Assembly (NCBI GenBank): GCA_910575795.1
Contig: CAJTGE010000005.1
Span: forward strand, 1 to 64,000
Length of the DNA: 64,000 nucleotides
Direction of reading: 5' to 3'
Source of the DNA: Clostridiaceae bacterium
Lineage (GTDB): Bacteria; Bacillota; Clostridia; Lachnospirales; Lachnospiraceae
Shown piece by piece: positions 1-64,000 of the stretch. Every line of letters starts with the position of its first letter. The stretch's first letter is position 1. Made by a program: the position numbers and the translations under genes. A model generated the notes under the pieces. It did no database searches, had not been told where the DNA came from, and saw only the letters and a program-made list of their open reading frames with translations.

Positions 1-654
1 TATACCCAGGAGCGTCCGTACAAAGGTGATGTCATCAAAGATAAACGCCGGATGTACATCCATTACTATTACAGCATTGAAAATGGTGCTGACGATGAGC
101 AGGCATTCGATAAACGAATTGCCAGCCTTTGCAAAGAACTGTCAGAAGGCAAATATGTTGAAAGCCATAAAAAGGCCTATGACCAGTTCTTTGAAGTAAA
201 GACAACCCCCAAGAGGGGACGTCAGGTTTATTATAAAGAAGATGCCATCAAAGAGGCGCGTCGTTACTTTGGCTACTTTGCTTTGATTACCAATGAAAAA
301 ATGGATGCCTTTACAGCCTTGCATCTGTACAGGATGAAAGATGTTGTAGAGAAAGCCTTTGGTAATCTGAAAGAACGACTTAATATGCGGAGGCTTCTGG
401 TGTCATCTGAAAAAGGTCTTGATGGTAAAATCTTTACAGAGTTTGTTGCATTAATTCTGATATCTCATCTTGACCATAAGATGAAAAAATCAGATTTATA
501 TAAAAACTACACTCTGCATCAGTTGCTTGACGAGCTTGATGTGATTGAGTGCTTTGAAGATGCAAACCATTCCTTAAGGATTGGAGAACTTCTCAATAAG
601 CAGGCAAAAATATATGAGGCTCTCGGAGTGAAGGTACCAACCTCGTCATGTTAA
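1..654 (+). CDS. IS1634-type (IS4 superfamily) DDE transposase, C-terminal part
   Basis: The frame is open from base 1, so the N-terminal part lies outside the window and only about 217 codons are seen. The tail carries YRMKDVVEKAFGNLK, which fits the Y-(2)R-(3)E-(6)K signature around the catalytic glutamate of IS4/IS1634 transposases. The following residues (RRLLVSSEKGLDGKIF, then FVALILISHLDHKM) are typical of the family C-terminus. The enzyme would cut and paste its own element. No terminal inverted repeat was identified after the stop, and the next gene-like sequence is a decayed remnant. Whether the copy is intact cannot be decided here. Confidence 0.8.
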   Translation, partial: YTQERPYKGDVIKDKRRMYIHYYYSIENGADDEQAFDKRIASLCKELSEGKYVESHKKAYDQFFEVKTTPKRGRQVYYKEDAIKEARRYFGYFALITNEKMDAFTALHLYRMKDVVEKAFGNLKERLNMRRLLVSSEKGLDGKIFTEFVALILISHLDHKMKKSDLYKNYTLHQLLDELDVIECFEDANHSLRIGELLNKQAKIYEALGVKVPTSSC

Positions 655-717
655 CTCCGAGAATCCAGGTTTGATGCTGGTTTTCGTGTTCATTTTCTAT
701 TCTGCCCATAAACGGTT

Positions 718-745
718 AGCCGCCGGTAAAGCGGCTTTCTTTATT
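718..745 (+). terminator. Weak hairpin terminator after the transposase
   Basis: AGCCGC (718-723) pairs with GCGGCT (731-736) across a 7-base loop and is followed by TTCTTTATT. It lies 64 bases after the transposase stop. The stem is only 6 bp, so the call is tentative. Confidence 0.45.
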
Positions 746-764
746 GGCTTCCCTTCTTTTACCG

Positions 765-1238
765 TCATTCGGTTTCAAAGGGAATAGGTTCGCCACCATA
801 TTGGTCAATATATTTCTGCGATTCTCTCCAAAAGCCTTTCTGTCCTATGAATTCCTCCAGGTAAAATAGTTTTCTTTCCAGTTCTCGCACCCGATCTTTT
901 AATATTTCAGCCGTGTATTCTTCTTTCTCGTTGTCTTCCTCCGTCCATCCATAGTAATCCAATACGTATTTTCTTGCTTCTTCACTCCCCATGCCGGCTG
1001 TCGCTTTACGCAATGCTTCTTCCTCTCTGTAGATGTTAGGAAAATCAATCGGCCTGTTCCCGTCTCCAACAGCACAACGTGTATTCTCATGTACACTATA
1101 TCATACTTCTGCCCATGCATGGAGCTCCCTACGCTCTTCTCCGGTTATAGATGTTATTTTTTCATATTCCTTTAATTCCCGCTTCAGAAACCGTTTTCGC
1201 TCCTTACTGCCCTGAATTCTGTCACCTTTCTGATTGCT
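765..1238 (-). pseudogene. Decayed accessory gene with an in-frame stop
   Basis: One reverse-strand frame runs from about 1238 to 765 and encodes about 157 residues, interrupted by a TGA at 1103-1101. Upstream of the stop it reads KGDRIQGSKERKRFLKREL and EERRELHAWAEV; downstream it reads HENTRCAVGDGNRPIDFPN, KATAGMGSEEARKYVLDYYG and a charged coiled-coil-like tail. Sense runs continuously on both sides of the stop with no good start after it, so this reads as one gene inactivated by a nonsense change, plausibly from a phage or conjugative element. A shorter protein from the TTG at 1013 (82 residues) is the alternative. I cannot name the family. Confidence 0.5.
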
Positions 1239-1258
1239 TTATCCCCCGCTTTAGTTAT

Positions 1259-1317
1259 TGCCATCTGTATGGTTGTTATGCACCAAATACCTATGCATAA
1301 GAACCATACAGACGGCA
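1259..1317. repeat. Long inverted repeat (24-nt arms, 11-nt loop)
   Basis: The left arm 1259-1282 and right arm 1294-1317 are complementary at 22 of 24 positions around an 11-base loop. No T-run follows, so it is not a simple terminator. It lies between the IS1634 tail with its decayed gene and the first cell-wall-binding gene, and may be a remnant of a palindrome-ended mobile element. Confidence 0.7.
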
Positions 1318-1728
1318 TTGTGGCAGTCAAGGGATAAAGGGCGCTGCTGCTGTAATTTACAGTCGGATACGTTTCTGCGCGTCAGGCAATCCTGTCCCTG
1401 TCGCCAAATTCAATCACAAACTGCCCCTCGCCCCAGTTACGATATGACATGGATCATTTCTTAAATAATGTCCCTGGTAGACAAATCACAGTATTATCGA
1501 ATCTATTATGCATTATATAAAAATGGATGTGTCGAATAATCTGTGATGATTTACACAGATTATTTTACACACCTTTTAACCAGAAAATTGATAATATAAA
1601 GCGAAAATCAATAACAACACTTTACGTGACAAATTTTTATTAGAGGAGCATGATTTCCAACAGACACATAGTTTTTAATGCTCAGAATTAACTCCTTGCT
1701 GAATTTTACAGTTCAGTTTCATTTACTC
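1318..1728. other. Non-coding AT-rich stretch with an internal perfect hairpin
   Basis: No supported gene is seen. The stretch holds a perfect 11-bp hairpin, AATAATCTGTG (1535-1545) with CACAGATTATT (1554-1564). The left side of this hairpin is also partly complementary to 1485-1500, so alternative pairings exist. The rest looks like decayed insertion-sequence flank. Confidence 0.5.
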
Positions 1729-1776
1729 ATAAAAAAGTTGCCCTGCCAATAATCAAGACTGCTGACAGGGCAACTT
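1729..1776 (-). terminator. Rho-independent terminator, reverse strand
   Basis: On the reverse strand an 11-bp stem (arms 1766-1776 and 1735-1745, AAGTTGCCCTG and its complement) is followed by TTTTTT. It lies beyond another terminator-like hairpin after the 1926-3533 gene and may act as a second stop or be left over from a lost gene. Confidence 0.7.
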
Positions 1777-1841
1777 AACCAGACATATTCTTAATTTGCA
1801 GGATAGAATAAATTACTATAGTAGATCATACATTTTAGAAA

Positions 1842-1882
1842 GAACGCTGTAATTCCTTTAAAAATAAGGAATTACAGCGTTC
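1842..1882 (-). terminator. Strong (possibly bidirectional) terminator of the first cell-wall-binding gene
   Basis: A perfect 17-bp stem (1842-1858 with 1866-1882) encloses a 7-base loop. On the reverse strand it is followed by TTTCTAAAAT, 43 bases after the stop of the 1926-3533 gene. An outer pairing of AAATTACTATA near 1810 with TATAGTAATTT near 1890 could extend it. Confidence 0.8.
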
Positions 1883-1925
1883 CTTTTATTATAGTAATTT
1901 CAAAGACGGGATTATACTACTCCAT

Positions 1926-3533
1926 TCATTTTACTTCAATACCAAGTACAGAAAGGTCTACATCAATGCTTTCCGAAACTGCTTTTGACACAGAAGATTC
2001 TGATGTATGAGTAAGCCTCTTCCAACCACCCACCAACTTATCACCACTCTTTATATAGGTATAGGTATTGTCATACAGATTGATCTCCGGAAGTTCGACA
2101 GCATCAAAAACATCTTCTTCGGTTATTGAAGAATCCTTATCAACATAAACTGTGTCTACATAATCGCCCTTGAATTTTATCATAATCCCATCGCCAAGAT
2201 CTTCAATATCATATTTCTTTGTTTTGGATTTCTGAATCTTGCCCTTGTTATTTACAAGATATGTTTTTTCACCTACAAAGAATAATTTGTAATCATCATC
2301 TGCTTCCAGTCTCTTACCGTTAAAATACAGATAGTTATCCTTTACGCCGGTTACACCTTCGCCATTTCTGCCATTCTTGGTATTGAAATAGTATGTGAAA
2401 TCGTCGTTATCTTCTTCAACGCCCGATACCTTTCCGGTCTTCATATATCCATTTTCATCAAAGTAATAGAAACCGCCAGTGGAACGGATGTACTGTAATC
2501 CTGTCTGCATACGGCCTTTTTCGTCAAAGCAGAAATACTTGTTATTGCTTGCTTTCACTTTAATCTTGGCTCTGTAGATACGCGTATGATCATCATCTTC
2601 TACACCTGCAAAATCAGTACCATCCGCTTTCTTTGCTTCGCCGTCGCTGAAATAGTACCAGTCGGTATCATTGTCTGTTCCAACATCCTCAGAACCATCG
2701 ATCTCATACCAGCCGTCTGCTCTCCAGCCCTCTTCCACCTGGTTCATGTAAAGCATATCCTCGATTTTCGCTTCACCAGGTGTTGCATTTCCGTCAAGGC
2801 TTGCATTAAGGCTTGCACCGGAACCAACCTTTACCTTGGCATTATTAATCCATTCATACAACATCTGGCCATGCTCATTGAAGTAGTAATATTTACCATT
2901 TACTTTCTTCTTTTTAGCATCCTTGTAAAGCTTGCCATTGCTTCCGAAGTAGTACCAGCCTTCCTCGTCGCAGATGCCGCACTCATCATCACATCCTGTG
3001 ATATCATCATCATCATCCGGTTTTGCAAGCCATAACCACTGGTTCTGAGCTCTCCAGCCCTCATCCTCGCCATTCAGATAATAGATATCACCGTCTTCTT
3101 CATACCAGCCATCCAGCATTTCACCGTCTTCGTTGAAGTAGTAGGTTTTGCCGTTGATTTTTTTATCTTCAGTTGTCTTCTTACCCTTGCTGCCAAAATA
3201 ATACCAGTGCTCGCCGTCCTCATCCGGGTCAGAGACATCCTCATCGGCAATTGTCTTAGCCCACTGGTTCACCAGCATAGCGCCGTCAGCGCCAACATAA
3301 TACTCGTCATCCACCCAGGAATCCGTCAGCATATCGCCGTCATCATCCAGATAGAACCACTTAGCGCCGTCTTTTCTCCACTCGCCGGTCACCATCTCAT
3401 CATCTTTGTCATAATAGTGCCAAACCCCAGCATCATCTTTCTCCCAACCAGCGGCGAAAGAAGTCATGGAAGCACCCATCGCGAGCAAAGCCGCCGCGGA
3501 TAAAACCGCAACTAATTTTGTCTGCTTTCTCAT
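1926..3533 (-). CDS. Secreted cell-wall-binding repeat protein, paralogue 1
   Basis: This 535-residue protein begins with a signal peptide (RK in the n-region, a hydrophobic Ala/Leu core, cleavage near FAA-GW at about 28). The rest is a chain of roughly 20-residue aromatic/Gly repeats of the W..DG..WYYFD.DG.M type, as in choline/glucan-binding CW_binding_1 modules, interspersed with very acidic Asp/Glu stretches. The last 90 or so residues are repeat-poor. No catalytic domain is visible, so a structural or adhesive surface role anchored through wall glycans is inferred. It has a GGAGAG ribosome binding site and a start shared with the paralogues at 5579 and 10914. It is divergent from paralogue 2. 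Confidence 0.85.
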   Translation of the reverse strand: MRKQTKLVAVLSAAALLAMGASMTSFAAGWEKDDAGVWHYYDKDDEMVTGEWRKDGAKWFYLDDDGDMLTDSWVDDEYYVGADGAMLVNQWAKTIADEDVSDPDEDGEHWYYFGSKGKKTTEDKKINGKTYYFNEDGEMLDGWYEEDGDIYYLNGEDEGWRAQNQWLWLAKPDDDDDITGCDDECGICDEEGWYYFGSNGKLYKDAKKKKVNGKYYYFNEHGQMLYEWINNAKVKVGSGASLNASLDGNATPGEAKIEDMLYMNQVEEGWRADGWYEIDGSEDVGTDNDTDWYYFSDGEAKKADGTDFAGVEDDDHTRIYRAKIKVKASNNKYFCFDEKGRMQTGLQYIRSTGGFYYFDENGYMKTGKVSGVEEDNDDFTYYFNTKNGRNGEGVTGVKDNYLYFNGKRLEADDDYKLFFVGEKTYLVNNKGKIQKSKTKKYDIEDLGDGIMIKFKGDYVDTVYVDKDSSITEEDVFDAVELPEINLYDNTYTYIKSGDKLVGGWKRLTHTSESSVSKAVSESIDVDLSVLGIEVK

Positions 3534-3637
3534 AATAATGCACTCTCCTTTTTTCCTTTTGAACTGCTCTTTTTTCCCGAAATTCCTTAACTTTTAACGG
3601 CCTTACCCTACTTCGGATATGGGGGATCCGGATTTGC
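3534..3637 (-). repeat. Shared leader, copy 1 (inverted relative to 5475-5578)
   Basis: These 104 bases upstream of paralogue 1 are the reverse complement of 5475-5578 with no difference that I can find. They match 10915-11007 over 93 bases before diverging. The similarity continues into the signal-peptide and first-repeat codons. I see no convincing sigma-A hexamers inside. Confidence 0.85.
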
Positions 3638-3657
3638 GCGTTTTATTTGGGAAAATA

Positions 3658-3686
3658 TTGTACATTGACGAGAAATCGGCTATACT
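3658..3686 (+). promoter_or_regulatory. Sigma-A promoter of the AAA-ATPase/nuclease gene
   Basis: TTGTAC (3658-3663), a 17-base spacer and TATACT (3681-3686) lie about 50 bases before the TTG start at 3737. The promoter sits just inside the inverted-repeat arm, so it belongs to the flanked segment rather than to the repeat. Confidence 0.7.
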
Positions 3687-3736
3687 TTCAGTATAAAGAT
3701 GCATCTGGAGACTCGGTTACAGAGAGGAGGTATATT

Positions 3737-5299
3737 TTGAATTACCTGAATACAAACCGTCCGCTGCTCCTGTTTCGGCAGACACTGAATGACGAACTTT
3801 ATGTAGACAAAAGCCTGATGATCGACAGCATATCAAAGTGTATAAACAATGCTGCCAGAAAATATATCTGTATCACAAGGCCAAGGCGATTCGGCAAGAC
3901 AGTGAATGCCAATATGCTGGGGGCATATTATACAAAAGGATATAACAGCCATGATATATTCAAAGATTTGCAGGTCTCACAGTCAAATTTATATGAGGAA
4001 CATTTAAACCAGCACAATGTAATATATATTGATTTTAGTCAAATGCCTGATATTTGTGAATCCTATCAGGATTATATTAAAAGTATACGAAAAAAGATAT
4101 ACAGGGATTTATACGCCGCCTTCCCGGAAGTGGATAAAGATGGATATGATAGCTTGAATGATTTGCTTTTGACTACCCACTCGTCGTTTATTTTTATCCT
4201 GGATGAGTGGGATTCCATTTTTTACAGGGGTTTTATGACATCTGGAGATAAGAACGAATACCTCCGATTTTTAAAAAACCTTCTTAAGGATCAGCCATAT
4301 GTGGAACTGGCTTATATGACGGGCGTCCTCCCCATAGCCAAATATTCCAGCGGCTCCGAATTAAACATGTTCGATGAATTTAATTTTATGAACGACAACA
4401 TATTCGACCAGTATTTTGGCTTCAGCGATGCAGAAGTAAAAGCGCTGTGCATACAGCACCCGGCAGTTCCATTTTCTGAAGTTAAGAAATGGTATGACGG
4501 ATACCATAAACATGACGGGAGCAGTTTATTCAACCCGCGCTCTGTAAGTAAGGCGCTGACCCGGGGGATCTGTTTAAATTATTGGACGGAAACAGGCCCA
4601 ATGGATGAAATCGCGGACTGTATTGAACATAACGTGGATGAAGTACGGGAAGATATTGTAAAGATGGTGGCCGGAATCCCGGTGGAAGTTGACCTGCAGG
4701 GCTACAGCGCTGCGGAACTCCGGTTAAATACACGGGATGAAATTCTTTCCGCCATGGTGGTTTACGGGTTTCTGTCGTATTATAAGGGCAGACTTTCTAT
4801 CCCGAACTATGAGCTGATGGAAAAATACCAGCATGTTCTGTCACGCAGCAGTATGGGCGCAGTCAAAGAAATCGTTGACCGTTCCAGGGATATGCTGGAG
4901 GCTACCCTCCAGTGCAATGAGGAGCGTGTTTCCCAGCTCCTGGAAAAGGTACATGACGCGGAAATCCCCTTTCTGACATACAACGATGAGAATTCCCTGT
5001 CCTGTGTGATTACCCTGTGCTATTTATACGCAAGAAAATTCTATAACATATTACGAGAGGAAAAAAGCGGGAAAGGTTACTGCGACTACCTGTTCCTGCC
5101 CAAAGAATCAGGTTATCCGCCGATTATACTGGAACTGAAAGTGGGAAAATCGGCGGAGGAAGCAATCGAACAGATAAAAGCAAAAAATTATCTGCAGCGT
5201 GCCGAACCATATAGAAAAGCTCTCCTTGTGGGAATAAGCTACGATAAAGAAAAGCGCCACCAGTGCAAAATAGAAAAATATTCATTTCCAGACAAATAG
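3737..5299 (+). CDS. AAA-ATPase-like protein with C-terminal PD-(D/E)XK nuclease fold
   Basis: This 520-residue protein has the layout of the AAA-ATPase_like (PF09820) plus PDDEXK_9 (PF08011) family. RPRRFGKT near residue 50 is the Walker-A-like motif, FILDEWD near 155 the Walker B, and the tail has GYCDYLF followed by ILELKVG, matching the D...ExK nuclease core. The family is abundant in gut Firmicutes and Bacteroidetes and its cellular role is unknown. I chose the TTG at 3737 because GGAGG lies 6 bases upstream and a promoter sits at 3658-3686; the longer open frame from 3647 would start upstream of that promoter. It lies between two divergent cell-wall-binding paralogues with mirrored leaders. 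Confidence 0.8.
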   Translation: MNYLNTNRPLLLFRQTLNDELYVDKSLMIDSISKCINNAARKYICITRPRRFGKTVNANMLGAYYTKGYNSHDIFKDLQVSQSNLYEEHLNQHNVIYIDFSQMPDICESYQDYIKSIRKKIYRDLYAAFPEVDKDGYDSLNDLLLTTHSSFIFILDEWDSIFYRGFMTSGDKNEYLRFLKNLLKDQPYVELAYMTGVLPIAKYSSGSELNMFDEFNFMNDNIFDQYFGFSDAEVKALCIQHPAVPFSEVKKWYDGYHKHDGSSLFNPRSVSKALTRGICLNYWTETGPMDEIADCIEHNVDEVREDIVKMVAGIPVEVDLQGYSAAELRLNTRDEILSAMVVYGFLSYYKGRLSIPNYELMEKYQHVLSRSSMGAVKEIVDRSRDMLEATLQCNEERVSQLLEKVHDAEIPFLTYNDENSLSCVITLCYLYARKFYNILREEKSGKGYCDYLFLPKESGYPPIILELKVGKSAEEAIEQIKAKNYLQRAEPYRKALLVGISYDKEKRHQCKIEKYSFPDK

Positions 5300-5341
5300 A
5301 ACGATTTCTGAAAAAGAACCATATTTTCCACTCAGAAACAG

Positions 5342-5396
5342 CAGGCTGAAAACAGAATTTTCCCATAAAGATATCATCTGTTTTCCGCCTGTTTTT
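5342..5396 (+). terminator. Terminator of the AAA-ATPase/nuclease gene
   Basis: The stem CAGGC..AAAACAGA (5342-5356) pairs with TCTGTTTT..GCCTG (5377-5391), with a two-base internal mismatch, followed by TTTTT. It lies 43 bases after the stop and before the shared leader of the next gene. Confidence 0.75.
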
Positions 5397-5474
5397 GTGA
5401 ATAAAAATACTGTAAACTGCACCTCCGGATCACAGAAAATCCCCTGAAATCTCCATATGTTCCGCCCATAAACA

Positions 5475-5578
5475 GCAAATCCGGATCCCCCATATCCGAA
5501 GTAGGGTAAGGCCGTTAAAAGTTAAGGAATTTCGGGAAAAAAGAGCAGTTCAAAAGGAAAAAAGGAGAGTGCATTATT
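5475..5578 (+). repeat. Shared leader, copy 2 (inverted relative to 3534-3637)
   Basis: This is the mirror copy of 3534-3637. It ends with the GGAGAG ribosome binding site 9 bases before the ATG at 5579. The two arms and their adjoining 5' coding ends flank the ATPase gene symmetrically. Confidence 0.85.
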
Positions 5579-7294
5579 ATGAGAAAGCAGACAAAATTAG
5601 TTGCGGTTCTTTCCGCGGCGGCTTTGCTCGCGATGGGTGCTTCCATGACTTCTTTCGCCGCTGGTTGGGAGAAAGATGACGCTGGGGTTTGGCACTATTA
5701 TGACCGCGATGACGATATGGTAACCGATGAGTGGAGAAAGGATGGCGGCAAGTGGTTCTATCTCGATGACGATGGCGACATGCTGTATGACTCCTGGGTG
5801 GATGATGAGTATTATGTAGGCGATGACGGGGCCATGCTGATCAATCAGTGGAAGAAAACCCTGGCTGATGAGGACGTCAATGACCCGGACGAAGAAGGCG
5901 AGCATTGGTATTACTTTGGAAGTAAAGGAAAGAAGACGGTTGATACCTTAAAAAAGATCAATGGGAAAACCTACTACTTCGATGAAGACGGAGAAATGGA
6001 ATACGGCTGGTATACCAAAAACAATGATGTCTTCTATCTTGGCGATGAGGATGACGGCGCAAGGGTTGAAAATGCCTGGCGCTGGCTGACAAATCCCAGC
6101 CAGGAGGATGAGGATCATGATGCGGCCGCAGCGTTCCTTGGCTGTACAGATTCCAGCAGCGACGGCTGTGACGAAGAGGGATGGTACTGGTTCGGCACAG
6201 GCGGAAAGATGGCAAGAGACGCCGATAAGAAGAAAGTTAATGGAAAATATTATTATTTCAATAAGCATGGCCAGATGCTGTATGAGTGGATTAATGACCA
6301 GAAAGTCAGCGGCGTAGCCCCGGCAACCCCGACCAATGCAAAGCTTGATGGCAGTATCCCCGCAGCGAGCGCCGGTTCCGCATACATTGACAGCATGATT
6401 TATACAAACGAAGTAGAGGACGGCTCCAGGGTAGACGGCTGGTATCAGATTGACGGTTCCAAAGATACAGGTAAGGATACCGATACAGACTGGTATTTCT
6501 TTAAAGACGGAAGGGCAAAGAAAGCATCAAGGACTGCCACGGATTACAGGGTAAATAATGACGACGGCCCGGTATATGTAGCACGCATCAAAGTAACCAG
6601 CCCGAAGGGCGGCAAAGAATATTTTGCATTTAACGAATATGGCCAGATGCAGACCGGATTACAGTATGTTCCGGCTGAAAGAGGATTCTATTACTTTGAC
6701 AGCAACGGATACCCGGTAACCGGAAAGGTAATCAATGTAGAGTGTGACGACGATACCTATGAGTTCTATTTTAATAAGAACAATGGTGCAAATGCCAAAG
6801 GCCTTAACGGCGAAAAGAGCGGTTACCTTTACTTCAATGGTAAGAAATTAGTAGCCGATGATGATTACAGACTCTATTACTACAATGGGGATGTATATCT
6901 TGTAAATACGAAGGGCAAAATCCAGAAGACCAACAGGAAATATGATATTGAGAATTCCGGTATTGAGCATGATAAGGTTGATGTGACCTTCAGAAACAAT
7001 GGTACTGTAAAAGACATTTCCTATGAGAACGGAAGCGGTACCATAACATTGAATGATGCAGGTTTAATCTATAACACGTTATTGGAAACAAGCAATGGAT
7101 CTTCATTTAACTGTGATGCGGAAGGCAAGTATTCCGAGAAATATGTAAATATTCCGTACATCCAGCTTTATGACGATGATGTCTATACTTATGATTTCAG
7201 GAATGTAACAGTTAGTAACAACACGCTCAATCTGAACGGTGTATCTGAAAAGTGGTTTGATGTAAATGTTTCTAATACAGGAACATGGAGATAA
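5579..7294 (+). CDS. Secreted cell-wall-binding repeat protein, paralogue 2
   Basis: This 571-residue protein has the same signal peptide as paralogue 1 and almost the same first 60 or so residues, after which the repeats diverge in sequence and spacing. Aromatic/Gly repeats continue to about residue 440 (for example NGKYYYFN.HGQMLYEW near 220). A repeat-free C-terminal part of about 130 residues follows and differs from those of the paralogues. It is presumably exported by Sec and held on the wall through its repeats; the ligand is unknown. The conserved head with variable tail suggests recombination or gene conversion between paralogues. Confidence 0.85.
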   Translation: MRKQTKLVAVLSAAALLAMGASMTSFAAGWEKDDAGVWHYYDRDDDMVTDEWRKDGGKWFYLDDDGDMLYDSWVDDEYYVGDDGAMLINQWKKTLADEDVNDPDEEGEHWYYFGSKGKKTVDTLKKINGKTYYFDEDGEMEYGWYTKNNDVFYLGDEDDGARVENAWRWLTNPSQEDEDHDAAAAFLGCTDSSSDGCDEEGWYWFGTGGKMARDADKKKVNGKYYYFNKHGQMLYEWINDQKVSGVAPATPTNAKLDGSIPAASAGSAYIDSMIYTNEVEDGSRVDGWYQIDGSKDTGKDTDTDWYFFKDGRAKKASRTATDYRVNNDDGPVYVARIKVTSPKGGKEYFAFNEYGQMQTGLQYVPAERGFYYFDSNGYPVTGKVINVECDDDTYEFYFNKNNGANAKGLNGEKSGYLYFNGKKLVADDDYRLYYYNGDVYLVNTKGKIQKTNRKYDIENSGIEHDKVDVTFRNNGTVKDISYENGSGTITLNDAGLIYNTLLETSNGSSFNCDAEGKYSEKYVNIPYIQLYDDDVYTYDFRNVTVSNNTLNLNGVSEKWFDVNVSNTGTWR

Positions 7295-7338
7295 CTGAAT
7301 TAAATTCAATGTTATAATTGAATAAATAGAGAGTAAGT

Positions 7339-7378
7339 GAGGATATTTCTGCCTGATTTCGGAAATATCCTCATTTTT
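7339..7378 (+). terminator. Terminator of paralogue 2
   Basis: GAGGATATTTC (7339-7349) pairs perfectly with GAAATATCCTC (7362-7372) and is followed by ATTTTTAT, 44 bases after the stop codon. Confidence 0.85.
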
Positions 7379-7380
7379 AT

Positions 7381-7500
7381 AGTGTATAGTATTTATAAAC
7401 TATTATATACTTATCTTGATGTGGAAAGCAATGGACTTACAGATGCGAAAGGTACCAACGATAAAAACCGAATAGATATTAATCAGGTTCTTCAGGGTAG
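7381..7500 (+). other. Possible gene fragment left of the IS256-type element
   Basis: One frame stays open through this stretch and reads YLDVESNGLTDAKGTNDKNR then IDINQVLQ, stopping just inside the element. It has no start or ribosome binding site. It may be the interrupted end of a gene cut by the insertion, but I do not recognise the family. Confidence 0.25.
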
Positions 7501-9092
7501 TGTAAAATAATTTGTGTCTTTGGAAAAAATACCTCTTTTTTGATAAGAATCAAGATATGGCAATTCTGATCAAAAAGGAGGATTTTTATGTCAGCAACAA
7601 AACAACAAATACGACAGATTATTGCAGATAACAACCTTAACAGCGTGGCTGATGTTTACAGCCTGCTAAAGGACAGCTTTAATGATATCCTTCAGGAGCT
7701 TATGGAGGCGGAGCTGGATGCATCCTTTGGCTACGAAAAAATCAGAAAATGGTGTTCTCACATCCAACAAACGCAACGGATATTTTTCCAAAACATTGAA
7801 GAGCCAGTATGGCGAATTCCAGATCAATGTCCCAAGAGACCGTGAAGGAGAATTCGAGCCAAAGCTTATTCCCAAATACCAGAGGGACATCTCCGGCATT
7901 GAAGAAAAAGTGATTTCCCTTTATGCAAGAGGTATGAGCACAAGGGATATCCATGACCAGATACAGGAGCTTTACGGGATGGAACTGTCCGCTGAAATGG
8001 TCAGTAAGATAACAGACAGAATCCTGCCGGAAACCAAAGAATGGCAGTCACACCCATTAAATGCGGTCTACCCGTTTGTATTCATGGACTGTATCCATTA
8101 CAAGGTCAGGGAAGACGGACGCATCCTCAGTCGTGCCGCTTACATGGTTCTTGGAATCATAGCAGACGGCTGCAAAGATATCTGTAGTATCACAGTGGGC
8201 GCCAACGAGACCGGTAAATTCTGGCTTGGGATGTTAAATGACCTGAAAAACCGCGGTGTGGAGGATGTGCTGTTCTTCTGCGTGGACGGGCTTGCGGGAT
8301 TTAAGGAAGCTATAGGGGCAGTATATCCTCAGGCCCAGATACAGCGGTGTGTTACCATATGATGCGCAATTCTTTCAAATATGTCAATTACAGTGATCGG
8401 AAGAAGTTTTCTTCTGACTTTAAAGCCGTGTATCATTCTCCAAATGAGTTATCTGCACTGTCTGAACTGGAAAAGATCAAGGAGAAATGGGGAAAGAAAT
8501 ACCTCTATGCGGTCAGTAACTGGGAAAAAAACTGGGAGGATGTCCGTTCCTTCTTCCAGTTTTCCGATGATATCCGGCGCATCATATATACTACAAACAT
8601 CATAGAAGGACTTAACCGCCAGTACTGGAAAGTAACCAAGACAAAAAGCGTATTCCCAAGCGATAGCTCTTTGGAAAAAATGCTGTATCCTGCCAGTGGA
8701 AACATAATCAAGAAGTGGACACAGCGTTACCGGAACTGGGATCAGGTGCTTAACCAGATTATTGTTCTTTATAGAGACAGGATCGCCGGTAGCTATAAAA
8801 AAGCTGGAACAGCATATCATATCAAGAATGTCCCGGCCTTATTCCATCGGCATTAGCAGTATTGCCAGGAATATCCAGCCTTATTTCGGAGGCCGGGTGG
8901 CAGCGCCCACAAAATATTTCCCTTCTGCTGATGCCTGATTGGTTTGCAAAAAATCTGATATATGTGTATAGAAACAGATAAACGGGCAATACTATTATCA
9001 GAAAAGAAATCCACTTTGTTCGACAACAAATTTTTACATATCTGATTCCTACCAACAAAGATTTTTCACCTGTAGACACAAGATTTTTTACA
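7501..9092 (+). mobile_element. Degenerate IS256-family element
   Basis: Imperfect terminal repeats are proposed: TGTAAAATAATTTGTGTCT at 7501 and, inverted, TGTAAAAAATCTTGTGTCT ending at 9092 (about 16 of 20 matching). They enclose a frameshifted IS256-type transposase. The 236 bases between the transposase stop and the right end are longer than usual and I see no gene there. No 8-bp target duplication is visible, so the right boundary is uncertain. Confidence 0.55.
7588..8856 (+). pseudogene. IS256-family transposase with two frameshifts
   Basis: AAGGAGG precedes the ATG at 7588. The protein continues across three segments. The first frame runs to FGYEK, then a +1 shift occurs at the A6 run 7736-7741. 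The second frame carries the first catalytic aspartates (FMDCIHYKV, FCVDGLAGF) and ends at 8362. The third (RNSFKYV onward, with the glutamate in TTNIIEGLNRQ) resumes in the original frame after a one-base loss near 8350. All DDE residues are encoded but no single frame carries them. The A-run could allow slippage, but the second break makes an inactive copy likely. Confidence 0.85.
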
Positions 9093-9175
9093 GTCTGAAA
9101 ATTAAATTTATAAAAATACTTGTATAACGACAACCGGGCTAATAGCATACAACAAAATATTGTGAAATAATAATA

Positions 9176-9208
9176 CCGTCCAACAATCTTAATTTGATTA
9201 TTGGACGG
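9176..9208 (-). terminator. Hairpin terminator after paralogue 3 (reverse strand)
   Basis: A 12-bp stem (9176-9187 with 9197-9208, one wobble pair on the reverse strand) is followed on that strand by TATTATTATTT. It lies 126 bases beyond the stop of the 9334-10914 gene; nothing else is recognised in between. Confidence 0.6.
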
Positions 9209-9333
9209 CATTACTATTTGTATTAACGATGTCTCATTTAGTATATGGAAAATACAATATATCAAAAATCCTTATACTGTATCAACCAATATTCTGCTTG
9301 GGAAGTTAATAAACTATTCCCCAAATTAATGTT

Positions 9334-10914
9334 TCACTTATTATTGTGTACTACTACTGGTACAAGATTCTCATCATAAATTAAAATATGCGGTACCCAG
9401 ATTACCTCTTCTTTTGCCAATTCCATAACAGTCGCCGGAACTGTTAAATCAATGCTGGCTCCGTTCTTTTCTTCAGAAAGACTCTTTACCTTATTGTTTT
9501 TGATGTCAACATAAATGTCATCACCAGACACACTGTCTAATGCATACTTCTTTGGAGTTTTCTGGACTTTGCCCTTGCTGTTTACAAGGTAAATCTGATC
9601 TCCGCCTAACCAATACAACGCGTAATCGTCATCAGCTTCTACTCTCTTACCGTTCCAGTAAAGGTAACCGTCCTTAATTGCGCTTATACCTCTTCCGTTT
9701 CCATTGTTTTTGGTTTCAAAGTAATAAGTATAAGCGTCATCATCTGCTTCTTCAACGTCAGCAACCTTTCCGGTCTTCATATAACCATTATCGTCAAAGT
9801 AATAGAAATAGCCGTTGATCAACTGCAAGCCTGTCTGCATCTGTCCTAATTCATTGAAGCAGAAATATTTGCCATCACATTTAATTCTTGCCCTGTATAC
9901 AAGAGCGCCATCATCTGTAACAACGGTGCCATCTACTTTAACCAAATCATTAGAATCAGCCTTTTTAGCTTTACCATCCTTGAAGAAATACCATTCGGTG
10001 TCTTCATCAGCTCCTGCATCTTCCGAGCCTGCAATCTCATACCAGCCATCAGTTCTGGAACCATCCTCAACCTGATTTGCATACCGCATATCTTCTACGG
10101 TATTGCTGTCAAATTCCTGCAGTGCGTCTGAACCGGATGCCTTTTCTACTTCGCTGCGGCTGGCTGCTATATTTTCACTTCCATCGCTTGTATTGCCATC
10201 CTTTGTGTTGATCCACTCATACAACATCTGGCCGTGTGCGTTAAAGAAATAGTGTTTTCCATTAATAGTTTTCTTCTTTTTATTATCACTATATCTTTTT
10301 CCGTCAGAGCCAAACCAGTACCAGCCTTCATCATCGCAGCCAATCGTACAGTCATCATCAGACCATTCGTCGTCTTCCGCATCTTCGTCTGTCGGGCGCT
10401 CTAACCATAACCACTGGTTCTCAGCTCTCCAGCCTTCGTCCTCTTCACCTAAATAGTAAACATCACCGCTTTCGGTTTCATACCAGCCGTCTCTCATCTC
10501 TCCGTCTTCATTGAAGAAATAAGTTTTACCGCCGATCTTCTTCTTATCATTGCTGATTTTCTTACCCTTGCTTCCAAAATAGAACCAATGATCGCCATCC
10601 TCGTCCGGATCGTCCACTGCATCTTCAGAAGCGGTCTTCGCCCACTGGTTTACCAGCATCGCGCCGTCAGCGCCAACATAATACTCGTCATCTACCCAGG
10701 CATCCGTCAGCATATCGCCGTCATCATCCAGATAGAACCACTTAGCGCCGTCTTTTCTCCACTCGCCGGTCACCATCTCATCATCTTTGTCATAATAGTG
10801 CCAAACCCCAGCGTCATCTTTCTCCCAACCAGCGGCGAAAGAAGTCATGGAAGCACCCATCGCGAGCAAAGCCGCCGCGGAAAGAACCGCAACTAATTTT
10901 GTCTGCTTTCTCAT
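9334..10914 (-). CDS. Secreted cell-wall-binding repeat protein, paralogue 3
   Basis: This 526-residue protein is the closest relative of paralogue 1: the first 95 or so residues are almost identical, including the signal peptide and the first repeats. After that the acidic linkers and repeats differ (for example a DEDAEDDEWSDDD linker near 170). The last 100 or so residues lack repeats and are unlike the other tails. It has the same GGAGAG site and leader. It is a direct repeat of paralogue 1 about 7.4 kb away, so recombination between the two heads could delete the ATPase gene, paralogue 2 and the IS256-type element. Confidence 0.85.
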   Translation of the reverse strand: MRKQTKLVAVLSAAALLAMGASMTSFAAGWEKDDAGVWHYYDKDDEMVTGEWRKDGAKWFYLDDDGDMLTDAWVDDEYYVGADGAMLVNQWAKTASEDAVDDPDEDGDHWFYFGSKGKKISNDKKKIGGKTYFFNEDGEMRDGWYETESGDVYYLGEEDEGWRAENQWLWLERPTDEDAEDDEWSDDDCTIGCDDEGWYWFGSDGKRYSDNKKKKTINGKHYFFNAHGQMLYEWINTKDGNTSDGSENIAASRSEVEKASGSDALQEFDSNTVEDMRYANQVEDGSRTDGWYEIAGSEDAGADEDTEWYFFKDGKAKKADSNDLVKVDGTVVTDDGALVYRARIKCDGKYFCFNELGQMQTGLQLINGYFYYFDDNGYMKTGKVADVEEADDDAYTYYFETKNNGNGRGISAIKDGYLYWNGKRVEADDDYALYWLGGDQIYLVNSKGKVQKTPKKYALDSVSGDDIYVDIKNNKVKSLSEEKNGASIDLTVPATVMELAKEEVIWVPHILIYDENLVPVVVHNNK

Positions 10915-11007
10915 AATAATGCACTCTCCTTTTTTCCTTTTGAACTGCTCTTTTTTCCCGAAATTCCTTAACTTTTAACGGCCTTACCCTACTTCGGATA
11001 TGGGGGA
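10915..11007 (-). repeat. Shared leader, copy 3
   Basis: These 93 bases are identical in my reading to the first 93 bases of the leader upstream of paralogues 1 and 2. Identity stops abruptly after ATATGGGGGA. Confidence 0.85.
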
Positions 11008-11311
11008 ATAACATTACTTGATGACATATGCAGATTAAACCAAATATTCATACAGAAAGCGAAAAAACAGAAAGCAATAAACAGAAAAAAGAAAAAAGAA
11101 GAGGGCATAAGAATACAAACGGCCTCAATAACGCTCCTCCCCAAGCAATTAAGCGCAAAAGCACCCCCCAAATACCGCCCCCGCAAAATACCCAAATCCG
11201 TCCCGGCACAGCCCGTTGTGCTGTTCGCAGTTTCCCTTTCCCCCATATTTTCTTAGGAAGATCTTCATAAAAAATTAAAAGTTGGGAAGGCTTTTAAAGT
11301 GTATGGGAAGG
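11008..11311. other. Purine/pyrimidine-skewed intergenic stretch
   Basis: The plus strand is A- and C-rich with long A runs, giving a low-complexity sequence. Small open frames occur on both strands (for example 11246-10989 minus, with a run of phenylalanines) but none has a convincing ribosome binding site or family resemblance. I see no supported gene. Confidence 0.5.
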
Positions 11312-11340
11312 TTGATTTAGCGACGGACTGATGGTATACT
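11312..11340 (+). promoter_or_regulatory. Sigma-A promoter at the start of the polysaccharide locus
   Basis: TTGATT (11312-11317), a 17-base spacer and TATACT (11335-11340) lie 51 bases before the ATG at 11392. It would drive the O-antigen-ligase-like gene and the two genes behind it. Confidence 0.7.
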
Positions 11341-11391
11341 GTAGAAAGCTCTGAAATCAGGCTTTGACAAAGGAACGAGGAGATTGTATAG

Positions 11392-13365
11392 ATGGCGAAG
11401 GCTGCGAAGATAAAGGACTCCGGGGAGCTGGCCAGGGTGGCTGGTAATATTTTTTCAGGTATCACAACAGTATTTACATTCATGATTCTTACGATATTTC
11501 CCCTGTACTATCAAAATTATTATTTTGATATATTGAAGGCAAAGTATAAATTTTACTGGGTTGCGGCTATTGCCATGCTGGCAGCCTGCGCGGCAGTGGC
11601 GCTGGTTTTTTGCTTTGTGGATGGGATGGAGTTCAGAGCGCAGAATATCCGGAGGTTTTTGGGAAATTTCCGGTGGGAAAATTTAAAAAAGCAGCCGTTT
11701 GTATATAAGGCATTGTTCGCGTTCTGGCTGTTTGCGGCGCTGTCCACTGTTTTATCGGATTACAGGTATGAGTCGTTCTGGGGAAATGAGGGGCGGTTCA
11801 GCGGCTTGTTTTTGATTACGCTGTATGTATTGAGCGTAGCGGTGATTGGAAAGCTGGGGCGGATTCAGAAGTGGCATCTGGACTTGTTTCTTGCGGCCGG
11901 GATGCTGGTATGCCTGTTCGGGCTTACGGATTATTTCCAGATGGATCTTCTGGGATGGAAGGTGAATGTGGATAAGGGGCAGGCGAATTCGTTTACCTCG
12001 ACGCTGGGAAATATCAATACGTATACGGCGTTTGTCGCGCTTATGATGGGAACGGCCTGCAGCCTGTTTGCCACGGAGAAGAATGTACTGCGCATGCTCT
12101 GGTACTATGCGGCGGCGATAATGAGCTTTATAGCAATCATTACCGGGCAGAGCGACAATGCGTACCTTGCTTTAGGGGTATTGTTCGGCGGCCTTCCGTT
12201 TATTCTTTTTGCAGATGCGAGGTGGACGGCGCGCTACGGCGTGCTGGTTGCGTCGTTTCTGACGGTTATCAAGGTAATTGCGGATGTGAATGAGAAGATG
12301 GCGGGGAAGGTCATCGGGCTGAGCGGAATTTTCAGTTTTCTGGCAAAATATGAGCGTTTGGAAGTTATTGTTATTGCTTTTTGGGGAGTAGCTGCGGTAT
12401 TATATATTGGCAGATGCATTTGGATTGCGAGTCGGGGAGACGCTCATATTGGGAAATGGCTGCGGCTTATGTGGCTTTTTCTGGTTGCCGTAGTTGCGGC
12501 TGTGCTCATTTACATCGTTTACGACGCGAATTTCGGCGATCAGCAGGAGAAATACCAGGCGCTTTCCCGCTATCTTATATTTAATGATAACTGGGGGACG
12601 AACAGGGGCTATTGCTGGCGGATTGGCTGGGAATCTTATAAAAAGCTGCCTCCGATTCACAAGCTGTTTGGCTTTGGGGCAGATACGTACGGGATTCTTA
12701 CATGGGATTTCCGCCAGGAGGCGATTGGGTTGCACGGCGTGTTTTATGAGAGCGCGCATAATGAATATTTACAGTATCTGGTGACGATAGGGCCGTTTGC
12801 GCTGATTTTTTATGTGCTCTTTTTAGGCGGCGCCTGCTGGCGGATGCTTAAGGGGATGCGTGCAAAACCGTGGGTTCTGGGGCCATGTATGGCTGTGCTC
12901 TGCTATGGGGCGCAGGCGGCTGTAAACATTAACCTGCCGATTGCCACTCCGGTGATGTGGTGTCTGCTGGCTGTTGGGCTGAGCATGGAGAGGATGGCTG
13001 CGGCAGAGACAGCAGGCGCGGATCAGACAGGCGCTGAAGAGGGAGAGCGTGCAGAACAGGCTGGCTCTGCAAAGAAGCCAGAGCAGGGCGGTTTGGCTAA
13101 AAAGCGGCATATGGAGCAGAGCGCAAAGCAGGCTGATTCCACGGAGGCGGACAGCCAGGCTGAGAGCGCAAAGCAGGCTGACTCCACAGGGACGGACAGC
13201 CAGGCTGAGAGCGCAAAGCAGGCTGACTCCACAGGGACGGACAGCCAGGCTGAGAGCGCAAAGCAGGCTGATTCCACAGGGACGGACGGCCAGGCTCAGA
13301 GCGCAGGGCAGACGGAGCAGAGCGCTTCTGTGGACACAGATGACAAGCGGTTCGGCGGAGGCTGA
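11392..13365 (+). CDS. O-antigen ligase/polymerase-like membrane protein with repeat tail
   Basis: This 657-residue protein has about a dozen predicted transmembrane segments over residues 1-530 and a large loop around 380-450, with the layout of the Wzy_C/O-antigen-ligase superfamily. Those proteins join or transfer lipid-linked glycans on the outer face of the membrane. After the last helix comes a polar tail containing four 15-residue repeats (SAKQADST.TDSQAE type, about residues 577-636). A good AGGAG site precedes the ATG. It heads a probable operon with the dehydratase and the chain-length regulator. Ligase and polymerase cannot be told apart from sequence. Confidence 0.75.
   Translation: MAKAAKIKDSGELARVAGNIFSGITTVFTFMILTIFPLYYQNYYFDILKAKYKFYWVAAIAMLAACAAVALVFCFVDGMEFRAQNIRRFLGNFRWENLKKQPFVYKALFAFWLFAALSTVLSDYRYESFWGNEGRFSGLFLITLYVLSVAVIGKLGRIQKWHLDLFLAAGMLVCLFGLTDYFQMDLLGWKVNVDKGQANSFTSTLGNINTYTAFVALMMGTACSLFATEKNVLRMLWYYAAAIMSFIAIITGQSDNAYLALGVLFGGLPFILFADARWTARYGVLVASFLTVIKVIADVNEKMAGKVIGLSGIFSFLAKYERLEVIVIAFWGVAAVLYIGRCIWIASRGDAHIGKWLRLMWLFLVAVVAAVLIYIVYDANFGDQQEKYQALSRYLIFNDNWGTNRGYCWRIGWESYKKLPPIHKLFGFGADTYGILTWDFRQEAIGLHGVFYESAHNEYLQYLVTIGPFALIFYVLFLGGACWRMLKGMRAKPWVLGPCMAVLCYGAQAAVNINLPIATPVMWCLLAVGLSMERMAAAETAGADQTGAEEGERAEQAGSAKKPEQGGLAKKRHMEQSAKQADSTEADSQAESAKQADSTGTDSQAESAKQADSTGTDSQAESAKQADSTGTDGQAQSAGQTEQSASVDTDDKRFGGG
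13120..13299 (+). repeat. Four tandem 45-bp in-frame repeats
   Basis: Units start at 13120, 13165, 13210 and 13255, each beginning AGCGCAAAGCAGGCTGA. Units 2 and 3 are identical; 1 and 4 differ slightly. Because 45 is divisible by 3, copy-number change would lengthen or shorten the tail of the ligase-like protein without shifting its frame. Confidence 0.95.
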
Positions 13366-13411
13366 TCCGCATGGATCCATTCGATAAAGGAGAAATTGCA
13401 GGAAGAGTACG

Positions 13412-15262
13412 ATGTTGAAAAAAATGATGCCTCGGGATAAAAAACTCAGGATGGTTGTCTTGATGCTGGTGGACATCTGTGTGATCCAGTTCAGCAGCTT
13501 TATGGGATTATGGATGCGTTTTGATATGCGGCTGCGCTCGATCCCGGAAAATTATGCGGATTCGGTGCTGCGGTATGCGATTTTCTACACCCTGATTACA
13601 GTGGGGATTTTCTATCTGTCCAGGATGTATTCTTCCATGTGGAGCGTTGCCGGCGTGCGGGAGGTCTGCAATATTGTGGCAGCCTGTGTGATGGCAAGCC
13701 TTTGCCAGATTGCGGGCATGACGATGCTGCAGCTTGTGGTGCCGCGGAGCTATTTTGCGATCAGCTTCATCATTCTGACCGGCTGCGTGGGGATGGTGCG
13801 GCTGTCGTACCGCATTTATCATACGCTGTTTCGGCGTTACAGTGAGAAAAGCGGGGGCCGCATTATGATTGTCGGGGCAGGGACGGCGGGTTCCGTGATT
13901 TTAAAGGAGCTGGAGACGAGCCGCTTTGCCCACGGAAAGGTGATCTGCTTTGCCGATGATGACAAGAATAAGATAGGGAAGTTTTTGAACGGCGTTCCGA
14001 TTGCGGGAAACCGGTATGATATTCTGCAGCTTGCAGAGAAATACCGGATCGATATGATCTATGTGGCTATACCGTCGGCTCCGGCGATGGAGATCAAGAA
14101 GATTTTGGAGATCTGCCGTGAGACGAATTGCCAGATTAAGCTCCTCCCGGGTATTTTCCAGCTTTTGAACGGCGACGTCAGCGTTTCCAAGCTTCGGGAG
14201 GTTCAGATTGAGGATCTGCTCGGGCGGGAGCCGATCCGGGTGAATCTGGATGAGATCATGGGATATGTCAGCAATAAGGTGATTCTTGTGACCGGAGGCG
14301 GGGGGTCGATCGGAAGCGAGCTTTGCCGCCAGATTGCAAGCCATAACCCAAAACAGTTAATTATCCTTGATATTTATGAGAATAACGCTTATGATATACA
14401 GCAGGAGCTAAAGCGCAGCTATCCGGAGCTGAATCTGCTTGTCCTGATTGGCTCGGTCCGGAATACGCACAGGATGAACACGATTTTTGAGCGGTACAGG
14501 CCGCAGATCGTCTATCACGCGGCGGCGCATAAGCATGTGCCCCTCATGGAGGACAGCCCGAATGAGGCGATTAAAAATAATGTGTTTGGTACATATAAGA
14601 CGGCTAAGGCTGCCAGCCATTACGGGGCGGAACGGTTTGTCCTGATCTCCACGGACAAGGCGGTGAACCCGACGAACATCATGGGCGCTTCCAAACGGAT
14701 GTGCGAGATGGTTGTGCAGATGCTGAACAAGGAGTCAGAGACGGATTTTGTGGCAGTTCGTTTTGGCAATGTGCTGGGGAGCAATGGTTCGGTGATTCCG
14801 CTGTTTAAAAAGCAGATACTGGACGGGGGGCCGGTTACGGTCACGCATCCCGACATTATCCGCTATTTTATGACGATTCCGGAAGCGGTTTCCCTGGTTC
14901 TGCAGGCCGGGGCTTATGCAAAGGGCGGGGAGATCTTTGTCCTGGATATGGGAGAGCCGGTCCGTATTCTGGATCTGGCCAAGAATCTGATACGCCTTTC
15001 CGGCTATGTGCCGGATCAGGACATCATGATTGAATTCACCGGCCTGCGTCCGGGAGAAAAGCTTTATGAGGAGCTTTTGATGGACGAGGAGGGGCTTTTG
15101 GATACTCCGAACCGCCTGATCCATATCGGCAAGCCGATCGATTTTGACGAGGCGCTGTTTAAACGCCAGTTGGACGTGCTTTATGAGGAGGCGAACCGCG
15201 ACGGGGATGCGATTAAGGCCGCTGTGCGTAAGATTGTCCCAACCTATGTGCAAAAAAAGTAA
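13412..15262 (+). CDS. FlaA1/CapD-type nucleotide-sugar 4,6-dehydratase (membrane-bound)
   Basis: This 616-residue protein matches the PglF/WbpM/CapD architecture: four transmembrane helices in the first 130 residues, a CoA-binding-like Rossmann domain (VGAGTAGSVIL near 150), then an extended SDR domain with VTGGGGSIGSEL near 290. The active-site motif STDKAVNPTNIMGASK near 410 is that of the UDP-GlcNAc 4,6-dehydratases of this group. It would make a 4-keto-6-deoxy-hexosamine nucleotide, the usual precursor of deoxyamino sugars in surface glycans. It lies 46 bases after the ligase-like gene and 23 bases before the chain-length regulator. Confidence 0.88.
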   Translation: MLKKMMPRDKKLRMVVLMLVDICVIQFSSFMGLWMRFDMRLRSIPENYADSVLRYAIFYTLITVGIFYLSRMYSSMWSVAGVREVCNIVAACVMASLCQIAGMTMLQLVVPRSYFAISFIILTGCVGMVRLSYRIYHTLFRRYSEKSGGRIMIVGAGTAGSVILKELETSRFAHGKVICFADDDKNKIGKFLNGVPIAGNRYDILQLAEKYRIDMIYVAIPSAPAMEIKKILEICRETNCQIKLLPGIFQLLNGDVSVSKLREVQIEDLLGREPIRVNLDEIMGYVSNKVILVTGGGGSIGSELCRQIASHNPKQLIILDIYENNAYDIQQELKRSYPELNLLVLIGSVRNTHRMNTIFERYRPQIVYHAAAHKHVPLMEDSPNEAIKNNVFGTYKTAKAASHYGAERFVLISTDKAVNPTNIMGASKRMCEMVVQMLNKESETDFVAVRFGNVLGSNGSVIPLFKKQILDGGPVTVTHPDIIRYFMTIPEAVSLVLQAGAYAKGGEIFVLDMGEPVRILDLAKNLIRLSGYVPDQDIMIEFTGLRPGEKLYEELLMDEEGLLDTPNRLIHIGKPIDFDEALFKRQLDVLYEEANRDGDAIKAAVRKIVPTYVQKK

Positions 15263-15285
15263 AAATGCAGGAGGAATTTTATTTC

Positions 15286-16674
15286 ATGGAACCAAGAAGA
15301 GAGTATGAGCAGGAAATTGATTTGAAGGATCTGATGTTTGCTGTTTTGAGAAAATGGCGCCCGATTGTCCTGCTTGCGATCGTGTTTGCTTTGCTGCTGG
15401 GCGGCTTTAAGATCTTTAAGGGCTTAAACCAGCTTAAGGATGAGGAGTACGTGAAGCAGAACCAGGAGGAGTACGAGGCGAGCCTGGATCAGTATAATGC
15501 CACGAAGAAACGTCTTGAAAAGGAGCTGGCCAATATTGAGGAAAATATTGAAAGCCAGCAGAAGTATAAGGATGAGTCGATTCTTTTGAACATCAATCCG
15601 TATGATGAATATATGGAGTCGGCGACCTTCTATATTTCCACGGATTATGAGATTATGCCGGGGATGCTTTATCAGAACCCGAATACGGCGACCAGCATTT
15701 TAAAGGGCTATATGTCGATTGTGCAGAACGGCGATATGTACAATTACGTCATCAGCAGGCTGAAAAATAAAATCGGAATCCGCTATCTGAAGGAGCTTGT
15801 AAAGGTTGAGCCGGATTACGCAAACAATATGTTTGATATTATCGTGATCGCAGATACGGAAAAGCGGGCCGCGGACGTGATGCGCTACATCAAGGGCAGC
15901 ATCGAGATGTCCCATGAGAAGCTGACGGCGGCGATAGGCGAGCATAATATTAATATCGTGGATGAATCTTCGCTTGTTACCGTGGATTTGGATTTGGAGA
16001 AGAAGCAGAAGGATTTTACCAGCACCATGGATTCGCTTGACACCAGCTTAAAGGACAAGACAAAGGAGCTGGAGGAGTTAGAGGAGCCGGCAAACACGCT
16101 GCTGAGCAAGAGAAGCATTTTAAAGAGCTCTATAAAATATGCCTTTTTGGGCGGCGTGTTAGGCGTGTTTATGGTTGTATTCTTCATCTGCGTCGTATTC
16201 CTGATGAGCGATAAGCTGGTCAATGAAAAGGAATTAAAGCGCCGCTACGGCATCATGGTATTAGGCGTGTTCCGCAGGCAGGAGAAAAAGCGCCTGTTCT
16301 CATTTGTTGACCGTCTGGTTGACCGCATGGAGGGCACGGCGGAGCGGGAGCTTGCGGATGCCCAGACCTTTGAGGTTGCGGCGGCCAATGCCGGTAATTA
16401 CATAGAGGATTCGAGGAATGTGCTCTTAGTCGGAACGGTTGCCGATCAGGCGATCAAAATGGTTCAGGACGGCTTAGCGCCGCTGTTAAACGGAGTTACG
16501 CTTTCGGTAGGAGGCAATCTGGGGAGAGATGCCCAGGCGATCAAAAAGGCGGCTTCCTGCGACGCGGTGATTGTTGTTGAGAAGAGAAATAAGTCAGGCT
16601 TTGGAGAGATCGAGCAGGAGCTGGATGTGATCAGGAGCCTTGGGAAGAAGGTTATCGGCTGTATCGTTCTTTAA
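15286..16674 (+). CDS. Wzz/CapA-type chain-length regulator with P-loop-less kinase-like tail
   Basis: This 462-residue protein has a Wzz domain: a first membrane helix near residues 25-45, a long coiled-coil-rich extracytoplasmic region, and a second helix near 285-310. I start it at the ATG at 15286 because CAGGAGG lies 8 bases upstream; the ATG at 15265 overlaps that site. The cytoplasmic tail (about 365-462) resembles the end of BY-kinases, with VLLVGTV, SCDAVIVVEKRNKSG and LGKKVIGCIVL, but has no Walker A or B motif and no tyrosine cluster. It presumably controls glycan length. No separate CpsD-type kinase is in the window. Confidence 0.8.
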   Translation: MEPRREYEQEIDLKDLMFAVLRKWRPIVLLAIVFALLLGGFKIFKGLNQLKDEEYVKQNQEEYEASLDQYNATKKRLEKELANIEENIESQQKYKDESILLNINPYDEYMESATFYISTDYEIMPGMLYQNPNTATSILKGYMSIVQNGDMYNYVISRLKNKIGIRYLKELVKVEPDYANNMFDIIVIADTEKRAADVMRYIKGSIEMSHEKLTAAIGEHNINIVDESSLVTVDLDLEKKQKDFTSTMDSLDTSLKDKTKELEELEEPANTLLSKRSILKSSIKYAFLGGVLGVFMVVFFICVVFLMSDKLVNEKELKRRYGIMVLGVFRRQEKKRLFSFVDRLVDRMEGTAERELADAQTFEVAAANAGNYIEDSRNVLLVGTVADQAIKMVQDGLAPLLNGVTLSVGGNLGRDAQAIKKAASCDAVIVVEKRNKSGFGEIEQELDVIRSLGKKVIGCIVL

Positions 16675-16697
16675 AACGAAAATTGGGAATCAGGGTG

Positions 16698-16738
16698 GCC
16701 CCGGGATGGCGCTTACAGCGCTTATCCGGGGCTTTTTA
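16698..16738 (+). terminator. Strong terminator of the first polysaccharide operon
   Basis: GCCCCGGGAT (16698-16707) pairs with ATCCGGGGC (16724-16732), enclosing an inner GCGC pairing, and is followed by TTTTT. It lies 24 bases after the chain-length regulator stop. Confidence 0.9.
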
Positions 16739-16744
16739 TGCACA

Positions 16745-16822
16745 CGGGCGTCCAACGGAAATATGTCAGCAAGCTGACGGACGCCCGGCGCGGCGAGTAG
16801 GGGAAGGAACCTTCTCTACTCG
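16745..16822. repeat. Cluster of palindromes after the terminator
   Basis: GGGCGTCC (near 16746) pairs with GGACGCCC (near 16779) around an inner GTCAGCAAGCTGAC. A second hairpin, CGAGTAGGGGAAGG with CCTTCTCTACTCG, spans 16794-16822. The string TGCACACGGGCG occurs on both sides. The sequence between 16739 and 16895 has no supported gene. Confidence 0.6.
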
Positions 16823-16991
16823 TTTGCACACGGGCGCCGGCGCGCGGGCGGGGTAAGCTGCCTCCCTCCCTGTCCGAATTTCCCAGGGCTCCTTTGTGTC
16901 GAAATTTGCGGTGGGAACAGGCTTTTCTTTTGCCTGGAAATATATTATAAATATAAGTGTTTATTTACATATCAGTGAAGGAGGCCATGGT

Positions 16992-17138
16992 ATGGAGGAG
17001 GATAACAGAATTATAGTTCTTGAAAAAGAAAATGCAAAGCTGCGCGCAGATGTGGAGATGTTATTCGACACAGTAGTCCAGATGAAAGAAAGTTTGAATC
17101 TCCTTGTTAGCCGTTATATTACCAGTGAAAAGACTTGA
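16992..17138 (+). CDS. Small coiled-coil protein (48 residues)
   Basis: AAGGAGG lies 9-10 bases before the ATG at 16992, which I prefer over the upstream in-frame start at 16896 and the out-of-frame ATG at 16987. The product (MEEDNRIIVLEKEN..., then LRADVEMLFDTVVQMKESLN) is almost entirely a charged amphipathic helix with leucine spacing suited to a coiled coil. The AT-rich stretch before it may hold its promoter, though no good hexamer pair is visible. Function unknown. It converges on another coiled-coil protein at 17209-17613. Confidence 0.6.
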   Translation: MEEDNRIIVLEKENAKLRADVEMLFDTVVQMKESLNLLVSRYITSEKT

Positions 17139-17208
17139 AGGATTAAAAGTGAGGGCGGGAGAGGCCTGGTGATTATAATGCTTCTCCGGCCGCTTCTTTA
17201 TTTAAGGA

Positions 17209-17613
17209 TTATGGGCGCGGCGCTTCGCGCAGCTTCAGCGTCAGATCCCAGATCATATCATGCATCCAGACAATGGTTTCCTCCAGTTCGGCGTTCTTCT
17301 GATGGAGCCGCCGGTTTTCTAATACGAGGGCGTCATATTGCGCCTTCATACCGGCAACGTCTCCCCGGCTGTTATTTTTCCTGTCCTCTTCAGTAATACG
17401 CTGCACAACGGAAGGGGCGGCTGCGGGGATGCCCGCGATCTGTTCTGAAATCAGTTGATCCCGCAGTGTATAGTCTAAATCCATAAAATATTGATAACTC
17501 ATGGGAAATATGCTCATCGGAATCTGGCACACAGGGCACACTGCATTTCTGGCAACCTGATAAAAGCCGTACCGGCCGCACTTTTTACAATAGTAAACGG
17601 TTAATTCTCGCAT
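17209..17613 (-). CDS. Zinc-ribbon and coiled-coil protein of unknown function
   Basis: This 134-residue protein starts with a rubredoxin-like ribbon (YYCKKCGRYG and AVCPVCQIP, two CxxC pairs) at residues 8-31. A polar middle follows, and then a coiled coil (about 85-125, ALVLENRRLHQKNAELEETI). An AGGAG site precedes the ATG. The coiled-coil end may bind a partner, perhaps the small helix protein encoded opposite; that is inference from position only. I do not recognise a named family. Confidence 0.65.
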   Translation of the reverse strand: MRELTVYYCKKCGRYGFYQVARNAVCPVCQIPMSIFPMSYQYFMDLDYTLRDQLISEQIAGIPAAAPSVVQRITEEDRKNNSRGDVAGMKAQYDALVLENRRLHQKNAELEETIVWMHDMIWDLTLKLREAPRP

Positions 17614-17819
17614 TGATTTATCTCCTGTTCATTTAATAATAATAAAAGGGCGTTATGGTACGTTCCCTCAAAGGAACAAACCCCCACAATAATATAAACG
17701 TTTGAAATGGAAAAATGTGACAGGATTTTTAAATTTTCTATATTTTATATTCTATGCAGCGAGTTCGGCAGATATGACAGATGAAACGGCGCAATAGATC
17801 TGGCGGTCTGTGTTTTCAG

Positions 17820-17862
17820 AAAAAAAATACCGCGGCTGCCCCGAAGGGGCAGCGCACGGTAT
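17820..17862 (-). terminator. Strong terminator of paralogue 4
   Basis: On the reverse strand ATACCG..GCGCTGCCCC, a TTCG tetraloop and its complementary arm are followed by at least seven T's. It lies 25 bases after the stop of the 17887-19251 gene. Confidence 0.92.
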
Positions 17863-17886
17863 CTTTGAACGGATGATAGTAATATC

Positions 17887-19251
17887 TTACTGGATGATTC
17901 CTGAACTGTCAACAGTCCAGATTGTATCATTTGCATCTTTGATGTCCTTAAAGCCCTTGCCCAGTTCCGGTCTGGAAGAGGAGGTGGAACTTGCGGACGC
18001 CTGCTGGATTTTTCCGCTGGTGTTTACAAGGTAAGTTTTTTCGCCAATGGTAACCGGCTCATAGCGGAGCTCCGGATCGGCTTTCTTTAAGAGGCCATAT
18101 ACATAAACCTGATTGTCGCGCTCGCCGTGGAAGCCCTGTCCCTTGGAGGAACCGCCTGTGCTGAAGTACCAGGTCTGGTTCTCTTCCAGATCCTCGTCAT
18201 AAATGGTCTGCTTGCCGGTCTGCATTACGCCGTTTTCGTCAAAATAGTAGTTGGCGGCGTTTCCGTTTTTGTCGGTTATGGTCTGCTTGCCGGTCTGCAT
18301 TTCACCGTTCTCATTGAACGCGTAGCGCTTGGAGCTGATGGTGAAAATCTCCGTACCGTTTTCTCCGAAATAGGGCTCGCCGTTTTTGAAGTAGAAGGTA
18401 TATTCCTCATCCGGATCGCTGAACCCGGGAGCGCCTTCGATTGTGAGCCAGCCGGAAGCGCGGCCGCCGCCGTTCTCTTTGTCATAGTAGCGGAAATCGT
18501 TTAAGGAAACAACCTGTGTTTCGCCCTCCGCCGCCGGTTTTGCGAAAGCGATAAAGCCGGCCTCCGCCATATTGACCCATCCGGTCTGCATCTTTCCGTC
18601 GATAAAGGTGTAATATTTATTGTCGATTCTGCGATCCATCTGGTTTACGACCATTTTTCCGTCTTCGTCAAAATAGCTCCAGATTTCTTCATCGTCCGTA
18701 TCCTGTGTGATCTCCTCTAAGAGAACCCAGCCCGTTTTGCGGGCGCCGTCATTTTCATCCCCGAGATAATAAGCAGAGCCGTCCAGTTCGAGAAGCCCTG
18801 TCATCATCAGGCCGTCTTCATCGAAGTAGTAGGTCTTATTGTCGATGGTCAGCCATTTGGACAGCGTGATTTTTCCGTCCTTTCCAAAGTAGTTCCAGCT
18901 TCCGGCCGAAGGGGAGTCGGGGGTATCGTATGTCTCGTCGCTGTCAGCGGAGATCCAGCGGTTCTTAACCATCCGGCCTTCACTGTCCACGAAGTAATCG
19001 TCGATTCTCTGATTGACCGCTATCTCGCCGTCGTCATTGAGGTAGTACCAGTCGCCGCCTCTTTTCTTCCAGGTGTTGCTCTCCTGATAGCCGTCTTCGT
19101 CATAATAGTGCCAGCTTCCGTCTTCTTCCACCCAGCCCTCTGACGCCGCCATCGCGGTGTGGACTCCGGTGAAACCTGTCATGGTGGGTGTAGCTGCCGC
19201 CATTACTGCCGCAGCGGATAATACAGCCAAAATTGTTGTTTGCTTACGCAT
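17887..19251 (-). CDS. Secreted cell-wall-binding repeat protein, paralogue 4 (diverged)
   Basis: This 454-residue protein has a signal peptide (MRKQTTILAVLSAAAVMAA start, cleavage near AMAA-SE at 36) and about fifteen W/Y-rich wall-binding repeats from residue 39 to 410 (GWVEEDGSWHYYDEDGYQ is typical). A short Ser-rich linker and a 30-residue tail follow. It is less acidic than the 1926, 5579 and 9334 paralogues and lacks their shared leader, so it is an older copy outside the recombining trio. GGAGAG precedes the ATG. It lies inside the polysaccharide locus, which fits a protein that binds the locus product, though that is inference. Confidence 0.85.
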   Translation of the reverse strand: MRKQTTILAVLSAAAVMAAATPTMTGFTGVHTAMAASEGWVEEDGSWHYYDEDGYQESNTWKKRGGDWYYLNDDGEIAVNQRIDDYFVDSEGRMVKNRWISADSDETYDTPDSPSAGSWNYFGKDGKITLSKWLTIDNKTYYFDEDGLMMTGLLELDGSAYYLGDENDGARKTGWVLLEEITQDTDDEEIWSYFDEDGKMVVNQMDRRIDNKYYTFIDGKMQTGWVNMAEAGFIAFAKPAAEGETQVVSLNDFRYYDKENGGGRASGWLTIEGAPGFSDPDEEYTFYFKNGEPYFGENGTEIFTISSKRYAFNENGEMQTGKQTITDKNGNAANYYFDENGVMQTGKQTIYDEDLEENQTWYFSTGGSSKGQGFHGERDNQVYVYGLLKKADPELRYEPVTIGEKTYLVNTSGKIQQASASSTSSSRPELGKGFKDIKDANDTIWTVDSSGIIQ

Positions 19252-19316
19252 AAATAATCTCTCCTTTTTGTGTGATGAATGCCTGGCCGAAAATCCATCG
19301 TTGCATTACGGTTGTG

Positions 19317-19322
19317 ATTATA
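19317..19322 (-). promoter_or_regulatory. Candidate -10 element of paralogue 4
   Basis: TATAAT on the reverse strand lies about 66 bases before the ATG. The -35 position reads only GGATTT/ATTTTT, so this is a partial match. Confidence 0.4.
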
Positions 19323-19402
19323 GCGTATAATGCGGGGAAAAATCCAGTGCAGGTTGATGGAAGGAATGGAAGCGGATGACTGGGAGAAAAGTGGGAGGGG
19401 CT

Positions 19403-19431
19403 GTAGCCGTTCAGGCTGCCTGAACGGCTAC
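19403..19431. repeat. Short palindromic repeat, copy 1 of 4
   Basis: GTAGCCGTTCAGG (19403-19415) pairs perfectly with CCTGAACGGCTAC (19419-19431) around CTG. Related hairpins occur at 33012-33056, 58050-58076 and 63142-63170. Confidence 0.8.
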
Positions 19432-19540
19432 GAGGGGTTACCGGGCAGCGGCGTGAGAAGGCCCTGAAGAGGATGTCAATTTCTATGGGATGTCCGGCAT
19501 TCCGTATGGCGGCATATGGCAGCAGTTTGGGCGTCCCGGA

Positions 19541-21184
19541 TTATGACGGCGGCTGCACCAGAACGCCTGCCTGCGGCTGATACAGGGTGTCTGTAAGAAA
19601 ATGCAGTTTAAGGACGCCCTGGAGGCGCTTTAGCATAGCGCTCACGTATTGATTAATACTGTCCGCCTTCTGGCGCGCGATTTGGTAGTCCATGCTGGCA
19701 TTAAAATAATTGTCGCCGTGGACGGTGTAGCCGTCAAAACCGGCGCAGGCGGCTTCTTTTACGCCTGTCCGGACGAGGACATTTAAAAGCATAACAAAGG
19801 AATTGTCAATGATTTCCGCGTCCGGGTCAATGAGCGCGCTGTAGTTTAAGGTGTAGTCAAAGGGAGCGCGGACATTGGTGATATTGGAGGTGGCAATGAT
19901 CCGCACCGGCGCGCCGCAGCCCGCGGCGATATCGAGCAGGCGGCTTTCAAGCTGCACATAGCGCCTGGAGTTGGTCAGGAACGCGTAGCTGATCGCGATG
20001 TCCTCTGGAATGTAATTGACAGCCAAGATGACAGGGGAGCGCTCCTGTATATAAGACAGAACCCGTTCCCTCTGGAGCTCCATATTTTTCCCGGGGCCCA
20101 GAAGAAGGAGCGGACGATTGCCAAGCGCTTCAGATAATTCCGCAATCGCGTCCTCGTCGCGGCATTCCCGGCTTTGGTAGTCGCGGTACAGCAGTTCGAT
20201 GTGCTCTTTGTCATAAAGGAGCTTTTTTTCCGGGGCAATGGCATTTAAAATGGCGTTCAGCGCCCTGAGCGAAAGCGTATGCCTGTCCATGAGAAACCGC
20301 ACATAGTTCGGATGGCAGTGGTTGGAGGCGGATATATAGTAAAACAGGTTATACCCCCAGGGGCTTTGACGGAACACAGGCATGATATTGATGTCAATGG
20401 CCTCCAGCATCTGGCTGATGTCATAGCGTTTCCCGCAGTTGTCATTCATGTACATGGAAATGAGCTCAATGGGAAGGTTCCCGGCGCTCTTTCCCATACC
20501 GTAGAGCGAGGCGTCAATCAGGATCAGCCGCTCCGCCGGCTCGCGGATGATTTCAATGCTGTTGGAATACGCGAGCTGGAAATTGTTGTGGGAGTGGTAG
20601 CCAATCGCAATTTCCGGATGCAGGTTCTGGTTGAGAAGGTCAAAATAATGCAGCAGGTTATCCTGGTGCAGCAGCCCATACGTGTCCACAATCGACAGCG
20701 CGTAAGGGTTCAAGGCATTGACAAGGCTTATAAGCCGCAGAAGCTCGGGATCCGTATAGCTGGTGATCGACACAGCCTGCACAAACACCTCGTATCCAAG
20801 CTCCTTCACCTGCCTGCAGAAATCAATGGCCTCCTCCATCACATGCTTTTTAAAGATAACGCGGATGCCGTCAATAAACGAATCCGCGCAGGGAGAAAGC
20901 CGGCTGATCGGACATGTGCCATAGTCGATCATGCCCACGATCATGGCGCCGCTCTTGTCCAGACGCTCAAAAATACGGTCCGCGCTTTCGGTGTCCGGCA
21001 TAATGGTCCGGTTTCTGTCAAACGGACGCCGCTCATCCAAAAGCCCAATCTCCAGCACGTCCACGCCGGAGCTGATCAGCCGCTCAAAGATATTGACAAT
21101 ATTCGCATGCCCGAAATTCCAGTCATTGACAAAGCCGCCGTCGCGCAGGGTGCAGTCCAGAAGCTTTAACTGTTTCTGTCTCAT
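19541..21184 (-). CDS. DRE-TIM metal-dependent aldolase (HMGL-like) with extra C-terminal domain
   Basis: This 547-residue protein starts at the ATG at 21184, 8 bases after GGAG; the upstream GTG at 21190 sits too close to that site. Residues 5-270 are an HMG-CoA-lyase-like TIM barrel: LLDCTLRDGGF carries the metal-binding Asp, and GYHSHNNFQLA has the HxH pair. That fits a 4-hydroxy-2-oxo-acid aldolase rather than a thioester synthase. About residues 345-530 form a second domain (LLLLGPGKNM, VILAVNYIPED) of a DUF115-like or unknown Rossmann type. It follows the HAD gene by 26 bases and opposes the ThDP enzyme gene, pointing to a shared pathway. Confidence 0.75.
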   Translation of the reverse strand: MRQKQLKLLDCTLRDGGFVNDWNFGHANIVNIFERLISSGVDVLEIGLLDERRPFDRNRTIMPDTESADRIFERLDKSGAMIVGMIDYGTCPISRLSPCADSFIDGIRVIFKKHVMEEAIDFCRQVKELGYEVFVQAVSITSYTDPELLRLISLVNALNPYALSIVDTYGLLHQDNLLHYFDLLNQNLHPEIAIGYHSHNNFQLAYSNSIEIIREPAERLILIDASLYGMGKSAGNLPIELISMYMNDNCGKRYDISQMLEAIDINIMPVFRQSPWGYNLFYYISASNHCHPNYVRFLMDRHTLSLRALNAILNAIAPEKKLLYDKEHIELLYRDYQSRECRDEDAIAELSEALGNRPLLLLGPGKNMELQRERVLSYIQERSPVILAVNYIPEDIAISYAFLTNSRRYVQLESRLLDIAAGCGAPVRIIATSNITNVRAPFDYTLNYSALIDPDAEIIDNSFVMLLNVLVRTGVKEAACAGFDGYTVHGDNYFNASMDYQIARQKADSINQYVSAMLKRLQGVLKLHFLTDTLYQPQAGVLVQPPS

Positions 21185-21210
21185 ATCCACATCTCCTTTC
21201 CCACGCTGCG

Positions 21211-21906
21211 TCAGTCCCGCAGAGCCGGCCGGCGCAGAGAATCAAGATACGCCCCTATCGCCTGAGGCGTCTCTGCCACAAAAACAGGGCAAAACTCCTC
21301 CCAATCCCCGGCCGAAGAAGGGCCGAAGCCATAGGTGACGCCGATAAACGCAGTCCCCGCCTGCGCCGCCCCCGCCCCGTCCAGGGACGTATCGCCGATC
21401 AAAACCCCTTCCTCACAGGAAAGTCCCAGCTTTTTAAGGCAGAGCCGCAGCACATCGCATTTTCCAAGCTTGTTCGCAGAATCGCTCCCGCAGATGCTGT
21501 CGCAGTAAGCGGCGATCCCGTAATGCTCAAGCAGCGTAAGCGCATAATCCGTCCGCTTCAAAGTCGCGACGCCGACGAGATAGCCCTCCCGCTTAAGCTT
21601 TTCAAGGAGCGCAAGGATTCCGTCATACGGAACGGCCTTTAAGAGATCATAGTCTTTATAGTGATCGCGGAAGACCTCCGTGGCCGCCGTGGCCTCTTCC
21701 TCATTCAGGCCATAGCAGCGGATCAGGGAATGCTTCACAGGCGGGCCGATAAAGGTGCGCATAACGTCGTCGCTTAAAGGCGGGTAGCCCATCCTCTGTG
21801 TCGTATAGCGGACGCTGGAGAGAACGCCTTCTTCCGTATTCATCAGGGTGCCGTCCAGATCGAAAATGATTCCGCGGTAGCGGGGGGTGGATTTATCTGT
21901 AATCAT
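21211..21906 (-). CDS. HAD-family phosphatase (phosphoglycolate-phosphatase-like)
   Basis: This 231-residue protein has the four HAD motifs: FDLDGT with the nucleophile near residue 16, a Thr in GVATLKR, a conserved Lys near 142, and LIGDTSLDGAGAA with the metal-binding Asp. The helical cap after motif I makes it a subclass I enzyme. I start it at the ATG at 21906 because CAGGAGG sits 9 bases upstream; longer in-frame starts would overlap that site. It would dephosphorylate a small sugar or acid phosphate. It is co-directional with the aldolase and divergent from the ThDP enzyme, so the substrate may be an intermediate of the same pathway. Confidence 0.82.
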   Translation of the reverse strand: MITDKSTPRYRGIIFDLDGTLMNTEEGVLSSVRYTTQRMGYPPLSDDVMRTFIGPPVKHSLIRCYGLNEEEATAATEVFRDHYKDYDLLKAVPYDGILALLEKLKREGYLVGVATLKRTDYALTLLEHYGIAAYCDSICGSDSANKLGKCDVLRLCLKKLGLSCEEGVLIGDTSLDGAGAAQAGTAFIGVTYGFGPSSAGDWEEFCPVFVAETPQAIGAYLDSLRRPALRD

Positions 21907-21950
21907 GGTTTTGTTCCTCCTGAGATTCGTTTGTGTGGTTTGATATGCCA

Positions 21951-21979
21951 ATTATAGAGAAAAAGTGGAGAAAAAACAA
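21951..21979 (-). promoter_or_regulatory. Sigma-A promoter of the HAD-aldolase pair
   Basis: On the reverse strand TTGTTT (21979-21974), a 17-base spacer and TATAAT (21956-21951) lie 45 bases before the ATG at 21906. Confidence 0.75.
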
Positions 21980-22023
21980 TACCTAACGTTTTTTAGGGGA
22001 GGGCTGGCCGGGGGAGGATCGTG

Positions 22024-22068
22024 AGGGGCCGCCGCGGGCAGCTTTTATATCCAACGGAACCCCGCTCC
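22024..22068 (+). repeat. Half copy (copy D) of the covarying-arm palindromic element
   Basis: AGGGGCCGCCGCGGGC, then TATATCCAACGGAACCCCGC, matches the left end and left arm of the elements at 60575 and 49995. The right half is absent: the sequence runs into the promoter of the ThDP enzyme. Confidence 0.6.
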
Positions 22069-22108
22069 CTCCTCACGCTCCCCCCTCTGATGTTCTTCCA
22101 TCTCCGTC

Positions 22109-22137
22109 TTGTAGCTCCCCCCACAATATGCTATACT
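22109..22137 (+). promoter_or_regulatory. Sigma-A promoter of the second polysaccharide operon
   Basis: TTGTAG (22109-22114), a 17-base spacer and TATACT (22132-22137) lie 65 bases before the ATG at 22203. Confidence 0.75.
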
Positions 22138-22202
22138 ATGCATATTTAAAAGCACATTCCCAAATAACATACAGCAGTTTAAAGAAGAAAGGACTAAAAA
22201 CC

Positions 22203-24140
22203 ATGCAAAAAAAGGTTTCCAACTATCTGGCGGAGAAGCTGATAGAGGAAGGCATAACGAATGTTTTTATGATCACCGGCGGCGGCGCGATGCATTTGAA
22301 TGACGCGATTGGGCATCAGGAGGGGCTTTCCTGCATGTATAACCATCACGAGCAGGCCAGCGCCATGGCGGCGGAGAGCTATGCGAGGATCCATAACCGG
22401 ATGGCGGCGGTCTGTGTGACGACCGGCCCGGGAGGGATCAATGCGATGACCGGGGTGGCGGGGGCTTATATGGATTCGATTCCCATGCTGGTGATTTCCG
22501 GGCAGGTGCGGTATGATACATCGGCCCGCAGTACAGGGCTTGCGCTTCGCGCTATGGGAGATCAGGAGTTTGATATCACGAAGTCTGTGGCCAATATGAC
22601 GAAGTATTGTGAGATGGTGATTGATCCCATGCGGATCCGGTTCTGCCTGGAGAAGGCGTTTTATCTGGCGCGCGTCGGGAGGCCGGGGCCGGTGTGGCTG
22701 GATATCCCCCTGAACGTGCAGGCTGCGCTGATCGAAACCGATGAGCTGACAGGCTTTGACAGGGAGGACTATGAGGCCGGGGGAACCGGCTGGGCGGCGC
22801 CTTCGGGGGCGGAGACTGCGGAGGATGAGGCCGGGAAGGGGGAGCGGCGCGAGCTTCTTCCCGGGAGGGTGACGAAGGAGACGGCGCGGGCGATCATAGA
22901 GAAGGTCAGGGCTTCCAAGCGCCCGGTGATCAATGCCGGGAACGGGATCCGGATCGCGGGCGCGCATGAGGTGTTTCTGCGCGTGGTCGATAAGCTGGGG
23001 ATTCCGGTGGCCACCGGGGCGGACAGTATTGACTGCATCTATGACGAGCATCCCCTGTATGTGGGAAAAGGGGGAAATGTGGGGGATCGCGCCGGGAATT
23101 TTGCGATCCAGAACAGTGATCTTGTGCTCTCTCTGGGGAGCCGTTTAAGCTTCCGCCAGGTCGGATATTATTATACCACATGGGCCAGGGAGGCGTATGT
23201 GATAGCAAATGACATTGACGCGGAGGAGCTCAAGAAGCCCACGCTTCATGTGGATATGCCGGTTCACGCCTGCGTGGAGGATCTTCTGAGCGTGATGGAG
23301 GAGGTTCTGGACGCGGAGGGGACGCCGGAGGGCGCCGCGCCGATAAGGGAAGAATGCCGGGCGGCCCAGGAGGAGTGGGGAAAGCGCTGCCAGGGCTGGA
23401 AGCGGGATTATCCGGTGGTGCTGCCGCGCCATTTGGAAGGAGGAACCGGGACGCAGGCGAATGTGTACGCGTTTGCGTATGAGATGAGCCGGAGGCTGAA
23501 TGAGGGCCAGATCGTGGTGGTTGGAAACGGCTCGGCGAATGTGGTCTGCGGCCATGGAAATATCATGAAAAAGGGCCAGCGCTTTATTTCCAATTCCGGC
23601 ATTGCCTCCATGGGATACGGGCTTCCGGCCGCGATCGGGGCCAGCGTGGCCGAGCCGTCGCAGGACATCGTGCTTGTGACCGGGGACGGGAGCATTCAGA
23701 TGAATCTGCAGGAGTTACAGACCGTGATCGGTTATAAGCTTCCGATCAAGATATTTATCATCAATAATGAGGGCTATCATTCGATCCGGCAGACGCAGAA
23801 AAGCTTTTTCGGGGAGCCGCTTGTGGGGATCGGGGCTGACAGCGGGGATCTGACGTTCCCGAGCATGGAAAAGCTTTCCTGGGCCTATGGCTTTCCCTAT
23901 GTGTCCATCCGCAGCAATGAGGAGATCGGGGAAAAGGCAGAGGAGACGCTGGCGATTGAGGGGCCGGTGATCTGCGAGGTGTTTGTGACGCTTGATCAGA
24001 ATTTTGAGCCCAAGTCCGCGTCAAAGAAGCTGCCGGACGGAAGCATGGTTTCCGCGCCGCTGGAGGATCTGGCTCCCTTCCTTCCGGATGAGGAGATGGA
24101 AAAAAATATGCTGATCCCGAGAGTGAGGATGAAGGAATGA
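22203..24140 (+). CDS. Thiamine-diphosphate-dependent enzyme, acetolactate-synthase-like
   Basis: This 645-residue protein has the three-domain fold of the acetolactate synthase/oxalyl-CoA decarboxylase group. The N-terminal PYR domain has the catalytic Glu in HHEQASAMAAE (residue 50). A central domain spans about 220-385, and a C-terminal PP domain carries GDGS near 495 and NNEGYHS near 520, the GDG...NN cofactor motif. I start it at 22203 (GAAAGGA upstream). A highly charged, low-complexity insert lies near residues 195-225. Its place in a glycan locus, next to an aldolase and an epimerase, argues for decarboxylation or acyl-carbanion transfer in making an unusual sugar or side chain rather than for amino-acid biosynthesis. 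Confidence 0.8.
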   Translation: MQKKVSNYLAEKLIEEGITNVFMITGGGAMHLNDAIGHQEGLSCMYNHHEQASAMAAESYARIHNRMAAVCVTTGPGGINAMTGVAGAYMDSIPMLVISGQVRYDTSARSTGLALRAMGDQEFDITKSVANMTKYCEMVIDPMRIRFCLEKAFYLARVGRPGPVWLDIPLNVQAALIETDELTGFDREDYEAGGTGWAAPSGAETAEDEAGKGERRELLPGRVTKETARAIIEKVRASKRPVINAGNGIRIAGAHEVFLRVVDKLGIPVATGADSIDCIYDEHPLYVGKGGNVGDRAGNFAIQNSDLVLSLGSRLSFRQVGYYYTTWAREAYVIANDIDAEELKKPTLHVDMPVHACVEDLLSVMEEVLDAEGTPEGAAPIREECRAAQEEWGKRCQGWKRDYPVVLPRHLEGGTGTQANVYAFAYEMSRRLNEGQIVVVGNGSANVVCGHGNIMKKGQRFISNSGIASMGYGLPAAIGASVAEPSQDIVLVTGDGSIQMNLQELQTVIGYKLPIKIFIINNEGYHSIRQTQKSFFGEPLVGIGADSGDLTFPSMEKLSWAYGFPYVSIRSNEEIGEKAEETLAIEGPVICEVFVTLDQNFEPKSASKKLPDGSMVSAPLEDLAPFLPDEEMEKNMLIPRVRMKE

Positions 24141-25069
24141 GGATTGTAGCGACAGGAGCGACGAGCTTCGTGGGCGCAGGGGCCGTGAGGGAGCTTCTGC
24201 GCCGCGGCCATGAGGTCTGCGCGGTACTTCGCGAGCATTCCGTGAAGGCGGATCGTTTAAAGGAGAACGGCGTTTTTCCGGAGAGGCTTACGGTTTTAGA
24301 GGCGGATTTAGGGGAGCTTTCGCGTCTGACAGAATGGATTGAGGAACCGTGCGATGTGTTTCTGCACATGGGCTGGCGGGGAGCGGGGAGCGGCGACCGG
24401 GGAAAGGAAGAGATTCAGAGGGAGAGCGTGAGGGATGCGCTGGGGGCGGTGCGGACTGCGGCCCTTCTGGGCTGTAAGAGGTTCCTTTTTACAGGCTCCC
24501 AGGCGGAGTACGGCGTCCATGACTGCCTGACAGACGAGGAGACGCCGTGCCGCCCGACCTCCTTTTACGGGGAGGCGAAGCTTGCGGTGCTCCGGGAGGC
24601 GAAGGAGCTTTGCAGGCTGCATTCCATGGATTACGGCCATATACGGATTTTCAGCGTGTACGGGCCGGGGGATCACCCCTGGTCCCTGGTGTCGTCCTGC
24701 CTCGGCACGTTTTCAGAGGGCGGCCGGATGGAGCTTTCGGCGTGTACGCAAAAATGGAATTTTCTGTATATTGATGATGCGGCGCGGGCGCTTGCTGACT
24801 TAACGGAATTTGAGGGAACGCTTTCGGATTTCGGGTGCGTCTATAATCTGGCGGGCCCCATGGATGAGACGGGGCCTCTGCGCGGATTTGTGGAACAGAT
24901 GTATGAGCTCTGCGGCCGGAAGGGAAGCATGGCGTACGGCCTTTGTCCCCCGAACGCCGAGGGCGCGGTCAATCTAATCCCGGATATCAGGAAGCTTTGG
25001 AAAGTGACGGGATGGGAGCCAAAAATAAGATTTGAGCAAGGAATCCGTAATATGTTAAGAAAATTGTAG
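24137..25069 (+). CDS. NAD-dependent epimerase/dehydratase (extended SDR)
   Basis: This 310-residue protein overlaps the ThDP gene by 4 bases (ATGA), implying translational coupling. It opens with the nucleotide-binding strand and TGATSFVG glycine motif (residues 7-14). The active site reads SFYGEAK (Tyr and Lys of YxxxK, about 143-147). A motif resembling WNFLYIDDAARAL near 210 is typical of nucleotide-sugar epimerases. It probably reduces, epimerises or dehydrates the nucleotide sugar handled by its neighbour. The substrate is unknown. Confidence 0.8.
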   Translation: MRIVATGATSFVGAGAVRELLRRGHEVCAVLREHSVKADRLKENGVFPERLTVLEADLGELSRLTEWIEEPCDVFLHMGWRGAGSGDRGKEEIQRESVRDALGAVRTAALLGCKRFLFTGSQAEYGVHDCLTDEETPCRPTSFYGEAKLAVLREAKELCRLHSMDYGHIRIFSVYGPGDHPWSLVSSCLGTFSEGGRMELSACTQKWNFLYIDDAARALADLTEFEGTLSDFGCVYNLAGPMDETGPLRGFVEQMYELCGRKGSMAYGLCPPNAEGAVNLIPDIRKLWKVTGWEPKIRFEQGIRNMLRKL

Positions 25070-25070
25070 G

Positions 25071-25099
25071 TTGCCAAATAGAGGAAAGGCGGTTAGAAT
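25071..25099 (+). promoter_or_regulatory. Candidate internal promoter before the glycosyltransferases
   Basis: TTGCCA (25071-25076), a 17-base spacer and TAGAAT (25094-25099) lie about 104 bases before the ATG at 25203, in the only sizeable gap (133 bases) of this gene series. Confidence 0.45.
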
Positions 25100-25202
25100 A
25101 TAGGTTACAGTTTCTGAAAATGTGTGTTTACGATGCGCGATGGCGGACCGCGCTGCGTGCGGCGGCAGGAGGCCGAAGGGCGGAATCAGGAGATTGTTCC
25201 AC

Positions 25203-26153
25203 ATGAAGAAAATCAGTATTTTGATCCCCTGTTACAATGAAGAGGAAAATGTCGCTCCGATCAGCGCCGAGGTGGTGAAAACCCTTGAAGTGGAGCTTCC
25301 GGAATACGACTATGAGCTTATATTTATTGACAATGACTCCACGGATCAGACGAGGCCGATCCTGCGCAGGCTCTGTGCGGACAATCCAAGGATAAAGGCC
25401 ATCTTTAACGCAAAGAATTTTGGGCAGTTCAACTCTCCTTACTACGGCATGCTGCAGGCGGACGGCGACTGCGTGATCAGCATGGTGGCGGATTTTCAGG
25501 ATCCGGTGGAGCTGATCCCAAAGTACGTGCGGGAGTGGGAGAACGGCTACAAAATAGTGATAGGGATCAAGACAGGCAGCAAAGAAAACCCGGTTATGTA
25601 CGGGCTGAGGAGCTGCTATTATAAATTAATTAAAAAGCTCTCGGATGTGGAGCAGATCGAGCATTTTACGGGTTCCGGCCTGTATGACCGCGATTTCATC
25701 GAGATACTCAGGAGTCTGGACGATCCGACTCCTTTTCTGCGCGGGATCGTGGCGGAACTGGGCTATAAGCGCAAGGAGATCCCTTACGTCCAGCCGGAGC
25801 GCCGCGCAGGGAAGACGCACAATAATTTTTACCGCCTCTATGACGCGGCGATGCTGAGCGTTACATCCTATACCAAGGTGGGATTGCGCCTGGCGACGAT
25901 TTTCGGGGGTGTCTGCGCGGCGGTGAGTATGGCGGTGGCAGTGTTTTACCTTGTGATGAAGCTTCTGTACTGGTATGATTTTCCGGCCGGCATGGCCCCG
26001 GTTCTGATCGGCATGTGCTTTCTGGGTTCAGTGCAGATCTTTTTTATCGGGCTTGTGGGGGAATATATTTTATCCATTAATTCCCGTGTGATGAAGCGGC
26101 CTCTGGTTGTGGAGGAAGAACGGATTAATTTTGGTGAGCAGGATGAAATTTAA
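25203..26153 (+). CDS. GT2 glycosyltransferase, polyprenyl-phosphate type (ArnC/GtrB-like)
   Basis: This 316-residue protein has a GT-A domain with ISILIPCYNEEENV at the N-terminus, the IDNDSTDQT strand near 50 and a DFQDP metal/nucleotide motif near 99. Two transmembrane helices follow (about 230-255 and 268-290). That is the DPM1/GtrB/ArnC layout: it would move a sugar from a nucleotide donor to undecaprenyl phosphate on the cytoplasmic face. The start at 25203 follows CAGGAGA. It overlaps the next gene by 11 bases. Lipid-linked single sugars of this kind usually feed GT-C enzymes such as YfhO proteins; one lies at 46012. Confidence 0.83.
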   Translation: MKKISILIPCYNEEENVAPISAEVVKTLEVELPEYDYELIFIDNDSTDQTRPILRRLCADNPRIKAIFNAKNFGQFNSPYYGMLQADGDCVISMVADFQDPVELIPKYVREWENGYKIVIGIKTGSKENPVMYGLRSCYYKLIKKLSDVEQIEHFTGSGLYDRDFIEILRSLDDPTPFLRGIVAELGYKRKEIPYVQPERRAGKTHNNFYRLYDAAMLSVTSYTKVGLRLATIFGGVCAAVSMAVAVFYLVMKLLYWYDFPAGMAPVLIGMCFLGSVQIFFIGLVGEYILSINSRVMKRPLVVEEERINFGEQDEI

Positions 26154-28329
26154 TGTTGATGTGGTCAGAATCAGGGAAAATACCATTCAGTTAAATGGCT
26201 GGGCGATAGGGAGGACGCCGGACGCAGAGATTACGTATGCGGTGGAGGACGCCTCGCATCATCCCATCCGGTTTCAGTATGTTTCCACCAGGCGGGACGA
26301 TGTGAGCCAGATCTATTACGGAAAGACGATCGACCGGGAGTTTGGTTTTGATATCCAGTTTCCGTATGAGCGGGGGAAGGACTATTATCTGGTGATCCGG
26401 GGCGAAAAGCGCCGGATCCGCGTGAAGTATAATGAGGCCCTGATCAAAAAGCGCGGCAGCGTGGCCCATAAGCGCCTCAAAAAGATTCAGGATCTGATGA
26501 ATATGGAAACCGTGCATGTCTGTATGGAGTTCTGGCGTGAGAACGGCTTAAAGGCCCTGATTCTCAAATCAAAGCACAAGCTTCAGGGTATTGACAATGA
26601 CTATGACTACGGTGAATGGTATGAACTTACGAAGCCGTCCGCGGAGGAGCTGGAGCGCCAGAGGGCGGACCGCCTTCCCGATATGCCGAAGTTTTCGGTT
26701 ATTATTCCCGCCTATAAGACGCCGGAGCGTTATCTGAAGGAGATGCTGGACTCCATCGCGGCGCAGACGTATGCGAACTGGGAGGTCTGCGTGGTGGACG
26801 GAAGCCCGGCCGGGGAGAGTGTGGAGCGGGTGCTGCGCCGCTATGCGGAGCGCGACCGCCGCTTTAAATATGCGGTCCTGGGAGAGAATAAGGGCATAGC
26901 GGGCAATACGAACGCGGCCATGGATATGGCGGACGGCGATTATATCGTGCTCGCGGATCACGACGATGCCCTGACGCCCGACGCTCTCTACGAGTGTGCA
27001 AAATGTATCTGCGCTCATCCGGACTGCGATGTGCTGTATTCGGATGAGGATAAGCTGGATATGGACGGCGGGGCGCTGTTTGATCCCCACTTTAAGCCGG
27101 ATTTTAACCCGGATCTGCTGTGCAGCGTGAACTATATCTGCCATTTATTTGTGGTGAGCCATGATCTGGCGGCGCGTGTGGGCGGCTTTCGCCATGAATT
27201 TGACGGGGCGCAGGATTATGATTTTATTTTCCGGTGCACGGAGGGCGCGGCCCGGATCTGCCATATTCCGAAGGTGCTCTACCACTGGCGCTGCCATAAG
27301 GATTCGACGGCCAGCAACCCGGAGAGCAAGCTCTATGCCTTTGAGGCCGGGGCGAGGGCGATTATGGCCCACTATGAGCGGGCGGGCATTGAGGCAGAGC
27401 GCGTGGAAAAGGGCGTGGATTATGGGATTTACCACACGGTTTACCGGATTGCGGGCTCGCCGCTCGTCTCTGTGATTATCCCGAATAAGGATCACAGACA
27501 GGATCTGGACACCTGCATACGCGCGATCCTGGAGCGTGCGACATACCGCAATATGGAATTCATTATTGTGGAAAACAACAGCGCGGAGCCGGAGACATTT
27601 TCCTACTATGACCGCATCCAGAAGGAGCGGGAAAATATCAGGGTTGTGACATGGGAGCGGGAATTTAATTATTCGGCGATCAATAATTTCGGCGTTACCT
27701 TTGCCAGGGGGGAATACCTTCTGTTTTTGAACAATGATACAGAGCTGATCGCTGAGAATTTTGTGGAGGAGATGCTGGGCCTGTGCCAGCGGCCGGATGT
27801 GGGAGCCGTGGGGGCGCGTCTCCTTTATCAGGACGATACGATTCAGCACGCTGGCGTGGTAGTGGGCTTTGGCGGTATTGCCGGGCATACGTTCATCGGC
27901 CTCCATCAGGCGGAGAACAGCTATTTCCACCGCGCCATGAGCACGCAGGATTACAGCGCCGTGACGGCGGCCTGTATGATGACGAAAAAGAGCCTGTTTG
28001 AGGAAGCGGGGGGCTTTACCGAAGAGCTTGCCGTGGCCTTTAACGACATTGATTACTGCATGAAAGTGCGCCGCGCCGGAAAGCTGGTGGCCTATAATCC
28101 GTACGCGCTGCTTTACCACTATGAATCCAAGTCCCGGGGCCTTGAGAACACGCCGGAAAAGGTGGCCCGCTTTAACCGGGAGATCCGGATTTTTGCAGAG
28201 CGCTGGCCGGAGATTTTGCGGGACGGGGATCCGTATTACAATCCGAACCTGACGCTGCGCAAATCGAATTTTGCCCTGAGGGATCTGAAAAAGGAAGGGA
28301 TCGGGGAGCCGTACCGGCTGGAAGTTTAG
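26143..28329 (+). CDS. Tandem GT2 glycosyltransferase with N-terminal beta domain
   Basis: This 728-residue protein starts at the ATG at 26143, inside the end of the preceding gene. Residues 1-95 form a beta-rich module. The first GT2 domain begins at FSVIIPAYKTPE near 184 and has an ADHDDA metal site near 270. A second GT2 domain starts at VSVIIPNKDHRQD near 443, with LFLNNDTE near 530. Two catalytic domains in one chain are common in rhamnan and galactan polymerases of Firmicutes. It would extend the lipid-linked glycan on the cytoplasmic side. Confidence 0.82.
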   Translation: MKFNVDVVRIRENTIQLNGWAIGRTPDAEITYAVEDASHHPIRFQYVSTRRDDVSQIYYGKTIDREFGFDIQFPYERGKDYYLVIRGEKRRIRVKYNEALIKKRGSVAHKRLKKIQDLMNMETVHVCMEFWRENGLKALILKSKHKLQGIDNDYDYGEWYELTKPSAEELERQRADRLPDMPKFSVIIPAYKTPERYLKEMLDSIAAQTYANWEVCVVDGSPAGESVERVLRRYAERDRRFKYAVLGENKGIAGNTNAAMDMADGDYIVLADHDDALTPDALYECAKCICAHPDCDVLYSDEDKLDMDGGALFDPHFKPDFNPDLLCSVNYICHLFVVSHDLAARVGGFRHEFDGAQDYDFIFRCTEGAARICHIPKVLYHWRCHKDSTASNPESKLYAFEAGARAIMAHYERAGIEAERVEKGVDYGIYHTVYRIAGSPLVSVIIPNKDHRQDLDTCIRAILERATYRNMEFIIVENNSAEPETFSYYDRIQKERENIRVVTWEREFNYSAINNFGVTFARGEYLLFLNNDTELIAENFVEEMLGLCQRPDVGAVGARLLYQDDTIQHAGVVVGFGGIAGHTFIGLHQAENSYFHRAMSTQDYSAVTAACMMTKKSLFEEAGGFTEELAVAFNDIDYCMKVRRAGKLVAYNPYALLYHYESKSRGLENTPEKVARFNREIRIFAERWPEILRDGDPYYNPNLTLRKSNFALRDLKKEGIGEPYRLEV

Positions 28330-28355
28330 GAGTTACTGTGTGGAGGTAAACGCGT

Positions 28356-29336
28356 ATGGATAATACAGCGACCGTGGTGATCCCGAATTACAACGGACTG
28401 AAATTTTTGGATACATGTATGGAAGCGCTGAAAGCCCAGACATACCGCGCCTTTAAAGTGCTGGTGATCGATAACGGCTCCACGGACGGGAGTGTGGAAT
28501 GGCTGAAGGAGCGCGGGATCGACACGATATTTCTTCCGGAGAATATAGGCTTTTCGGGCGCAGTGAATATCGGGATTAAGGCCAGCGCCACGCCCTATGT
28601 GATTCTCCTGAATAACGATACCAGAGCGGATTCCTATTTTGTGGCGGAGATGATTCGTGCGATTGAACGCTCGCCCCGTATTTTTTCGGTCAGCAGCAAG
28701 ATGATCCAGATGGGCCGGCCGGATCGGATGGACGACGCGGGCGATATGTATTCGGTTTTGGGCTGGGCCTTCCAGAGAGGGGTAGGCCGGGATGCGGGGA
28801 AATACAGGCGCTCCCGCCGCGTATTTTCCGCATGCGCCGGAGCGGCGATTTACCGGAAGGCCGTGTTTGAAGAGATCGGGTATTTTGATGAGCGTCATTT
28901 TGCATACCTGGAGGATATGGACGTGGGATACCGGGCGCGCCTTTACGGGTATGACAATATTTACTGCCCGCATGCGCTTGTGCAGCATGTGGGCAGCGGG
29001 ACGAGCGGATCGAAATATAATCCGTTTAAGGTAAGGCTTGCGGCGAGGAATAATATTTATCTGATTTATAAAAATATGCCCGTCTGGCAGATGGCGGTAA
29101 ATGGCCTGCCCATCGCGGCGGGGATGTTTGTGAAATATTTGTTTTTTAAAAAACTGGGGTATGAAAAAGAGTATGTGGACGGCTTGAAGGAAGGGGTTAA
29201 GACAGCTCGCAGCTTAGACAGGGCCGTACAGAAGCGGCGGGACCGGAAGCAGGAGCTGTTGGTTGAACTGGAGCTGATTGCTGGCACATGTTTGTATATA
29301 TATGAGTTCGCTGCCAGACAGATAGCAAAGTTTTAG
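28356..29336 (+). CDS. GT2 glycosyltransferase (rhamnosyltransferase-like)
   Basis: This 326-residue protein carries a single GT2 domain: TVVIPNYNGLKFLD at the start, VIDNGSTDGS near 40 and LLNNDTRAD near 90, the latter being the NDT variant of the metal-binding motif. The EDMDVGYRARLYG motif near 190 fits WbbL-type rhamnosyltransferases. GGAGG precedes the ATG by 10 bases. A hydrophobic stretch near 245-262 and a basic C-terminus may hold it at the membrane. Donor and linkage cannot be read from sequence. Confidence 0.83.
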   Translation: MDNTATVVIPNYNGLKFLDTCMEALKAQTYRAFKVLVIDNGSTDGSVEWLKERGIDTIFLPENIGFSGAVNIGIKASATPYVILLNNDTRADSYFVAEMIRAIERSPRIFSVSSKMIQMGRPDRMDDAGDMYSVLGWAFQRGVGRDAGKYRRSRRVFSACAGAAIYRKAVFEEIGYFDERHFAYLEDMDVGYRARLYGYDNIYCPHALVQHVGSGTSGSKYNPFKVRLAARNNIYLIYKNMPVWQMAVNGLPIAAGMFVKYLFFKKLGYEKEYVDGLKEGVKTARSLDRAVQKRRDRKQELLVELELIAGTCLYIYEFAARQIAKF

Positions 29337-29355
29337 TGAAAGGTTGAGGTGGCTT

Positions 29356-31509
29356 ATGAATTACGAGGACGATGAGCTGGAGCGCGCGCGGGCCCGCCGG
29401 TCACAGCGGGGAAGAAGCGGCGCGCAGGGCCGCGGTTCCGGTTATGGCAGAAGCGGCGGTTCTGCCAGGGATCCGTATGTTTCCGGCAACAGAGCCAGGA
29501 CTGCATCTTCGCCGACTTCCCAGAGAGCGCCGGGAGGGAGCCGGTCAGGAGGCTCCAGGGCGTTTCGTTCCGGCTATAACGGGCCCAAGGGAGGGGAGGC
29601 GTCCTCCCATGGCGAACAGGCGCATAGAGGGAGCAACCGCGGCATATACCGCCGCAGGAAAAGGCAGGATAAGAAAAAGAAGATCATCAAGATCCTTCTG
29701 GCGGTTGTGGCGGTGCTGGCGCTTGCGATCGGCGGGACGCTCTGGTACGTTTATCAGCGGACATGGGGATCTCTGTCTAAAATTGAGTTTAACGAGTCAG
29801 CGGTGCTGAACCCGAACCTGTCCCCGGAGCAGATCGAGGGCATGAAAGGCTATATGACCGTGGCGTGCTTCGGCGTGGACTCGCGTATGGATAAAAACGG
29901 CAAGCTGAACGTGGGTAAGGGAACCAACGCAGATGTGAACATGATTGCCAGCATTAATCTGGAGACGGGCGAGATCCGTCTGGTTTCTGTATTCCGCGAC
30001 AGTTATTTGAATATCAATGACAAAAATTCCTATAATAAGATTAACGCGGCGTATGCGCAGGGCGGCCCGGAGCAGGCGGTAAAGGCTTTGAACAAGAACT
30101 TGGGCCTGAATATCACGCAGTATGCGACCTTTAACTGGAAGGCGGTGGCGGATGCCATCAATATCCTGGGCGGGGTGGATGTGGATATCAGTGAATCGGA
30201 GTTTTCGTGGATAAACGCCTACATTTCGGAGACCGTTAAGGAGACCGGGCTTGGGTCCGTGCAGCTTACGCATGCCGGAGAAAATATCCATCTTGACGGC
30301 GTCCAGGCCGTGGCTTACGGGCGTCTGCGCCTGGGAGACACGGACTATGCGAGAACAGAGCGCCAGCGGATTATCCTGAATAAAGCGTTTGAAAAGGCGA
30401 AACAGGCGGACTGGGCGACGTTAAACAATATCATCCAGACCGTCACGCCGCAGCTTGCGACGAATGTGACTCCGGCGGATCTGATTCCGTTAGCCAGGAA
30501 TATTACGAGATACCATATGGGCGAGACAGCGGGCTTCCCGGCCGCCAGAGGCGAGATGAATGTGGGCAATATTGGAGACTGCGTTGTTCCGAAAACGCTG
30601 GAATTCAACGTGAGAGTTCTCCACGAATTCCTGTTTGACGAAACAGATTATGCGGTTCCGTCCAATGTGCTGGAGTACAGCCGCCATATCGCCAATGTGA
30701 CGGGCATGAGCACAGAGGGCAAGGTGGTCGGCCATGTTCCGGTGGATCAGGGCCTCAATGCCTCTGTTTATGTAAGACGCCGCGCGCAGCGCCAGGCAGA
30801 ACAGGACGCAAAGGCCAGGCAGACAGAAGAGGAAGAGACAGAGGACGAGGAGTCCACGGACGAGACGGATGAGAGCTCTACGGATGAAAGCGGCACAGAG
30901 GATGAAAGCCTGTTTGATCCGGAGGAAAACTGGCCGTATATTGACTGGGGAGACAACTGGCCGGATGATGACGAGTGGGGAGAGGAAAACCCGGCCGGTC
31001 CGGGCGGCACGCAGTCAAGGCCCGGCACGTTTCCTTCCCAGCCGGGGGGAACCACAACCAGGCCCGGTACGTCAACCACACAGCCGGGGGGAAGCACGAC
31101 ACGGCCCGGCGGATCGAGTGCGCAGCCGGGAGGAAGCACGACGCGGCCCGGCGGATCGAGTGCGCAGCCGAACCAGACGACAGAGGCGGATGAAGGAAAT
31201 GACGGACAGGGTCCCGGAGGCGCCGGCACTACGCCGCCGCGCTATGAGAAGCCGGGAAGCCAGACCACAGAGGCTTACGAGACAGAGGAAGCGCCCGGCA
31301 GCGTGACGCCGTCGGACAGGATGCCTGAGACAAGCGGCGCGGCACCGGGAGACCGCGCCCCTGCCGGACAGCAGGCGCCGGGAAGCAGCGCTCCGGGCGG
31401 CACGTCGCCCGGGGGCGGGCAGTCCGTAAACAATGCGCCGGCTGATACGCAGCTCTCCGCGGAGGGGAACGGCGCTCCGGGAGGCGTCCTGGCGGGCCCG
31501 GGGGCTTAG
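29356..31509 (+). CDS. LCP (LytR-CpsA-Psr) family ligase, paralogue A
   Basis: This 717-residue protein has a basic Arg/Gly/Ser-rich cytoplasmic tail (1-105), one transmembrane helix (about 112-135) and an extracellular LCP domain (about 165-390). The domain has the pyrophosphate-binding arginines of VSVFRDSYLN and the RTERQR motif. A long Thr/Pro/Gly/Glu tail follows, including 14-residue repeats of the GGSTTRPGGSSAQP type. LCP enzymes transfer undecaprenyl-linked glycans to peptidoglycan. The start at 29356 follows GAGGTGG. It is one of two LCP genes flanking the phosphotransferase at 31578. Confidence 0.87.
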   Translation: MNYEDDELERARARRSQRGRSGAQGRGSGYGRSGGSARDPYVSGNRARTASSPTSQRAPGGSRSGGSRAFRSGYNGPKGGEASSHGEQAHRGSNRGIYRRRKRQDKKKKIIKILLAVVAVLALAIGGTLWYVYQRTWGSLSKIEFNESAVLNPNLSPEQIEGMKGYMTVACFGVDSRMDKNGKLNVGKGTNADVNMIASINLETGEIRLVSVFRDSYLNINDKNSYNKINAAYAQGGPEQAVKALNKNLGLNITQYATFNWKAVADAINILGGVDVDISESEFSWINAYISETVKETGLGSVQLTHAGENIHLDGVQAVAYGRLRLGDTDYARTERQRIILNKAFEKAKQADWATLNNIIQTVTPQLATNVTPADLIPLARNITRYHMGETAGFPAARGEMNVGNIGDCVVPKTLEFNVRVLHEFLFDETDYAVPSNVLEYSRHIANVTGMSTEGKVVGHVPVDQGLNASVYVRRRAQRQAEQDAKARQTEEEETEDEESTDETDESSTDESGTEDESLFDPEENWPYIDWGDNWPDDDEWGEENPAGPGGTQSRPGTFPSQPGGTTTRPGTSTTQPGGSTTRPGGSSAQPGGSTTRPGGSSAQPNQTTEADEGNDGQGPGGAGTTPPRYEKPGSQTTEAYETEEAPGSVTPSDRMPETSGAAPGDRAPAGQQAPGSSAPGGTSPGGGQSVNNAPADTQLSAEGNGAPGGVLAGPGA

Positions 31510-31577
31510 TATACGGTACAGTACGCCGGCCCGGCGCGCGGGCAGGATAACAATAAAGACGGTTACGGTGAAATACT

Positions 31578-32999
31578 ATGATAAAAGATAACCAAAAGCG
31601 TCTGAACCATTTCCATATACTTCTTGACGCGCTTGTGATTATTTGTTCCTATGCATTGGCATGGTTTATTGTAAACGCTACGCTGTGGTTTGACGTAACG
31701 GCGGAAAATAAGAACGCCATGGCGGCCGTCTATCTGGCGGTCGGCGCGGCGATCGTGCCGTTTTATCTGTTCCTGTACGCCTTCTTCCAGCTCTATACCC
31801 CCAAGAGGGTGCAGAGCCGGCGGGTAGAGCTGGCGAATATCGTAAAGGCCAATGTCATCGGGCTTTTGTGCATTGCCCTGATCCTGTATCTGTGCAGAAA
31901 GAACGAATATTTCCGGAATTTCTCGAGCCCAATGCTGATGCTGTTTTTTGCAATCAACATTATATCCGAGGCTTTGATGCGGAATCTGCTCCGGATGGGA
32001 CTGCGCTCCCTGCGTTCAAAGGGCTATAATCAGAAGCACCTGCTTTTAGTGGGCTACAGCCGGGCGGCGGAGGGCTTTATTGACCGCGTGAGGCTGAATC
32101 CGGAATGGGGATATAACATCCGGGGCATTTTAGACGACTGGCAGGAGTGGGGAAAGGAATACAGGGGAGTCCGGGTGATCGGAAAGATCGGCGATCTGAA
32201 CACGATTCTGGAGCTTAATACCCTGGATGAGATCGCGATCACCTTAAGCATCCGCGAATATGAAAAGCTGGAGCGGATTGTGGCGGGATGCGAGAAATCC
32301 GGGGTTCACACGAAATTTATACCGGATTACTATAACTTTATCCCCACCAGGCCGTTTATGGAGGATCTGCAGGGACTTCCGGTGATTCATATCCGCCATG
32401 TCCCCCTGACGGGCCTGCTGAACGCAACCATTAAGCGCAGCGTGGATCTGATCGGGGCGGCTGTCGCGCTGGTTCTCTTTTCACCGGTGATGCTTATCGC
32501 GGCGGCGGGCATCAAGCTCACCTCCCCGGGACCGGTTATCTACAGCCAGGAACGGGTAGGGCTTCACAACCGGCCGTTTAAGATGTATAAATTCCGCTCC
32601 ATGGAGGTTCAGCCGCCTGCGCGGGAGAAGAGCCAGTGGACGACGCCGGGCGATCCCAGAGTGACGTCCATCGGCCGCTTTATCAGAAAGACCAGTATTG
32701 ACGAGATGCCGCAGCTTTTTAATGTATTAAAGGGAAATATGAGCCTGGTGGGGCCAAGGCCGGAGCGTCCGTTTTTTGTAGAGAAATTTAAGGAGGAGAT
32801 TCCGCGCTATATGATCAAGCACCAGGTCCGCCCCGGAATGACCGGCTGGGCTCAGGTAAACGGCTACAGGGGAGACACATCGATCACGAAACGGATCGAG
32901 CACGATCTCTATTACATTGAAAACTGGACGCTGGGATTTGACGTGAAGATTTTATTTCTGACCTTTTTTAAGGGATTTATTAATAAAAATGCGTATTGA
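31578..32999 (+). CDS. Polyprenyl-phosphate sugar-1-phosphate transferase (WcaJ/WbaP type)
   Basis: This 473-residue protein has four N-terminal transmembrane helices, a Rossmann-like middle domain (LLLVGYSRAAEG near 160) and a C-terminal catalytic domain. The last has a re-entrant helix near 285 (RSVDLIGAAVALVLFSPVM), the KMYKFRSME motif near 345, DEMPQLFNVLKG near 380 and GPRPERP near 397. It starts the lipid-linked repeat unit by moving a sugar-1-phosphate onto undecaprenyl phosphate. It is therefore the initiating enzyme of the locus, although it is encoded near the end of it. Confidence 0.9.
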   Translation: MIKDNQKRLNHFHILLDALVIICSYALAWFIVNATLWFDVTAENKNAMAAVYLAVGAAIVPFYLFLYAFFQLYTPKRVQSRRVELANIVKANVIGLLCIALILYLCRKNEYFRNFSSPMLMLFFAINIISEALMRNLLRMGLRSLRSKGYNQKHLLLVGYSRAAEGFIDRVRLNPEWGYNIRGILDDWQEWGKEYRGVRVIGKIGDLNTILELNTLDEIAITLSIREYEKLERIVAGCEKSGVHTKFIPDYYNFIPTRPFMEDLQGLPVIHIRHVPLTGLLNATIKRSVDLIGAAVALVLFSPVMLIAAAGIKLTSPGPVIYSQERVGLHNRPFKMYKFRSMEVQPPAREKSQWTTPGDPRVTSIGRFIRKTSIDEMPQLFNVLKGNMSLVGPRPERPFFVEKFKEEIPRYMIKHQVRPGMTGWAQVNGYRGDTSITKRIEHDLYYIENWTLGFDVKILFLTFFKGFINKNAY

Positions 33000-33011
33000 C
33001 AGTGTATAATC

Positions 33012-33056
33012 ATAACAGTTCAGACGGGGGCGTCTTCCTGCCTGTCTGGACGGTTA
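33012..33056. repeat. Short palindromic repeat, imperfect copy 2 of 4
   Basis: TAACAGTTCAGACGGG pairs imperfectly (about 13 of 16) with CCTGTCTGGACGGTTA across about 13 bases. It belongs to the same family as 19403-19431. A TATAAT at 33005-33010 sits beside it but has no correctly spaced -35. Confidence 0.5.
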
Positions 33057-33101
33057 CGGATAATCAGTGAGGGTGAACTTTGGATCAGTGAGGGCGGTTA
33101 T

Positions 33102-35348
33102 ATGGGATATGATGAGACAGATTCGCCCCGGAGGGACCGGGGACGCAATCGGCAGCCCGTGAAAAGGATGGGCGACAGGGACATACCATACAGAAGAAGC
33201 AAAGAGCCCGGACATAAGGAACCCGGGCTTAACCTGATCACAGATTCGTTTCGCGATCAGAGGCGGCGCGAGCCGCGGGCAGGCCGCGGGGGGCCGGGGA
33301 ATGTGCAGACGCCCGGCAGGCGGAGAGGAACGGTTGACGTGCAGGTTTCCGGTCCCGGCAGGGAGCGGGAAAAGGCGTGGAGAGCAGACGGCCGCGGTAT
33401 GCCGGCGGACGCGCAGAGGCCGGAGAGGAACGGTATCCCGGCGGATGCGCAGAGGCCGGAACGAAACGGTATTTTGCTGGATGCGCAGGCCAGCGGCAGG
33501 CGCAGAGCCATGGCGGGGCCGTCTGTATCATCAAAGAGCTCTCTGGCTGAGGGGCCGCTGATCATGTCCGGCCGCAAGGCGCTTCACGGTTCAGGACAGG
33601 AGGAGAGGCGCCCGGGCCAGGGACGAAATGGCGGCGCGCGGGCGGCGGCGCGCCAGAGCGCGGCGGCCCACACGCCTCCTCCTGCCCGCCATGCTTCGCC
33701 GGAGCGCGGCTCGCGCGAGGCTTCGTCTCACGAATCCATCTATGAGGATCCGGCCCGCCGCAGGGCCAAAAAACGGAAGAGGAGGATCCGCATCATCCTG
33801 CTGGAGGCGGTTATATTTGTCGGCGTCATGGTCTTTGCCGGTTATTCGTATATCAACAGCCGCCTGGGCATGATGCAGCAGCTTCCCTGGGATCCGGAGG
33901 AGATTCGGAATGTGGATATATCCGAGGAAAAACAGGAGCAGATGAGGGGCTACTGGACAATTGCCATATTCGGCGTGGACAGCCGGAATACGTCGGTTGG
34001 CAAGGGTAATAATTCGGATGTGAATATCATCTGCAACATTAATCAGGATACCGGGGAAATCCGTCTGGTATCGGTCTATCGGGATTCCTACCTCAATGTG
34101 AACGACAAAAACTCCTATAATAAAATCAACACGGCATACCTGCGCGGCGGTCCGGAGCAGGCGGTAAAGGCGTTAAATAAAAACCTGGATCTGGATATCG
34201 ATGACTACGCGACCTTTAACTGGAAGGCGGTGGCGGATGCCATCAATATCTTAGGAGGTATTGACTTAGAGATCAGTGAGCCGGAATTTTATTATATCAA
34301 TGCATTTATTTCAGAGACGGTTACGGCGACAGGTCTGGGATCCACGCAGCTTAAGCATGCGGGGATGAACCATTTAGACGGAGTGCAGGCCGTTGCGTAC
34401 GGCCGCCTGCGCCTGATGGATACGGACTTTGCGCGCACGGAGCGCCAGAGAAAAGTCATTGCCCTGGCGTTTGAGAAGGCAAAGCAGGCGGACTGGGCCA
34501 CGATTAACAATATCATCCAGACCGTATTTCCGCAGGTCGCCACCAGCGTCGATATGGGCGATATCCTGACCATGGGGCGCGGCATAACGAAATACCATCT
34601 GAGCGAAACCATGGGCTTTCCCTCTGCCAGAGGCGATGCGAAGCTCAAGAGCAAGGGCGCGTGCGTGATCCCCCAGACGCTGGAAAGCAACGTGGTAGAG
34701 CTCCATAAGTTCCTTTTTGGGGATGAGGATTACAGGCCGACCGAAACGGTGAAAAGCATCAGTCAGAAGATCATCGCGGACACAGGGCTTTCAAAGAATG
34801 CGAAATCATCGGGCGATGTGGGAACCGCGGGTGGATCGGTTCCCAGGACCACCGCGGCGGCATCCCTGGAGGAGAGCGCTACAGAAGAGGAGCGCGAAGC
34901 CGGGGAAGAAAAGGAAGAGACAAAAGAAGGAAGGAACGCGCTTTCGGACAGCTTAAGCGGAGCGGAGCGGGAGACGGATTCCGGCGGAAACTTAATCCTG
35001 CCGCCGGGAGGATATGAGACAAACGGGGCGGGAGGCCAGACGCAGCGGGGCCAGTCAGAGGAAAACGGCGGGGAAGAAGCCGCGCCGTACAACCCGTCCC
35101 GCGCACAGGAGGAAACGCCGGGCGCGCCCGGGGGAGCGGCGGCGCATCCGGGCGTGCAGAGCGATACCGGAGTGATCATCGCGCCGGGCGGCGTCCGCCC
35201 GGGCGGGGAGCCTTCCGGAGGTGTCCGTCCGGGGCAGAATATGTCAGGGAATGTCTATCCGGGCCAGGACGCGGCTGAGAGCGTCCGTCCCGGACAGGAT
35301 CAGCCGACACAGGGGCGTGTGGAATTTTACGGCCCGCCGGGAACGTAA
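33102..35348 (+). CDS. LCP (LytR-CpsA-Psr) family ligase, paralogue B
   Basis: This 748-residue protein has a very long disordered, Arg-rich N-terminal tail (about 1-222) containing a repeated PADAQRPERNGI segment near 100-125. One transmembrane helix follows (about 228-250), then an LCP domain (about 275-500) closely matching paralogue A in motifs such as FGVDSRN, VYRDSYLNVNDKNSYNKIN and RTERQRK. The tail is Gly/Pro/Glu-rich. Two LCP enzymes beside one glycan locus may attach the glycan redundantly or at different sites. A weak GAGGGCGG site precedes the ATG. Confidence 0.86.
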   Translation: MGYDETDSPRRDRGRNRQPVKRMGDRDIPYRRSKEPGHKEPGLNLITDSFRDQRRREPRAGRGGPGNVQTPGRRRGTVDVQVSGPGREREKAWRADGRGMPADAQRPERNGIPADAQRPERNGILLDAQASGRRRAMAGPSVSSKSSLAEGPLIMSGRKALHGSGQEERRPGQGRNGGARAAARQSAAAHTPPPARHASPERGSREASSHESIYEDPARRRAKKRKRRIRIILLEAVIFVGVMVFAGYSYINSRLGMMQQLPWDPEEIRNVDISEEKQEQMRGYWTIAIFGVDSRNTSVGKGNNSDVNIICNINQDTGEIRLVSVYRDSYLNVNDKNSYNKINTAYLRGGPEQAVKALNKNLDLDIDDYATFNWKAVADAINILGGIDLEISEPEFYYINAFISETVTATGLGSTQLKHAGMNHLDGVQAVAYGRLRLMDTDFARTERQRKVIALAFEKAKQADWATINNIIQTVFPQVATSVDMGDILTMGRGITKYHLSETMGFPSARGDAKLKSKGACVIPQTLESNVVELHKFLFGDEDYRPTETVKSISQKIIADTGLSKNAKSSGDVGTAGGSVPRTTAAASLEESATEEEREAGEEKEETKEGRNALSDSLSGAERETDSGGNLILPPGGYETNGAGGQTQRGQSEENGGEEAAPYNPSRAQEETPGAPGGAAAHPGVQSDTGVIIAPGGVRPGGEPSGGVRPGQNMSGNVYPGQDAAESVRPGQDQPTQGRVEFYGPPGT

Positions 35349-35360
35349 TGTACTTCCAAA

Positions 35361-35398
35361 ATCTCACAAAATCAGGCGCGCGAGATTCTGAGAGTGCA
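35361..35398. repeat. Half copy of the palindromic element found upstream of clpS
   Basis: ATCTCACAAAATCAGGCGCG followed by CGAGATTCTGAGAGTGCA matches the reverse complement of 38783-38820 with about three differences. The partner arm is missing. It lies directly before the ribosome binding site of the next gene. Confidence 0.65.
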
Positions 35399-35422
35399 TC
35401 GAAAGGAAAGGAAGTAATATCA

Positions 35423-36406
35423 GTGATCTGTCCGAAATGCGGCTGCGAGGCGGCCGGAAATTTTTGCAGCAACTGCGGCGCGCTTTTGGAGAACCGGGCC
35501 TTAGAGCGGGAGAGGGAAAACGACGGTGAGAAATGGGAGAGGCTCAAGCTTCCCCGGGACACAGGCGGGGCGGACGTAAGCGTCCGGGAAACGCCCGAGT
35601 ACAGGGATCCGGAAAACGGCCGGGACAGAAAAAGGGAAAAACCGGAGAAAAGCGCGCGTTCAAGGGCGCGGGACGGCGCAAAAAGGCAGTCCCGCTCCTC
35701 AAAAAAAGAGAAAAAGGAGGAGGCGGCGAAGGAAAAGGCCGCCCGGAAAATCAGGCGTCAGCTCGAAAAACGCATTGAGACACTGGAGGAGGAGCAAAGC
35801 AGGGAACGCCTGCTTCGCGAGCGAAACGCAAAGCAGGCGGCGCGTGAAAAAGACGCCCCGCAGGATGAAAGAAACGGGGCGTCCCCTGGCGAGGCGATAG
35901 GAAACGCAGCAGCAAAGGGAATAACAGGCGCTGTTGTCCTGCTGTCGCGCGTCATGCAGATTCTCTGCGCCCTGTGCATGGCGGGAATGGTCTGGATGAC
36001 GGGAAGGGCCTTCTGGTATGGACGGAAGGGGCTCGGGAGCGTTGCGGCCATTGCGGCTGAGGAAAACTATGGCCTGGCTCTTTACCTGTGCGCGGCAGGA
36101 GTCACCCTGTTTCTGGGGGTGGTCTGGTGCCTGTGGATTCTTTCCAGAAAGGCGTCCGGCGGCGGCGTCCGCATGAAAACGTATGATACAGGCCGCGGCC
36201 TGATTCCGTTCCTTCTCTGCATAGCGGCCGTTTACGCGGCGCTTCCGGCGTCGGCTCTGCTTCCGGCAGACAAAGAGGCGTTTCATGGGCTCGTCAGAGG
36301 GGCGGCGGCTGTTCTGGAGGCAGTGAATGCGAATCACGAATTTCTCGCGTTCAGCAGTACGGCCGGGGCGGTTCTGTCCCTGATCCGCAGGCTTTTGCGG
36401 GTGTAA
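35423..36406 (+). CDS. Zinc-ribbon membrane protein of unknown function
   Basis: I start it at the GTG at 35423, which follows AAAGGAAG by about 9 bases, because an ATG at 35348 would place a repeat element in the coding sequence. The 327 residues begin with a double CxxC ribbon (ICPKCGCEAAGNFCSNCGA). A strongly basic and acidic coiled-coil stretch (about 45-150) follows, then three or four hydrophobic helices (about 165-310). Such zinc-ribbon membrane proteins are common and uncharacterised in Clostridia. It closes the polysaccharide series and converges on the deacetylase gene. Confidence 0.6.
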   Translation: MICPKCGCEAAGNFCSNCGALLENRALERERENDGEKWERLKLPRDTGGADVSVRETPEYRDPENGRDRKREKPEKSARSRARDGAKRQSRSSKKEKKEEAAKEKAARKIRRQLEKRIETLEEEQSRERLLRERNAKQAAREKDAPQDERNGASPGEAIGNAAAKGITGAVVLLSRVMQILCALCMAGMVWMTGRAFWYGRKGLGSVAAIAAEENYGLALYLCAAGVTLFLGVVWCLWILSRKASGGGVRMKTYDTGRGLIPFLLCIAAVYAALPASALLPADKEAFHGLVRGAAAVLEAVNANHEFLAFSSTAGAVLSLIRRLLRV

Positions 36407-36422
36407 AAGGGGAGAAGGCCGT

Positions 36423-37283
36423 TCAATTTATAAGCTCATCCAGAGGCGCGAACCGATACCCCATTTCCTCCCATTTCGTCAAAAGCTCATCCAGAATCTG
36501 CCCGTTCGTCCTGGACGTGCTGTGCAGAAGCACGACTGCGCCGGGATGAATCCGTCCCAGAAGCTTTTGGAAGGCTTCTTCCCTGGAGGGCTGCTTATCC
36601 TCATACCAGTCCACATAGGCGAGACTCCAGAAAAAGGTGTGGTACCCCATTTCATCCGCCATCTGAAGGTTGCTCTCACTGTATTTTCCCTGGGGCGGGC
36701 GGTAGAATTTCTTCATTTCCTGTCCGGTTGTCTCTTTATACAGCGCTTCCAAATCGGTCAGCTCCTTCTGAAACGCTTCCTTTGTAGATATTTTTGACAT
36801 ATCCGGGTGATGGAAGGTATGGTTTCCCACGGTATGCCCTTCCGCTGCCATGCGCTTCACAAGCTCAGGGCTCGTTTCCAGATAATTCCCGACCAGAAAA
36901 AAGGTTGCCGTCGCCCGGTGCTTTTTTAAAGCGTCCAGGATTGCCGGCGTGTTCCCGTTTTCATAGCCCGCGTCAAAGGTCAGATAGATCACCTTCTCCT
37001 GCGCGGGGCCGGCATAGTAGGCGTGAAACTGCTTTAAATAATCCGATGTCGCATTCCCAACGGGCGTCTGCCCCTCGCTCTGAAAGCTCAGACCCCAGTT
37101 GCCGTCGGCAGAAGCAGGGGCCGCCGGCTGCCCGCAGGGAATTGCGGCGGGAACCGATGGCTGTTCATTTGTAAAATGAGCCACGGCGCGGGCTGACAGG
37201 TTACCTGCGCAAAACGCCATGGCGAACAGGAGCGCGGTTTTGAGAATGCGTTTCTGGAATGGAAATTTGAAGGGAATCTGCAT
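36423..37283 (-). CDS. pdaA: Polysaccharide deacetylase, PdaA-like (CE4)
   Basis: This 286-residue protein has an N-terminal signal/anchor helix and a NodB domain from about 95. The five CE4 motifs are TFDAGYENG (catalytic Asp), HTFHHPD (metal ligands), RPPQGKY, a Trp-containing strand (FWSLAYVDW) and LLHSTSR. TFDAGYENGNT and the spacing match PdaA, which removes acetyl groups from MurNAc of spore-cortex peptidoglycan so that muramic delta-lactam can form. A role in sporulation is therefore likely, but vegetative wall editing is possible. I found no convincing sigma-G promoter in front of it. Confidence 0.82.
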   Translation of the reverse strand: MQIPFKFPFQKRILKTALLFAMAFCAGNLSARAVAHFTNEQPSVPAAIPCGQPAAPASADGNWGLSFQSEGQTPVGNATSDYLKQFHAYYAGPAQEKVIYLTFDAGYENGNTPAILDALKKHRATATFFLVGNYLETSPELVKRMAAEGHTVGNHTFHHPDMSKISTKEAFQKELTDLEALYKETTGQEMKKFYRPPQGKYSESNLQMADEMGYHTFFWSLAYVDWYEDKQPSREEAFQKLLGRIHPGAVVLLHSTSRTNGQILDELLTKWEEMGYRFAPLDELIN

Positions 37284-37571
37284 AAGAGTGCTCCGTTTCC
37301 GGGCGTGATTACTGAATTATATGAGGGGGCGGAGGGTATCATGTATTGAAATGTGCAGAAAACATTACGATTTGTGATTTAGGTGAGCGAGGGGGGGGGC
37401 AGTACGGCCTACGTTACTGGAGAGCTATAGATTATAAGAATTGTCAATAAAAGTAACACTTCAGGTTACCAATAAAATGTTGTACGAGAGGGAATTCTGA
37501 GAAAACTTGTTCCATAATAAAATAAAGCCAGAGAAAAAAGCTGTGTAGTATCAATTACCAGGAGGAATATT
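37284..37571. other. Intergenic AT-rich stretch with a G9 run
   Basis: It holds a run of nine G's near 37392 and an AT-rich segment rich in direct TAACA/TTACC motifs. No gene is supported. Base composition shifts sharply here relative to both sides, as expected at the edge of acquired DNA. Confidence 0.4.
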
Positions 37572-37934
37572 ATGATGCCCGACTATATAAAGGTCAATAA
37601 AAGCGCCGACAGGATCGACATATGGTTTTACAATGAAAACGACAAGCCCTTTTCCATTGGCGAAAAGATGTGCGAAATCAATGAAAATGCGTACATGAAC
37701 GGCTATAACTGGGACACCTTTTTTAATTATTACCTTGCCGAAAATGCCCCCGACATCTTAGAAGGACTGGAAAGCAACCCGGAAGCAGGTTCCTATACCG
37801 CCTTCTATGAACCGGGCGGAGAAAACGAAAAAAAGGCAGAACGCTTTGCGCAGATTATCATATCGCTAATAGAACATGAAGATGAGCTGTATCAGATTGT
37901 GCGTGAAAAAGGTGATGAAGTCGAGTGGGACTAA
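37572..37934 (+). CDS. Imm51-like immunity protein (orphan)
   Basis: This 120-residue protein has AGGAGG 8 bases before the ATG. The sequence (MNGYNWDTFFNYYLAENAPD, then GLESNPEAGSYTAFY) fits the Imm51 immunity family found behind polymorphic toxins. Such proteins neutralise a cognate toxin delivered by neighbouring cells. No toxin gene is adjacent, so this looks like an orphan immunity gene acquired for protection. It is more AT-rich than its neighbours, which supports transfer. The family assignment is from memory of the motif and needs a profile search. Confidence 0.6.
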   Translation: MMPDYIKVNKSADRIDIWFYNENDKPFSIGEKMCEINENAYMNGYNWDTFFNYYLAENAPDILEGLESNPEAGSYTAFYEPGGENEKKAERFAQIIISLIEHEDELYQIVREKGDEVEWD

Positions 37935-38092
37935 TTCCCCCCAATAATAAAATGTACCATCGGAATTTTACTGTGCCTGCAAGGAATGTAAATATGCCCG
38001 AAGTAAAGGCAGCAGGCTGCCCTCTCGCGATCCTCCCGCCAAAAGGCCCGCAATTTCTTCGCGCCAAAAACATTTATCCCCCGAATAGCGCC

Positions 38093-38121
38093 TTGTAAAT
38101 CCTCCCCGGATATAGTAAAAT
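38093..38121 (+). promoter_or_regulatory. Candidate sigma-A promoter of the HD hydrolase
   Basis: TTGTAA (38093-38098), a 17-base spacer and TAAAAT (38116-38121) lie 52 bases before the ATG at 38174. Confidence 0.55.
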
Positions 38122-38173
38122 AAAAACATTGGTTCATTTACGCCGCATAAAACAGATAAAGAGGCATAAAATC

Positions 38174-38770
38174 ATGGAAAAAAGCAGAATCGAAAAGCAA
38201 TTTGAATTTTGCCGCGAGATCGATAAAGAAAAATTTATCGGCCGCCAGACCTACTTAACCGACAGAAACAGCAAGGAAAACGACGCCGAGCACGCCTGGC
38301 ATATGGCGCTTATGGCTGTGCTTTTAAGCGAATATTCCAATGAACCCATCGATGTTTTAAAGACGGTCACCATGCTGCTGCTTCATGATCTGGTGGAGAT
38401 AGACGCAGGGGATACCTACGCCTACGACGAGGAGGCGAAGAAAACCCAGAAGCAGCGCGAGCTGGCGGCGGCGGATCGCATCTTCGGCCTGCTTCCGGAG
38501 GATCAGCAGGAGAAGCTACGGGGGCTCTGGGAGGAGTTTGAGGCGGAGTCTACGCCGGAGGCGCGGTTTGCGAGGACACTTGATAATATTCAGCCGACGA
38601 TGCTGAACGCGGCGACGGACGGCCGTTCCTGGGCGGAGCGCGGAGTGCGTTTAAGCCAGATTTTGGGAAGAAATCAGAATACCGGCAGAGGTTCCGAGAC
38701 GCTGTGGAAGTATTCCTATGAACATTTCATTCTGCCCAATGTGGAAAAAGGGCGGATTAAGAACGAGTAG
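38174..38770 (+). CDS. HD-domain hydrolase, YfbR/HDDC2-like 5'-nucleotidase
   Basis: This 198-residue protein carries the HD signature: H in DAEHAWHMA near 37, the HD doublet in LLLHDLVEIDAGD near 74, and the distal Asp in ARTLDNIQP near 137. Length and motifs match the YfbR/HDDC2 group, which dephosphorylates deoxynucleoside monophosphates. The start at 38174 is preferred over an upstream frame because it follows AGAGG and a promoter. It is a single gene followed directly by a palindromic element. Confidence 0.82.
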   Translation: MEKSRIEKQFEFCREIDKEKFIGRQTYLTDRNSKENDAEHAWHMALMAVLLSEYSNEPIDVLKTVTMLLLHDLVEIDAGDTYAYDEEAKKTQKQRELAAADRIFGLLPEDQQEKLRGLWEEFEAESTPEARFARTLDNIQPTMLNAATDGRSWAERGVRLSQILGRNQNTGRGSETLWKYSYEHFILPNVEKGRIKNE

Positions 38771-38782
38771 CGCAGCGGTTGA

Positions 38783-38931
38783 TGTACTCCCGGAATCTCG
38801 CCGCGCCTGATTTTGTGAGATGATTTTTTGTCAGATGCGCACAAATGTATGAGGCGTATGCTGATTAAATTTGGGTGCATCTGGCGGAAAATCAGCCGCA
38901 AAGGCAGGCGCGGCGAGATTCCGGGAGTACA
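38783..38931. repeat. Palindromic MITE-like element upstream of clpS
   Basis: Perfect 27-nt inverted arms, 38783-38809 and 38905-38931 (TGTACTCCCGGAATCTCGCC at the outer edge), enclose about 95 bases that hold a second, weaker inverted repeat (CAGATGC...CAAAT with ATTTG...GCATCTG). A half copy lies at 35361-35398. It ends 9 bases before the clpS ribosome binding site, so it lies in the clpS leader or carries its transcription start. Confidence 0.9.
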
Positions 38932-38954
38932 TGTTGGTACAAAGGAGGATAAAC

Positions 38955-39254
38955 GTGGCAATTCAGGGGGAAACGAGGCAGAAGCCCCGAAGCCGGATCC
39001 GCGAGCCAAAGCGGTATCAGGTGATTATGCACAATGACGATTATACTCCCATGGATTTTGTAGTGAAGATCCTGATGGAAGTCTTTCACAAAGGAAAAGA
39101 GGAGGCGGTAGCCCTGATGATGAATGTACATAAGGGCGGCCAGGCGGCGGTGGGCAGTTACCCTTATGATATTGCCGTATCGAAGATCCGGATCGTGACA
39201 GAGAGGGCAAAGGAAGAGGGATATCCGTTCCGGCTGACGCTTAAGGAGGCATAG
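38955..39254 (+). CDS. clpS: ClpS, N-degron adaptor of ClpA
   Basis: This 99-residue protein starts at GTG 38955, 7 bases after AAAGGAGG. Key ClpS residues are present: HNDDYTPMDFVV (Asn-Asp pair and the hydrophobic pocket Met) and MNVHKGGQA (the His that reads the N-terminal amine). The N-terminal extension of about 24 residues is basic and flexible, as needed to engage ClpA. It binds proteins with Leu, Phe, Tyr or Trp at the N-terminus and delivers them to ClpAP. It is the first gene of a clpS-clpA-aat operon. Confidence 0.92.
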   Translation: MAIQGETRQKPRSRIREPKRYQVIMHNDDYTPMDFVVKILMEVFHKGKEEAVALMMNVHKGGQAAVGSYPYDIAVSKIRIVTERAKEEGYPFRLTLKEA

Positions 39255-39257
39255 GAG

Positions 39258-41621
39258 ATGAGAGTGACAAGGGAAGTGGCGGATGTCTTAAACGCCACCT
39301 TTGAAGCGGCCGCCAGGGAGCATTATGAGTTTGCGACGCCGGAGCTTCTTTTATATCAGATTGCCGGCTGCGAGACGTTCCGGGAAGCATTTGAGAACTG
39401 CGGCGGCGATGCGGACAGCTTACAGGATCGCCTGATCGGGTATCTGAAGGAGAATGCGGAGCCCGCGGGCCAGACGGATAAACCGGAGATGTCGGCCGGG
39501 CTTGAGACGGTTCTGATCCGCGCCCAGGAGCAGGCGGATGACTGCGGGAAGGAAGCGGTCGAGCTGCAGCATCTGGTGTATGGGTTTTATTTTCTGAAGG
39601 AGAGCTATGCCGTTTTCTACATGGAGACAATGGGCGTGGGGAAGACGGATCTTCTGCGGGAATTGACCGTTATATACAGTGAGATCCGGGAGCGCTATGA
39701 TGCGCGCCGCACCCGTATCAGCCGGGAGCAGCAGGCGGAGCGGGAAGGAAAACGGAGAGCGGGCCGGGGAAAGGATGCGGGCGCGGACCGGGAAGAGGAC
39801 GATATAGACAGCGGGAGAGAGGAAGGCCGGGAGGCTTCGGGGGACAGCAGAAGCCAGCGGTGGAGGCGCTATGTCACCTGCGTCAATGAGGAGCTTAACG
39901 GCGTGAATCCCCTGATCGGGCGCGAGGAGGAGCTGGAGAGGACGATGCAGATCCTCTGCCGGAAGGATAAGAACAATCCGCTCCATGTCGGGGAGCCGGG
40001 GGTGGGAAAGACCGCCATTATTTACGGGCTTGCCCGCCTTCTCAATGAGGAGCGCGTGCCGGAGCCCTTAAAGGGGGCGCGGATCTTTGCCCTGGATCTG
40101 GGAAGCTTGCTTGCCGGGACGCAGTACAGGGGCGAATTTGAAAAGCGGTTCCGGGAGATTATGGACGGAATCAGCCAGGAGGAGAAGCCGATCGTCTATA
40201 TCGACGAGATCCACAATATCGTGGGGGCAGGCGCCGTAAACGGGGGAAGCTTTGACATTTCCAATATGCTGAAGCCCTATCTGGCGGCGGGCGCGGTGCG
40301 CTTCATCGGCGCGACGACGTATGAGGAATATAAAAAGCATTTTGAAAAGAGCAAAAGCCTTGTGCGCCGTTTTCAGAATGTGGAGATTAAGGAGCCCTCG
40401 CAGGAGGATGCGGTGAAAATCCTGGAGGGCCTTAAAAAGCATTATGAGTCGTTTCACAGGGTCCGCTACGGGAAAGGCGTTCTCGATTATGCGGTGCGCA
40501 TGAGCGCCCGGTATATCAATGAGAGGTTTCTGCCGGACAAAGCGATTGACCTGATCGACGAGTCAGGCGCTTACCGCCGCCTCCACCCGCTGCCGCAGAA
40601 GAGGCAGACTGTGAATAAGGAGCTGATTGATGAGATCCTGTCCAGAACATGCCAGATTCCCAGGCAGACTATGGAACAGGATGAGATAAAGCGGCTGGAG
40701 GGGCTTGAGAAGCGGCTGGCTGGCCGTGTGTTCGGCCAGGACGAGGCGGTGGGCCAGGTTGTGAACGCTGTGAAATTTTCCCGCGCGGGCCTTCTGGAGG
40801 AGGGAAAGCCGTTAGCCAGCCTCCTGTTTGTGGGGCCGACCGGCGTGGGGAAGACGGAGATTGCAAAGAGCCTTGCCGACGAGCTGGGCGTGCGTCTGAT
40901 CCGGTTTGACATGAGCGAGTACGGGGAAAAGCATGCGGTGGCAAAGCTGATTGGCGCTCCGGCCGGGTATGTGGGTTACGAGGAGGGCGGGCTTCTGACC
41001 GAGGAGATCCGCAGGAACCCCCATGCGGTGCTTTTGCTCGACGAGATCGAGAAGGCGCACCCGGATATCTACAATATCCTCCTTCAGGTGATGGACTACG
41101 CCACGCTCACGGATAACCAGGGCCGGAAGGCGGATTTCAGGAATGTGATTGTGATCATGACCTCCAACGCCGGGGCCAGCCGCGTGGGCAAGGCCGGGAT
41201 CGGCTTTGGCGGGCGGACGGTTCAGGCGGATGTGATGATGGAGGAGGTAAAAAAGACGTTTCAGCCGGAATTCAGAAACCGTTTAAACCGCATTGTAGTC
41301 TTCAACGCCATGGACGAAGCGATGGCAGACCGGATAGCGGGAAAGAAGCTCGACGAGCTGGGGCGGATGCTTGAGGCAAAAAAGATCGAATGGTCCGTGT
41401 CCGGCGAGGCGAGAGAGCTTCTCAGGAAAAAGGGGATCAGCGAGGAATATGGGGCGAGAGAGTTAGAGCGCGTCATAGGAAGCGAGATAAAGCCTCTGCT
41501 GGTGGATGAGATCCTGTTTGGAAGGCTTAAAAAGGGCGGGAGCTGCCGCCTTAGCTGCAGGGAAGAAGCGTTTATGTTGGAATATCAGAAAAGAGAAAAG
41601 CCATGCCAGTGTACCGCCTGA
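39258..41621 (+). CDS. clpA: ClpA, AAA+ unfoldase of the ClpAP protease
   Basis: This 787-residue protein starts 3 bases after clpS. It has a double N-domain (1-145), a charged linker (about 150-205), AAA-1 with GEPGVGKTAI near 245, a short middle part lacking the ClpB/ClpC coiled coil, and AAA-2 with GPTGVGKTEIAK near 526 and LLLDEIEKAHPD near 595. The absence of the middle domain marks ClpA rather than ClpB/ClpC. It unfolds substrates into ClpP, whose gene is not in the window. It appears to lack the GKS in Walker A of AAA-1: the motif is G-KTA, still functional. Confidence 0.92.
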   Translation: MRVTREVADVLNATFEAAAREHYEFATPELLLYQIAGCETFREAFENCGGDADSLQDRLIGYLKENAEPAGQTDKPEMSAGLETVLIRAQEQADDCGKEAVELQHLVYGFYFLKESYAVFYMETMGVGKTDLLRELTVIYSEIRERYDARRTRISREQQAEREGKRRAGRGKDAGADREEDDIDSGREEGREASGDSRSQRWRRYVTCVNEELNGVNPLIGREEELERTMQILCRKDKNNPLHVGEPGVGKTAIIYGLARLLNEERVPEPLKGARIFALDLGSLLAGTQYRGEFEKRFREIMDGISQEEKPIVYIDEIHNIVGAGAVNGGSFDISNMLKPYLAAGAVRFIGATTYEEYKKHFEKSKSLVRRFQNVEIKEPSQEDAVKILEGLKKHYESFHRVRYGKGVLDYAVRMSARYINERFLPDKAIDLIDESGAYRRLHPLPQKRQTVNKELIDEILSRTCQIPRQTMEQDEIKRLEGLEKRLAGRVFGQDEAVGQVVNAVKFSRAGLLEEGKPLASLLFVGPTGVGKTEIAKSLADELGVRLIRFDMSEYGEKHAVAKLIGAPAGYVGYEEGGLLTEEIRRNPHAVLLLDEIEKAHPDIYNILLQVMDYATLTDNQGRKADFRNVIVIMTSNAGASRVGKAGIGFGGRTVQADVMMEEVKKTFQPEFRNRLNRIVVFNAMDEAMADRIAGKKLDELGRMLEAKKIEWSVSGEARELLRKKGISEEYGARELERVIGSEIKPLLVDEILFGRLKKGGSCRLSCREEAFMLEYQKREKPCQCTA

Positions 41622-42256
41622 TAAAAAAAGAAATCAGCTTTCCGTCCCCGGAGCTTGCAAGAGAGGACGGCCTTTTGGCCGTGGGAGGCGATTTGAGCGA
41701 GGATCGCCTTGTCCTTGCGTACTGCCATGGGATTTTTCCGTGGTATGATCCCGGGGATGAGATTATGTGGTGGTGCCCAAAGGAGCGCTTCCTGATCTTT
41801 CCCGACGAGATCCACATCTCGCATTCGATGAAAAAGTATATGAGGAGACACCGCCTGAGCGTGGTTTTGAACCGGGACTTTAAGGATACCATGCACCGGT
41901 GCCGCGTAAAACGGGAACACGCGGAGGGAACGTGGATTTCCGACGAGATGGAGGATGCCTATCTGGCTCTCCACAGGAAGGGCTTTGCCGCCAGCGTCGA
42001 GTCGTATGAGGACGGGGAGCTGGCCGGAGGGCTTTACGGGGTCTGCATTGGCGCCTGTTTTTTCGGGGAGAGCATGTTTTCAGAAAAAAAGAACGGATCA
42101 AAAGCCGCCCTGATTGGGCTGGCGCGGATTCTTAAGGAAAAGGATTTCCTGTTTATTGACTGTCAGTTTCATACCGGCCATTTAGAGAGTATGGGAGGGC
42201 GGTTTGTACCCTGGAAGGAGTACAACCGCCTTCTTGATGAGGGGCTGGGGCGGTGA
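41603..42256 (+). CDS. aat: Leucyl/phenylalanyl-tRNA-protein transferase
   Basis: This 217-residue protein overlaps clpA by 19 bases. It has the family core: FPSPELA..DGLLAVGGDLS at the start, YCHGIFPWYDPG near 38, WWCPKERF near 53, and the GNAT-like substrate site with HRKGFAASVE near 127 and GVCIGACFFGESMFS near 147. It adds Leu or Phe from charged tRNA to N-terminal Lys/Arg (or Met), creating degrons that ClpS-ClpA recognises. Finding it co-transcribed with both recognition components makes this a complete N-degron cassette apart from ClpP. Confidence 0.93.
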   Translation: MPVYRLIKKEISFPSPELAREDGLLAVGGDLSEDRLVLAYCHGIFPWYDPGDEIMWWCPKERFLIFPDEIHISHSMKKYMRRHRLSVVLNRDFKDTMHRCRVKREHAEGTWISDEMEDAYLALHRKGFAASVESYEDGELAGGLYGVCIGACFFGESMFSEKKNGSKAALIGLARILKEKDFLFIDCQFHTGHLESMGGRFVPWKEYNRLLDEGLGR

Positions 42257-42317
42257 TCCCTGCGTGCGGCTGGAAAGAACCGTCAGCCCGGATGAGTGAG
42301 ACGCGCCCGGAGATAGT

Positions 42318-42371
42318 TTAAGCGCGGCTTATGCGCCGGCGCTTAAGCCGCGCTTAAGCCGCGCTTAAGCC
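42318..42371. repeat. Three tandem 11-mers with an inverted partner
   Basis: GCGCTTAAGCC occurs three times in tandem at 42339, 42350 and 42361. TTAAGCGCGGC at 42318-42328 pairs with GCCGCGCTTAA at 42347-42357, giving an 11-bp stem between the convergent aat and MATE genes. The third unit covers the MATE stop codon. No T-run follows on either strand. Confidence 0.8.
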
Positions 42372-43741
42372 TGGCGGGCGTCCAGTCCCCGGATCTTTTT
42401 TACATAGATGCGGCGGAACAGCAGCGTGGAGAGCGTCAGGGACATCAGCTCTGCCAGCGCGAAGGAATACCAGACCGCATGGAGGCCCCACGTATTTGCA
42501 AAAAACCAGGCCAGGGGCAGGATGCACAAAAGCTGCCTGGCAACAGACACGATCAGGCTGTACACTCCGTTTCCGAGCGCCTGGAATACGGATCCGATGA
42601 TGATGCAGTATCCGGCGAACAAAAAGCTTAAACTGATGATCCGAAGGGCAGGGACGCCGACCTCCAGCATATGCGGGGAGGCGTTGAACATGCCCAGAAG
42701 CTGCGGCGTGAACGCCTGGAAGATGATAAGGCCGCAGAGCATGATGCCGACCGCGATGGCGACGCCGAGCTTTATGGTATCCATGATGCGCTTACGGCTG
42801 GCCGCCCCGTAATTGTAGGCTACGATGGGGATCAGGCCGTTGTTCAGGCCAAACACCGGCATAAAAATAAAGCTCTGGAGCTTGAAATACACGCCCAGCA
42901 CGGAGACGGCCGTCTCGGAAAACATGATCAGAATCCGGTTCATACCAAAGGTCATAACCGAAGTGATGGACTGCATGACAATCGAGGGCACGCCGACGGT
43001 ATAGATGAGGCCGATGACGCGTTTATTGGGCTTAAAACCGCGCAGCGAGAGACGGATGTCGGGATTTTTGGTGTGATTTAAGTACACAGCCAGCAGCATG
43101 GCAATGATCTGCCCGGTAACCGTGGCGATCGCCGCGCCCCGTATGCCGAGCCGCGGGAAGCCGAAGAGGCCGAAGATCATGATGGGATCCAGGATAATGT
43201 TGATAATGGCGCCTGTCCCCTGGGTGATCATGCTGTAAAAGGTCCGCCCCGTGGACTGCATCAGGCGTTCAAAGGTCATTTCCCCGAAGATGCCGAAGGA
43301 GCAGATGAGGCAGATCGTCAGGTATTGCGCGCCGAATTCGATGACCTCGGGGGTCACGGTCTGGCTGGCAAAAAAGATGCGCGAGCCGAAGATGCCGAAG
43401 AGGGCAAACACGGCGCAGCTTATGACGGCCAGGAATACGCCGTTGGCCGCCGCCAGATTTGCCTCGTCCTGGCGGCGCTCGCCCAGGGAGCGCGACAAAA
43501 GCGCATTGATTCCGACGCAGGTGCCCGAGGACACGGCAATTAAAAGGCTCTGCACCGGGAAGGCCAGAGACACGGCTGTGAGGGCATTCTCGCTGATCTG
43601 CGCTACAAAGATGCTGTCCACGATATTGTAAAGCGCCTGGACAAGCATGGATGCAATCATTGGCAGGGACATGGAGACAAGCAGCCTATTAATGGGCATG
43701 GAGCCCATCTTGTTTTCGCCGCTGTAAGCAGTTTCTGACAT
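42365..43741 (-). CDS. MATE-family multidrug/metabolite efflux transporter
   Basis: This 458-residue protein has twelve predicted membrane helices in two homologous halves. Family features include MASMLVQALYNIVDSIFVAQ-type residues in helix 1 and the GLNNGLIPIVAYNYGA loop near 290 that mirrors the N-half. AAGGAGG lies 6 bases before the ATG. Such proteins export cationic drugs or metabolites using Na+ or H+; the substrate is unknown. It is monocistronic, converges on aat and has its own promoter. Confidence 0.88.
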   Translation of the reverse strand: MSETAYSGENKMGSMPINRLLVSMSLPMIASMLVQALYNIVDSIFVAQISENALTAVSLAFPVQSLLIAVSSGTCVGINALLSRSLGERRQDEANLAAANGVFLAVISCAVFALFGIFGSRIFFASQTVTPEVIEFGAQYLTICLICSFGIFGEMTFERLMQSTGRTFYSMITQGTGAIINIILDPIMIFGLFGFPRLGIRGAAIATVTGQIIAMLLAVYLNHTKNPDIRLSLRGFKPNKRVIGLIYTVGVPSIVMQSITSVMTFGMNRILIMFSETAVSVLGVYFKLQSFIFMPVFGLNNGLIPIVAYNYGAASRKRIMDTIKLGVAIAVGIMLCGLIIFQAFTPQLLGMFNASPHMLEVGVPALRIISLSFLFAGYCIIIGSVFQALGNGVYSLIVSVARQLLCILPLAWFFANTWGLHAVWYSFALAELMSLTLSTLLFRRIYVKKIRGLDARQA

Positions 43742-43829
43742 GGCAGTTCCTCCTTATGTTTTGTATGTATCCCCCGGAGAGGACAGAGTCAGGAACGATG
43801 ATTTTGTCCCTGAATTTAGCATGCTAACC

Positions 43830-43858
43830 AGTATAGCTTATATTAAAATTACTGTCAA
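43830..43858 (-). promoter_or_regulatory. Sigma-A promoter of the MATE gene
   Basis: On the reverse strand TTGACA (43858-43853), a 17-base spacer and TATACT (43835-43830) lie about 90 bases before the ATG. Only one base departs from consensus. Confidence 0.85.
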
Positions 43859-44092
43859 TCAAAATATGCTTGTCAGGGAATCTCTGTTTATGATATCATT
43901 AATTCAGCTTAAAAGCCGGCTGCATCGGCTTTTATGACAAAGGATACCAGGATCAGAAGGCTGGCGCAGCATTTCGCAGATACTGAGACACGAAGCATCC
44001 GCTATTTGCGGCCGCTGCGCCTGCAAGAATAGGAGCGGCCTTTTGAACCGCATAACATGAACACATAGAAGACAGAAGGAGGAATTGAAGGG
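43859..44092 (+). other. Leader of the aminotransferase gene with two hairpins
   Basis: AAAAGCCG (43911-43918) pairs with CGGCTTTT across GCTGCAT and is followed by ATGAC. A 32-codon frame begins there (43934-44032, MTKDTRIRRLAQHF...) and ends in a second hairpin, GGCCGCT...AGCGGCC TTTTG near 44010-44044. This could be an attenuator with a leader peptide or chance. No ribosome binding site supports the small frame. Confidence 0.3.
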
Positions 44093-45412
44093 ATGAAGCC
44101 TTACAGCGAATTGACGAGAGAAGAACTGTTAGAGCTGAAGAAAAGACTGGCTGCGGAGTACCATGAATTTCAGGGAAAGGATCTGAAACTGGACATGTCC
44201 CGCGGAAAGCCCAGCACGGAACAGCTTGATCTCTCGATGGGCATGATGGATGTGTTAAACAGCGAGATGGATTTGACCTGTGAGGACGGCACGGACTGCC
44301 GCAATTACGGCATTCTGGACGGAATCAAGGAGGCCAAGGAGCTGATCGGCGATATGATCGAGGTAGCGCCAGACAATATCATTATTTATGGAAACTCCAG
44401 CTTAAATGTGATGTATGATACGATCTCCCGTTCCATGACCCACGGCGTTATGGGAAATACCCCCTGGTGTAAGCTTGACAAGGTGAAATTCCTGTGCCCC
44501 GTGCCGGGCTATGACAGGCATTTTGCCATCACGGAATATTTTGGTATTGAGATGATCAATATCCCGCTCGACGAGGCCGGCCCGGATATGGACATGGTGG
44601 AGCGCCTTGTCTCCTCGGATGACACCATTAAGGGGATCTGGTGCGTGCCAAAGTATTCCAACCCGTCCGGGACCTCCTATTCGGATCAGACGGTGCGCCG
44701 CCTGGCGAGGCTTAAGCCGGCCGCTCCGGATTTCCGCATCTACTGGGACAATGCCTACGGCATCCATCATTTATACGACGACGAGCAGGACAATGTGATC
44801 GAGATTCTGGCAGAGTGCAAGAGGGCCGGGAACCCGGATATGGTATATAAGTTTTCTTCCACCTCGAAGATCAGCTTCCCCGGATCCGGAATCGCGGCGA
44901 TCGCTACCTCCCACAACAATCTGGAGGATATCAAAAAGCAGCTCCGCATCCAGACCATCGGCCATGATAAGGTAAACCAGCTCCGCCATGTGCGCTATTT
45001 CAAGGATATCCACGGCATGGTAGAGCACATGAGAAAGCATGCGGATGTGCTGCGGCCCAAGTTTGAGGCAGTGGAGGAGATCCTGGAGAACGAGCTCGGC
45101 GGGCTGGGGATCGGGAGCTGGACCAAGCCCAAGGGAGGCTATTTTATCTGCTTTGACTCACTGGACGGCTGCGCGAAAGAGATTGTGGCAAAATGTAAAA
45201 AGGCCGGCGTGGTGATGACCGACGCGGGCGCTACCTACCCATACGGAAAGGATCCGCGCGACCGCAATATCCGCATTGCCCCGTCCTATCCGCCGCTTCA
45301 GGATCTGGTGACTGCATCGCGGCTGTTTACGCTCTGCGTGAAGATTGTCAGTGTCAATAAGCTGTTGCATGAGATGGATCAGCCTGTTCCCTTGCAGGCC
45401 GGCGAGAACTGA
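44093..45412 (+). CDS. Type Ic aspartate aminotransferase-like PLP enzyme
   Basis: This 439-residue protein has the fold-type I core, with YGNSSLNVMYDT near 103 for phosphate binding, YWDNAYGIHHL near 220, and SSTSKISFPGSG near 267 with the Schiff-base lysine. The opening (LDMSRGKPSTEQLDLS) and overall length match the PF12897 group typified by Corynebacterium AspT, which transaminates aspartate with 2-oxoglutarate. AGGAGG precedes the ATG. Its physiological amino donor is not proven by sequence. Confidence 0.8.
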   Translation: MKPYSELTREELLELKKRLAAEYHEFQGKDLKLDMSRGKPSTEQLDLSMGMMDVLNSEMDLTCEDGTDCRNYGILDGIKEAKELIGDMIEVAPDNIIIYGNSSLNVMYDTISRSMTHGVMGNTPWCKLDKVKFLCPVPGYDRHFAITEYFGIEMINIPLDEAGPDMDMVERLVSSDDTIKGIWCVPKYSNPSGTSYSDQTVRRLARLKPAAPDFRIYWDNAYGIHHLYDDEQDNVIEILAECKRAGNPDMVYKFSSTSKISFPGSGIAAIATSHNNLEDIKKQLRIQTIGHDKVNQLRHVRYFKDIHGMVEHMRKHADVLRPKFEAVEEILENELGGLGIGSWTKPKGGYFICFDSLDGCAKEIVAKCKKAGVVMTDAGATYPYGKDPRDRNIRIAPSYPPLQDLVTASRLFTLCVKIVSVNKLLHEMDQPVPLQAGEN

Positions 45413-45506
45413 TAGATGATATGGTATGGGCGTCCCGGGGAGAGGCTGCCCATACCTTTTTCAATGCCTCCTGCTGTGGCTGAATATTTTCGGAAAGGAA
45501 ACAGAT

Positions 45507-45971
45507 ATGCTCAGGGAAAAAATGGGAATACTGTGGGAAAGGTTTGTAAACAGAGAGACGATCTCCTATGTGATATTCGGGGTTCTGACAACGCTGGTGG
45601 ACTGGGCGGTTTATCGGATCGTGCGCTGGCCCGGGTATTCGGTTGCGTTTTCTACCGCTGTTTCATGGGCGTCTGCTGTGCTCTTCGCATTTATTACGAA
45701 TAAGCTGTTTGTGTTCCGGAGCCGGGCTTTAGGCATGGCCGCGCTGGCGAGGGAGTTTATTTCTTTTGTCTCATGCCGGGCATTTACCGGGGTCTTTACC
45801 ATTGTTTTTATGGTGGCGGTCGTGGACTGGCTTGGCTGGAATGAATGGCTGGGAAAAGCAGCGGTATCGGCGATCTCTCTGGTTATGAATTATGTATTCA
45901 GTAAGCTGTTCATATTCAGGAAGAGTGAAAACCGCGATCACTCAGCGGAGTCTGCGCAGTCAATGCGCTGA
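45507..45971 (+). CDS. GtrA-like four-helix membrane protein
   Basis: This 154-residue protein starts at 45507, after GGAAAGGAAA. GtrA-family features are FVNRETISYVIFGVLTTLVD at the first helix, VSWASAVLFAFITNKLFVF at the second and MNYVFSKLFIF at the fourth. GtrA proteins are thought to flip or chaperone polyprenyl-phosphate-linked sugars for glycan decoration. It lies 40 bases before the YfhO-type GT-C protein, and the ArnC/GtrB-like enzyme at 25203 could supply the lipid-linked sugar; this trio would form a complete decoration pathway. Confidence 0.85.
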   Translation: MLREKMGILWERFVNRETISYVIFGVLTTLVDWAVYRIVRWPGYSVAFSTAVSWASAVLFAFITNKLFVFRSRALGMAALAREFISFVSCRAFTGVFTIVFMVAVVDWLGWNEWLGKAAVSAISLVMNYVFSKLFIFRKSENRDHSAESAQSMR

Positions 45972-46011
45972 CAGCGAAAAAAGGGCGGCATTACAGCCAG
46001 GCAGGAGGTTG

Positions 46012-48753
46012 ATGTCCATGGACAGGGAGAAGATGCCCGGGATCGACAGAGATTTCGGAGACATGGGGGAGATAGAGGAGCTGCTTGCGGACGAGGAGCC
46101 CTGTGAGGACAGGGAACAGCCGGAGGGAAGGGAGACGTCTGAATACGGGGAGGAACCGGAGGGGGGAAGGCTGTCGGGATGGATACCGGAATCCCTGTTA
46201 AAGACAGGGCTAGTGCGCCCTTCGGACGGGCTTCTGGCCGCATTTTTTGTCCCGGTGATCATTCTGGTCGTGATCTTTGCCCAGAGGGGGATCTTTCCCT
46301 TTGGGGAGGAAAGCTATTTAAGGACAGATATGTACCATCAGTACGCCCCCTTTTTTTCCGAATTCCGTCATAAGCTGACGACAGGAGGAAGCCTGCTTTA
46401 TAGCTGGGATATCGGCATGGGGGTCAATTTTGCGGCGCTGTATGCGTACTACCTGGCGAGTCCTGTGAACTGGCTGGTAGCCCTGTGCCCGCAGGGGCTG
46501 GTCATTGAGTTTATGACGTACATGATCGTCCTGAAAACGGGCCTGTGCGGCTTAAGCTTTGCCTGGTACCTGCAAAAGCACAACCGGGTGGATCGGTTCG
46601 GGGCGGGTTATTTCGGCGTTTTTTACGCCCTGTCAGGCTACATGGCGGCCTATAGCTGGAATATCATGTGGCTGGACTGCATTCTCCTGTTCCCGCTCAT
46701 CATGCTGGGCCTGGAGCGGCTGGTTCATGAGAAAAAAGGATATTTTTACTGTATCATGCTGGGGCTTTCGATCCTGTCCAATTATTATATATCCATCATG
46801 ATCTGCATGTTCATGGTCCTGTATTTTATCTGCCTTCTGTTTCTGGAGGGGAGGAAGGGATGGAAGGATTATGCGGTGATCACGTTTCAGTTTGCGGGGT
46901 ATTCGCTGCTCGCCGGCGCGCTTTCCGCGGCGGTGCTGTTGCCGGAGATCGCGGCGCTTAAGGCTACCGCGTCGGGAGATTTCAACTTTCCAAAGGCCTT
47001 TGAGATGTATTTCCCGATTTTCGATATGCTGGCAAGGCATATCGCGAATGTGGAGCCTGAGATCGGGCTGGGGCACTGGCCGAATATCTACTGCGGCGTG
47101 GCCATATTCCCGCTGTTTCTCCTATACCTGGCCAACAACCGGATTCCGTTAAAAGAAAAGATCGTGTACTGCGGCCTTTTACTGCTGTTTTTTGCCAGCT
47201 TTTCCATCAATGTATTTAATTTTGTCTGGCACGGTTTCCATTATCCGAACAGCCTGCCGTGCCGTCAGTCATTCATCTATATATTTTTGATGCTTGCGCT
47301 GTGTTTCCGCGCCTATCTTTTTTTGGAGCAGACGCCAAAGAAGCATATCGCGATGGCGTTCTGGGGTTCGGTCTGCTACATCCTGCTGGCCCAGAAGCTG
47401 GTGACCGGGGAGGACTACCATTTTGCGGTATTCTATGTGGCCATCCTTTTTCTGGCAGCCTATACAGGGCTGATGTACTATTACCAGAACCCGCGCTGCC
47501 TGGGAACCCTGGCGGCGCTCCTCACGCTGGCGGCGACAGCAGTGGAGGCGGCGGTCAACACGACGGTTACCAGCGTGACGATCACCAGCAGGGAGGCGTA
47601 TGTAAAGGACAATGAAGATGTCCGCCTCCTGACCGGCAATCTGCGGGAGTACGGCGAATTTTACCGGATCGATAAAACGAATGCCAGAACCAAGAATGAC
47701 GGCGCGTGGATGAACTTCCCTTCTGTTTCCCTGTTCTCCTCCGTGGCCAGCGCGGATATGACGGAATTTTTCAAACGGATGGGGTGCGAGGGCTCTACGA
47801 ATGCATACAGTATTATGGGAAGCACGCCGTTTGTAGACTCCCTGCTTGGTATCCGCTATGCCCTCTGTGAGGGAAAGCAGGAGAATACGAGGCGCTCCTT
47901 AAACAGCTTTTCCGGGGAAACGTATCTGTACGAGAACCCGTACACACTGCCCGTGGGCTTCATGATGCCGGATATCATCGCGGACGGGTGGCATCTGGAT
48001 CTGGCGAATCCCATTGATGTACAGAATGAGTTCGCCTCCCTGCTCGGGGCGCCGGATCTGCTGGTTTACGTCCCGGGAGAAGAGTCAGGAGAAACTTTTC
48101 ACTTTACAGCGGCGCATGATGGGGAGTATTATATTTATATAGGAAACCGCCAGGTGCGTACGATCCGGCTGACGATCGGAGAAAAGACGGATACCATTGA
48201 GAATGTAAAGCGCGGCTTTCTGATAGAGACAGGATGGCTGAAGGCGGGGGAGACGGTGCGCGTCGAAAACAAAGATGGACCGGAGATATTGGACGCGGGC
48301 GCATACCTGTTCAAAGAGGACGGGCTTGCCGCCGTCTATGAGAAGCTGAACCAGAATCCCTTTGTGACAGAAGAATGGGAGGATACGCTCCTCAGAGGCT
48401 CTGTGGATGCGGGCCAGGGCGGGGTGTTGTTTTTTTCCGTTCCGTATGATGCCGGCTGGGAGATCCGCGTAGACGGAGAAGAAGCGCCGGCCAGGAAGAT
48501 GCTGGATGCGTTTATGGGGGTGGAGCTTACGGAAGGGATGCATTCGGTGGAGATGTCGTACCGGCCGAAGGGGCTTTGGCAAGGGGTTGTGATAAGCGCG
48601 GGGGCTTTGGCGTGGGCGGTCTTGATTGCGGTATTTGGAAGGGCGAAGAAATATAAGAGGCGGGATGAAAGAACCGCGGGGGGGACGCCTGCGCCAGGCA
48701 GCGGATCCGACAGAACCGCGCTCTCGCTCAGTGAAAAGCGCAGCGGGCACTAA
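46012..48753 (+). CDS. YfhO-family membrane glycosyltransferase
   Basis: This 913-residue protein starts at 46012, 4-5 bases after CAGGAGG. An acidic cytoplasmic leader (1-65) precedes about 13 membrane helices with the GT-C-like loop (EESYLRTDMYHQYAPFF near 100, with acidic residues after helix 1) and a soluble extracellular part (about 540-870). YfhO proteins add sugars to teichoic acids in Bacillus and Listeria. The last 22 or so codons are supplied by a palindromic element (48687-48825), so the native C-terminus after the final helix has been replaced. Confidence 0.85.
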   Translation: MSMDREKMPGIDRDFGDMGEIEELLADEEPCEDREQPEGRETSEYGEEPEGGRLSGWIPESLLKTGLVRPSDGLLAAFFVPVIILVVIFAQRGIFPFGEESYLRTDMYHQYAPFFSEFRHKLTTGGSLLYSWDIGMGVNFAALYAYYLASPVNWLVALCPQGLVIEFMTYMIVLKTGLCGLSFAWYLQKHNRVDRFGAGYFGVFYALSGYMAAYSWNIMWLDCILLFPLIMLGLERLVHEKKGYFYCIMLGLSILSNYYISIMICMFMVLYFICLLFLEGRKGWKDYAVITFQFAGYSLLAGALSAAVLLPEIAALKATASGDFNFPKAFEMYFPIFDMLARHIANVEPEIGLGHWPNIYCGVAIFPLFLLYLANNRIPLKEKIVYCGLLLLFFASFSINVFNFVWHGFHYPNSLPCRQSFIYIFLMLALCFRAYLFLEQTPKKHIAMAFWGSVCYILLAQKLVTGEDYHFAVFYVAILFLAAYTGLMYYYQNPRCLGTLAALLTLAATAVEAAVNTTVTSVTITSREAYVKDNEDVRLLTGNLREYGEFYRIDKTNARTKNDGAWMNFPSVSLFSSVASADMTEFFKRMGCEGSTNAYSIMGSTPFVDSLLGIRYALCEGKQENTRRSLNSFSGETYLYENPYTLPVGFMMPDIIADGWHLDLANPIDVQNEFASLLGAPDLLVYVPGEESGETFHFTAAHDGEYYIYIGNRQVRTIRLTIGEKTDTIENVKRGFLIETGWLKAGETVRVENKDGPEILDAGAYLFKEDGLAAVYEKLNQNPFVTEEWEDTLLRGSVDAGQGGVLFFSVPYDAGWEIRVDGEEAPARKMLDAFMGVELTEGMHSVEMSYRPKGLWQGVVISAGALAWAVLIAVFGRAKKYKRRDERTAGGTPAPGSGSDRTALSLSEKRSGH

Positions 48754-48825
48754 GCTCGAAAAGACCCCGCTAAGTGCCGGCGGTTTTCAATGGGGTTCCT
48801 TACGGATCCGCTGCCTGGCGCAGGC
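48687..48825 (+). repeat. Covarying-arm palindromic element, copy C
   Basis: The left arm GCCTGCGCCAGGCAGCGGAT (from 48687) pairs perfectly with the right arm ending at 48825. The core shares AAAAGCGCAGCGG, AAGCTCGAAAAGACC and GCCGGCGGTTTTC with the copy at 60575. It overlaps the 3' end of the YfhO gene and provides its stop codon. Confidence 0.85.
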
Positions 48826-48959
48826 TGTGTTTTCGGCTGGCCTTTGTTTGATAGTATGCTGTTTTTGGAAAATTTTTTCAATGGCCTGTTGTTTTAAAAA
48901 AGCAGGATCCAGGGCTTAGAAGGAAGTATCAATGCATATAAAGAAAAGAGGAGAGACAG

Positions 48960-49484
48960 ATGAAAAAGTTAGAAGAGTATGTAAGAAGCATCCCTGATTT
49001 TCCGGAGCCGGGTATTATTTTCCGGGATATTACGACAATTTTGCAGGATCCGGACGGCTTGAAGCTTGCGATTGACGGGCTTCTGGCTTCGCTTGAGGAT
49101 GTGGATTTTGACGTGGTAGTGGGGCCGGAATCCAGGGGCTTTATCTTTGGCGTTCCGGCGGCTTATGCGCTCCATAAGGGGTTTGTGCCGGTCAGGAAAA
49201 AGGGGAAGCTTCCGTGCAAGACCGTTTCCATGGAATACGATCTTGAGTACGGCAGCGCCGTAATTGAGATGCACGAGGATTCCATCACGCCGGGACAGAA
49301 GGTTGTGATTGTGGATGATTTAATCGCAACAGGCGGCACGACGGAGGCGATTATCAAGCTCATCGAAAAACTGGGCGGCGAAGTCGTAAAAATCTGCTTC
49401 GTAATGGAACTGGCCGGATTAAAGGGCAGAGAGAAATTAAAGGATTATCCGGTAGACGCCCTGCTCACTTATGAGGGAAAATAA
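48960..49484 (+). CDS. apt: Adenine phosphoribosyltransferase
   Basis: This 174-residue protein has the full Apt signature: RDITTILQDPDG near 23, GPESRGFIFG near 60, and the PRPP loop VVIVDDLIATGGT near 118. It salvages adenine to AMP using PRPP in the cytoplasm. GAGGAG precedes the ATG. It stands between a palindromic element and a terminator, so it is probably transcribed alone. It lies 0.8 kb upstream of relA, an arrangement common in Firmicutes and consistent with nucleotide control of PRPP enzymes. Confidence 0.95.
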   Translation: MKKLEEYVRSIPDFPEPGIIFRDITTILQDPDGLKLAIDGLLASLEDVDFDVVVGPESRGFIFGVPAAYALHKGFVPVRKKGKLPCKTVSMEYDLEYGSAVIEMHEDSITPGQKVVIVDDLIATGGTTEAIIKLIEKLGGEVVKICFVMELAGLKGREKLKDYPVDALLTYEGK

Positions 49485-49542
49485 AAGGAACAGTCCTGCC
49501 CAACCGGGCTGTTACTCAAAATAAAAGGGTTCGCACCCACAG

Positions 49543-49581
49543 ACGGCGCAGCGGGAGCAGTCAGTCCCCCTGCGCCGTTTT
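49543..49581 (+). terminator. Terminator of apt
   Basis: ACGGCGCAG (49543-49551) pairs with CTGCGCCGT (49570-49578), with an inner GGG/CCC pairing, followed by TTT. It lies 59 bases after the stop. Confidence 0.8.
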
Positions 49582-49588
49582 AACACTT

Positions 49589-49746
49589 AGGAACTGTCTC
49601 GAAATAACTTCCCATTAGTCCGCAGGATTTTTCTTCGGGAGCGCCGCTCAAAAATCAGGCGCATAGCGGGCTATGTAACTAATTTTTGAGCGGCGCTGTC
49701 GGAGAAAAAGACAAGGAATATGGGAAGTTATTTCGAGACAGTTCCT
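49589..49746. repeat. Nested palindromic MITE-like element
   Basis: Perfect 27-nt outer arms (49589-49615 and 49720-49746; outer edge AGGAACTGTCTCGAAATAAC) enclose a perfect 15-bp inner inverted repeat (49641-49655 with 49682-49696). Inside that is a small CATAGC/GCTATG hairpin. The whole 158 bases folds on itself. A diverged relative of the outer edge may lie at 56037-56068. Confidence 0.9.
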
Positions 49747-49994
49747 TACCCGGGCTGCCTTTTGAAAAAAGAAGGAAAAACCGATTAAGGTAGGGGTTGC
49801 AGGGAAATAATAATAGCAATACAATATATAAAACGGTTCATGTGAGGCACGGAGACGCTACTGGCGTCCGGATTTGTAAGAAGCTACAGCTATAAAGCTC
49901 CGGCATTTGTTTTTTGGAAAAGAAGCGCAATGGAAAAGAATGATCTTTCAGTCACATCTGAATTCCAAAAGCGCTCCCAAACTTCAGCCAGCCA
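49747..49994. other. Intergenic stretch between two palindromic elements
   Basis: No supported gene, tRNA or riboswitch is seen. A run ATAATAATAGCAATACAATATA lies near 49806, without correctly spaced promoter hexamers. Confidence 0.4.
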
Positions 49995-50133
49995 GTAACG
50001 TAGCCCGCGCCGGCTTCTATATCCATAAGGAACCCGTAGAAAACCGCCGGGCTGTACCAGGTGTCCGCTGTGCTTTTCTCCGAGCGGAAGCGGGGTTCCG
50101 TTGGATATAGAAAGCCGGCGCGGGCGGCCCTCT
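49995..50133 (-). repeat. Covarying-arm palindromic element, copy B (reverse orientation)
   Basis: The arms GCCCGCGCCGGC..CTATATCC (50003-50024) and their complement (50103-50125) pair almost perfectly. The outer flanks TAACGTAGCC (one side) and GAGGGCCGCC (other side) are shared with copy A. Relative to copy A the innermost part, about 26 bases, is missing. It lies about 60 bases before the relA promoter. Confidence 0.85.
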
Positions 50134-50186
50134 AAGGCGGCCCTTAAGCGCAGAACCCCAATATAAAGCATCCCCCCACAAAATGA

Positions 50187-50215
50187 TTGCATTTTTTGAC
50201 AAATATAATTATAAT
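50187..50215 (+). promoter_or_regulatory. Sigma-A promoter of the relA operon
   Basis: TTGCAT (50187-50192), a 17-base spacer and TATAAT (50210-50215) lie 66 bases before the ATG at 50281. A perfect TTGACA lies within the spacer but is mis-spaced for this -10. Confidence 0.7.
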
Positions 50216-50280
50216 AGTGATTATTCTTTCATAAATCGATAACCAAGGGCGCACAAGCCCGAAGCCGGGAGGCATTGAGT

Positions 50281-52566
50281 ATGGGAAATTCGGAAACAAT
50301 TAAAAAGCTGGATCAGGAGCTCATGGCTCCCGCTGATTTTACCAGTCCGGAGACGCTTTACCAGGAGCTGATCGCAGCGATTCGCAAATACCATCCGTCT
50401 GATGACATTTCTATGGTGGAAAAAGCATATGACATCGCATATAACGCGCATAAGGATCAGAGGCGCAAGTCTGGCGAGCCGTATATCATCCATCCGCTTT
50501 GCGTGGCCATCATTCTGGCCAATTTAGAGCTTGACAAGGAAACCATTGTGGCAGGGATCCTCCATGACGTGGTGGAGGATACGGTTCTGACCGAGGCGGA
50601 GCTGACGGCCATGTTCGGGGAAGAGGTGTCGCTTCTGGTGGACGGGGTGACTAAGCTGACGCAGCTCTCCTGGTCTATGGATAAGGTGGAGATCCAGGCG
50701 GAGAATCTGCGCAAGATGTTCCTTGCCATGGCAAAGGATATCCGCGTGATTCTGATCAAGCTGGCGGACCGCCTTCACAATATGCGCACTCTGCAGTATA
50801 TGAAGCCGGAGAAGCAGAAGGAGAAGGCCCGGGAGACGATGGATATATACGCCCCGATCGCGGATCGTCTCGGCATTTCGCGCATCAAGACAGAGCTGGA
50901 TGATCTGTCTTTAAAATATCTGGAGCCCCAGGTGTACTATGATCTGGCGGAGAAGATTACCCTGCGCAAGGGGGTCCGCGAGGCGTTTGTACAGGGCATC
51001 GTGGAAGACGTGAAAAGGCACATGATCGATTCCGGTATTGAAGCCAGCGTGGACGGCCGTGTGAAGCATTTTTTCAGCATTTATAAAAAGATGGTCAACC
51101 AGGATAAGACGCTGGATCAGATTTATGATCTGTTTGCGGTCCGTATTCTGGTGAATTCGATCAAGGACTGCTATGCGGCTCTGGGCGTGATCCACGAGCT
51201 GTATAAGCCGATTCCGGGCCGTTTTAAGGATTATATCGCCATGCCCAAGCCCAATATGTACCAGTCTCTACATACGACTCTGATTGGAAACAGCGGGCAG
51301 CCCTTTGAGATTCAGATCCGTACGTATGAGATGCACCGCACGGCCGAGTACGGGATTGCGGCCCACTGGAAATATAAGGAGAGCGGGAGCAGCAAAACGT
51401 CCACGGACAGTGCGGAGGCCAAGCTTTCCTGGCTGCGCCAGATTCTGGAGTGGCAGCGCGACATGTCGGATAACAAGGAGTTTTTAAGCCTCTTAAAGAG
51501 CGATCTGGATCTGTTTACAGACAGCGTATACTGTTTTACGCCGACCGGGGATGTGAAGAACCTGCCGAGCGGTTCCACGCCGATTGATTTCGCGTACGCC
51601 ATCCACAGCGCGGTGGGCAATAAGATGGTGGGCGCGCGGGTCAACGGAAAGCTGGTGAATATTGACTATGTGATCCAGAACGGGGACCGGATTGAGATTA
51701 TTACCTCCCAGAATTCGAGGGGCCCGAGCCGCGACTGGCTGAAGCTTGTAAAGAGCACGCAGGCAAAGAATAAGATCAACCAGTGGTTTAAGACGGAATT
51801 AAAAGAAGACAATATCATGCGCGGGCGCGACATGATCGATAAATACTGCCGTGCAAAGGGCATTAATTTCTCAGACCTGAACAAGCCGGAATTCATGGAA
51901 AAGGTCATGAAGCGGTATACCTATAAGGACTGGGATTCGGTGCTTGCCTCCATCGGCCATGGCGGCTTAAAGGAAGGCCAGGTCATCAATAAGATGTTGG
52001 AGGAGCGGACCAGGAAGCTCAAGAAGGAGGAGACGGACGCCACTATCCTGGACAATATTGCCAGCGAGGGGAGCAAGATGCCGGTGCTGGCGGCCGGAAA
52101 GTCGAAGAGCGGTATCGTGGTGAAAGGCATCCATGATCTGGCGGTTCGTTTTTCGCGGTGCTGCAGCCCGGTGCCGGGCGATGAGATCGTGGGCTTCGTG
52201 ACGCGCGGCAGGGGCATTTCCATCCACCGCACGGACTGTATTAATGTGATTAACCTGCCGGAAGAGGAGAGAGGACGCATCCTCGACGCGGAATGGCAGC
52301 AGCCGGAGACGACGACCGGGCGGGAGAAGTATTCTACGGAGATCAAGATATTTGCCAATAACCGCATCGGTATGTTTGTGGACATATCCAAGGTGTTTAC
52401 AGAGCGCCAGATTGATATTACGTCCATGAATGTCCGCACCAGCAAGCAGGGCAAGGCTACGATTACCATGACCTTTGATATCCATGGGATTGAGGAGCTG
52501 AATAAGCTGTCTGATAAGCTGCGCCAGATTGAGGGCGTGCTGGATATCGAGAGAACGGCCGGGTGA
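50281..52566 (+). CDS. relA: Bifunctional (p)ppGpp synthetase/hydrolase RelA/SpoT
   Basis: This 761-residue long Rel protein contains the HD hydrolase with ILHDVVEDT near 96, the synthetase with RFKDYIAMPKPNMYQSLHT near 318, TGS near 410 (VYCFTPTGDVKNLPSG), a zinc-finger-like region with RCCSPVPGDEI near 620, and a C-terminal ACT domain. The RxKD form (RFKD) of the charged motif marks dual-function Rel enzymes rather than synthetase-only RelA. It sets the alarmone level during starvation. GGGAGG precedes the ATG at 50281. It heads a run of four closely spaced genes. Confidence 0.94.
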   Translation: MGNSETIKKLDQELMAPADFTSPETLYQELIAAIRKYHPSDDISMVEKAYDIAYNAHKDQRRKSGEPYIIHPLCVAIILANLELDKETIVAGILHDVVEDTVLTEAELTAMFGEEVSLLVDGVTKLTQLSWSMDKVEIQAENLRKMFLAMAKDIRVILIKLADRLHNMRTLQYMKPEKQKEKARETMDIYAPIADRLGISRIKTELDDLSLKYLEPQVYYDLAEKITLRKGVREAFVQGIVEDVKRHMIDSGIEASVDGRVKHFFSIYKKMVNQDKTLDQIYDLFAVRILVNSIKDCYAALGVIHELYKPIPGRFKDYIAMPKPNMYQSLHTTLIGNSGQPFEIQIRTYEMHRTAEYGIAAHWKYKESGSSKTSTDSAEAKLSWLRQILEWQRDMSDNKEFLSLLKSDLDLFTDSVYCFTPTGDVKNLPSGSTPIDFAYAIHSAVGNKMVGARVNGKLVNIDYVIQNGDRIEIITSQNSRGPSRDWLKLVKSTQAKNKINQWFKTELKEDNIMRGRDMIDKYCRAKGINFSDLNKPEFMEKVMKRYTYKDWDSVLASIGHGGLKEGQVINKMLEERTRKLKKEETDATILDNIASEGSKMPVLAAGKSKSGIVVKGIHDLAVRFSRCCSPVPGDEIVGFVTRGRGISIHRTDCINVINLPEEERGRILDAEWQQPETTTGREKYSTEIKIFANNRIGMFVDISKVFTERQIDITSMNVRTSKQGKATITMTFDIHGIEELNKLSDKLRQIEGVLDIERTAG

Positions 52567-52592
52567 CGGGCCGGCTAAGGAGGAGATAAAAA

Positions 52593-53237
52593 TTGGAGAT
52601 AAAAAAGCTGATTGTCGGGATGGTGCAGACAAACTGCTATATTGCCATCAATCCCGGGATTAAGGAGGCCGTTGTGGTGGATCCCGGCGGCGAGGCGGAC
52701 CGGATCCGCTCTGAGGTTCAGAGGCTCGGCGTAAAGGCGCAGGCCATCCTGCTGACGCACGGCCATTTTGACCATGTGATGGCCATGGAGGAGCTGAAGG
52801 CCGGATGGGGCGTTCCCATTTATGCGTGCGAGAAGGAGGCGGAAATCCTGGCCGATCCCGGTAAAAATTTAACGAACCAGTTTCTTGGGGGAGGCAGCCG
52901 CCTGAAAGCCGATGTGCTGCTTAAAAATCAGGAGACGGTCAGGCTGGCCGGCTATGAATTTAAGCTTCTGCACACGCCGGGGCATACGGGCGGCTCCTGC
53001 TGCTACTATGTGGAATCAGAAAAGATTTTATTTTCCGGCGATACGCTGTTTCAGGAATCGTACGGCCGTATCGATTTCCCAACAGGAAGCGGGCGTCAGA
53101 TGGCAGACTCGGTTGTAAATATCCTTTTTGCGCTGCCGGACGATACGGCCGTGTATCCGGGCCATATGGGGGATACCACGATTGGGGCTGAAAAGCTGTA
53201 TAATCCGCTGGCTTCGTATATAGGGAGGCTCGGATGA
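52593..53237 (+). CDS. Metallo-beta-lactamase-fold hydrolase (glyoxalase II-like)
   Basis: This 214-residue protein starts at TTG 52593 after AGGAGGAG. The metal-binding HxHxDH is THGHFDHVM near 52; further ligands are HTPGHTGG near 130, the Asp in FSGDTLF near 150 and the His in YPGHMGDT near 190. This is the compact YcbL/GloB-like form without the C-terminal domain of classical glyoxalase II. A thioester hydrolase role is likely. It overlaps hemZ by 4 bases. Confidence 0.88.
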   Translation: MEIKKLIVGMVQTNCYIAINPGIKEAVVVDPGGEADRIRSEVQRLGVKAQAILLTHGHFDHVMAMEELKAGWGVPIYACEKEAEILADPGKNLTNQFLGGGSRLKADVLLKNQETVRLAGYEFKLLHTPGHTGGSCCYYVESEKILFSGDTLFQESYGRIDFPTGSGRQMADSVVNILFALPDDTAVYPGHMGDTTIGAEKLYNPLASYIGRLG

Positions 53238-54670
53238 TCGCGATTCTTTTAAATGATGATTCCTTTGAGCAGGATATACGCGAGCTTTTGATGGCCTTTT
53301 TTCCGGGCGAGACGTTCACCCATAAGGAAGAGGAGGCCGGACAGGCCCGCCTGTGCTTTACTGGGCGCCGGGCAGGAGAGAGGGGAGAATGGTTTGAAAT
53401 GACGCTGGGAGATGCGCATTTCGCGACCATCCGCCCCGATTTTTCGGATCGCACGCAGGCGAAAAATGAGATCAAGCGTTCCCTGTACAGGCTCCTCTGC
53501 AGCCTGACCGAAAGAAAGCTTCCCTGGGGATCGCTGACCGGGATCCGCCCGGCCAAGATCGCCACGGCAAAGCTGGCAGAGGGGTATGGCGCGGATTTTA
53601 TCCGCGATTATATGAAGGAAACGTATTATGCAAGCGACGGGAAGATCGGGCTTTGTATCGATGTGGCGGAGCGGGAGCGGGAGATCTTAAAGCGTGTGGA
53701 TTATCAGAAGGGCTACAGCCTGTATGTGGGCATTCCGTTCTGCCCGGCCACCTGCCTGTACTGCTCTTTTACCTCGTTCCCGATTGAGAAATGGAAAGGG
53801 AAGACGCATCTCTATTTAGAGGCGCTGTTCCGTGAGATGGATTATGTGGCGGGACGGATGAAGGGAAAGCCGCTGGATTCCGTCTATTTCGGGGGCGGGA
53901 CGCCGACGTCCTTAAGCGCGGAGGATTTGCACGCGGTTCTTTGCAGGGTAAAGTCAGTCTTCCCGGCGCAGGAGGCGCGCGAGTTTACGGTGGAAGCCGG
54001 CCGGCCGGACAGCATCACGCGGGAAAAGCTTACGGTGTTAAAAAACCACGGCGTCACGCGCATTTCCATCAATCCGCAGACGATGAAGCAGGAGACGCTT
54101 GATCTCATCGGACGCCGCCACAGTGTGCAGGAGGTTAAGGATACGTTTCACCTAGCGCGTGAGATGGGGTTTGACAACATCAATATGGATGTGATTGTGG
54201 GCCTGCCGGGGGAGACGCCGGACGATGTGCGGCATACCATGGAGGAGATCCGGGCCCTGGGGCCGGACAGCTTAACCGTGCATTCCCTGGCCGTAAAGCG
54301 CGCGGCGCGCCTGAATATCGAAAAGGAGCGCTACAGCGGCTTTAAGCCGGAGAATACGCAGGAGATGATAGAGACAACGGCGCGGTGTGCAAAAGAGATG
54401 GGGATGTCCCCCTATTACCTGTACCGCCAGAAAAATATGGCCGGAAATTTTGAGAACGTCGGCTACGCGCTCCCGGGCAAGGAATGCATTTACAATATCC
54501 TGATCATGGAGGAGAAACAGCCAATCATGGGCTGCGGCGCGGGCACGACGACAAAGATGGTTTATCCGGACCGGGACCGCATTGAGCGGGCGGAGAACGT
54601 GAAGGAGGTCGGTCAGTACATAGAGCGGATCGACGAGATGATAGAGCGCAAGGAGCGGCTGTTCAGATAA
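53234..54670 (+). CDS. hemZ: Coproporphyrinogen dehydrogenase HemZ-type radical SAM protein
   Basis: This 478-residue protein has an N-terminal domain of about 160 residues, then a radical SAM core with GIPFCPATCLYCSFTS (CxxxCxxC cluster) near 170 and FGGGTPTSLS near 218. The length and N-terminal extension are those of HemZ in Firmicutes. True coproporphyrinogen oxidation is not proven for all members; many Clostridia with this gene lack a complete haem pathway, so a haem-binding or other radical role is possible. It is coupled to the preceding gene by an ATGA overlap. Confidence 0.85.
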   Translation: MIAILLNDDSFEQDIRELLMAFFPGETFTHKEEEAGQARLCFTGRRAGERGEWFEMTLGDAHFATIRPDFSDRTQAKNEIKRSLYRLLCSLTERKLPWGSLTGIRPAKIATAKLAEGYGADFIRDYMKETYYASDGKIGLCIDVAEREREILKRVDYQKGYSLYVGIPFCPATCLYCSFTSFPIEKWKGKTHLYLEALFREMDYVAGRMKGKPLDSVYFGGGTPTSLSAEDLHAVLCRVKSVFPAQEAREFTVEAGRPDSITREKLTVLKNHGVTRISINPQTMKQETLDLIGRRHSVQEVKDTFHLAREMGFDNINMDVIVGLPGETPDDVRHTMEEIRALGPDSLTVHSLAVKRAARLNIEKERYSGFKPENTQEMIETTARCAKEMGMSPYYLYRQKNMAGNFENVGYALPGKECIYNILIMEEKQPIMGCGAGTTTKMVYPDRDRIERAENVKEVGQYIERIDEMIERKERLFR

Positions 54671-54704
54671 CGGGCGTATCCGGTATTGTGATAAGGAGCA
54701 GGCT

Positions 54705-55970
54705 ATGGCATTGAAGAAAAAACCGGTGACAGGAATGAAGGATATCCTGCCCGCAGAGATGGAGCTGAGAGACTATGTGCTGAATATCATCAGGGAGACG
54801 TACAAAAGCTTTGGCTTTTCCCTGATTGAGACGCCCTGCGTGGAGCACATCGCAAATCTGACAAGCAAGCAGGGCGGGGACAATGAAAAGCTGATTTTCC
54901 GCATCTTAAAGCGGGGGGAGAAATTGAAGCTCGATACGGCAAAGGACGAGGCGGATCTGGTGGACGAGGGGCTGCGCTATGATCTGACCGTGCCGCTGTG
55001 CCGCTACTTTGCCAACAACGCGGCGAACCTGCCGTCCCCCTTTAAGGCGCTGCAGATCGGAAGCGTATGGCGCGCCGACCGTCCGCAAAAAGGGAGGTTC
55101 AGGCAGTTTGTGCAGTGCGATATCGACGTGCTGGGCGACGCGGGCAATCAGGTGGAGATCGAGGCGATCCTGGCCATCACGACAGCGCTCACGCGCATCT
55201 GCCCCGACAAGGCGTACACGGTGCGCATCAATGACCGGGCGATCTTAAAGGGCATGGCGGATTACAGCGGCTTTTCGGAGAGCGATACGGATAAGGTGTT
55301 TATTACCCTTGACAAGATGGACAAGATCGGCTTAGACGGCGTTAAGGATGAGCTTTTAGAGCTCGGCTACGCGCCGGAGGCGGTGGAGACGTACACGAAG
55401 CTTTTGTCCTCGCTGGGAAACGGGCCGGATGCGGTCCGGGACCTGGGCCAGACGCTTTCCGGCGTCATGGATCCGGAGCGGGCGGAGAATCTCGCGTATA
55501 TCATGGATACGGTGCGGGATGTGTCGGATATCCGCTTTGGCCTGGAGTTCGACCCGACCCTGGTGCGCGGCATGGGCTATTATACGGGAACGATCTTTGA
55601 GGTGTCCATGGAGGGCTTTGGCGGCTCCGTGGCGGGCGGCGGCCGTTATGACCGCCTGATCGGCAAATTTACCGGCGTGGAAACGCCGGCGTGCGGCTTT
55701 TCCATCGGTTTTGAGCGGATCATCACCATCCTGATGGACAGCGGCTTTCAGATTCCCGGTTCCGTGGGGAAAAAGGCATTTCTCTATGAAAAGGGGATCG
55801 GCGGCGAGCGCTTTAAGGAGGTCTTAAAGGCGGCCCAGAAGGAACGGGCGTCAGGCGTGCGCGTGCTGGTGGCGCAGATGAACAAGAACAGGAAATTCCA
55901 GAAGGAACAGCTTTTAAAAGAGGGGTATGAGGAATTCGTGGAATTTTACCGCGAGGCCCTGAAACAGTGA
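54705..55970 (+). CDS. hisS: Histidyl-tRNA synthetase
   Basis: This 421-residue class II synthetase has motif 2 (VWRADRPQKGRFRQF) near 113, the histidine-specific LVRGMGYYTGTIFE near 285, motif 3 (GFSIGFERI) near 333, and an anticodon-binding domain at the C-terminus. It charges tRNA-His. An AAGGAG site precedes the ATG. No T-box leader is present in the 34-base gap, so expression follows the relA-hemZ transcript. Confidence 0.95.
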   Translation: MALKKKPVTGMKDILPAEMELRDYVLNIIRETYKSFGFSLIETPCVEHIANLTSKQGGDNEKLIFRILKRGEKLKLDTAKDEADLVDEGLRYDLTVPLCRYFANNAANLPSPFKALQIGSVWRADRPQKGRFRQFVQCDIDVLGDAGNQVEIEAILAITTALTRICPDKAYTVRINDRAILKGMADYSGFSESDTDKVFITLDKMDKIGLDGVKDELLELGYAPEAVETYTKLLSSLGNGPDAVRDLGQTLSGVMDPERAENLAYIMDTVRDVSDIRFGLEFDPTLVRGMGYYTGTIFEVSMEGFGGSVAGGGRYDRLIGKFTGVETPACGFSIGFERIITILMDSGFQIPGSVGKKAFLYEKGIGGERFKEVLKAAQKERASGVRVLVAQMNKNRKFQKEQLLKEGYEEFVEFYREALKQ

Positions 55971-56036
55971 GAGAAGGAATTTGGAACGTTATTTCTGGAT
56001 CATTCTTTAAGGAATTGAAGCGGAGGTACAGGGCGG

Positions 56037-56068
56037 GAACTGTACAGAAATAACTTCTGCACAGTTTC
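56037..56068. repeat. Imperfect hairpin between hisS and aspS
   Basis: GAACTGTACAGAA pairs with TTCTGCACAGTTTC with one mismatch and a one-base bulge. The arm resembles the outer edge of the 49589-49746 element. The 139-base gap contains no T-box motif (no AGGGTGG-like sequence seen). Confidence 0.5.
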
Positions 56069-56109
56069 TTATCTGTGCGGTTACGAATCAAAATCAGGAG
56101 GAACATAAA

Positions 56110-57906
56110 ATGGCAGAATCAATGGCAGGACTTAAGCGCTCCCATCGCTGCGCGGAGCTGTCCGCGGCCGATATCGGCGGGACGGCGACCGTCATGGGAT
56201 GGGTGCAGAAGAGCAGGAACAAGGGAGGCATTATTTTTGTCGATGTCCGGGATCGGTCCGGCATCGTGCAGGTGATATTCGAGGAGACTGACTGCGGGGC
56301 GGAGAGCTTTAAAAAGGCGGAACGCTTAAGGAGCGAGTTTGTCGTGGCCGTGACCGGGCGTGTGGAGGCCCGTTCCGGCGCGGTAAATGAGAACTTAAAG
56401 ACCGGCGCGATCGAGGTGCGCGCGGCTTCCCTGCGCATCCTTTCCGAATCCGAGACGCCGCCCTTCCCGATCGAGGAGCATTCAAAGACAAAGGAGGAGC
56501 TGCGCTTAAAATACCGCTTTCTGGACTTGAGAAGGCCGGATCTGCAGCGAAATCTGATGACAAGGAGCCGCGTGGCGATCCTGACGCGCGCGTTCCTGGC
56601 AGAAGAGGGATTTTTGGAGATCGAGACTCCGACGCTGATTAAGAGCACGCCGGAAGGGGCCAGGGACTATCTGGTGCCCAGCCGCGTCCATCCCGGAAGC
56701 TTTTACGCGCTCCCGCAGTCCCCGCAGCTTTTAAAGCAGCTCTTAATGTGCTCCGGCTATGACCGCTACTTCCAGATCGCCCGCTGCTACAGGGACGAGG
56801 ATCTGCGCGCGGACCGCCAGCCGGAATTTACCCAGATCGACATGGAGCTCTCCTTTGTGGATGTGGAGGACGTGCTGGATGTGAATGAAAGGCTGTTACA
56901 GAAGCTGTTTAAGGAGATCTGCGGCTATGATCTGAAGCTTCCGATTCAGAGGATGACCTGGCGCGAGGCCATGGACCGCTTTGGCTCAGACAAGCCGGAT
57001 CTGCGCTTTGGCATGGAGCTTCGCAACGTATCAGGCGTTGTAAAGGGCTGCGAATTCGCCGTGTTTAAGGGAGCGCTTGAAAACGGCGGTTCCGTCCGCG
57101 GCATCAATGCAAAGGGCCAGGGCGGCATGCCCAGAAAGAAGATCGACCATCTGGTTGATTACGCAAAGGACTTCGGGGCCAAAGGGCTTGCCTGGCTGTC
57201 CGTGCAGGCGGACGGAAGCTATAAATCGTCATTTGCAAAGTTCATGGCCGAGGAGGAGCTCTCCGCTCTTGTGTCCGCCATGGACGGACAGCCGGGCGAT
57301 CTGCTCCTGTTCGCGGCCGACAAGGACAAGGTCGTGTTCGACGTCCTTGGGAACCTGCGTTTAGAGCTTGCGAGGCAGCTTGATCTTTTGAAAAAGGACG
57401 ACTACCGCTTCCTGTGGGTGACGGAGTTCCCGCTTCTCGAGTATTCGGAGGAGGACGGCCGCTATGTGGCCATGCATCATCCGTTTACCATGCCCATGGA
57501 GGAGGATCTGCCGCTACTGGATACCGATCCGGGCGCGGTGCGCGCGAAGGCGTATGATATCGTGCTGAACGGTACGGAGATGGGCGGCGGTTCGGTCCGC
57601 ATCCATCAGGCGGATATCCAGTCCAGGATGTTTGAGGTTCTCGGCTTCACAAAGGAAGCGGCCGCGGAGCAGTTCGGCTTTTTGCTGGAAGCGTTTAAAT
57701 ACGGCGTGCCGCCCCACGCGGGCCTTGCCTACGGCCTGGACCGCATGGTGATGCTTATGGTGGGCGCGGACAGCATCCGCGACGTGATCGCCTTCCCCAA
57801 GGTAAAGGACGCCTCCTGCCTGATGATGGAAGCGCCCGCGCCGGTTGAGGAAAAGCAGCTTGCGGAGCTGGGAATTGAGGTTTCCGAAGAGGAAGAGGGC
57901 AAATAA
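56110..57906 (+). CDS. aspS: Aspartyl-tRNA synthetase (bacterial type)
   Basis: This 598-residue protein has an N-terminal OB fold (MGWVQKSRNKGGIIFVDVRD near 35), the class II core with RYFQIARCYRDEDLRADRQPE near 220 split by the bacterial GAD insertion (about 290-420), and motif 3 AGLAYGLDRMVML near 540. AGGAGG precedes the ATG by 8 bases. It charges tRNA-Asp. A strong terminator follows. Confidence 0.95.
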   Translation: MAESMAGLKRSHRCAELSAADIGGTATVMGWVQKSRNKGGIIFVDVRDRSGIVQVIFEETDCGAESFKKAERLRSEFVVAVTGRVEARSGAVNENLKTGAIEVRAASLRILSESETPPFPIEEHSKTKEELRLKYRFLDLRRPDLQRNLMTRSRVAILTRAFLAEEGFLEIETPTLIKSTPEGARDYLVPSRVHPGSFYALPQSPQLLKQLLMCSGYDRYFQIARCYRDEDLRADRQPEFTQIDMELSFVDVEDVLDVNERLLQKLFKEICGYDLKLPIQRMTWREAMDRFGSDKPDLRFGMELRNVSGVVKGCEFAVFKGALENGGSVRGINAKGQGGMPRKKIDHLVDYAKDFGAKGLAWLSVQADGSYKSSFAKFMAEEELSALVSAMDGQPGDLLLFAADKDKVVFDVLGNLRLELARQLDLLKKDDYRFLWVTEFPLLEYSEEDGRYVAMHHPFTMPMEEDLPLLDTDPGAVRAKAYDIVLNGTEMGGGSVRIHQADIQSRMFEVLGFTKEAAAEQFGFLLEAFKYGVPPHAGLAYGLDRMVMLMVGADSIRDVIAFPKVKDASCLMMEAPAPVEEKQLAELGIEVSEEEEGK

Positions 57907-57962
57907 ACGAAGCTGTTAAGGGTATAGGAACGACGGCGCTGTGAACCGCATAACAGAGCTTT

Positions 57963-58015
57963 GCTCCGGGCAGGGAGAGATGCAGACGCATTCCCTCTTT
58001 GTCCGGAGCTTTTTT
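57963..58015 (+). terminator. Terminator of aspS
   Basis: GCTCCGGGC..AGGGA (57963-57976) pairs with TCCCT..GTCCGGAGC (ending 58009), followed by TTTTTT. It lies 57 bases after the stop. Confidence 0.88.
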
Positions 58016-58049
58016 GTTTACTCAGAGAAGAATTCAACGTTATTTCTGA

Positions 58050-58132
58050 TAACAGTTCAGACAGCCTGAACTGTTACGGCATCTGCCGCGTTTTCGTACG
58101 GTCAGCGCAGCAGGTGCGCTGACCTACCTGAA
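58050..58132. repeat. Short palindromic repeats, copy 3 of 4, plus a second hairpin
   Basis: TAACAGTTCAG (58050-58060) pairs with CTGAACTGTTA (58066-58076). A second hairpin, GTCAGCGCA...TGCGCTGAC, lies near 58099-58121, and a further CCTGAACTGT copy near 58125. They sit between the convergent aspS and histidine-kinase genes. Confidence 0.7.
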
Positions 58133-58155
58133 CTGTCACTATTTCTGCACAGCCC

Positions 58156-59712
58156 CTAACAATCCAGCGTAAACCAGAATTCCACTCCATTCTCCCGGTT
58201 TCTCACGCCATACGCCTTGTGATGGGACTCCATGATCGCCTTGACAATGGAAAGCCCGATCCCGCTCCCTCCGTACTCCCTTGTCCGGGCCTTGTCCACC
58301 TTATAAAACTTGGTCCAGATTCTGGGAAGATCGTCCTCCGGAATGGGAAGGCCCGTATTAAAGACCGATACGAGGACTTCGCGTTTTCCATCCCTTTCCC
58401 GCGCGTCCGTCCGGATTTCGATGCGTTTTTCGCCGTCCGCATGGTTGATGGCATTTGTGACATAATTCGTCACCACTTCTTCGATCTTAAACTCATCCCC
58501 CCAGACATAAAGCGGCCCGGCGCAGGAAAAGTCCACGCCAATACCCTTCTGCTTTAAGAGCAGGCCGGACGATGTAAGAATGCCGTTTATCAGCTCTATC
58601 AAATCAAAGCGCTCCATGGAAGCCTGCTCATTGCCGAATTCCAGCGCCGTGAGGGTGAGGAGCTGCCTGACCATCTGATTCATCTTGCCCGCCTCGTCCA
58701 CAATGACGCCGCAGTAATAATCGCGGCTCTCCTTATCATCGCCCATGCCCTCGACCAGGCCCTCCGCATAGCCCTGAATCAGGGCGATAGGCGTTTTGAG
58801 CTCATGGGAGACATTGGCAATAAAATCCTTTCTCATCTCGTCGATCTGCGTCTTCTTTTCGATGTCAAGCTGAAGCTGGTTATTGGCTGATTTCAGCTCC
58901 CCGATCGTCTCCTTTAACTGATCGGAGAGGACATTCATGCTGTTCCCCAGTATATCAATCTCTTCCGTCGAATGCCTGGACGGCACATATTTTGCCTCAA
59001 AATCAAGCTGCGACATCTTTTCCGAGAGCTGTGACAGACGGTGGATCGGCGCTGTGATGCGTTTGGTAATAAAATAGAGGATCAGGCTGCCGCTCAGAAT
59101 GACGAATAGCCCCACCCACATCAGAAAACGGTTGGAGATCGAAGCGCTCTCCCGGATACTCTCTAACGGGGTTCTCATAATAAAAATCGTCCGGTTGTCG
59201 GAAAAAAAGCCCCAGCTCTCGAGATAAAAGGTCTTGCTGCGCGGATCAAAGGTTTTCTGAATCATATAATTGTCATGCTCGCGCAGGATTTCCCGCAGGT
59301 AGGCGTCATAGCCCACGATATACTGGCGCACGCGCTCGCGCAGCATGTCAATATCGCGCGAGGAAGAAACCATGGCCGTATCCTGCATGCTGTCATAGAT
59401 GAGCAGCGTGATATTGGACCGCTCGCGCATCTGGAGGATCGTGTCAGATAAGCGCTTCGCCTCCTGCTCTCCGGAAAGCGGGGCGTCACCATTCAGCTCC
59501 CCCTCCGCCTCACTTAGGGCCTTTTCCCCCTCTGCCTGCTGTTCCCTTAAAATCGCGTCGATCGCGTGATAACCATTCTCCAGGATCCGGATCTTATAAT
59601 TCTGGTAATACGACTCCAGGAACCAGTTGTTAATACACCAGACCGCGCCGACGGACAGCGCCATGAGGCTGACAAAAATGATGGTAAACCGGGAGCGGAT
59701 CGAGGACTTCAT
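58156..59712 (-). CDS. Membrane sensor histidine kinase
   Basis: This 518-residue protein has two membrane helices (about 8-30 and 193-215) around a PAS/Cache-like extracytoplasmic domain, a HAMP domain (about 215-268), a short coiled coil, then HisKA with FIANVSHELKTPIALIQGY near 300 (phospho-His) and HATPase with NYVTNAINHA and YGGSGIGLSIVK. It senses an envelope signal and phosphorylates the regulator encoded just upstream, whose stop codon it overlaps by 4 bases. The target genes are unknown; the pair resembles VanRS/YycFG-type systems. Confidence 0.9.
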   Translation of the reverse strand: MKSSIRSRFTIIFVSLMALSVGAVWCINNWFLESYYQNYKIRILENGYHAIDAILREQQAEGEKALSEAEGELNGDAPLSGEQEAKRLSDTILQMRERSNITLLIYDSMQDTAMVSSSRDIDMLRERVRQYIVGYDAYLREILREHDNYMIQKTFDPRSKTFYLESWGFFSDNRTIFIMRTPLESIRESASISNRFLMWVGLFVILSGSLILYFITKRITAPIHRLSQLSEKMSQLDFEAKYVPSRHSTEEIDILGNSMNVLSDQLKETIGELKSANNQLQLDIEKKTQIDEMRKDFIANVSHELKTPIALIQGYAEGLVEGMGDDKESRDYYCGVIVDEAGKMNQMVRQLLTLTALEFGNEQASMERFDLIELINGILTSSGLLLKQKGIGVDFSCAGPLYVWGDEFKIEEVVTNYVTNAINHADGEKRIEIRTDARERDGKREVLVSVFNTGLPIPEDDLPRIWTKFYKVDKARTREYGGSGIGLSIVKAIMESHHKAYGVRNRENGVEFWFTLDC

Positions 59713-60386
59713 TCCGTCACCTCAAACTTATAGCCCATACCCCAGATCGTCTTGATATACTCTCCCTTTGCGCCGAGCTTGCTGCGCAGCTTTTTGACAT
59801 GGGTGTCAATGGTTCTGGCATCGCCAAAATAATCGTAGTTCCAGACATTATTGAGAATCTTCTCCCTGGATAATGCGATTCCCTGGTTCTCCGCAAAATA
59901 TGTCATGAGCTCGAACTCCTTGTAGCTCAGATCCACGGGCGCGCCGTCCACCATGACCTGATGAGCCGTCTTGTCGATCTCGATGCCCCCCGCGCGCAGG
60001 ATATCCTGCGAAACCGCGCTGCTCCGGCGCAGTATAGCCTCCACCCGCGCCACCAGGATCTTGGGGCTGAAGGGCTTGGAGATATACTCGTCCACTCCCA
60101 GCCTAAACCCCTGCAGCTCGTCGCTCTCCTCCCCGCGGGCTGTCAGCATAAGGACCGGGATCTGGGAATACTTGCGGATCGTTTTTAAGACCTCCCAGCC
60201 GTCTAGCTTTGGCATCATCACATCCAGGAGGACCAGCGCGATATCCTTTTGTTCAAAAAAACGATCAAGCGCCTCCTCGCCGTCGGCGGCCTCCACCACG
60301 GAAAAGCCCTTGATGGAGAGGAAATCGCGCACCAGCTTGCGCATTCTGGCTTCGTCGTCTACTACTAAAATTTTTAAACCTTCCAT
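59709..60386 (-). CDS. OmpR/PhoB-family response regulator
   Basis: This 225-residue protein starts at the ATG at 60386, after TGAGGT; an ATG five codons upstream precedes the site. The receiver domain has the acidic pair in LVVDDEARM, the phospho-acceptor Asp in LVLLDVMMPKLDGWEV near 53, and the conserved Lys in YISKPFSPK near 104. The C-terminal winged helix ends with ARTIDTHVKKLRSKLG. It binds DNA as a phosphorylated dimer. It is transcribed first, with the kinase translationally coupled behind it. Confidence 0.93.
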   Translation of the reverse strand: MEGLKILVVDDEARMRKLVRDFLSIKGFSVVEAADGEEALDRFFEQKDIALVLLDVMMPKLDGWEVLKTIRKYSQIPVLMLTARGEESDELQGFRLGVDEYISKPFSPKILVARVEAILRRSSAVSQDILRAGGIEIDKTAHQVMVDGAPVDLSYKEFELMTYFAENQGIALSREKILNNVWNYDYFGDARTIDTHVKKLRSKLGAKGEYIKTIWGMGYKFEVTE

Positions 60387-60574
60387 AAGATAATACCTCA
60401 ATGATTACTGTTTGGATAGTTGTTATGTGTTTTGGGTAGTTTTATTTTAGCAGATTATTGGGGGGGATTCCATAGGTTCACAGACATTTCACAAGTTTGG
60501 GGGGCGCGGTTGTTACTATCACGGATCAATGGCAGTTAGTTAAGCGGACGATTGCGGGATGTTGTTTATCGTGG

Positions 60575-60726
60575 GGAGGCCGCCGTCGCCAGCCCCTGTA
60601 TCCAACGGAACCCCGCTTCCGCTCGGAGAAAAGCGCAGCGGTACTAAGCTCGAAAAGACCTCGCTAAGTACCGGCGGTTTTCTACGGGTTCCTTATGGAT
60701 ACAGGAGCTGGCGACGGCTACGTTAT
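60575..60726 (+). repeat. Covarying-arm palindromic element, copy A (fullest copy)
   Basis: The arms GCCGTCGCCAGC..CTGTATCC (60582-60603) and their complement (60697-60718) differ internally only at a CC/GA pair. Inside are GGAACCC/GGGTTCC, a GAGAAAAGCGCAGCGG strand and a GTACT/AGTAC hairpin around AAGCTCGAAAAGACC. The flanks GGAGGCCGCC and GGCTACGTTA are shared with copy B. Confidence 0.88.
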
Positions 60727-60920
60727 CAGCGGGCCGGGAATCCGTTTCATCTCTCCGTAAGTCTTGTAATACCTTTATCTGGCACAGGCATAAATATCCT
60801 CTGCTTGAATTGTTGAATAGTATTATCATATATTAGCTCAACAAAAATTTAACTGTTATCACGTAAAAAGCGGATACCCCATTGTCTGAGGTATCCGCTC
60901 TGCTCACAGCACACATTCAA

Positions 60921-61252
60921 TCAAACTTTCAAATTCTCTATATTCTCTTTCGTGAGGCCAGTATATCGGATAATTTTTTCGACAGGTTCGCCATCTGATA
61001 TCATATTCCGGGCAATTCCCAGTTTAGCGTTCCGATCCGCATTATATAATGCCTGCGCCTCATCATGCCTTGCTTTTGTACGAAGTCTCTCTTTTTCACG
61101 GAACTCCGATGAAGCAGTAATCGTATAATAAGCATCAATCGCCTGACTCATAACCGGCGTCTCCATCTCTTTAATCTTCTCCAGTTCCTCTTCGCGATAT
61201 CCCAAAAAAAGGTTTGCTCCATAACATCAAAAATAAAATCTGCATAAAACAT
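60921..61252 (-). pseudogene. Remnant of an Rpn/PD-(D/E)XK nuclease-type transposase protein
   Basis: The reverse strand encodes FRMFYADFIFDVMEQTF, then a one-base loss in a T7 run near 61205-61211, then LGYREEELEKIKEMETPVMS to the stop. The last 30 residues (ARNMISDGEPVEKIIRYTGL) match the tail typical of recombination-promoting nuclease/transposase (Rpn, PDDEXK_2) proteins. Only the C-terminal third is present and the frame is broken, so it is not functional. The intact-looking 94-codon frame from TTG 61205 has no ribosome binding site. Confidence 0.6.
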
Positions 61253-61263
61253 CCGGAATAAAC

Positions 61264-61292
61264 TTGACAAAAAAGAGAAAAGAAAATATAAT
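61264..61292 (+). promoter_or_regulatory. Consensus-perfect sigma-A promoter
   Basis: TTGACA (61264-61269), a 17-base A-rich spacer and TATAAT (61287-61292) match the consensus at all twelve positions. It lies 127 bases before the NlpC/P60 start, so the transcript has a leader of about 120 bases. Confidence 0.92.
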
Positions 61293-61329
61293 AACAACGT
61301 AACATGATTTAACAATTATGTAACAATTA

Positions 61330-61370
61330 GAAAACAAAGTTTAACAGATACCCACTATCCCTTTGTTTTC
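61330..61370 (+). promoter_or_regulatory. Hairpin in the NlpC/P60 mRNA leader
   Basis: GAAAACAAAG (61330-61339) pairs perfectly with CTTTGTTTTC (61361-61370). The 21-base loop contains ACAGATACCCACTATCC. It may stabilise the transcript or act as a regulatory site. No known riboswitch class is recognised. Confidence 0.5.
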
Positions 61371-61418
61371 CAACAAATTTTAAACTGAATAAAGCAAATA
61401 TAAGTAAGGGGATTTTGA

Positions 61419-62159
61419 ATGAATTTTAATAAAACCAGGAAACAGTTAGGATTGTTCGTTATGTGTACCGCTTTTACAATGGCCGGCCATCAGGCGGCTT
61501 TTGCCGGCCCGGTGAACGGGATGGAGTGTGAGATGGTGGCAACCGTGGACAGAAGCGGCGTTTCGATTTACGCAGAAGAGGATGAGACATCATCCGTTGT
61601 TTCTATGGCGCAGTCAGGCGTTATCTACGATGTCCTGGAGGTGTGTGATGATAACTGGATTAAGGTAGCCTCACAGGGCATGGAGGGCTATGTCAGAGCG
61701 GACGGCGGCGTACAATTAATGGAAGTGGACGGGACGGAAGGCGAGTCTGATACGGATATGGGCGGGACGGCTGTCCGCCGGGAGGTTTCAGGCGACGCGC
61801 GGCGGCAGGATTTGGTTGATTACGCGCTTCAGTTTGTGGGAGGCCGTTACCGTTACGGCGGGAACGACCCGCATACCGGTGTTGACTGCTCCGGCTTTAC
61901 GAGATATGTCATGCAGAATGGAGCGGGCGTATCGCTCAGCCGTTCCTCAGGCTCCCAGGCGGCGCAGGGCAGAAGCATCAGCGCAGAGGAGATGAGGCCG
62001 GGCGATTTGATTTTTTATGGAAATGGCCGCGGCATCAATCATGTGGCGATGTACATAGGCGATGGACAGGTTGTTCACGCATCAACCGAGCGCACCGGGA
62101 TCAAGACTTCCCCGTGGAATTACCGCGCGCCGGTTAAGATTGTAGACGTATTGGGATAA
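61419..62159 (+). CDS. Secreted SH3-NlpC/P60 peptidoglycan hydrolase
   Basis: This 246-residue protein has a signal peptide (cleavage near FAG-PV at 31), a bacterial SH3 domain (about 38-100) and an NlpC/P60 domain (about 128-246). The catalytic Cys lies in GVDCSGFTRYV near 157, and the histidines in NHVAMYIGDGQ and VVHAS. It would cut the D-Glu to diamino-acid bond of stem peptides outside the cell. AAGGGG precedes the ATG. The consensus promoter predicts high expression. Confidence 0.9.
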   Translation: MNFNKTRKQLGLFVMCTAFTMAGHQAAFAGPVNGMECEMVATVDRSGVSIYAEEDETSSVVSMAQSGVIYDVLEVCDDNWIKVASQGMEGYVRADGGVQLMEVDGTEGESDTDMGGTAVRREVSGDARRQDLVDYALQFVGGRYRYGGNDPHTGVDCSGFTRYVMQNGAGVSLSRSSGSQAAQGRSISAEEMRPGDLIFYGNGRGINHVAMYIGDGQVVHASTERTGIKTSPWNYRAPVKIVDVLG

Positions 62160-62229
62160 GCCGAAAAATTCCTTCGCACAGCGGCGGGACAGGCTGTTTT
62201 AAATAACCAAAAATTTCATGCTGCCTCCT

Positions 62230-62258
62230 GTATATTTAGAGACGAAACCGCCATACTA
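62230..62258 (+). promoter_or_regulatory. Candidate forespore (sigma-G/sigma-F) promoter
   Basis: GTATA (62230-62234), a 17-base spacer and CATACTA (62252-62258) match the Bacillus/Clostridium sigma-G pattern GHATR-N17/18-CATDHTA at every position. It lies 35 bases before the ATG at 62294. No sigma-A hexamers compete nearby. Confidence 0.6.
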
Positions 62259-62293
62259 ACGGTGTAGTAAAAAATATTCAGGAGGTAATTTTT

Positions 62294-62542
62294 ATGTCTA
62301 GCAGAAACAGCTACAATGATATGGACAACAACAGCTCCAGAAACAGCAGCCAGAACGGCTACCAGAACAGCTCAAAGGACTGCCACAGAAACGGCGGGCA
62401 GAACAGCTCTCAGAATAACAGCCAGAACAGTTCTCAGAACAACAGCTCCAGAAACAGCAGCCAGAACAGTTCTCAGAACAACAGTTCCAGAAACAGTTCC
62501 CAGAACGATTCTCAGAATTGCGGCTACAGAAATAATTACTAA
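62294..62542 (+). CDS. Small Ser/Asn/Gln-rich repeat protein, probably sporulation-linked
   Basis: This 82-residue protein has CAGGAGG 8 bases before the ATG. Nearly the whole chain is made of Ser, Asn, Gln and Arg in short units such as SSQNNSSRNSSQN, with a Cys near each end (KDCHRN, QNCGYRNNY) and no hydrophobic core or signal peptide. It is probably disordered. With a forespore-type promoter it could be a spore core or coat-associated protein, but it does not match the SASP families I know. A strong terminator follows, so it is a self-contained unit. Confidence 0.7.
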   Translation: MSSRNSYNDMDNNSSRNSSQNGYQNSSKDCHRNGGQNSSQNNSQNSSQNNSSRNSSQNSSQNNSSRNSSQNDSQNCGYRNNY

Positions 62543-62566
62543 ATCAGCCATATCTGAATATGAAAG

Positions 62567-62599
62567 GGCATTTTCCGCAAAACCCGGAAAATGCCTTTT
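62567..62599 (+). terminator. Terminator of the Ser/Asn/Gln-rich gene
   Basis: GGCATTTTCCG (62567-62577) pairs perfectly with CGGAAAATGCC (62585-62595) across 7 bases, followed by TTTT. It lies 24 bases after the stop. Confidence 0.9.
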
Positions 62600-62757
62600 C
62601 GTATGCTGCGCGCAGGAAAACTACAGGCATACATAACAAGATGAAGGGAAAGCGCAGCGCCCGCGGACGTACTTTTGCGCGCTTCAAACCCGGAAAAGGA
62701 ACATGCTGTGCACAGCCTGAATATAATAAAGAAAACGAGGACAGGAGGCGCCGGGGG

Positions 62758-63063
62758 ATGTATGAAACCATACCGATCCAGCAGTTGGATGAATGGCTGG
62801 AGCGGGGCTATACAGGGAGGATTATCGATCTGAGGGATGCAGGGGCCTTTTGCTGCGGGCATATTTACGGAGCAGAGAACTATCCGTTTCATGAGCTGAT
62901 GCAGAACCCTTCGGTCCTGACCGCACAGGAGCCGCTTTTGTTTTACTGCACAAGGGGAAGCGAAAGCCTCCTTGCCTGTAATTATTACGCGCGGCAGGGA
63001 TATCAGGTGTATAATGTGGCGAATGGACTGAGTTATTATTGCGGGAAATATCTGACGCTCTAA
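62758..63063 (+). CDS. Single-domain rhodanese-like protein
   Basis: This 101-residue protein starts at 62758 after GGAGGCG; a longer frame from 62560 would cover the preceding terminator. The rhodanese fold is recognised by IIDLRDAGAFCCGHIYGAENYP (residues about 22-43) and the active-site loop FYCTRGSES near 65, with the persulfide-forming Cys. It would carry or transfer sulfane sulfur in the cytoplasm. The partner is unknown. Confidence 0.82.
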   Translation: MYETIPIQQLDEWLERGYTGRIIDLRDAGAFCCGHIYGAENYPFHELMQNPSVLTAQEPLLFYCTRGSESLLACNYYARQGYQVYNVANGLSYYCGKYLTL

Positions 63064-63088
63064 AATAGATTTTCAGGAAAAGAGAAGA

Positions 63089-63117
63089 TTGACAGGAATA
63101 ACAAGGTAAATTAGAAT
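63089..63117 (+). promoter_or_regulatory. Sigma-A promoter of the RNA methyltransferase
   Basis: TTGACA (63089-63094), a 17-base spacer and TAGAAT (63112-63117) lie 82 bases before the TTG start at 63199. Confidence 0.8.
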
Positions 63118-63141
63118 AATACTGTTAGAGAGAAAGAGGAA

Positions 63142-63170
63142 GTAACCGTTCAGGCTGCCTGGACGGTTAC
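63142..63170. repeat. Short palindromic repeat, copy 4 of 4
   Basis: GTAACCGTTCAGG pairs with CCTGGACGGTTAC around CTG (one G.T-type mismatch). It lies in the predicted 5' leader of the methyltransferase mRNA. Same family as 19403-19431. Confidence 0.8.
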
Positions 63171-63198
63171 TGTGCATGAAAAAAGAGAGGACGGTATA

Positions 63199-64000
63199 TT
63201 GGATCGGTTTGAACTGACCGCCCCCTGCCATTTCGGCCTGGAGGCGGTACTGAAGAGAGAGATTACAGATTTGGGATACAGGATCACAGAGGTGGAAAAC
63301 GGACGCGTGTCCTTTGAGGGGGAGGCAGGAGCGGTCAGCCGCGCGAATGTTTTCCTGCGCACGGCGGAACGCGTGCTTTTGAAGGTGGGAAGCTTTAAGG
63401 CCGTGACGTTTGACGAGCTGTTTGAAAAGACGAGGGCGCTTGCCTGGGAGGATTATCTTCCAAAGGATGCGAAATGCTGGGTGAAAAAGGCGTCCTCCAT
63501 CAACAGTAAGCTGTTCAGCCCGTCGGATATCCAGCGGATCATGAAAAAGGCGATTGCAGGGCGCATGCAGTCAAAATACGGGATGGAGAGGATGCCGGAG
63601 ACGGGAAGCGAATACCCGCTGCGCGTCTTTTTCCATAAGGATCAGGCGACGGTGGCGCTTGATACGAGCGGGGATTCCCTGCATAAGCGCGGCTACCGCC
63701 AGGCATCAGTGAAGGCCCCGATCACGGAGACGCTGGCGGCGGCGCTGATCCTGCTCACCCCATGGCAGAGAGAGCGGATTCTGGTGGATCCGTTTTGCGG
63801 AAGCGGGACATTTCCCATTGAAGCGGCGCTGATGGCAGCCGGTATCGCGCCGGGGATGAACCGTTCCTTCCTGGCTGAGGACTGGAACCATCTGATTCCG
63901 CGCAAATGCTGGTACGAAGCCATGGACGAGGCGTCGGAGCGCGTGGACGATAAGGCGGAGACGGATATCCAGGGCTATGACATCGACCCCGCGGCGCTTA
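63199..64000 (+). CDS. THUMP-domain class I RNA methyltransferase (RlmL/YpsC-like), 5' part
   Basis: The gene runs off the window; 267 codons are seen. It starts at TTG 63199, 8 bases after AGAGAGG. Residues 1-60 form the ferredoxin-like lead domain (FELTAPCHFGLEAVLKREI), followed by a THUMP domain (about 60-155). The methyltransferase core starts near 170 with APITETLAAALILL and carries the SAM motif LVDPFCGSGTFPIEAAL near 195. Members methylate guanosines of 23S rRNA (m2G2445 in E. coli RlmL). The exact target here is inferred. Confidence 0.88.
   Translation, partial: MDRFELTAPCHFGLEAVLKREITDLGYRITEVENGRVSFEGEAGAVSRANVFLRTAERVLLKVGSFKAVTFDELFEKTRALAWEDYLPKDAKCWVKKASSINSKLFSPSDIQRIMKKAIAGRMQSKYGMERMPETGSEYPLRVFFHKDQATVALDTSGDSLHKRGYRQASVKAPITETLAAALILLTPWQRERILVDPFCGSGTFPIEAALMAAGIAPGMNRSFLAEDWNHLIPRKCWYEAMDEASERVDDKAETDIQGYDIDPAAL

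Follow-up and report, generated by a model that had tools for sequence, protein, structure and literature searches.

Three palindromic elements (copies A, B and C) in the window, i.e., the whole 64,000-nucleotide stretch of contig CAJTGE010000005.1 analysed here, are copies of one high-copy palindromic repeat family, which is probably a non-autonomous, mobile-looking repeat of the Lachnospiraceae, MITE/REP-like in kind, with its arms kept paired by quasipalindrome correction (template switching). The unit of about 155 bp comprises short conserved flanks, an outer arm of 15 bp, a core of about 100 nt forming an imperfect hairpin, a second arm complementary to the first, and a 3' flank that is likewise conserved (Table 1). 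The kinship of the three copies, which an earlier, sequence-only reading had proposed from a shared core, was confirmed by BLASTN, by alignment and by a covariance model, the latter recovering A, B and C at 181.6, 129.5 and 160.6 bits, respectively, with all three among its 27 training sequences. The same reading had described outer arms that differ between the copies while the opposite arm compensates; this holds with the small corrections that A has one C-A mismatch and that the 5' arm of B is 16 rather than 15 nt long owing to one extra T, in addition to a 16-column gap in its apical hairpin. The outer flanks, assigned there to A and B, are indeed common to both, but they are also carried by C in a slightly diverged form (GGACGCC / GGCTGTGTT). 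For either strand, the predicted folding energies of the three copies lie between -74 and -91 kcal/mol, and C and B make up a +/- inverted doublet flanking apt. The genome under study and the closest relative examined, designated below as G000 and G002, are both draft assemblies.

Table 1. Positions of the three copies and of their parts in the window
Feature	Coordinates	Strand	Basis
Copy A, palindromic element	60575..60727	+	BLASTN and covariance model in own genome; orthologous place in G002 without the element
5' outer arm of A, hypervariable but paired, 15 nt	60585..60599	+	Alignment columns; coordinates from the sequence
Core of A, ATCC to GGAT, including a mini-hairpin, an AG bulge and an apical hairpin	60600..60700	+	Consensus structure
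3' outer arm of A, complementary to the 5' arm except for one C-A mismatch	60701..60715	+	Sequence and alignment
Stretch holding A; the corresponding place in G002 has a short, different sequence	60497..61232	.	Aligned flanks 735 bases apart here, 36 in G002
Copy B; part of the apical hairpin missing, 5' arm longer by one T	49994..50132	-	Element missing from the apt-relA gap in G002
Copy C; overlaps the reading frame 45892-48753 at its end	48680..48834	+	No copy at that place in G002

Two other sequences were noted near the copies. The stretch around A that is absent from G002 holds a 94-codon frame (60921-61205, minus strand) without a Pfam match, which we take to resemble the C-terminus of Rpn-type nucleases. 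Downstream of apt, a separate inverted repeat of about 158 bp (49589-49746; 81% self-match, with ends reading GGAACTGTCTCGAAATAA) is missing at the corresponding place in G002 and looks like another small mobile element.

The BLASTN search with copy A yielded 131 first-look candidates in the genome, 40 of which were scored, the strong matches being full-length or nearly so, while the covariance model built from 27 copies returned 112 rows in its own genome, opposite-strand shadows included. At E<=1e-8 and with the shadows removed, 118 distinct matches were obtained in the stretches analysed, 77 of G000 and 41 of G002; 150 of the 154 matches of this two-genome set were aligned. Beyond the pair, matches were found in 14 of 61 relatives, all 14 belonging to the same family; the 24 genomes from the order's other families gave none. 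Of 250 sampled Lachnospiraceae genomes, 76 gave matches, with only 12 candidates scored per genome by a model biased to G000. G023 yielded 116 rows and G007 48 matches. A core pattern matched at least 117 stretches of named genomes, including that of the isolate Roseburia inulinivorans DSM 16841; among the 80 matches listed, 57 bear the title Lachnospiraceae or the name of a genus that we take to be its member, and the others come from further Clostridia or unplaced organisms, with a few exceptions such as one Muribaculaceae MAG. The pattern also occurs in six viral-contig stretches, one of which was confirmed by the model at E<=1e-3. In 18 copies of G023, which represents an independent genus, variable paired arms again lie between the constant GGTTCGC and GCTAGTTTGT, and 20 copies of G007 are longer and less varied; the mini-hairpin and an A-A mismatch between two CTAAG strings are conserved across genera. 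Several copies lie at contig ends, so that the family breaks the assemblies of a major family of gut bacteria.

The behaviour of the arms is most directly visible in the orthologous copies of the sister genomes, where positional counterparts in G000 were found for 12 of the 41 G002 copies, ten of them with both flanks and whole arms. In these ten pairs the flanks differ at 342 of 7006 sites (4.9%), a value biased low because flank sites entered the count only at a local identity of 70% or more, and the unpaired bases of the element differ at 15 of 309 (4.9%). The 180 arm pairs of this small sample, which includes two ortholog pairs of 99.9-100% identity and comes from assemblies with a reported contamination of 6-7% each, show eight double (paired) and three single changes, the direction of change not being polarised, as against 0.14 doubles and 16.7 singles predicted by independence at the flank rate; the 344 inner pairs show three double and 18 single changes (arms versus inner pairs, Fisher p 0.0018). 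The arms thus change mostly in pairs (8 double versus 3 single), as is characteristic of quasipalindrome correction, in which changes keep or raise arm complementarity. Four of the eight doubles are two-sided transversions (A-T/C-G, A-T/T-A, C-G/G-C and T-A/G-C), for which there is no route through a G-U pair. The eight fall in five of the ten loci, three of them in one locus (L384/L358), on removal of which the arms retain five double and three single changes and the inner pairs two and 11 (Fisher p 0.056), with 0.11 arm doubles expected; the unpaired bases then differ at 3.2% versus 4.5% for the flanks, which leaves room for some constraint on the core. With the other two positional pairs added, one truncated and one rearranged, the arms count 15 double and nine single changes over 189 bp, most of the extra ones from the rearranged copy.

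These counts may be explained as follows. After insertion, most of the unit would drift at about the neutral rate, while the outer arms and the core bases next to them make up about 20 bp of unbroken inverted repeat, at which replication would stall and the polymerase would switch template, so that one arm is rewritten from the other (quasipalindrome correction). A mutation in an arm would then be either erased or copied to its partner, so that the sequence of the arms drifts freely and the pairing persists. Such copying would explain the paired steps, the two-sided transversions, the equal insertions or deletions in three of six length variants described below and the lack of a G-U preference. 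Of the two causes that the sequence-only reading had put side by side, a structured RNA under selection and hairpin-templated correction, the second is favoured by the ratio of double to single changes in the arms (8/3, compared with 3/18 in the inner pairs), by unpaired bases changing as fast as the flanks and by the absence of a G-T excess. Template switching at imperfect inverted repeats, which makes them more perfect, has been described for E. coli in the accessible part of PMC7202029, and the available text of Monttinen and Loytynoja (2022, PMC8794818) proposes that template switching creates and maintains RNA hairpins and predicts instantaneous multi-base compensatory changes, its authors calling the strongest evidence for hairpin maintenance circumstantial. 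In comparison with the reporter constructs of the former, as far as that part of the source goes, the present repeats would carry a long-term, genome-wide footprint of the process in dispersed sequences; in comparison with the RNA genes of the latter, within the same portion of that source, the element here need not be RNA. Renewal of the arms at each transposition, though conceivable, is not needed as an explanation, because the orthologs show steady paired change.

The pairing could, alternatively, be preserved by selection for mobility, if the element is a mobile DNA whose hairpin, single-stranded or cruciform, is needed for transposition and whose arms undergo ordinary compensatory mutations. 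The high copy number, the patchy distribution (14/61 relatives and 76/250 genomes), the REPIN-like doublets and the core details conserved across genera (the mini-hairpin and A-A mismatch among them) are all in keeping with this explanation. However, in the fixed orthologous copies the unpaired and inner positions change near the flank rate, indicating little selection, and yet the arms still change in pairs, with two-sided transversions among the changes, which makes selection for mobility an unlikely cause of the pairing.

Covariation in the family is strong. In the 27-copy alignment two-sided changes were found in 19 of the 53 pairs, and in 113 aligned matches from many genera (112 distinct rows, three of which are shadows) in 49 of 53, versus 42.7 in shuffles; in the latter set 91.5% of the pairing cells are paired, versus 59.6% when shuffled and 35-41% with the partners slid, and the covariation score is 0.697 versus 0.169 in shuffles, all these values leaning towards the model structure to which the wider alignment was fitted. 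The dozens of covarying copies named by the sequence-only reading as support for maintained pairing do therefore exist (112 model rows; 49/53 pairs). Copies with nearly identical cores can carry quite different arms: in the 248 copy pairs with a core distance below 2%, the arms differ at 34.5% of positions, and 1597 of 1720 ungapped arm cells remain Watson-Crick. Among six uncut copies with a changed arm length, three have equal lengths in both arms (16/16, 14/14 and 9/9). Many copies in the 118-copy arm list have imperfect arms.

Such covarying helices, together with conserved unpaired motifs, would also be expected of a structured non-coding RNA, or of the RNA part of a retro-mobile system, with the fold under selection. 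In a selected RNA stem G-T mismatches should exceed A-C ones, and in the arms they do not: 28 versus 42 were counted in the 118 copies of G000 and G002, and 34 versus 69 in 107 other copies, from other genera (p 0.0004, the copies not being independent). The 107-copy set leaves out record L177, which is identical to part of G002. The A-C excess of the second set amounts to a G-U preference on the minus strand and so could reflect weak selection for minus-strand pairing, and one core pair, at which the plus strand has 34 T-G but not a single A-C, is a hint of plus-strand structure; with the exception of that pair, G-U was not preferred over A-C in the variable stems. By way of comparison, 17 tRNAs from the same loci have 17 G-T and no A-C, a control biased by the pairing that ARAGORN requires. 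The inner stems break in the orthologs, no Rfam family matched, and the orientation to genes is not fixed in two of three sets (46 versus 46 and 21 versus 25), the third comprising 16 G002 copies (12 versus 4). A selected RNA is consequently regarded as improbable, more so than selection for mobility, and covariation is here no proof of RNA on its own. A cis-regulatory RNA was set aside, since only the small G002 set showed a consistent orientation to genes.

Conversion or recombination between dispersed copies could change both arms together by swapping whole hairpins, with no copying from arm to arm. Chimeric copies do exist: L020 and L015 carry an inverted 5' flank at the 3' end, the arms of L020 being unmatched, and one G002 doublet corresponds to a single hybrid copy in G000. 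However, five of the eight ortholog doubles are changes of one or two positions within otherwise unchanged arms, and for the changes in L099, L105 and L090 no donor arm was seen by eye in the 118-copy arm list, so that swapping is a very remote explanation beside arm-to-arm copying. The hybrids themselves (L015, L020 and L099:2699-2851), with a 5' flank at each end or with arms that do not match, apparently arose through rearrangement of inverted partners.

RNA structure is conventionally deduced from compensatory double changes, which in these arms are about as frequent as neutral single changes. It is, on our estimate, somewhat less likely than not that copying between arms at the DNA level is by itself the source of the textbook covariation seen over dozens of genera, in a repeat that is not necessarily RNA. 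If so, the family would be a natural record of bacterial template switching and would caution that long uninterrupted stems may covary strongly without RNA selection; so large a natural set would allow a debated mutation mechanism to be measured across many genomes and would provide a null case for covariation tests.

The sequence-only reading knew of no described family with this core, and the searches agree with it. No Rfam family matched in the window at the gathering threshold or copy A at E<=10, and in 18 loci of other copies only one T-box was returned at E<=1, elsewhere in the loci. No description of the family was found in Rfam or in the literature searched. A human-microbiome survey lists 250 palindromic candidates (PMC8040213), among which the family could already figure. 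The closest parallels are the REP/REPIN sequences, which are presented in the available part of PMC3116915 as dispersed, high-copy extragenic palindromes, mostly in inverted doublets, with compensatory changes in the REPIN spacer hairpin mentioned, and, as REP dimers, in that of PMC3733652. To the extent of these sources, the present family is likewise dispersed, high-copy and arranged in inverted doublets (31/33); unlike REP/REPIN, it has a unit of about 155 bp versus 20-40 bp, a complex core and arms that drift in pairs. Nor is the GTAG/CGTC tag a constant feature: next to the arm, the minus strand of G000 copies has CGTAGCC, but G023 copies have ACTAGC there. The RAYT gene associated with REP/REPIN was rejected as the mobiliser of the family, because copy-rich genomes such as G007, with 48 matches, lack Y1_Tnp; G007, G009, G018, G024 and G029 all carry the element and have no Y1_Tnp match at E<=1e-5, and the one match in G002 is broken by two stops. 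MITEs resemble the family in being small and gene-less and in their presence or absence between sister genomes, and one copy of a subfamily, the L003 unit described below, shows by eye terminal inverted repeats (TIR) and a 10-bp repeat; for the family at large no constant TIR or target duplication was seen at the sites compared, and no candidate parent IS appeared among the neighbour ORF families listed.

Among neighbours within 1.5 kb, counted without record L177, 31 of 33 are in the order + then - (inverted doublets with 5' ends outward), and this orientation holds even with a host gene in between, as with apt between C and B; a - then + pair lying 2.5 kb apart on contig C5 represents separate loci outside this count. 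Nine filled sites of G000 have no element at the aligned place in G002, as is also the case for the sites of B and C, and the L102 doublet is absent from G002 as a whole with its 342-bp spacer. At ten sites compared by eye between the two genomes the boundaries were ragged and no constant target duplication was seen. The Y1_Tnp search, the neighbour ORFs and the doublet spacers revealed no linked mobilising enzyme, there being no transposase among 139 neighbour ORFs in the families listed (25 of 182), which are ordinary host genes; a linked transposase or cargo was accordingly discarded, the neighbour ORFs and spacers holding host genes or no ORF of note. A first doublet spacer was matched in 10 of 61 genomes, the matches being DUF3781-like sequence elsewhere and an unrelated inverted-repeat family of about 40 bp, and a second in 3 of 61. 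Nor was the idea of the doublet as a cassette supported, given that G002 natively carries a part of the L105 spacer. An apparently conserved motif midway between doublet partners proved to be the partner element itself.

Several separate observations were made in the same neighbourhoods. A sequence of about 40 bp recurs on the G000 contigs C1, C2, C6, C10, C18 and others, and also in the L105 spacer; in several places it forms inverted pairs about 70-100 bp apart and thus represents a further short inverted-repeat family. At L003:1450-2230 (contig C6 of G000), a unit of about 780 bp contains a + and a - copy of the element inside terminal inverted repeats that are perfect by eye over 20 bp, with the 10-bp direct repeat ACCCGTGAAC at both ends, and related sequence is present in L002 and L004. 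A rifampin ADP-ribosyl transferase (Arr-ms) gene at L390:1946-2416 is flanked by two copies of the element, a short + copy on one side and a - copy on the other.
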